Shown here piece by piece: positions 1 to 22,789 of a stretch of DNA of 22,789 nt. Within the stretch, counting starts at the first letter, position 1. The number at the start of each line of letters is the position of its first letter. The DNA lies in IMG/VR virus record IMGVR_UViG_3300017917_002792, positions 1-22,789 of that record; one strand, 5' to 3'. The translations under genes were made by a program, and so were the position numbers. The stretch is from a virus. Under the pieces are notes generated by a model that was given only the letters and a program-made list of their open reading frames with translations, was not told where the DNA came from and searched no databases.

Positions 1-340
1 AAGACATTACGGATTGTGAAATTAGTAATCTCTGTCTTCAGTAAATGACAAACCTGTGGGGCGTAAGTAATAAGTCATTAATAGCTAATCCTATTAAGTA
101 ATCGGCTCTTGATTAGAAGAGTGCTTATTATGATCGTGCAGACGTAAAAATCAGGTATTCCAATAAGAATAGTTTGACAGCTACTCTGATTATGAAGTAA
201 AACTGTGAGAGAGTCATAAAAACCGTTTTCCAGTAGTTATTTCTACGACGTAATAAACAAAGGTATGTATATTATACTGTAATATAATGTACATTAATGA
301 CAAGATTAAGCGTAATCTTATTTGATTTTATTTGACAAAA
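1..340 (+). ncRNA. 3' part of a structured non-coding region
   Basis: No credible ORF is present. The strand folds repeatedly: AAGACA at 1-6 pairs with TGTCTT at 33-38 around an inner ATTAC/GTAAT helix. AATGAC and GTCATT (about 45-79) close a second domain. CTCTT/AAGAG forms a hairpin near 106-121. Positions 266-276 pair with 283-293 as an 11-bp helix with one G-T wobble and a six-base loop. The heptamer TAAGTAA occurs at 64-70 and 95-101. This looks like the end of a structured RNA that begins before the window. The strand is inferred from the terminator-like hairpin at its right end and from the gene direction. The RNA family was not recognised. Confidence 0.5.
302..334 (+). terminator. terminator-like hairpin after the first structured region
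   Basis: AAGATTA at 302-308 pairs perfectly with TAATCTT at 313-319 around the loop AGCG, and a T-rich run follows. The stem is AT-rich and the T run is broken by G and A, so it would be a weak intrinsic terminator. It sits where the structured region gives way to the first gene's promoter. Confidence 0.4.
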
Positions 341-352
341 ATCCTATATTTA
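321..352 (+). promoter_or_regulatory. candidate Bacteroidetes-type promoter
   Basis: TTTG at 321-324 is followed after 20 bases by TATATTTA at 345-352. This fits the Bacteroidetes primary sigma layout (TTTG near -33, TAnnTTTG near -7) except for the last base. It lies about 50 bases before the start codon at 404. Confidence 0.4.
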
Positions 353-403
353 CAGATATAGGTCGTCCTCAAAGTATTAAAAATTAATCAATAATGTATA
401 AAA

Positions 404-622
404 ATGAAAAAATTATTACTAAGATTAGCTAATTGGTTAGCTAAAATTGCATCAAATAATGTGAAATTATCACAAATTGATGCTGAAATTCTATGTCTTA
501 GACATGGTCATTTGTGGTCATCTAGTTTTAAACCAGGTGAAGAGATAAATAAACCTATTAAAGATAGAGTTTATTGTAGAAGATGTAACAAAATATACTC
601 TGAAACAGTATATAAAAAATAA
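404..622 (+). CDS. small zinc-ribbon-like protein, function unknown
   Basis: This is a 72-residue protein. The first 17 residues form a basic amphipathic helix. Residues 31-36 give C-x4-H (Cys31, His36) followed by LW, and residues 58-61 give C-x2-C in YCRRC. That arrangement suggests one bound zinc in a small ribbon, a design common among short phage proteins. ATG404 is preceded by ATCAA at 387-391, part of a leader shared by several genes here, and there is no Shine-Dalgarno sequence. It opens the first gene group, 25 bases before the next gene. A nucleic-acid or host-protein binding role is only a guess. Confidence 0.75.
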   Translation: MKKLLLRLANWLAKIASNNVKLSQIDAEILCLRHGHLWSSSFKPGEEINKPIKDRVYCRRCNKIYSETVYKK

Positions 623-626
623 TCAT

Positions 627-645
627 TAACTTAAAAATTTATCAA
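627..645 (+). promoter_or_regulatory. shared leader motif before gene 648
   Basis: TAACTTA at 627-633 is followed by ATCAA at 641-645, directly in front of ATG648. The same two elements occur before 1511, 6441, 10285, 11693, 12233 and 18807. It could be a promoter -7 box plus an A-rich translation leader. Confidence 0.35.
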
Positions 646-647
646 AA

Positions 648-1052
648 ATGAAATTAATTATTATCGCAGTTCCTGACAATGTTAAAGATAAAACAGTAGC
701 TAACGCTTTAAATAAAGCCTTTAACGAACTAAAAATCGTCAGTAAGCTAAATATATTACAGCCTACCGATATTGAATGTGTAAACAAAGAAGATATAGTA
801 GAAGAAGTAGATAGAAAATATATTGATACTCTTCATAACATAATTAAAGTAGTATCAGCTGGTAAAATACTAGATGCTTCTAAATTTGAGTTCTCTTTAA
901 TGGTAAATATAGCAAAAGGTAAGATAGAAATGAATATATTAAAGTATATTAGTGAGTATACACCTAATACTATTACTTTAGAATATCTTAAAACTACAGC
1001 ATTAACTGCTATAATAAGTATCATTAAAGATGTATATGGTAATTTAAAGTAA
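648..1052 (+). CDS. hypothetical protein, 134 aa
   Basis: This is a 134-residue protein of unknown function. Residues 1-8 look like a buried beta strand. The rest alternates charged helices with a hydrophobic C-terminal segment near residues 105-130 (AL.AIISIIKDVYG) that looks helical rather than membrane-spanning. No catalytic motif or cysteine cluster was seen. ATG648 directly follows the shared ATCAA leader. Codon use is AT-rich like the neighbours. It lies in the same group as the small proteins at 404 and 1057 and is probably co-transcribed with them. Confidence 0.7.
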   Translation: MKLIIIAVPDNVKDKTVANALNKAFNELKIVSKLNILQPTDIECVNKEDIVEEVDRKYIDTLHNIIKVVSAGKILDASKFEFSLMVNIAKGKIEMNILKYISEYTPNTITLEYLKTTALTAIISIIKDVYGNLK

Positions 1053-1056
1053 AATT

Positions 1057-1134
1057 ATGGGCAAGACATATAAGGAGAGTAAGAAACCAAAAGATGAGGA
1101 TTCTTATAAAAAGAAACCAAAACATTCTAAATGA
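1057..1134 (+). CDS. basic 25-residue micro-protein
   Basis: The ORF has 25 codons plus TGA and starts five bases after the stop of the preceding gene. The product is almost all charged or polar (10 Lys, plus Asp, Glu and Ser) and contains KKPK twice, at about residues 9-12 and 19-22. Such lysine-rich peptides often bind nucleic acid, but nothing here shows that directly. The close spacing to the upstream gene and the in-phase layout argue for a real gene. The short length leaves doubt. Confidence 0.45.
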   Translation: MGKTYKESKKPKDEDSYKKKPKHSK

Positions 1135-1159
1135 CACCTTATAATAGAAGACAAAAGTA

Positions 1160-1300
1160 ATGAATTTAATAGGAACTACAAATACCGTTAGAGCTACAAA
1201 AGCTTTAATGATTAAGAACGATTGTCCTTTAACGTGTAAAAAGGATTATTGTGACGAATGCCCATTTAGAAAAAATTCTAAAAAGGTAACAAAGAATTAG
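1160..1300 (+). CDS. small Cys4 protein, 46 aa
   Basis: The ORF encodes 46 residues and ends in TAG. Residues 22-34 hold C-x3-C-x4-C-x2-C (Cys22, 26, 31, 34), a plausible zinc-binding knuckle, followed by a lysine-rich tail. It lies 25 bases after the preceding micro-gene and belongs to the same group. It is one of only three genes here that stop with TAG. Reading through would add seven codons before TAA. The four spaced cysteines make a chance ORF unlikely. The function is unknown. Confidence 0.6.
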   Translation: MNLIGTTNTVRATKALMIKNDCPLTCKKDYCDECPFRKNSKKVTKN

Positions 1301-1486
1301 TTAGTTATAATTCCAAACCCCTAAAGACGTCTAAGAATGAGAGTCTATGGACCATTAAAATGTTCGGTCGACCACTAGTAATAGTGTTTATGTGAAGGAA
1401 AAGGGAAAGCTATGAATAAGACGCATAAATAAATAGCAGCTAACTTTTATGGATAAAAGCCATATGATAAAATAAAATCAAGTTAT
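1301..1486 (+). ncRNA. short structured intergenic region
   Basis: No ORF is present. CACTA at 1373-1377 and TAGTG at 1382-1386 form a hairpin capped by GTAA, a GNRA tetraloop. GACC/GGTC helices flank it, GCTAT/ATAGC (about 1410-1435) encloses a further domain, and CTTTTAT/ATAAAAG near 1445-1460 is an inverted repeat with almost no loop. The density of pairing suggests a small structured RNA or a 5' leader for the gene at 1511. No known family was recognised. Confidence 0.35.
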
Positions 1487-1503
1487 TAACATTTTAAAAT
1501 CAA
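1487..1503 (+). promoter_or_regulatory. shared leader motif before gene 1511
   Basis: TAACATTT at 1487-1494 and ATCAA at 1499-1503 precede ATG1511. This is the same pair of elements as before other block-opening genes. Confidence 0.35.
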
Positions 1504-1510
1504 AAGAAAA

Positions 1511-1978
1511 ATGAAAAATTTAAATGTATTAGTAGGAAATCAGTTTGCAACAGTTAAGAGTGAAGAATTCAATCCAGATGCAGTAGCAGCAGGAGTAGAC
1601 AACTTTAGCAAGCCTAACGCTGATATAATGAAAGAAATTGAAGAGGAAGAAGCAAAACGTGTACGTGACGCTCAAAAGAACGCAGCTAAAATACAGCTCC
1701 AGAAAGATTCTTATGATCAAGAGTACGAAGTACTTAAGAATCGTAAGGATAAAGCTATCTTCAATGCAAATAACGAAGCTACAAAAGCTCGTACTGAAGA
1801 AAATAATCGCTTTAAAGCTGGCGAAGTTCTAGTTGAAGATCATAAAGCTAAGCTTGATGATATCATTGAAACTCGTGATAAAGCTATAAATAAAGCAGAG
1901 AAAGAATTCAGTACGGCAGTTGGAAAACTTCGTGAGAAGAATCCTGATGGTTACTCACGTAGCTATCGTGGTTGGTAA
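1511..1978 (+). CDS. coiled-coil-like protein, 155 aa
   Basis: This is a 155-residue, strongly charged protein of unknown function. Residues 1-35 form a less ordered N-terminus. Residues about 37-140 are rich in Glu, Lys, Arg and Ala with very few helix breakers, as expected for one or two long helices or a coiled-coil hairpin. The C-terminal residues SRSYRGW are aromatic and basic, a possible exposed peptide. There is no signal peptide or cysteine. GC content is slightly above that of the neighbours. It stands alone between two structured non-coding regions, so an RNA-binding or RNA-packaging role is conceivable but unproven. Confidence 0.7.
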   Translation: MKNLNVLVGNQFATVKSEEFNPDAVAAGVDNFSKPNADIMKEIEEEEAKRVRDAQKNAAKIQLQKDSYDQEYEVLKNRKDKAIFNANNEATKARTEENNRFKAGEVLVEDHKAKLDDIIETRDKAINKAEKEFSTAVGKLREKNPDGYSRSYRGW

Positions 1979-2622
1979 TAATATTACCTAAGATTCACTA
2001 TTATTCACTATAACAGATCTCGTGCCTTGTGCCAATGATTTAAAAAGCAGAACCTCTTAAAGTCGCGTTGCAGAATTGCATAAATCGTAAATACTTGTGT
2101 CAGTATGCAAGTTATAGTGAATATTTTCTTATTTTCTGATTTTTTTAAGTAACACAGCAAGTGCCTTGTGCCAGTCTGGTAATAGCTATATAACCTATTA
2201 CAGTTACTAGTCCATTGGACGAAAAATAATTGACAATTCAAATTGTAAGTATATAAGTGTCTTGTACCCCTTAGTTCAATTGAGTCCCGCAAGGTGAGCA
2301 CTTGCTAAGATATATACACATTCAATGTTTGATATAATTTAAGAATAAAAAATAAGTGCCTTGTGCCTTATAATCAACAGTAATAATAGTTGCTATAGCT
2401 TAGATGTATAGTTGAGATTATAATATTGTTTATTCTTTTTAATAAGTATGGTAAGCTTGATCGCTTACTATACTACTACGTCCTGCCAGATGAAGTTAAC
2501 CAATCACTTTAGTATTGGTAAGGTATATAGACTTTGATCGGTCTATATACCGCTATATGACTGTTAGGTTATATTATAGTTGTTAAGACGAGGGTTCGAC
2601 TCCCTCATACTCCACTATAAAT
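1979..2622 (+). ncRNA. large structured non-coding RNA region
   Basis: About 640 bases without a credible ORF. A 13-bp perfect helix (2002-2014 with 2111-2123) closes a 96-base domain. Further helices are 2179-2185/2195-2201, 2369-2378/2411-2422 (10 bp with a two-base bulge), 2445-2456/2463-2474 (12 bp, one wobble), 2499-2504/2514-2519 and 2522-2532/2541-2551 (11 bp, perfect). It carries four copies of a 12-base repeat and ends with a T-arm-like hairpin at 2590-2606. Helices this long are not expected by chance in such numbers. Size and style resemble phage giant RNAs such as ROOL or GOLLD, but no family was assigned. The strand is inferred. Confidence 0.55.
2022..2367 (+). repeat. four interspersed copies of GTGCCTTGTGCC
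   Basis: Exact copies lie at 2022-2033, 2161-2172 and 2356-2367. A copy with two changes (GTGTCTTGTACC) is at 2257-2268. Starts are 139, 96 and 99 bases apart. The unit itself is GTGCC-TT-GTGCC. The last three copies are preceded by AA; the fourth sits inside an ATAAG/CTTAT hairpin loop, and GCAAGTGC around the second copy can pair with GCACTTGC near 2298-2305. The spacing is too irregular and the unit too short for CRISPR. Confidence 0.7.
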
Positions 2623-2626
2623 GGAG
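2590..2626 (+). ncRNA. tRNA T-arm-like hairpin plus adjoining hairpin
   Basis: GAGGG (2590-2594), the loop TTCGACT and CCCTC (2602-2606) form a textbook tRNA T arm. ATACTCC and A follow, as a 3' acceptor strand and discriminator would. No matching GGAGTAT strand exists upstream. Instead CTCCA (2610-2614) pairs with TGGAG (2622-2626) around the seven-base loop CTATAAA. It is either a tRNA remnant or part of the structured RNA. Confidence 0.4.
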
Positions 2627-2644
2627 CCGACACTGAAAATATAA

Positions 2645-2791
2645 GCGTAGGAATATCAGGGTGTGTCCATCTACGCATTATGGGGTATTTTGGTATTGAT
2701 TAGCAATAAATTAATATAAATAGGTCATATAAAAGTCAGAAATGACAATTTTATAGTTTCAGATTACACTCGCATAGCTGCGTAAGTAATC
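2645..2791 (+). ncRNA. run of stable hairpins
   Basis: GCGTAG (2645-2650) pairs with CTACGC (2671-2676). TATAAAAGTCA (2728-2738) pairs with TGAC and TTTTATA (2743-2755) around a GAAA tetraloop with a two-base bulge. GATTAC (2762-2767) pairs with GTAATC (2786-2791) around an inner CGCA/TGCG helix, with TAAGTAA spanning the 3' side. This continues the structured region before the tRNA-like element. Confidence 0.45.
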
Positions 2792-2842
2792 CAGAGTAGT
2801 GAGAACCTCCTCTGTTAAAGAAGATACTACGTATCAGTTCTC

Positions 2843-2909
2843 TGTAGGATCAGCTAACTGGATAAGCTACTCGATAAGAGTAATGGAGGTTCAACTCCTC
2901 CTCCTACAA
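2843..2909 (+). ncRNA. tRNA-like element with a shortened anticodon arm
   Basis: A perfect 7-bp acceptor stem (TGTAGGA with TCCTACA), a D arm (AGCT, loop AACTGGATA, AGCT) and a perfect T arm (GGAGG, TTCAACT, CCTCC) are all present, with A as discriminator. The anticodon arm is only ACTC-GATAA-GAGT, a 4-bp stem with a five-base loop, so the whole is 67 bases instead of about 73. It cannot be read as a normal decoding tRNA. RNase P or RNase Z could still recognise the acceptor and T arms. It ends 27 bases before the start codon at 2937. Confidence 0.6.
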
Positions 2910-2936
2910 CTAATATTAATTTAATCAATAAATAAA

Positions 2937-3380
2937 ATGGAAAAAAATGTATTTCAATATTTTCGTGGTAATGAAGAACACGGAAATAAATTAATTAAAG
3001 TTCTTGAAGAACTAGGTGGTAAAAATAGTTTTGGTCATGGTGGTAAAGATTCTGATTGTTATTATTATATAGATATTGAAGGAACTATAGTATGCCTAGA
3101 TGTTTGTGAAGGTCCTAATTTAGATTGGCTTCTTAATAATTATAAAGAAATAATTCTAACAGATTTAGAAGAATATGATTTTCAACCTTTTGATAAAATA
3201 TTAGTAAGAGATGATGAAAATACATCATGGAGTGTAGATTTATTTACTAGTTATGCGAAAAATAGACCTGAACTAGAGAATGACTATAAATTAAATTTTC
3301 CTATTATTGGATTAAGAGCAGATTGGAAAATAGCAATACCTTATAATGAAGATACCAAACATTTATTAAATACTATTTAA
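2937..3380 (+). CDS. phage protein with a PFDKxLVRD...W...IPYNExTKHLL domain
   Basis: This is a 147-residue protein. From about residue 80 it reads FQPFDKILVRDD, then W and LF, and near the C-terminus DWKIAIPYNEDTKHLLNT. From memory, this PFDKVLVRD / IPYN-TKHLLGT pattern recurs in many Bacteroidales phage and mobile-element proteins of unknown role, which supports a Bacteroidales host. The N-terminal half (residues 1-75) is acidic, with a short GGKNSFGHGGKDSD stretch. ATCAA at 2924-2928 lies before ATG2937. It is the first gene of an eight-gene operon of short overlapping ORFs. Confidence 0.75.
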   Translation: MEKNVFQYFRGNEEHGNKLIKVLEELGGKNSFGHGGKDSDCYYYIDIEGTIVCLDVCEGPNLDWLLNNYKEIILTDLEEYDFQPFDKILVRDDENTSWSVDLFTSYAKNRPELENDYKLNFPIIGLRADWKIAIPYNEDTKHLLNTI

Positions 3381-3381
3381 A

Positions 3382-3549
3382 ATGGAAACAAAAGAATTTG
3401 ACAGATTACCTACTGCAGAATCAATAAATTCTGCATTGCTCATACTAAAATCTAAGAAAGATAAAGACTTTAGATTAGTTACTATAATTGCACATCCTTG
3501 TGGTAAAGAGCTTCATTATACTGCTTACTTTGAAATGATACTACAATAA
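3382..3549 (+). CDS. hypothetical protein, 55 aa
   Basis: The ORF encodes 55 residues. ATG3382 follows the preceding stop codon by one base and its TAA overlaps the next ATG (TAATG). This tight coupling is strong evidence for a real gene. The product has an amphipathic helix (residues about 12-27) followed by two beta-like segments ending FEMILQ. One cysteine is present and there is no recognisable motif. The function is unknown. Confidence 0.65.
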   Translation: METKEFDRLPTAESINSALLILKSKKDKDFRLVTIIAHPCGKELHYTAYFEMILQ

Positions 3550-3755
3550 TGAGGACTGAAAAGCAGAAACAAAGTTTTAGTAGAAACTTTAGTATTTTAT
3601 TATTAACAGGAATATCTTCTAATTTACATTTAATTCGTGCTAAGTGTAAAGATAGAAATATAAGAATGATCTTATATAATGTTATCTCAGAAATAGAGTT
3701 ACTATTATATTATATAAAAAAAACTAATTATGAATCGTGGAAGACATTCAAGTAA
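3549..3755 (+). CDS. hypothetical protein, 68 aa
   Basis: This 68-residue protein starts in the TAATG overlap with the preceding gene and overlaps the next gene by 26 bases. It is basic at the N-terminus (residues 1-12, Lys/Arg/Gln-rich), then mostly helical with hydrophobic stretches (LLLTG and IELLLYYIKK) too short or charged to be clear membrane helices. It is unrecognised. Position in a coupled gene series is the main evidence. Confidence 0.6.
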   Translation: MRTEKQKQSFSRNFSILLLTGISSNLHLIRAKCKDRNIRMILYNVISEIELLLYYIKKTNYESWKTFK

Positions 3756-3975
3756 AGTTTCAATATTACTAAGAGGTGATTTAGGTAAATTATCAAGTTT
3801 ACCAAAAGAAATATTACTTCGTATACTAGAAATACGAAGAGAACAAACTGGTAATTATGATTTTGGAAATTTACTTACAGAGCCAGTAGCTAGTGCATAC
3901 GTGGGTGGATTTACTTGGAATATAACTAAAGAAGGGCAAGAATATTGGGCAAGAAGGTTAAATAAATTAAGATGA
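3730..3975 (+). CDS. hypothetical protein, 81 aa
   Basis: This 81-residue protein is translationally coupled at both ends: it starts inside the preceding gene, and its TGA lies in an ATGA overlap with the next. Residues 15-40 (LLRGDLGKLSSLPKEILLRILEIRRE) contain a predicted helical pair; the C-terminal part ends with GFTWNITKEGQEYWARRLNKLR, a winged-helix-like tail. DNA binding is possible but not shown. No family was recognised. Confidence 0.65.
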   Translation: MNRGRHSSKVSILLRGDLGKLSSLPKEILLRILEIRREQTGNYDFGNLLTEPVASAYVGGFTWNITKEGQEYWARRLNKLR

Positions 3976-4277
3976 GTTTAAAATTAGCAATAAGAGATTA
4001 CATTCCTTTTGAATGGGAAGTAGCATTAAAAAGAAAAAAGAAATTAAATCTTTTTATTGAATTCGTATATCTATCTTTACCAGATTATATGAAAGGTAAA
4101 AATGGATTTAAGGACGGAGTACTTAGAATAAAATATATCTTTAAACATTATCAACTTAAAGATTGTTTTTTACTAGAAAAAGTATGTATACTAAAAGACC
4201 TTGATATTTCAGAATATCGTAAAATATGGGATGAGATTAACAATGATATTGAAATAATTAAATTTAATAGCTTATAA
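3972..4277 (+). CDS. hypothetical protein, 101 aa
   Basis: This 101-residue protein begins in a 4-base ATGA overlap with the gene before it and ends three bases before the next. It is rich in Lys, Phe, Tyr and Leu and probably all-helical. The basic run KRKKK lies near residues 20-25. No motif was recognised. Base composition matches the neighbours, so there is no sign of separate transfer. Confidence 0.65.
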   Translation: MSLKLAIRDYIPFEWEVALKRKKKLNLFIEFVYLSLPDYMKGKNGFKDGVLRIKYIFKHYQLKDCFLLEKVCILKDLDISEYRKIWDEINNDIEIIKFNSL

Positions 4278-4280
4278 AAA

Positions 4281-4490
4281 ATGGAGATAATTCAGTACGT
4301 AAAATGGACAATACCTGGTGAGAAAGATAAATTTTTCAATCTAGCAGTTCAATATAAAGAAGATGCTGATTTAAAGAAAGCAATAATGGAAGAATTTCAT
4401 TTAAAATCATTTGATGCTACAACATTAATGATTCGCTTTAGAAACAAAATCAAACAAGTTAGAAATCAAAATTTAGTAAATCATGAGTAA
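4281..4490 (+). CDS. hypothetical protein, 69 aa
   Basis: The ORF encodes 69 residues with an N-terminal beta-type segment (IIQYVKWTIP) and a basic helical C-terminus. It overlaps the next gene by eight bases, so translation is probably coupled. Nothing in the sequence identifies a function. It is part of the 2937-5390 operon. Confidence 0.6.
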   Translation: MEIIQYVKWTIPGEKDKFFNLAVQYKEDADLKKAIMEEFHLKSFDATTLMIRFRNKIKQVRNQNLVNHE

Positions 4491-4971
4491 AGAATTACAA
4501 GCAGGAATGTGGATTGCACAAGGTCCTGAGATGGATATTCTTGTAGTTTTACAAGGTAAAGCTCCAATGTTAGAATTCGTAAGTGGATTAGATTTAAATT
4601 CCTTTAAAAGAGGAAAAGTAAAGATTCTATCAAAAGAATCAAGAGAAATTCAGGAAATACTTATGTATCCTGAAAAGTATATATTTGAATATCCTAGTGT
4701 TAGCCAAGCAATAGATAATATTGATGGACTAGGAAAAACTACATTTCAATCAGTTCCTGTTGACACTGAAAGGGACAAAGATGTTATGGATTACTATCTA
4801 AACAAAGCTATACCTACGAAAAGAATGAGGTATACTAATGAAAAAGAAGTAATAAGTACTGCAGTTAATATGACAGCTATATATATTAAAAATAAATATA
4901 GTTTAACATTAGGGCAAGCACTAACAATGATGGCTAAACTACAAAAAGCATTAGCTAAATCTAGGCAGTAA
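4483..4971 (+). CDS. hypothetical protein, 162 aa
   Basis: This 162-residue protein is the largest of this operon. Residues 1-65 look beta-rich (MWIAQGPEMDILVVLQG, then VKILSKES). Residues about 120-160 form a helical region ending LTLGQALTMMAKLQKALAKSR. There is no catalytic motif, signal peptide or membrane helix. It overlaps both neighbours (eight bases before, TAATG after). The function is unknown. Confidence 0.65.
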   Translation: MSKELQAGMWIAQGPEMDILVVLQGKAPMLEFVSGLDLNSFKRGKVKILSKESREIQEILMYPEKYIFEYPSVSQAIDNIDGLGKTTFQSVPVDTERDKDVMDYYLNKAIPTKRMRYTNEKEVISTAVNMTAIYIKNKYSLTLGQALTMMAKLQKALAKSRQ

Positions 4972-5390
4972 TGAAAGATTTAATCAAAGCTTTAAATAAT
5001 GAGCTAGATGATAACTATAAATTCAATCACATAACTATTCTACCTTGTTATACCAGCTATATAGACGACAGTATATTAAGTAGAGACGTCACTTGGTGTA
5101 CACCTATCATAGTGGTAAAATTAGGTACAAATGTGCAGTTAGATAAATTCGTATTATGGGTTAATAATAAACTATTCGCTCATTCGGTAGAATTATTAAA
5201 ATTAGGTAAAACTAATTACTGTACAGAATTAGTTAGACTCAACATAGCTATAACTATGATTGATAAATTTGAATTTATAACTAAAGCAGAAAGAGAAGAA
5301 CTACAAAATAAATTACGTGATACTTATTATAATCGCAAATACCAATTATTAGAGTATTTTTGTAAAGAAATTATAGAACTTCCTTTCTAA
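4971..5390 (+). CDS. hypothetical protein, 139 aa
   Basis: This 139-residue protein is coupled to the preceding gene by TAATG. Beta-type segments near residues 20-55 (HITILPCYTSYIDDS, then TPIIVVKLGT) precede helices with alternating charge. No motif was recognised. It is the last gene of the operon that begins at 2937; an inverted repeat follows seven bases after its stop. Confidence 0.65.
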   Translation: MKDLIKALNNELDDNYKFNHITILPCYTSYIDDSILSRDVTWCTPIIVVKLGTNVQLDKFVLWVNNKLFAHSVELLKLGKTNYCTELVRLNIAITMIDKFEFITKAEREELQNKLRDTYYNRKYQLLEYFCKEIIELPF

Positions 5391-5396
5391 ATTAAA

Positions 5397-5426
5397 GGGT
5401 AGGATATCTTGAACGATTACCTACCC
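5397..5426 (+). promoter_or_regulatory. inverted repeat upstream of the sigma factor
   Basis: GGGTAGG (5397-5403) is exactly complementary to CCTACCC (5420-5426) with 16 bases between. There is no T run after it, so it is not a standard terminator. Located between the operon end and ATG5445, it could be an operator or a leader hairpin for the sigma gene. It overlaps the possible but less likely TTG start at 5409. Confidence 0.4.
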
Positions 5427-5444
5427 GCTATTAAACTTAGTATT

Positions 5445-5990
5445 ATGGATAAAGAAATTATTGATTTAGTTGATAATGCTAAGCAAGGTTCAGAGCGTGC
5501 ATTTAGTAGTCTTTATAACAAGTATAAAACGAGTGTTTGGTTTACTATATATAATGTAGTTAAAAACACTGATGTTGCAGATGATTTAACGTCTGTAGTG
5601 TTTACTAAAGCTTATAAAAAGTTAGAATCATATGTAAATCATATCTCGTTTGAAATGTGGTTAAAGACTATTGCTGTTAATTCTTCTATTGATTATATTA
5701 GAAGAAATAAGAAAGAGCAATTAAATAACTATGTTGATGACGAAGAGTCTACAATCCAATTAGAAGACACTTACAAGTCTCCTGAAGAAGAAATGGTTAT
5801 GAAGGAGCAACTACGAGTTACTCTTGAAACAATCCCAACTCTTAAGAAGAAATATAGAGATTTACTCAATGCTCGTATGGAAGGTCTATCTTATAAAGAG
5901 ATAGGTGAAAAGCTTGCGATTAGTGAATTGGCTGTAAGAAGCCTTTTAAATAAAGCAAGATCTGTATTACGAAAAAAAACAAATTATTAA
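5445..5990 (+). CDS. ECF-type RNA polymerase sigma factor
   Basis: This 181-residue protein has the two domains of an ECF sigma-70 factor. Region 2 lies at about residues 8-90 (AFSSLYNKYK, then DVADDLTSVVFTKAYKKLESY, which binds core RNA polymerase and the -10 box). Region 4 lies at about residues 120-178 (LPTLKKKYRD-like start, then GLSYKEIGEKLAISELAVRSLLNKAR, a helix-turn-helix). ATG5445 was chosen over TTG5409 because it gives the usual ECF start MDKEIIDLVDNAKQG. It probably redirects host RNA polymerase to phage promoters. A small membrane protein follows 14 bases later. Confidence in the family is high; the promoters it reads are unknown. Confidence 0.9.
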   Translation: MDKEIIDLVDNAKQGSERAFSSLYNKYKTSVWFTIYNVVKNTDVADDLTSVVFTKAYKKLESYVNHISFEMWLKTIAVNSSIDYIRRNKKEQLNNYVDDEESTIQLEDTYKSPEEEMVMKEQLRVTLETIPTLKKKYRDLLNARMEGLSYKEIGEKLAISELAVRSLLNKARSVLRKKTNY

Positions 5991-6004
5991 CAAATACTTA
6001 CATT

Positions 6005-6355
6005 ATGTTACAGAGCTTAGTTTATATGCTTATAGCATTAGTAGTGGCTTTTATTATTGCAAGAATAATGAAAGACCATAGAATATTCGTTAGATTAACT
6101 CTAGCGATATTTGTAAGTTTTGTTATGGGTGCTTTTATTAAAGGTTCACTAGTGAATACCAATGATGAAGTATCTTCTCCAGTAATTGAAGCAGTTACTT
6201 ATCCCACATTACAATCATCTAATTTAATGTCGACAGAATTAGATACTACTGTTGTAATGAGTCAGGATATACAAGTACGTGACTCTGCTTCTATTTTACC
6301 AGAAGAAAAGCCTATTAACAAAACAAACAAGCCAGAGATTATAAACGATAGCTGA
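6005..6355 (+). CDS. small two-helix membrane protein
   Basis: This 116-residue protein has two hydrophobic segments, at about residues 3-21 (LVYMLIALVVAFIIARI) and 29-48 (FVRLTLAIFVSFVMGAFI), separated by a short charged loop with DH. The remaining 65 residues are polar with many Ser, Thr, Glu and Pro and probably form a flexible tail on one side of the membrane. It follows the sigma factor by 14 bases and is likely co-transcribed. That order resembles ECF/anti-sigma pairs, but anti-sigma proteins usually carry an N-terminal cytoplasmic domain that is absent here. The role is unknown. Confidence 0.7.
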   Translation: MLQSLVYMLIALVVAFIIARIMKDHRIFVRLTLAIFVSFVMGAFIKGSLVNTNDEVSSPVIEAVTYPTLQSSNLMSTELDTTVVMSQDIQVRDSASILPEEKPINKTNKPEIINDS

Positions 6356-6417
6356 TATTTCTCTTCTTTAAAGTGAATATCAATTATCAAGTATTAACCA
6401 AAATTTTTTTATTTTAA

Positions 6418-6439
6418 TAACTTTAAAAAACATTATCAA
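6418..6439 (+). promoter_or_regulatory. shared leader motif before gene 6441
   Basis: TAACTTTA at 6418-6425 and ATCAA at 6435-6439 lie directly before ATG6441. The stretch TTATTTT just upstream of the box is also found upstream of the box before 18807. It is a candidate promoter -7 element plus translation leader. Confidence 0.4.
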
Positions 6440-6440
6440 A

Positions 6441-7853
6441 ATGGCAAAGAATAAAAACAAAAAGAATAATACATTAGCAGCATCAAAAAATAGTAAAGCA
6501 GCTAAAGTAGAAACCCCAGAAACTAAAGCTCCTAAAATAGAAGCTCCAAAAGTAGAAGAATCTAAGGCTGAAAAACCTAAAATAGAAGACACTAAAGTAG
6601 AAAATACTAAAGTAGAAAAGACAAAAGCTCCAGTTCCACCAGTAAAAGAATCAAAGAAGGAAGAGCCTAAGCCAGCTTCAACTTCAAAAGTAGAAACTCC
6701 AAAACCTGCAGCTAAACCTGCTGTAAAAACAGATAGTAATATTACTACTATTGCTAGCGTTATTGGAACTGTTAAAGAAGGAGAGCGCTTATCTGCAGAT
6801 TCAACTGTTCAATTGTTAGGATTAGTTGAACGTAACTATAAAAATAATCCTGGAGTACCAGCAGAACTAGCGAATAGTATGGCTAGATCATTTGATATGA
6901 TGATGATCAATTCAGTAATGACTTGGAATCGTCAATTCGCTCAAGATATGGGTGAAAAAGGTATAAAAGTAAATAATGAAATATTTGAAGGAATGGCAAA
7001 TGCATTTGCTACTTATTTAGGTATTACATTAAAAGCTTTACCAACACCAGATGGTCAAACTATGATAGATTTTAACGAATCTATAAAAGATGCTCCAGAA
7101 GATGCGAAAAAAGTAATTGAAGCAGAAGCTACAGTTATCCAAGTAGAAGAAATCCCTGCAATTGTAAGCAGTGATGATGAAACTACTAAGATAGAGAAAC
7201 TTCGCTCTATTATGAGTATGAAGAACGGCATGGAAAATAATGTTAAAAATGCAGTAGCATTTGCTATTGAAGCTTTTGACATGAAAGATGCTGAACCAGC
7301 TCAAGTATTAGCAACAATTATAAATAAATTAGGAACTGATAAGCCTAGTCTATTACTAAACGGTTGTGCTCGTGCATTGTATGGTATGCTTATGGAAACA
7401 CAAACTCCATTTGCTCCACAAAGTTGGTTAAAGAATAAATTCCCATTCTGGAATGATACTCAGTTAGCAAATATTGCTAAAGTATTATTATCTTATAATA
7501 TGAAACTTCAATCTGAAAAGGTTGGTGCTGATTATCAACAGAAATTCCTAACTCCTTATTCAACATTGTTATCATCATGTAATGACGATCTGATCAATCG
7601 TATTATTGACGATGCAATGAAAGATAATCCTGACGGAGTTCAAATGAAGAGTGGAGATAAACCTCTAGCTATACCTGGTCTCTTAGTAGATAAGATACCT
7701 TCGCAAAAAGTAGTTAATTATATTAAGACAGCATACGGTGCTAGCTTAGCAGGTAAGTTACTTAAAAAGCAAATGCAGGATATAATGAGTTTATATACTA
7801 AACCAATAAGTCCGTTAGAAGCATATGCTGAAAAGTCAGCTTACGCAAAGTAA
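6441..7853 (+). CDS. 470-aa protein with a Lys/Pro/Glu-rich tail
   Basis: Residues 1-100 are low-complexity and disordered: Lys, Ala, Glu, Pro and Val in loose repeats of the KVE-x-PK type (for example KAPKIEAPKVEESKAEKPK). Residues about 105-470 are a folded, mostly helical domain with Met-rich stretches (SFDMMMINSVMTWNRQF) and many Asp and Asn. There is no signal peptide, membrane helix or catalytic motif. GC content and codon choice suggest high expression. It has its own leader motif and is followed eight bases later by a membrane-anchored protein. A virion, scaffold or host-interaction role would fit. No family was recognised. Confidence 0.75.
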   Translation: MAKNKNKKNNTLAASKNSKAAKVETPETKAPKIEAPKVEESKAEKPKIEDTKVENTKVEKTKAPVPPVKESKKEEPKPASTSKVETPKPAAKPAVKTDSNITTIASVIGTVKEGERLSADSTVQLLGLVERNYKNNPGVPAELANSMARSFDMMMINSVMTWNRQFAQDMGEKGIKVNNEIFEGMANAFATYLGITLKALPTPDGQTMIDFNESIKDAPEDAKKVIEAEATVIQVEEIPAIVSSDDETTKIEKLRSIMSMKNGMENNVKNAVAFAIEAFDMKDAEPAQVLATIINKLGTDKPSLLLNGCARALYGMLMETQTPFAPQSWLKNKFPFWNDTQLANIAKVLLSYNMKLQSEKVGADYQQKFLTPYSTLLSSCNDDLINRIIDDAMKDNPDGVQMKSGDKPLAIPGLLVDKIPSQKVVNYIKTAYGASLAGKLLKKQMQDIMSLYTKPISPLEAYAEKSAYAK

Positions 7854-7861
7854 TAATCAAT

Positions 7862-8191
7862 ATGAAACGATTAGAAGTAATAAGTGCAATCGCATTATTA
7901 TTATTCTGTGGTTATGTAGGATATAGCACAAACTATACTAATACAATCACAGCTAGTGAAGTACCAGTCATTAAACCAATGACAATACCTCAAACAAATA
8001 TTAGTTTAGATCTTAACAGTGGTAAATTATTTACCTCTGCTCCTAATTCCACAGTAACTGTCGCTGTAACAAAAAAAGACAGTATAGTGTATAAAACATT
8101 AGTAAAAGAGAAGAAAGTGCCTTATATAGTAAGACAACTCCCTCCAGTAGCTCCTAAACGAGTTACACTTGCGTCTATGGCGCAATACTAG
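7862..8191 (+). CDS. membrane-anchored small protein, 109 aa
   Basis: This 109-residue protein has an N-terminal hydrophobic segment (residues 5-21, VISAIALLLFCGYVGY) after MKR. It is therefore a signal anchor, or possibly a lipoprotein-like signal with Cys16, although no clean lipobox is seen. The rest is polar, with Thr, Pro and Val-rich beta-type stretches, and is predicted to be outside the cytoplasm. It starts eight bases after the preceding stop. The stop is TAG, followed two codons later by TAA. The function is unknown. Confidence 0.7.
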   Translation: MKRLEVISAIALLLFCGYVGYSTNYTNTITASEVPVIKPMTIPQTNISLDLNSGKLFTSAPNSTVTVAVTKKDSIVYKTLVKEKKVPYIVRQLPPVAPKRVTLASMAQY

Positions 8192-8624
8192 AGAAGATAA
8201 ATCTAGACCGCAACTAGAGTAGTAAAGCGGTATATAAGTGCTTTAAGCTATATCGTGCCAGCGTATCTGGTAAGTCCTACAGTTCCTATCAAAGTAATGG
8301 ACAGTGATTAACATAGGAAGTTAGTCATAAACAGCACATAATACTAGAGGCTTAAGTAATAGCTATCACTATTGCTAAGTAAACGAAGGTATAATAACTT
8401 ATCTACGCCAATTAGCTGTTGAAGGCAGAAAAAGTAGTAAGAAAAAGGGTCAGCGTGTACAGCCCTTGGTGAGAACCACTTGGTGACTAAAAGACGCAGT
8501 GATTAAATCAGCAGATTTATGAAACTAAACAGTACAAGGAGAAAGAAAATCTTCTTAATTCGCTCGATGGTACAATCATGTACTGAATCAAATGGGAGTG
8601 ATAACATTGAAGCCGCTAAGTTTC

Positions 8625-8647
8625 ACATAAAGCTCCAATCTTTATGT
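8625..8647 (+). ncRNA. perfect hairpin with loop CTCCAAT
   Basis: ACATAAAG (8625-8632) pairs with CTTTATGT (8640-8647) around the seven-base loop CTCCAAT. The next strong hairpin, 40 bases on, has nearly the same loop. Confidence 0.6.
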
Positions 8648-8687
8648 ATAGAAAAACAATAAAGAAAGAGTAGACTATCGCTCTGAT

Positions 8688-8710
8688 AAGGGCAGCTCCA
8701 AACTGCCCTT
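8688..8710 (+). ncRNA. perfect GC-richer hairpin with loop CTCCAAA
   Basis: AAGGGCAG (8688-8695) pairs with CTGCCCTT (8703-8710) around CTCCAAA. Only three T bases follow, so it is a weak terminator candidate. The loop matches that of the hairpin at 8625-8647 in six of seven bases, which suggests a functional loop rather than termination. Confidence 0.55.
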
Positions 8711-9381
8711 TATGTCTTACTTTTAGGCATATAAAGATACCACGTAGTGTTCTATACTGTCACCTATGGAAGTGAGCTCATATCGAGTTTAACCAGTATA
8801 TACGAAGGCGTATCATAATATTATTATAGTACTATATTAAATATCAAATAGTGAGAAAGTAGATTACGTGCCACAGGCTGAGTAGCTCTGATCATAAAGA
8901 CTTATTCGTTTGTATGAATAATTATTTTTATATAGATTATCCTCGATTGAGTGCCAATCTCATACGTAATGTTGTGAAAACCAGTACACAGCTAGTCAAA
9001 CGATAAATAATAGGCAATTGCAAGATTGTATTCTTTCATAGAAGAAGGAACGTGTAAACTAAGTAATAATATTATAAAAGTGGTCGATGCTATTATACCA
9101 CTATAAACTCTAATGTAGTAATTACTAGAGCATGACAATAGCTAGCGGACGAAGAGCGCAATATCTCTATTTCTAAGTAATATATTAAAGGTATAATATA
9201 TATTATCTAAATAAGTAAAGTTGGTAACTAACTTAGACAAAAGTTACAAAGACTCATAAACCCTTAAGGTTTATATATAATAGTTGATTGATATTCACTC
9301 CAGAATATTGAATAAACTTTATATTAGTACAAAGGACGAAGTATATTGGAATATAATATACGTATTCCTGTATTAGTAATG

Positions 9382-9413
9382 TTTCTGTAATAGATGTTAT
9401 TACATTAACTTTG
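9382..9413 (+). promoter_or_regulatory. candidate promoter inside the 2.1-kb non-coding region
   Basis: TAACTTTG at 9406-9413 is an exact match to the Bacteroidetes -7 pattern TAnnTTTG. TTTC at 9382-9385 lies 20 bases upstream in place of TTTG. It could start a second RNA near 9420. Confidence 0.35.
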
Positions 9414-10221
9414 TAAATCTAATAATTAAGTACACCGCAAATAAATGTCTAACTTTTAGAAAAATGAGGAAGTTCAATGAGATGTAGCAAGATACTCCTC
9501 ACCCTCGACTGTAGAAAAAAATAGCATACATAAGAACCAGTTAAAAATATATTACGCAATAATATATCTAGATTGACGCTGAGACCTCCATTAAGGTTGA
9601 TAGGTGGGAATCCTAATATTAAAATGCAGAATAAGAACAAAGTCGTAAGTACACGCAGATGTGGGTGCTTTGAAACATAAGCAGCATCCGAGCACGTTTC
9701 TCCTTACTGTTAGGCTCGATAAATAATCAGAAAGAGTAGAGTAAACTAATAAAACCGTAGTGAAATATAATAATGAAGAACAGCTGACTACACCGTCTGT
9801 GTAAGTAAAGTCCTAAGGGGAATGCTGAGTAAAGAATACTTTACGCTCTAGTAGTTTTATATAGTAAATTCGATAATAATAATATTATTTGTACGATATT
9901 ATTCAAATAATGTACTCCTCACTATAAGCAGGAAAACTTTATCATATTTTATCAGATATAACATGATATATTAAGGATGGGTATATATCTCCTACCGTTG
10001 GAGTCCCGTTGCACTGTTTTACGTGTTAACTAGTTAGTATATAATATCAGATATTTTCAAATTCAATTTTCATTGAATAATTTAATTTCATAAAATTTCA
10101 GGAGTAAAGTCTTAATCATTGAATTGATTGTTTCTCATTCAAAGCTTTTTTAAAGCGTAAGTATATATTACTTAAGAAACATATAATAAGATTTTACAGG
10201 GATGGATTATTTTCATATAAT

Positions 10222-10277
10222 TAACATTAATATTAACAACTCCGTAGGTAATATCAAATACGGAATCAAAAAAGGAG
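10222..10277 (+). promoter_or_regulatory. leader with promoter-like box, hairpin and a Shine-Dalgarno sequence
   Basis: TAACATTA (10222-10229) begins the leader. TCCGTA and TACGGA (about 10241-10264) form a 6-bp hairpin containing ATCAA in its loop, and a second ATCAA follows at 10265-10269. AAAGGAG at 10271-10277 lies seven bases before ATG10285. This is the only strong Shine-Dalgarno match seen in the window. Confidence 0.45.
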
Positions 10278-10284
10278 AAAAAAC

Positions 10285-10851
10285 ATGGAAAATTTAAAAA
10301 ATACAATAGTAAGTGAAGCAGTATTATCAAATGAAGAAGCTAACCAGTTTAGATTAAGGTTAACTAAGATTGGTTCAACTATTTATGGAAAACGAGTAGT
10401 ATGTGTAAGATCAGATAATACTGACCTTAAGTACAAAGATAATACAAAAGAGGGTATTAATCAGCTTAAACGTCCTATTAAGAAGTATTTTAGTGAATCA
10501 ATCGATGTAATATCACTTGAGCCACTAAGAAGTCCTGATGGAGAACTATGTATCGTAGTAAACCATCGTCCAGAGTTAAAATTCCCAGTAAGAGGTGAAA
10601 TGCCTAAGTTTATAAATGCAACAGAACAAGACGTTCTTAACGCTATTGGCGATTTTGAAGCACGTGGAACAGTTCAGTTCTTTACTGACATAGAGCTAGT
10701 AAATAGAGTAGTAATCTCTGAGAATGAACGTCACGCTAAGTTCCTACAGGATCTTGCTGAAGATTTTATGAATCAGGCAACTGCGTTAGACGCAATTAAT
10801 AAAATTGAGAAAAGGAATTACGACGAGTATGTAAAATCTTTTGGTGAATAA
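10285..10851 (+). CDS. hypothetical protein, 188 aa
   Basis: This 188-residue protein is unrecognised. Residues 20-100 look like a mixed alpha/beta fold with several beta strands (KRVVCVRSD, DVISLEPL, LCIVVNHRP). Residues about 115-188 are helical and charged. There are no cysteine pairs or catalytic motifs. Codon use is less AT-extreme than in the short operon genes, and it has a clear AAAGGAG ribosome site. Both features suggest a highly expressed protein. It follows the 2.1-kb structured region and precedes gene 10869 by 17 bases. Confidence 0.7.
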   Translation: MENLKNTIVSEAVLSNEEANQFRLRLTKIGSTIYGKRVVCVRSDNTDLKYKDNTKEGINQLKRPIKKYFSESIDVISLEPLRSPDGELCIVVNHRPELKFPVRGEMPKFINATEQDVLNAIGDFEARGTVQFFTDIELVNRVVISENERHAKFLQDLAEDFMNQATALDAINKIEKRNYDEYVKSFGE

Positions 10852-10868
10852 TTAAAATAACTGTAAAC

Positions 10869-11411
10869 ATGGCAGCAATAAACGAGTATAAACTAGGTAT
10901 GCTGCAATTAATGTTAAAAGACCCTAAAATTAAATCTTGCATAATTATGGATGGAGCATATGCAGGTGAAGTTAAGGTCACAAAAGAAGGAAATGTATTA
11001 TTAGGTAGAACACGATGTGGATGGATTAATCGTATATTTAACCAATATGATAAAATAGACTTCTTTACCCTTGCAAACAAAATTGCAGTTATTGTAACAG
11101 GTAAGAATACAATTGGAGGTGATCCTAATGATTTACGAGATATGGTATGGGAAATCGTAAATAATGTAATTGCTTCTGACGATAAAGAAAAAGTAATTGA
11201 ATTACTATTCTTTTATCTTACTTTAATGTGTTCTGATAGCCCTTTTAAGAGCCGTTATATTGATGTAGAGGTACCTACTACAAAAGGAAAAGGTATAAAA
11301 TCTTCTTACTATAGAACTACAGGAAAAGCTACAGCCTATATGGATTTGGGAACAGGTGAAGGTATACCTATAGATCTTATTTTTGACAGTGGTCCTATAA
11401 GGACTAAATAA
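10869..11411 (+). CDS. hypothetical protein, 180 aa
   Basis: This 180-residue protein is unrecognised. The N-terminal 20 residues form a helix (YKLGMLQLMLKD), followed by beta segments (SCIIMDGAYAGEVKVTKEG). A conserved-looking LGTGEGIPIDLIFDSGP stretch lies near the C-terminus, residues about 158-176. It is glycine-rich but not a classical P-loop or methyltransferase motif. It lies 17 bases downstream of gene 10285 and is probably in one operon with it. Confidence 0.7.
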   Translation: MAAINEYKLGMLQLMLKDPKIKSCIIMDGAYAGEVKVTKEGNVLLGRTRCGWINRIFNQYDKIDFFTLANKIAVIVTGKNTIGGDPNDLRDMVWEIVNNVIASDDKEKVIELLFFYLTLMCSDSPFKSRYIDVEVPTTKGKGIKSSYYRTTGKATAYMDLGTGEGIPIDLIFDSGPIRTK

Positions 11412-11489
11412 TTAATTTTTTACAACTTGGGATGGAAAAGTAAAAAAATTAAAAAAGTGAATTTTCTTAATAAATTAATATAAACTATA

Positions 11490-11525
11490 AAGTAATATCC
11501 TTTTGGTGTGGGTTGGATATTACTT
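11490..11525 (+). promoter_or_regulatory. 11-bp perfect inverted repeat with GT-rich loop
   Basis: AAGTAATATCC (11490-11500) is exactly complementary to GGATATTACTT (11515-11525). The 14-base loop is TTTTGGTGTGGGTT. No T run follows, so an RNA hairpin or operator is more likely than a terminator. Confidence 0.55.
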
Positions 11526-11541
11526 AATAGCTTTATATAAT

Positions 11542-11626
11542 TATCCTCTGATAATATTCTGTAATGGAATTAATAAGGCAAGCCTTAAGAATAAGACAAG
11601 GCTGAGTTTCGATACTACAGAGGATA
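11542..11626 (+). ncRNA. multi-helix element upstream of gene 11693
   Basis: TATCCTCTG (11542-11550) pairs perfectly with CAGAGGATA (11618-11626), closing 67 bases that hold an ATTC/GAAT hairpin and AGCCTT/AAGGCT (about 11581-11603). A T-loop-like TTCGATA lies at 11608-11614, but its stem is poor. This would be a small structured RNA or a cis-regulatory leader. The three-helix plan resembles the tRNA-like elements elsewhere but is not a tRNA. Confidence 0.5.
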
Positions 11627-11658
11627 CACAGTAGACGATTTTTCTAATATATATTAAT

Positions 11659-11684
11659 TAACATTATCAATAATTAAAAATCAA
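11659..11684 (+). promoter_or_regulatory. shared leader motif before gene 11693
   Basis: TAACATTA (11659-11666) is followed by ATCAA at 11666-11670 and again at 11680-11684, ahead of ATG11693. Confidence 0.4.
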
Positions 11685-11692
11685 TATATAAA

Positions 11693-12196
11693 ATGGAAAA
11701 AATCAAAGCAATAAATATAATAAATAATCGTGATAATTTATCAAACGAAATAACAAAATATTGGAATATAATACGAGTAGAAAATGTAGTAAGTAAAAAT
11801 TATACTCGTAACTACGATCTAAAATCTATATATACAATGATTAAAGTATTAGCAGATAAACGTATTGCAGCTAAATTACAGATACTATGTCTGAATATGG
11901 GACTAAAAAGTTTCTCAGATTTACCAATAGATAGTAATCAGATTAATATATTTAAACTTTCTGAATTAACAGAACAGAAAGTACAACTTATGCAAATTAA
12001 AACTCTTAATCCTAAATTAAAAGCTTTAAAAGGTAAAAACAATCTAAATAAAACAGAAGCTTTAACTAGTAATTGGATTAAAGCTCGCGTAGATGAATTA
12101 GAATTACAGATACTTGACATAAAGAAAAAGTTAACTGAATTTAATGAATCAGCTGAACTTGATATTTCTAAAGCTCCAGAATTTCTGACAGCTTAA
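11693..12196 (+). CDS. hypothetical helical protein, 167 aa
   Basis: This 167-residue protein is predicted to be nearly all helical. Residues about 60-150 contain Leu and Lys in heptad-like spacing (LSELTEQKVQLMQIKTL, then ARVDELELQILDIKKKL), suggesting a coiled coil. No catalytic or metal-binding motif is seen. It has its own leader motif and a structured upstream region. It is unrecognised. Confidence 0.7.
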   Translation: MEKIKAINIINNRDNLSNEITKYWNIIRVENVVSKNYTRNYDLKSIYTMIKVLADKRIAAKLQILCLNMGLKSFSDLPIDSNQINIFKLSELTEQKVQLMQIKTLNPKLKALKGKNNLNKTEALTSNWIKARVDELELQILDIKKKLTEFNESAELDISKAPEFLTA

Positions 12197-12197
12197 T

Positions 12198-12226
12198 TAA
12201 CATTAGTATTAACATATAAAAATCAA
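12198..12226 (+). promoter_or_regulatory. shared leader motif before gene 12233
   Basis: TAACATTA (12198-12205), a second TAACAT-like copy at 12210-12215 and ATCAA at 12222-12226 precede ATG12233. The box starts within two bases of the upstream stop codon. Confidence 0.4.
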
Positions 12227-12232
12227 AGACAT

Positions 12233-12976
12233 ATGGAACAATCAAAAAGAATAGCAAAGAACAATAGATATAAAACAAATTTAGCAAAACGTAGTGGTAT
12301 TACTTTAGCAGTACATCCGATAATAGATCATATATCTAAAAAAATATGTAGATCACATTTAACTCATGAATTTATTACTACTCGTAGACATGGTTCTATA
12401 GTAACAAAAGAAGTATATACGTATAAGTGGTCTAAAGCAGCTTTAGCTGAAAAAGATATGTGTATTAAAATGAAAGAAACTTATACGGGAAGTAAAACTA
12501 GCGTAACTCCTACTATCACTAAAGAAAATTATAGAGAATTTTATAATAAACAAAAAGCTGAAAGTAAAGTTAGATTTGAAAGTTTACCTTATAGTCCTTT
12601 GCACATAAAACTTGTAGAAATACCTTTATCTTTAGAAGCTATTAAAGCTAAGAAAGATAAATTAAGTAAAGAGCATAATTATAAAATTAATAGATTACTT
12701 AATATAATACGTAAAAAGAAAGAAGCGTTAATTGCTAAGCGGTTAAAGAAAAAACCGTTCTCTATTAAAGTAATTTGTAAAAATGAAAATAATGAGCTTT
12801 ATGATTTACAAGTAATCCCGATGGGTGGCAAACTAAACGTGATAACTGATATAGCTTCGTCTATGAATAAGAAATTATCCACTAGTTTGAAGAATTATCA
12901 CCACCTTTCTGTGTTAAACAATAGTAGCAATAAAGTATTACTATTATTTACAAACAGCCATAATGAGGCTGCCTAA
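12233..12976 (+). CDS. very basic protein, 247 aa, function unknown
   Basis: This 247-residue protein is rich in Lys and Arg. Residues 1-30 are basic and polar. A helical Lys-rich segment with RLLNIIRKKKEALIAKRLKKK lies at about residues 155-178. The last 60 residues look beta/alpha (FSIKVICKNENNELYDLQVIP). The charge suggests binding to DNA or RNA. There is no zinc or catalytic motif. It is followed by a perfect hairpin and then the tRNA gene. Confidence 0.7.
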   Translation: MEQSKRIAKNNRYKTNLAKRSGITLAVHPIIDHISKKICRSHLTHEFITTRRHGSIVTKEVYTYKWSKAALAEKDMCIKMKETYTGSKTSVTPTITKENYREFYNKQKAESKVRFESLPYSPLHIKLVEIPLSLEAIKAKKDKLSKEHNYKINRLLNIIRKKKEALIAKRLKKKPFSIKVICKNENNELYDLQVIPMGGKLNVITDIASSMNKKLSTSLKNYHHLSVLNNSSNKVLLLFTNSHNEAA

Positions 12977-12981
12977 CTAAT

Positions 12982-13002
12982 TAGCTAGTAAAATACTAGC
13001 TA
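12982..13002 (+). terminator. perfect 8-bp hairpin between gene and tRNA
   Basis: TAGCTAGT (12982-12989) pairs with ACTAGCTA (12995-13002) around AAAAT. There is no T run, so it may be a weak terminator or a transcript-end stabiliser. It ends three bases before the tRNA. Confidence 0.35.
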
Positions 13003-13005
13003 TTA

Positions 13006-13079
13006 CATTCTATAGCTCAACTGGATAGAGCAATACACTTCTAATGTATAGGTTGATGGTTCGAATCCATCTAGAATGA
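13006..13079 (+). tRNA. tRNA-Arg(UCU)
   Basis: This is a complete 74-base cloverleaf. The acceptor CATTCTA/TAGAATG has seven perfect pairs. The D stem is GCTC/GAGC with AACTGGATA in the loop, the anticodon stem is ATACA/TGTAT with loop CTTCTAA, and the T arm is GATGG/CCATC with loop TTCGAAT. The discriminator is A and CCA is not encoded. The anticodon TCT reads AGA and AGG. AGA is the common Arg codon in these AT-rich genes, so the tRNA probably supplements the host supply. Confidence 0.95.
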
Positions 13080-13089
13080 CGAATTAAAA

Positions 13090-13167
13090 GGGATTTTATA
13101 CCTTAGCTTTAGCTAAGAGAACCTGTGAGCAGGAAAGATGTGAGTTCAATCCTCACTAGAAAGTTCC
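13090..13167 (+). ncRNA. tRNA-like cloverleaf in the polymerase leader
   Basis: GGGATTTT (13090-13097) can pair with AAAGTTCC (13160-13167) using two wobbles. Inside are CTTAGC/GCTAAG (13102-13117, loop TTTA), CCTG/CAGG (13122-13133, loop TGAG) and a proper T arm, GTGAG-TTCAATC-CTCAC (13140-13156). Four bases separate the T arm from the acceptor. The middle arms have four-base loops, so there is no anticodon. It begins 11 bases after the real tRNA-Arg and ends 19 bases before the polymerase start. Confidence 0.45.
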
Positions 13168-13186
13168 TTCTTTTTAAAATTATATT

Positions 13187-15112
13187 ATGAAGATAAGAGA
13201 AAAAACAGTATATGTATATGATATCGAAGTTTTTCCTAATGTCTTTCATTGTACAGTAAAAAATACTGAAACAGAAGAATATTATAAATTTGAAATATCT
13301 TGTAGAAAAAATCAATTAAAAGAATTAGTTGATTTATTCTGGACAATCAGAGATAACTTTGGTTATGGAGATATAATAGATTATAATACTGATAAGATTT
13401 TTGCTGGTTATAATAATATACATTACGATAATGCTATTATGAATTATATAATAGATTATCAAGATACTTTAAGTAATAAAAATTACTTACAGATATGTGA
13501 TAGTATATTTAACTTAAGTAAAGTAATAACTACATCGGATGATAGCGATATTGAGAAATGGAAGAAATGGAAGTATCAAGTAAGTTTTGAAACTCTTGAT
13601 ATTCTTACTATGTTATATTCTAGTAAATTAAGAGTCGGATTAAAGGATATGCAAGTAACTATGCAATATCCTAACGTTTTAGAGTTTGAAGGAGACTTTA
13701 ATAAGTCTCTAGAAGAATCTAAAATAGATGAAATGATAGAATATAATATAAATGATGTAGACTCTACTGAAGAGTTGTTAAATAGATGCAAGAAAGATAT
13801 AGACTTAAGAATAAGTATTGAAGATGAATATAAAGTTAAAGTATTGAATAAAGATGGAGTAAATATTGGAATGAAAATTCTAACTCAGAAATATTTAGAA
13901 AAGACAGGATTGTCTTGGAAAGATATTAAAGATTTACGGAGTCCTGCAGATACTATAGCGTTAAACGATGTTATATTACCTTTTATTGAATATAAAGATT
14001 CTTTACTAAAGAATGTACTATATGATATGAAAAGTCAAGTAGTATCTCCTGGTAGAAAAGGATATGAAAATAAATTCATATTTAGAGGATTAAAATATTC
14101 AGTAGGAGTTGGTGGTATACATTCAGAAAATAAGCCAGAAATAATTATTCCTAAAGAAGATGAAATATTAGTAGACGTTGACGTCGAATCTTTATATCCA
14201 AGTATGTTAATAGAGTATGGATTCTATCCTAAGCACTTAGGACCAGAATTCTTAGAAGTTTATCGTCAAATAAAAGAAGAAAGAATGGAAGCAAAACATA
14301 ATGGTAATAAAGTTAAGAATGAAACTTTAAAATTAGCTCTTAACGGTTTATCAGGAAATTTGCAGAATGAACATAATTTTTGTTATAGTCCAGAAGCTGT
14401 AATGAAAATTAGAATAAATGGTCAGTTACTTTTATTAATGTTAGCTGAAAGACTTACTGATATTAGTTGTAGAATTGTTCAAGCTAATACTGATGGATTA
14501 TTTGTATTACTTAAGAAAAATATTTACGAACAAGTTAAACAAGTCTGTAAAGAATGGGAACAACAAACTAAACTAGTATTGGAAGAAGATCGTTTTGAAG
14601 CAATGTATCAATTTGCTATTAATGATTATATTGCAATAGCAGAAGGATATAGTAAAAGTAAAGATGAAAAGCTTATTAAAAAGAAGGGTATGTTTATTAC
14701 TGATGTTAAGCTAGGTAAAGGATTGTCTGCAAAGATAATACCAGAAGCTATAGTAAGATATTTTGCTGATAATGTACCTGTTAAAGATACTATTTATAAC
14801 TGTAAAGATATAAAGAAATATTTAATGTCTGAAAAGACAGGTAAGCAATGGCATGTTGAGTATATGAATAAACCCCAACAAAGATGTAATAGATTCTACG
14901 CATCAATGAGTGGCGGTTATTTATATAAATGGAAAGAAGATGATGATGGTAATAAAAGATATCAGAATATGTTAGCAGATTCTGGGGTTATATTACTAAA
15001 TAAATTTGATGATAAACCAATAGAAGAAAGAAAAATTAATTATAGATATTATTTAAAGGAAACTTTAAAAATAATAGAAGAATTACAACCAAGACAACTA
15101 GCGTTGTTTTAA
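13187..15112 (+). CDS. polB: family B DNA polymerase with 3'-5' exonuclease
   Basis: This 641-residue replicative polymerase has a proofreading domain at residues 1-200: Exo I D12-I-E14, Exo II with N77 and D81, Exo III Y186-x3-D190. Palm motif A is D332-V-E-S-L-Y-P-S, motif B is K382-x3-N386-G, and motif C is N434-T-D436-G. In motif C the first Asp of the usual DTD is Asn, while the second, a metal ligand in RB69 polymerase, is kept. It is short for the family, and the A-to-B gap is only 50 residues. It heads the replication block, behind a tRNA-like leader, and is followed by a winged-helix protein and DnaB. Family confidence is high. Confidence 0.93.
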   Translation: MKIREKTVYVYDIEVFPNVFHCTVKNTETEEYYKFEISCRKNQLKELVDLFWTIRDNFGYGDIIDYNTDKIFAGYNNIHYDNAIMNYIIDYQDTLSNKNYLQICDSIFNLSKVITTSDDSDIEKWKKWKYQVSFETLDILTMLYSSKLRVGLKDMQVTMQYPNVLEFEGDFNKSLEESKIDEMIEYNINDVDSTEELLNRCKKDIDLRISIEDEYKVKVLNKDGVNIGMKILTQKYLEKTGLSWKDIKDLRSPADTIALNDVILPFIEYKDSLLKNVLYDMKSQVVSPGRKGYENKFIFRGLKYSVGVGGIHSENKPEIIIPKEDEILVDVDVESLYPSMLIEYGFYPKHLGPEFLEVYRQIKEERMEAKHNGNKVKNETLKLALNGLSGNLQNEHNFCYSPEAVMKIRINGQLLLLMLAERLTDISCRIVQANTDGLFVLLKKNIYEQVKQVCKEWEQQTKLVLEEDRFEAMYQFAINDYIAIAEGYSKSKDEKLIKKKGMFITDVKLGKGLSAKIIPEAIVRYFADNVPVKDTIYNCKDIKKYLMSEKTGKQWHVEYMNKPQQRCNRFYASMSGGYLYKWKEDDDGNKRYQNMLADSGVILLNKFDDKPIEERKINYRYYLKETLKIIEELQPRQLALF

Positions 15113-15157
15113 CAGAATATTTCAGATTGTATCAAGCTAGTAAATAAATACGATATT

Positions 15158-15727
15158 ATGATACTAGAGATAGATACGTCAATATTTAAAATAGGGAAAA
15201 TAAACATAAATCAGTTAGTATTTTTAACCTTGTGTATGAATGGAAATCAAGACAATAATCAAGACATTCACGAATTTATTAGCCGAATAAGTGAATCGGA
15301 TATACAAGGATTAATCGACCAAAATCTAATTACCACTATTAATGATGGTAATGACAAAGTATATAAAATTACAGAAAAAGTAGAAGAATACCTGAAACCA
15401 GATATGACTATGTTTGACGAATTTTATAATCTATTTCCAGTGTATGTTACTAGACCTGATGGTACGAAAGGATTTTTACGAGCAAACATTGCAAAATGTC
15501 GTAAAGAATATAACCGTATTATTGGTAAATCTAGAGCAATGCACGAACATATTATGAAATGTCTAAAATATGAGATTGACACTAAAATGTTAGTCGGTAA
15601 ATTAGGATATATGAAAACTATGTGGAAATGGCTCACTCAGCATGAGTGGGAGGCTTTGGAAGAAGAAATGCAAAATTCAGTAGTAAGTCCCCTTAATGAA
15701 GAATATTATGGAGAACGAATCTACTAA
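15158..15727 (+). CDS. winged-helix replication protein, candidate helicase loader
   Basis: This 189-residue protein has a winged-helix-like N-terminus (residues about 15-75, with VFLTLCMNGN, then DIQGLIDQNLITTI). Its C-terminal half (about 85-175) reads MFDEFYNLFPVYVTRPDGT, later ANIAKCRKEYNRII, and ends in GYMKTMWKWLTQHEWE. That layout resembles phage replisome organiser or helicase-loader proteins, which recruit DnaB to the origin. It overlaps the DnaB gene by 32 bases, so the two are probably translationally coupled. The loader role is inferred from pattern and position; an origin-binding role is also possible. Confidence 0.7.
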   Translation: MILEIDTSIFKIGKININQLVFLTLCMNGNQDNNQDIHEFISRISESDIQGLIDQNLITTINDGNDKVYKITEKVEEYLKPDMTMFDEFYNLFPVYVTRPDGTKGFLRANIAKCRKEYNRIIGKSRAMHEHIMKCLKYEIDTKMLVGKLGYMKTMWKWLTQHEWEALEEEMQNSVVSPLNEEYYGERIY

Positions 15728-16676
15728 TATATTACCATTTAGAACTATATCTGAAGTAGCAGATGAATCGGTTAAATATATAGATGATAGGCGTAAGCAT
15801 CTCATCACACCTTTAAAAACAAGGTGGCAAAAGTTTAATAGAGTCTGTTGTGGAGGTATAGAACCTAATATGATATTTACTATTGCTGGAGGTTCTGGCA
15901 GTGGTAAAAGTGCATTTGTAAATACGTTAGAAACTGATTTAATTGATTTAAATAAGGCTCAAGATATAGTAGTCTTATGCTTTAGTCTAGAAATGGTAAG
16001 TTCGAGAAATATCGGTCGTAAATTTAGTAATAAGTTACGTAGAACTACCTCAGAGCTATATAGTGCTGAAGCTGATTTAACTAATGATGAATTTCAGAAA
16101 GTTAAATCTACAGCAGAACAAATAAAGAAGTATTCTATATATTATGTAGATACTCCTAGCTCAGTTAAAGCTATAGAAAATACTATTGATTATTTTCACG
16201 AGAATGTAGCTAAAGGAAAGTGGCTTATAATAATATTAGATCATGTACTTTTAGTTGAAGGTGATAGTGAAAGAGGCACAATTGTAGATTTACAGAAAAT
16301 GTTTATACGTAAGAAGAAATTATTCAATACAAGTATAATACAGATTTCACAGATGAATCGTAATATTGAGCAACCTGATAGAATCAATAATCCCTCAAAT
16401 CATTTCCCAATGAGAAGTGATTTATCTGCTTCAGATGCTATATTTCAAGCAAGTGACTATGTTATGGCATTGTCGAGACCTGAATTGCTTAATTTGCAAT
16501 TTTATGGTATCAATCGTCTACCTGTTAAAAATAAAGTTTATCTGCATTTCTTAAAAGTAAGAGATGCTGGAGAACCCTGTATATTAGAATTCGATAATGA
16601 ATTAAAATATGGTAACTTAATTGAAACAGTAAAACTATCTGAACCAGTACAAAAGAAAGTATTAATAAAAAATTAA
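15696..16676 (+). CDS. dnaB: DnaB-type replicative helicase
   Basis: This 326-residue RecA-fold helicase should unwind DNA ahead of the polymerase. Walker A is GGSGSGKS at residues 65-72, Walker B is the hydrophobic run ending in LDH (LIIILDHVLL) near 185, and the DnaB-like sensor segment ISQMNRN lies near 222. It is shorter than cellular DnaB because the N-terminal primase-interacting domain is missing, as in many phage versions. Two ATGs are possible, at 15696 and 15708. The longer form overlaps the upstream gene by 32 bases. The DnaG-type primase lies farther downstream in the same block. Confidence 0.88.
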   Translation: MKNIMENESTNILPFRTISEVADESVKYIDDRRKHLITPLKTRWQKFNRVCCGGIEPNMIFTIAGGSGSGKSAFVNTLETDLIDLNKAQDIVVLCFSLEMVSSRNIGRKFSNKLRRTTSELYSAEADLTNDEFQKVKSTAEQIKKYSIYYVDTPSSVKAIENTIDYFHENVAKGKWLIIILDHVLLVEGDSERGTIVDLQKMFIRKKKLFNTSIIQISQMNRNIEQPDRINNPSNHFPMRSDLSASDAIFQASDYVMALSRPELLNLQFYGINRLPVKNKVYLHFLKVRDAGEPCILEFDNELKYGNLIETVKLSEPVQKKVLIKN

Positions 16677-16688
16677 AAAGGCTAAATT

Positions 16689-17231
16689 ATGAAACAATTT
16701 ATATTAGGTTTAGGAAAACATAACGATAACGGTACATTAAAGAGTAAGATAATGAATAAAATCGCAAGTACATATCCGTTCATGAAGTGGCACGGTATAC
16801 ATACTGAAGAAGATCCAGCAGTAAGTGTAGCTTATGCAGGACCTGGCGATTATCTGACATTTGGCATTCGTCCAGATGCGCATTTTGCTGCGATAAATAA
16901 GAAGTATTATCGCCCTACAGCAGCTTATTTCGATCCTGCTGATTGTCGTTATGTCAAAGTTCCTAAATATAATGCAGATACCGAATTAGATCTAGCTATG
17001 ATGCGCTTAGCAGCATATGCAAAGTTCGTTGAAGAAAACGAAGAAGATCGTGGATATGATTATACTTACAATGGGTTGCCAGTACGTTTCTATCCTAACT
17101 TTGTGCAGATAGGAACTACTATTATTCCTTTAAAAGAATATAAACCCGTATTATCTACTTTAGATCCTACTATTATTAACATTATTATTAATATTAGTAA
17201 CACTGAAGAGATAACTAACATTTACGCTTAA
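16689..17231 (+). CDS. hypothetical protein, 180 aa
   Basis: This 180-residue protein is unrecognised. Residues 1-100 are mixed alpha/beta with several aromatic-rich beta segments (YPFMKWHGIHTEEDP, then YAGPGDYLTFGIRPDAHFAAI). The C-terminus has a hydrophobic Ile-rich stretch (PTIINIIINIS). It sits between the helicase and Sak4 genes, so a replication accessory role is plausible but not shown. GC content and codon choice are higher than those of its neighbours. Confidence 0.7.
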   Translation: MKQFILGLGKHNDNGTLKSKIMNKIASTYPFMKWHGIHTEEDPAVSVAYAGPGDYLTFGIRPDAHFAAINKKYYRPTAAYFDPADCRYVKVPKYNADTELDLAMMRLAAYAKFVEENEEDRGYDYTYNGLPVRFYPNFVQIGTTIIPLKEYKPVLSTLDPTIINIIINISNTEEITNIYA

Positions 17232-17311
17232 TTTATTAATTTTATTATAGAATAATTTTTTTCATTAAATTTTCAGATATTTTCATTCTCTATAGTAATA
17301 ACATATTATAT

Positions 17312-18052
17312 ATGATAATACTACCAAAAGAGAAAAATAAACCAAAGGTAAATAATCCTAGATTTTTGATCTTATATGGAAAGCCCAAAAGTGGGAAGAC
17401 AACTCTAGCTTCACAGTTAGAGAATAATCTTATTATAGATTTAGAAGGAGGATCAGAGTTTCTAGAAGCTTTAGCTGTACAAGCTAGAAGTATAGAAGAT
17501 CTAGGAAATATTTCAAGAGCTATTCAGGATGAAATAAATACTACAGGTAAAAAGCCTTATAAGTATATTACTATTGATAATGCAACTAGATTAGAGGAAC
17601 TCTGTTTAGGATATGCTAAGACGCTCTACATGCTAACTCCAATGGGTAAGACATACAAAGGAGAAGATATACGTACATTACCGAATGGTTCAGGATATAT
17701 GTATCTACGTCAAGCAGTACGTAAAGTAATAGATATGTTTAGAAATCTTTGTGATAATTTTATACTTATTGGTCATGTCAAAGAGATTATGATTAATAAA
17801 GATGGAGAAGAATTATCAGAGATGGCTTTAGACTTAGTTGGTAAACTAGGAAGTATAGTATGTGGTGAAGCTGATGCAGTTGGTTATGTCTATCGTAAAA
17901 AGAATGAGACTATCATTTCTTTTGAGGGTGGAGATAACACAATTAGAGAAGCTAGAGCACCACATCTAAGAGGAAAGAAAATAGTAATAGCAGACAGTGA
18001 TGATGATAATAATGTAAATGTACATTGGGATAGAGTTTATTTACCAGAATAA
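17312..18052 (+). CDS. sak4: Sak4-like RecA-fold ATPase (single-strand annealing recombination)
   Basis: This 246-residue P-loop protein has Walker A GKPKSGKT at residues 23-30, a Walker B-like strand YITID followed by N near residue 90, and a RecA-like core with LIGHVKE near residue 150. It matches the AAA_24 or phage nucleotide-binding family that includes Sak4, a compact Rad51/RecA relative that promotes single-strand annealing with a phage SSB. The SSB gene follows 60 bases later, which fits that partnership. An 80-base AT-rich leader with T-rich runs precedes it. A pure motor or nucleotide-sensing role cannot be excluded. Confidence 0.85.
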   Translation: MIILPKEKNKPKVNNPRFLILYGKPKSGKTTLASQLENNLIIDLEGGSEFLEALAVQARSIEDLGNISRAIQDEINTTGKKPYKYITIDNATRLEELCLGYAKTLYMLTPMGKTYKGEDIRTLPNGSGYMYLRQAVRKVIDMFRNLCDNFILIGHVKEIMINKDGEELSEMALDLVGKLGSIVCGEADAVGYVYRKKNETIISFEGGDNTIREARAPHLRGKKIVIADSDDDNNVNVHWDRVYLPE

Positions 18053-18112
18053 ATAAAATAACAAGACAGACTACCTGAAAATTATTTTATTAACTAAAAA
18101 AATTAAGAAATT

Positions 18113-18703
18113 ATGTATTCAAAAGATAGAGCAGCAAATATAGTAAAGAAAGATGTTAAATTCCTTTCAGCAGGTATTAATGAAGATGTAGTATTAAAAG
18201 AAGTTAAGTGTGAATTATCACCAAATAATAATTATTTCTTAGAAATAGTATTTGAAAAGAATGGTGCTACACTCACTCATACAGAATGGGAACCAGTATT
18301 AAATAATTTTACTACTACTCAAGAACAACTTCAACAGAAAGCTGATAATCAATATTCTCGTATGTTACAGATACTTAATTGTTTCTATAAAGACGAAGAA
18401 ATTAATTTTAATGGTGAAACATTTAAAGAATTTGCTAAGTATGTCGTTGACATGCTAAATGCTGCTGATAAGACTAAGAAATTAAGAGTAAAAGTTGTAT
18501 ATAATGATAGAGGTTACACTACGCTACCTAAGTATGCTAAGTATACTTTTATTGAACCAATGGAAATGCCAGAAGGTAAATCTTCATCCATTGCTATATT
18601 AGGAATTGATCAATTGACCAAACCTGTAATAGCTGATGCAGAAGTACCAGCAGGTAATCCGCTGAATACTGAAACAGAAAAGAAGAACGATTTACCTTTC
18701 TAA
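18113..18703 (+). CDS. ssb: single-stranded DNA-binding protein
   Basis: This 196-residue protein has a beta-rich core (residues about 10-160) with aromatic and basic residues, then a flexible linker and the C-terminal tip NDLPF. An acidic tip ending in PF is the protein-docking signature of bacterial and phage SSBs. It should coat single-stranded DNA at the fork and assist Sak4. The core is longer than the bacterial OB-fold SSB and probably belongs to a phage-specific family. A strong intrinsic terminator follows 43 bases after the stop, so SSB ends this transcription unit. Confidence 0.82.
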   Translation: MYSKDRAANIVKKDVKFLSAGINEDVVLKEVKCELSPNNNYFLEIVFEKNGATLTHTEWEPVLNNFTTTQEQLQQKADNQYSRMLQILNCFYKDEEINFNGETFKEFAKYVVDMLNAADKTKKLRVKVVYNDRGYTTLPKYAKYTFIEPMEMPEGKSSSIAILGIDQLTKPVIADAEVPAGNPLNTETEKKNDLPF

Positions 18704-18746
18704 TCTAACTGGTATTTGGGACTGAACATAGCAGGATAACTATGAC

Positions 18747-18786
18747 ACGTAGGGTTGAAATATACCCTACGTTTTTTTTATTTTTT
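18747..18786 (+). terminator. intrinsic terminator after ssb
   Basis: ACGTAGGGT (18747-18755) pairs perfectly with ACCCTACGT (18764-18772) around an eight-base loop. Eight T and then six more T follow. It is the clearest terminator in the window and separates the SSB unit from the MoxR/vWA unit. Confidence 0.88.
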
Positions 18787-18801
18787 AACTTTAAATATCA
18801 A
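18786..18801 (+). promoter_or_regulatory. shared leader motif before gene 18807
   Basis: TAACTTTA (18786-18793) and ATCAA (18797-18801) lie immediately after the terminator and before ATG18807. Placement right after a strong terminator is what a promoter would require. Confidence 0.5.
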
Positions 18802-18806
18802 AAAAA

Positions 18807-19925
18807 ATGGAATTATCAAGATTTATAAATAGAACATTTTTTAAAAATAATAAAGATATAACAAATCCGTTATATACTGTAGAAAATATTAACAAAGAAA
18901 AAACAAGAGAAAATTTAAAAGAAGGAGATATTATTCTTGCTGGTATTTCTACAACAATTAAAGAAAATGGTAAAAAAAAACGAATAAACAATAGAATAGG
19001 AATATACCAACTTAAAAGTTCATATGGTAAATTTCTTTTCATAGATTATTTAGGGAATGAATATAAAACTTCCACTTCTGGAATTAAGTTATTAAAACCA
19101 CAAGATGTAAAAATTAACAAAATTCTTGTAGATAAATTACTTAAAACCTATGAAGAACAATTAGACAAAGAAGAAGAACTAAAGTGTCAGCAAAGAATGA
19201 AAGAAATTGGTCTTATTCTTAAATCTTTGCAACCCGAAGACCGTTTACGTAAGATGGTTGATGCGGGTATGAAAAATATTTGGATGGTTGGTCCAGCAGG
19301 CTGCGGAAAATCTACTATGGCAAGAAATCTTGCAATAGCCTTAGATTTACCTTATCTTTGTGTAAGTTGCGGTATTGGAACATCGGCTACTGAGTTTATT
19401 GGTTATAAATATCCGACTCGTGAAGCTACTCGTTTTGGAGAGTTTTACGGTAAACCATCTGTAATATTAATTGACGAAATTACAGCATTAGATCCGTCTG
19501 TTGCTCAAATTTTAAATAGTGCACTAGCCAACGATGAGATAGAAACTACTACGGGTTTAGTATCTCGCCATAATAATTGTATTATTATTGCTACCAGTAA
19601 TACATTTGGTTTTGGCTGTGACCGTCAATATGTAGCAAATAACCAACTTGATGCGTCTACTATAGACCGCTTTGTAGGCGGTATTTTAGAAGTTACGTAT
19701 TCTTCTGAGTATGAAAAACAATTCGATTCTGAAGTAGTTGAATATGTAAATACTCTCCGTAAATTTATTAAAGAAATGGATATACGTAAAGTTGTGTCTA
19801 CTCGTTTAATACAAGCTGGACATAAACTTAAACGTTCATATTTTATAGATTGGAAAGAATTATTAATATTAAATTGGTCTAATAATGAAAAAGAATCATT
19901 AAAAGAATGGATTAAAAATCATTAA
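18807..19925 (+). CDS. MoxR/CobS-like AAA+ ATPase
   Basis: This 372-residue protein has an N-terminal extension (residues 1-110) with a beta-rich segment and a Glu/Lys helix, then a AAA+ core. Walker A is GPAGCGKST (162-170), Walker B is ILIDE with D223 and E224, and IIATSN is the sensor 1 region near 260. The aromatic and glycine-rich loops GYKYP and FGFGCDRQY resemble MoxR/CobS proteins. Such ATPases act as metal-inserting or remodelling chaperones with a vWA-domain partner, and one follows 12 bases later. The target in this phage is unknown. Confidence 0.85.
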   Translation: MELSRFINRTFFKNNKDITNPLYTVENINKEKTRENLKEGDIILAGISTTIKENGKKKRINNRIGIYQLKSSYGKFLFIDYLGNEYKTSTSGIKLLKPQDVKINKILVDKLLKTYEEQLDKEEELKCQQRMKEIGLILKSLQPEDRLRKMVDAGMKNIWMVGPAGCGKSTMARNLAIALDLPYLCVSCGIGTSATEFIGYKYPTREATRFGEFYGKPSVILIDEITALDPSVAQILNSALANDEIETTTGLVSRHNNCIIIATSNTFGFGCDRQYVANNQLDASTIDRFVGGILEVTYSSEYEKQFDSEVVEYVNTLRKFIKEMDIRKVVSTRLIQAGHKLKRSYFIDWKELLILNWSNNEKESLKEWIKNH

Positions 19926-19937
19926 ATACTAAAAAAT

Positions 19938-20726
19938 ATGGTTGAATTAAATTATACTTTTAATAATATAAGTGATTTTTATAAAGAATGTACTATTTCA
20001 ACTGAATATGGTAGACCTAGCGAAACTAAACGTTTTCTAGAAGAAGAAAATAAAGAATTTAAAGGATTATCTTTAGAAGAAATAAATAAAAGTAAATATA
20101 GTTATAAAAAAGGTTTAGATAAATTAGAAGATATTAAAATTAATATCAATGTTGGAGGATCTAAGCATAAATATAAATATGATGAATTTGATGGGGATGA
20201 TATGAATTATGATAGAATGTTAGAAGGTTTCCCACCTATGCTAAAAAGAATTCGTAACATTGGAATTGGATCTGGTAAATTAATAAATATATTTGTAATT
20301 ATATCTGAAAACTGTACTATTTCTTCAGAAGCAATGCTTATTAAAGCTTTAACATCTATTAAAATTATAGATATACTTGAAAATTTAGGATATCGTGTAG
20401 CTGTATATGCGTGCGATTATACTCAAGATAATAATGGTAGTTATAAAAACGAAAGAGGTGTAAAATATACTTTAAAAGTATGTTTAAAAAAGCATGAAGA
20501 TTCTTTAAATAAAGGATTAATATTAACTGGGATAAGTCCATGGTTCTTTAGACACTATATGTTCGCTCATCAATCGGGACATTATAAAACCGGTTGGGGT
20601 TTAGGATCTTCCATAAAATGTACAGAAAAACAAACTAAAGAAAATATAATAATAAATCACGGAGAGTGTCTTACTGAAAAAGATGCCGAAGAAAAGATAA
20701 AAACAATAAGTAAATTATTTGAATAG
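19938..20726 (+). CDS. vWA-like partner of the AAA+ ATPase
   Basis: This 262-residue protein starts 12 bases after the MoxR-like gene. Residues about 95-240 alternate hydrophobic strands and helices in the order of a von Willebrand A fold: INIFVIISEN (strand 1), a helix with EAMLIKALTSIKIIDILENLG, VAVYACDY (strand), and later GLILTGISPWFFRHYMF. The metal site motif DxSxS is replaced by SENCTIS, so metal binding is doubtful. Pairing of such proteins with MoxR-type ATPases is well known. I infer a complex; the fold assignment is by eye. The stop is TAG, with TAA four codons later. Confidence 0.65.
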   Translation: MVELNYTFNNISDFYKECTISTEYGRPSETKRFLEEENKEFKGLSLEEINKSKYSYKKGLDKLEDIKININVGGSKHKYKYDEFDGDDMNYDRMLEGFPPMLKRIRNIGIGSGKLINIFVIISENCTISSEAMLIKALTSIKIIDILENLGYRVAVYACDYTQDNNGSYKNERGVKYTLKVCLKKHEDSLNKGLILTGISPWFFRHYMFAHQSGHYKTGWGLGSSIKCTEKQTKENIIINHGECLTEKDAEEKIKTISKLFE

Positions 20727-21017
20727 ATAAGAATACGTTAAGCGATAAACAGCTCTTATAAAATATCATTATTTGAAATTAAGTAAAATAATATATAAGA
20801 CTATAAGGAAGAACAAATAAATATTTGTATGTAACTAAGATAGGTGTGAGTCCTATGATACGAAATATCTATAAAAAATATCGAACGAATATAGTTTACA
20901 TTTGTAAAATTTTATTGCTATTAGATTATTAAAATATTAAGCATGAGACATTAATATTTTTTATAAAACTGCAAACAGTTTATTTTTAAAGAATAATTTA
21001 TAAAAAAAAGAATTTTA
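20727..21017 (+). ncRNA. structured intergenic region before the primase
   Basis: No ORF is present. ATAAGA (20727-20732) pairs with TCTTAT (20754-20759). ACAAATA and TATTTGT (20813-20828) form a perfect stem with almost no loop. ATAGG (20840-20844) pairs with CCTAT (20852-20856) around TGTGAGT. TAAGTAA occurs at 20780-20786. Two terminator-like hairpins close the stretch. It is either a small RNA or a long 3' untranslated region. Confidence 0.4.
20933..20987 (+). terminator. two tandem terminator-like hairpins
   Basis: AATATTAA (20933-20940) pairs with TTAATATT (20951-20958), followed by a short T run. Then AAACTG (20966-20971) pairs with CAGTTT (20976-20981), followed by A and five T bases. 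Both stems are AT-rich but perfect, and together they probably end the MoxR/vWA transcript. Confidence 0.5.
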
Positions 21018-21077
21018 AGAGAGTTCCATTGAAAAAAAGGAAGTTGGTTCAAGCAGGTTCGAATCCTGCACTCTCTA
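21018..21077 (+). ncRNA. 60-base tRNA-like element before the primase
   Basis: Acceptor strands AGAGAGT (21018-21024) and ACTCTCT (21070-21076) pair perfectly, and A21077 would be the discriminator. The T arm GCAGG-TTCGAAT-CCTGC is canonical. Between them only TTCC/GGAA can form a short arm with an A-rich 11-base loop containing TTGAAAA (the loop of tRNA-Phe), and AGTTGGTT resembles a D loop without its stem. At 60 bases it lacks a full D or anticodon arm. It ends 21 bases before ATG21099. Confidence 0.55.
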
Positions 21078-21098
21078 CATATTTAAAATCTACCACAT

Positions 21099-22091
21099 AT
21101 GTATAGTAGAACAAGAGTAAAATTACCTAGCACTATTACTTTAGATTGGATACTTTCTAAAGTAACGGAGTATGATATATATACTAAATATATCGGACAA
21201 TTTAAGGTAGGTATGATTTACAATAGTCCATTTAGGAAAGACACCAATCCTTCATTTGGAGTATATTATAGTAAACGTACTAGACAATTATTATTTAAAG
21301 ACCATGGTACTGGGGAATGTGGTAATATTATCAAGTTTGTATCATTATTTACTGGTTTAACAAAGTATAATGATATTTTAGAAGATATTGTGAGAAAACT
21401 TAATATTACAAATAGTACCAAACTCGATAGCTCTAAGCAATATATACCGTTAGAAGAGACTACAATAGGTGTAGTACGTCAAGAATTTAATGACATAGAC
21501 GTAACTTATTGGTCACAATTTAACATATCTCTAGATACATTAAAGAAGTTTAATGTGTTTAGCATTAAATATTACCTTTGTAATGGTGTAGTCAAAGGTA
21601 TATATAAGGATGAAAATCCAATGTACGCATATAAGGTCTATGATAATTTTAAAATTTATAGACCTTTAGGCGACAAATATACAAAATGGAGAAATAATTT
21701 AACAACATACGATATTCAAGGTTACGAACAATTACCACCTAGTGGTGATTTATTAATAATTACTAAATCTTTAAAAGATGTTATGTGTTTCTATGAAATG
21801 GGTATACCTGCAATATCACCATCTTCAGAAAGTAGTTTTATACCACAAACGGTATTAGAACAGCTTAAGAAGCATTTTAAGCGTATTATAGTTATGTTTG
21901 ATAGAGATGTAACAGGAACTAAATATCTTCGTAAAATAAGCCTTAAAACAGGTTTAGAACCTCTTCTAGTACATAAGAAGTTTAAAGCTAAAGATATATC
22001 GGATGCTATTAAAAATAGTAGCTTTTTAAAGGTTAAAAATTGGATATATAAAGAATTAAAAATAAATGAAAAAGTAGGGAAAAATACGTAA
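21099..22091 (+). CDS. dnaG: DnaG-type primase (TOPRIM domain)
   Basis: This 330-residue protein should make RNA primers for the polymerase. The N-terminal part (residues 1-115) has the CHC2-like pattern SPFRKDTNPSFGVY...DHGTGECGNIIKFV, but without a full set of zinc ligands. The TOPRIM part (about 215-300) has LLIITKSLKDVM, with T222-K223-S224 where most primases have a Glu, and MFDRD with D268 and D270. The short length matches phage primases without a helicase-binding domain. It overlaps the nuclease ORF by 26 bases and has a tRNA-like element directly upstream. Confidence 0.85.
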   Translation: MYSRTRVKLPSTITLDWILSKVTEYDIYTKYIGQFKVGMIYNSPFRKDTNPSFGVYYSKRTRQLLFKDHGTGECGNIIKFVSLFTGLTKYNDILEDIVRKLNITNSTKLDSSKQYIPLEETTIGVVRQEFNDIDVTYWSQFNISLDTLKKFNVFSIKYYLCNGVVKGIYKDENPMYAYKVYDNFKIYRPLGDKYTKWRNNLTTYDIQGYEQLPPSGDLLIITKSLKDVMCFYEMGIPAISPSSESSFIPQTVLEQLKKHFKRIIVMFDRDVTGTKYLRKISLKTGLEPLLVHKKFKAKDISDAIKNSSFLKVKNWIYKELKINEKVGKNT

Positions 22092-22455
22092 TGCTACTAG
22101 AGTAGAAGTAGATGGAATTAAGTTTCGTTCTAAACTAGAAGCTTACTGTTATAGAAAACTTAAAGAGTCTAATATAAGTACAGACTATGAACAACATAGA
22201 TATACCTTATTAGACTCTTTTGTTTATAATGATGAAAAGATAAGAGCTATGACATATTTACCTGACTTTGTTGGAGATAATTTTGTCATAGAATGTAAAG
22301 GATTCCCGAATGATGCTTGGGCATTACGAGAGAAATTATTTAAGTACTATTTAAGTAAGTATGAACCAAATACTAACTTTTATATAGTACATACTCAAAA
22401 ACAAGTCGATGAATTAATCGATAAATTAAAAAGAAATTTATGTCAGAATTTATAA
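22066..22455 (+). CDS. PD-(D/E)XK nuclease with an in-frame TAG near its start
   Basis: The frame encodes a full nuclease domain: RNATRVEVDG, FRSKLEAYCYRKLKE (helix with the conserved Glu), YLPDF, VIECKG and a C-terminal helix. Asp in PDF and Glu and Lys in ECK are the expected catalytic set, so the enzyme should be active. The homology begins well before the first internal ATG (22249). The only upstream ATG is at 22066, and TAG at 22075-22077 follows as codon 4. Without read-through, the start would be a non-standard codon such as ATA22084. It overlaps the primase by 26 bases and the next gene by 16. Likely roles are end processing or junction cleavage. Confidence 0.75.
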
Positions 22456-22789
22456 AATTAGGAAATAAAATAATTAATAAGCCAGACGGTCTTGATTGTG
22501 ATTTAAAAAGTGGTACACTATATAATCTAAAATACGATAACTGGAATGGAACAACTTATCTAGAAGAAGATGGTTCTTTTAATTTACCAGATAAGATTTA
22601 TTTAACAGATGAAGATAGATCTTTTATAAATAGAGTACTTATATATCACGAACATTCTATAAAACAATCAACTGGTGTAATGCTAGAAGGTGTTAAAGGA
22701 ACTGGTAAAACAGTTATGGCTAAATTAATAGCTAAAGACTCTAATTTACCAATAATTATAGTAAATCCAGAGTATCCTACTGCAAAACT
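22440..22789 (+). CDS. AAA+ ATPase, N-terminal part (truncated by window end)
   Basis: The ORF starts at ATG22440 inside the nuclease gene and runs off the window after about 116 codons. Residues 1-80 form an N-terminal segment with WNGTTYLEEDGSF. Walker A is GVKGTGKT near residues 89-96, followed by the helix VMAKLIAKD and the strand PIIIVN typical of AAA+ proteins. Walker B and the rest lie beyond the window. The 16-base overlap suggests coupled expression with the nuclease. A DNA-remodelling or replication role fits the context but is not shown. Confidence 0.75.
   Translation, partial: MSEFIKLGNKIINKPDGLDCDLKSGTLYNLKYDNWNGTTYLEEDGSFNLPDKIYLTDEDRSFINRVLIYHEHSIKQSTGVMLEGVKGTGKTVMAKLIAKDSNLPIIIVNPEYPTAK

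Follow-up and report, generated by a model that had tools for sequence, protein, structure and literature searches.

A conserved structured RNA locus in Suoliviridae phages, possibly a single molecule of about 2 kb and unrelated to GOLLD and ROOL

Among the described RNAs closest to the locus reported here, OLE is a bacterial RNA (Bacillota) of about 600 nt with a membrane partner, OapA, ROOL is often found near tRNA islands, and the pRNA of phage phi29, shorter than 200 nt, is part of the packaging motor. GOLLD, ROOL and OLE have been found to form RNA-only assemblies; GOLLD is often longer than 800 nt, one solved ROOL measures 659 nt, and the phage GOLLD and ROOL RNAs have no known function (PMC12286853). 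A survey of structured RNAs in the human microbiome reported candidates of 27-219 nt (PMC8040213). For crAss-like phages, the open-access literature yielded no description of the locus, and the words "non-coding" and "noncoding" are absent from the main crAss-like genome survey and from a review (PMC7886860, PMC10136315).

The window, meaning the whole stretch of DNA that was analysed, is a 22.8-kb IMG/VR fragment carrying genes for a sigma factor, DNA polymerase B, a DnaB-like helicase, Sak4 and primase; judged by its gene order and best matches, it is a crAss-like phage of the family Suoliviridae. Between an ORF that ends at 8191 and one that begins at 10285 lies a gap that an earlier note, made from the letters alone, had described as non-coding, dense in stops, raised in GC and full of hairpins. 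Its coordinates were right and the gap holds no credible gene: the longest stop-free frame on the plus strand has 51 codons against a shuffled mean of 68, and the longest frame is 76 codons with TAG read as Q (shuffled mean 86) and 51 with TGA read as W (shuffled mean 84). GC content is indeed higher than in the window (0.315 vs 0.294), but only modestly, with 0.37 at 8001-8750. The proposed locus and the genes beside it are as follows.

8192 to 10284, plus strand: proposed large structured non-coding RNA locus, filling the whole inter-ORF gap; ORF-free, with a syntenic gap in relatives, covariation and G-U/A-C asymmetry
6441 to 7853, plus strand: 470-aa protein, two genes upstream of the RNA, conserved
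7862 to 8191, plus strand: 109-aa protein whose N-terminal segment is hydrophobic (a membrane anchor or a signal), adjoining the RNA or one gene away in almost all relatives
10285 to 10851, plus strand: 188-aa protein, alpha/beta with a long C-terminal helix, directly downstream of the RNA

No tRNA, tmRNA, rRNA or any Rfam family was found in the gap with Rfam and ARAGORN, permissive thresholds included. GOLLD, ROOL and OLE gave no cmscan match in the window at gathering score or in the gap at E up to 5, in agreement with the earlier note, which had been unable to match the first two. In the relatives' loci GOLLD and ROOL were likewise unmatched by the Rfam models, as was OLE where it was searched. 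Because Rfam returns no match, the locus is not GOLLD, ROOL or OLE; the comparative evidence given below supports instead a third large phage RNA, unrelated to GOLLD and ROOL, that belongs to no Rfam family. The rRNA-like words GTCCTAAGG and GTGCCAGC were judged to be at chance level for 8-9 bases, no rRNA model having matched. A tmRNA identity was also rejected, as the phage tmRNA lies elsewhere (2521-2876) and none is present in the gap.

The gap RNA resembles GOLLD as a large ornate phage non-coding RNA that is conserved in a domain nearer the 3' end, more variable in the remainder and carried by tRNA-bearing genomes (PMC12286853), but GOLLD often exceeds 800 nt whereas this locus is about 2 kb, and the gap RNA occurs in crAss-like phages at one fixed site ahead of the replication genes. 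Like ROOL, it is a large pseudoknotted phage RNA of unknown function. However, it lies near single tRNAs (those of the window, at 13006-13080 and 20988-21078, are isolated) with no tRNA island at the locus, so that the location typical of ROOL, which is frequent rather than strict, is not met. OLE is also large and ornate, and the usual neighbour of the gap RNA, a small protein with a hydrophobic N-terminus, loosely recalls OLE and OapA; no relation to OapA has been shown and there are no binding data. OLE differs in being bacterial and only about 600 nt long, and the gap RNA has no Rfam match. The phi29 pRNA offers the parallel of a phage RNA with an architectural role, but nothing at the gap locus points to packaging.

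We found an ORF-poor gap of about 1.7-2.5 kb at the equivalent place in 20 phage records, spanning Bearivirinae, Uncouvirinae, Loutivirinae, Boorivirinae and Oafivirinae, and in 21 IMG/VR loci that had been fetched via the sigma factor alone (some loci come from the same genome; the analysis drew on 36 gap sequences). Gene order in all the relatives examined runs from the sigma factor through a small protein, a protein of about 470 aa (about 300-340 aa in the environmental group) and one of about 125 aa with a hydrophobic N-terminus to the gap, sometimes with one extra gene just before it; genes of about 185 aa and about 175 aa follow, and further on, where the locus extends so far, DNA polymerase. 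A blastn search with the gap matched cr6_1 in five pieces spanning its length, all on the plus strand, and a single block in three more named genomes, the matches always falling in unannotated sequence. Gaps compared between subfamilies share short blocks that are mostly collinear and nearly all on the same strand. A few deposited records annotate small ORFs inside the gap, mostly antisense, which look spurious; elsewhere it is unannotated. The RNA is present at the usual position in all the Suoliviridae genomes that were checked; one divergent phage, of a termite symbiont, is unresolved. Scans of IMG/VR with DNA patterns for the core domain described below revealed no contigs beyond those already known, and the 188-aa protein, used as the sole query against IMG/VR, gave no matches.

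Four other phages were considered as carriers of the RNA outside Suoliviridae and rejected. crAss001 has no such gap and no core-model match above chance. crAss002 has a 2.1-kb ORF-poor gap, but only one third of it is conserved in the sole relative and the model finds no match. The Flavobacterium phage Fpv3 has a 2.3-kb gap at the equivalent place, but with an ordinary tmRNA inside and no model match, and Azobacteroides phage ProJPt-Bp1 has neither a gap at the equivalent place nor a model match. Some of these genomes hold other empty stretches. The gap of the cultured Fpv3 (L073:17499-19827) is ORF-free and lies ahead of the polymerase; its tmRNA is unannotated in the record and the remainder is unexplained. 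ProJPt-Bp1 has a 2.1-kb CDS-free stretch elsewhere (L079:2948-5051), between divergent gene blocks and with a tRNA-Gln inside, whose relation to the RNA is unknown, and in crAss001 a 0.9-kb empty stretch (L020:43266-44170) adjoins a TROVE (Ro60-like) gene and may be a site for a Y-RNA-like partner.

Neither Pfam nor PHROG families nor solved folds were matched by the flanking proteins. In the 470-aa protein a disordered, lysine-rich N-terminus of 115 residues precedes a mostly helical C-terminal body; the confident model of the 188-aa protein (pLDDT 87.8) found structure matches in Suoliviridae proteins only and none among solved structures. These proteins share the RNA's distribution and are candidate partners but no more; gene adjacency is weak evidence of partnership since phage gene order is conserved anyway. 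Farther upstream the window carries a Hatchet ribozyme (34-156), a RAGATH-9 RNA (1286-1448) and the tmRNA mentioned above, which is permuted; the equivalent block of relatives holds RAGATH-7-associated, RAGATH-22 and hammerhead RNAs as well as group I introns. There is no explanation for the large number of self-cleaving RNAs that these phages retain.

Support for the RNA is comparative, not energetic. The earlier note had suggested comparing the folding energy of the gap with dinucleotide shuffles; the gap is slightly more stable (-455.3 vs -424.9 ± 13.9, z -2.2), a result in the expected direction that comes close to failing. We rejected single-sequence free energy as proof of an RNA, a z of -2.2 being unremarkable, and energy alone would have led to dismissal. 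Folded singly in 300-nt windows, the gap has a mean z of -0.87, against -1.9 for coding windows of the same phage. Those coding regions (3000-7800 and 13300-16500) are themselves more stable than dinucleotide shuffles (mean z about -1.9), exceeding the structured RNA.

For the comparative analysis, RNAalifold consensus folds of per-subgroup alignments were set against alignments whose columns had been shuffled within gap and variability classes. In the window group (10 sequences, mean identity 0.57) the consensus energy was -211.8 vs -67.9 ± 8.0 for shuffled alignments, with 152 covarying pairs vs 26.5 ± 5.5, of which 70 vs 6.9 ± 3.7 were without a mispair. The seven Loutivirinae sequences gave -528.8 vs -348.5 ± 12.5, with 153 covarying pairs vs 54.2 ± 6.8 and 95 vs 17.2 ± 5.4 free of mispairs. 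Unbroken covarying pairs also exceeded the shuffled values in Boorivirinae (116 vs 52.3 ± 4.7), Oafivirinae (60 vs 31.3 ± 3.6) and the environmental group (36 vs 8.7 ± 2.0). The absence of covariation in relatives, which the earlier note had named as grounds for refutation, is thus contradicted in every subgroup, and the hairpins it had pointed to are real as conserved structure. In 240-column windows the excess over shuffles is found nearly everywhere; the exception, 9730-9947, coincides with the site of a block-order swap between the window and cr6. The helices and blocks outside the core are these.

8398-8404:8435-8441 (8398 to 8441), plus strand: helix, 7/7 pairs covary
8742-8745:8808-8811 with 8753-8758:8795-8800 (8742 to 8811), plus strand: domain enclosing sequence able to form two small hairpins
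8815-8827:9063-9075 (8815 to 9075), plus strand: domain-closing helix with a span of about 260 nt, 10/13 pairs covary
9079 to 9142, plus strand: pseudoknotted module with helix A (9079-9083:9098-9102), helix B (9108-9112:9126-9130) and pseudoknot (9089-9094:9137-9142)
9773 to 9855, plus strand: conserved block A, containing GTCCTAAGGGG, the only block found by blastn in distant genera
9976 to 10033, plus strand: conserved block B, a 58-nt match to cr6 at 89.7% identity
10237 to 10284, plus strand: 3'-terminal element, a hairpin CTCCGTAGGT..ATCAA..ACGGA plus ATCAA, common to four subgroups

The strongest helices are 8398-8404:8435-8441, 8816-8822:9068-9074, which covaries at 7/7 pairs within the longer domain-closing helix, and 8753-8758:8795-8800. 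The last falls where the earlier note had seen a three-way-junction-like domain (8753-8800); it covaries at 6/6 pairs without a mispair, and two further hairpins are possible between its arms. In the window group the loop of the hairpin at 9079-9102 pairs with 9137-9142: in 9/9 sequences the hairpin keeps 5/5 pairs and the pseudoknot 6/6, across five different pseudoknot sequences. This count is not blind, since the pseudoknot was spotted by eye in the alignment and checked afterwards. The terminal element (ATCAANNACGNNATCAA) directly precedes the ribosome-binding site of the next gene. Its exact matches, where found, occur once per genome and adjoin the RNA locus; a pattern scan gave one-mismatch matches elsewhere in some genomes, and in one genome that scan gave none.

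A domain that recurs more widely lies toward the 3' side.

9467 to 9635, plus strand: universal core domain, with matches of model R1 in Loutivirinae, other Uncouvirinae and Boorivirinae
9467-9469:9503-9505 and 9472-9473:9501-9502, plus strand: core P1
9509-9514:9624-9629, plus strand: core P2, the closing helix, with compensatory change at 6/6 pairs
9547-9554:9560-9567, plus strand: core hairpin with loop CGCAA and compensatory change at 8/8 pairs
9601-9604:9612-9615, plus strand: GGUGGGAAUCC hairpin in the core

We trained a 169-nt covariance model of this core on five window-group sequences and searched 590 kb with it. Seven untrained Loutivirinae (E 9.6e-18 to 3.4e-10) and three further Uncouvirinae-type loci, plus near-duplicates, proved to have this domain within the gap and on the correct strand. 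Matches in Boorivirinae were only marginal (E 0.001-0.07); that in Oafivirinae was in the right place and not significant (E 0.097), and neither were cr118 and the environmental group. Across 18 aligned core matches, both partners change in 29/35 pairs, and the paired cells make up 90.6%, compared with 36-48% when the partner is slid; the covariation score of 0.490 (shuffled 0.159 ± 0.015) was reached by 0/500 shuffles. This alignment is fitted to the model and so favours the structure, but the compensatory changes of the hairpin and P2 are visible directly in the letters. The GNRA-type loops reported earlier are likewise present, the core hairpin loop carrying GCAA and other GGUGGAAAUCC hairpin members GGAA or GAAA. 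Compensatory changes exceeding both shuffled and slid controls meet the criterion for a conserved structured non-coding RNA, and we are highly confident, from comparison of sequences, that the locus encodes one. We show by the same means a plus-strand RNA structure that compensatory changes have preserved throughout Suoliviridae; it comprises local domains, a pseudoknot and hairpins capped by GNRA loops.

That the RNA is one molecule of about 2 kb is likely but open, there being no transcription data and the exact ends being undetermined. The gap could instead be an island of several independent structured RNAs or domains, lying head to tail and separately processed or transcribed, with no single 2-kb RNA; we regard this as possible though unlikely. 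The supported helices span at most about 260 nt, and in the alignments used none with a span above 300 nt did better than the shuffles, so a single global fold is not shown. Blocks A and B are in swapped order in cr6_1 (L002) relative to the window, which suggests, at the sequence level, module permutation inside the RNA and would also suit separate units. Many small RNAs lie nearby (Hatchet, RAGATH and hammerhead ribozymes, tmRNA, tRNAs), and sigma-70-like promoter matches number 24 against a shuffled mean of 13.8, in an AT-rich stretch. Against such an island, total length and place are conserved together, there is no long unstructured spacer, and the one terminator-like hairpin compares with 0.8 expected by chance.

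A giant cis-acting leader, in which the 2 kb would be the 5' UTR of the replication operon and would govern expression of the 188-aa gene and DNA polymerase, seems improbable to us. RNA and operon share a strand and structure reaches the ribosome-binding site, the terminal element standing directly before it in four subgroups; this element could itself be a small separate leader, however, and most of the conserved structure lies 600-2000 nt from the start codon. At 2 kb, this one would be far longer than any leader known to us.

Size, pseudoknot and GNRA-capped hairpins would also suit a large ribozyme or the relic of a self-splicing intron or retroelement, and these phages are rich in group I introns and in ribozymes that cleave themselves. 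However, none of the models for group I introns, group II introns and ribozyme families matched the gap in the window or in six other loci, permissive thresholds included, and the gap never interrupts a gene: the locus sits between intact genes and does not qualify as an intron. We consider this origin very unlikely.

Since the gap lies just ahead of the replication genes, its hairpins might act as DNA, in a replication origin or packaging site. Hairpins in DNA would tolerate G-T and A-C mismatches alike. On the plus strand, G-U cells outnumber A-C cells by 58 to 32 and 61 to 30 among the pairs common to plus- and minus-strand folds (119 vs 62 in total, a strand-neutral comparison) and by 50 to 8 in the core, whose structure was drawn on the plus strand and is biased toward it; these counts come from related sequences and carry no formal probability. 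Because G-U outnumbers A-C, we infer a plus-strand RNA rather than a DNA element. Such covariation over 2 kb also goes beyond the origins known to us, none of which has 2 kb of anything so elaborate, and a DNA element is hardly tenable. Decayed or recoded protein genes can be set aside with near certainty: TAG or TGA is recoded in some Suoliviridae (PMC7886860), but no frame opens under either recoding and the compensatory changes track base pairs, not codons.

The giant structured phage RNA put forward in the earlier note is therefore supported by synteny, covariation, wobble asymmetry and the covariance-model test, while transcription and a single 2-kb molecule are unproved. We lean, by a small degree, toward a new family of ornate phage RNAs of very large size, produced together with the replication operon and probably serving as a scaffold or RNP, the function being inferred. 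One transcript of about 2 kb, or a product processed from one, would be made with an early/middle operon in which the sigma factor comes first, then the RNA locus, then the replication genes; transcription here is itself an inference. The RNA would fold into a compact multi-domain particle and have an architectural role, as a scaffold, RNP or RNA-only assembly; during takeover and replication it may hold or sequester a factor of the host or of the phage. The first candidate partners would be the basic 470-aa, small membrane-anchored and 188-aa proteins, which lie beside the RNA in nearly every genome. Such a mode would be like that of GOLLD, ROOL or OLE without the RNA belonging to any of them, and is inferred from size, ornateness and neighbours.

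At about 2 kb, the gap RNA would be roughly twice as large as any phage RNA known so far, and its role is unexplained in a major group of human gut viruses. One gut virome survey found the Suoliviridae, or delta crAss-like phages, to be the largest crAss-like group by number of genomes (PMC7886860). The locus takes up about 2% of the genome, and its near-universal retention implies that its role is important. If the RNA is truly a single molecule, it would be, to our knowledge, the largest structured RNA of any DNA phage and would have been conserved ever since the family arose; whether a single Suoliviridae RNA of about 2 kb, rRNA-like in size and complexity, serves as a dedicated RNA or RNP machine for infection is a proposition on which we are evenly divided. 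GOLLD and ROOL already invite one to ask why phages produce ornate RNAs of such size, and with the gap RNA it becomes a testable question what giant phage RNAs do.
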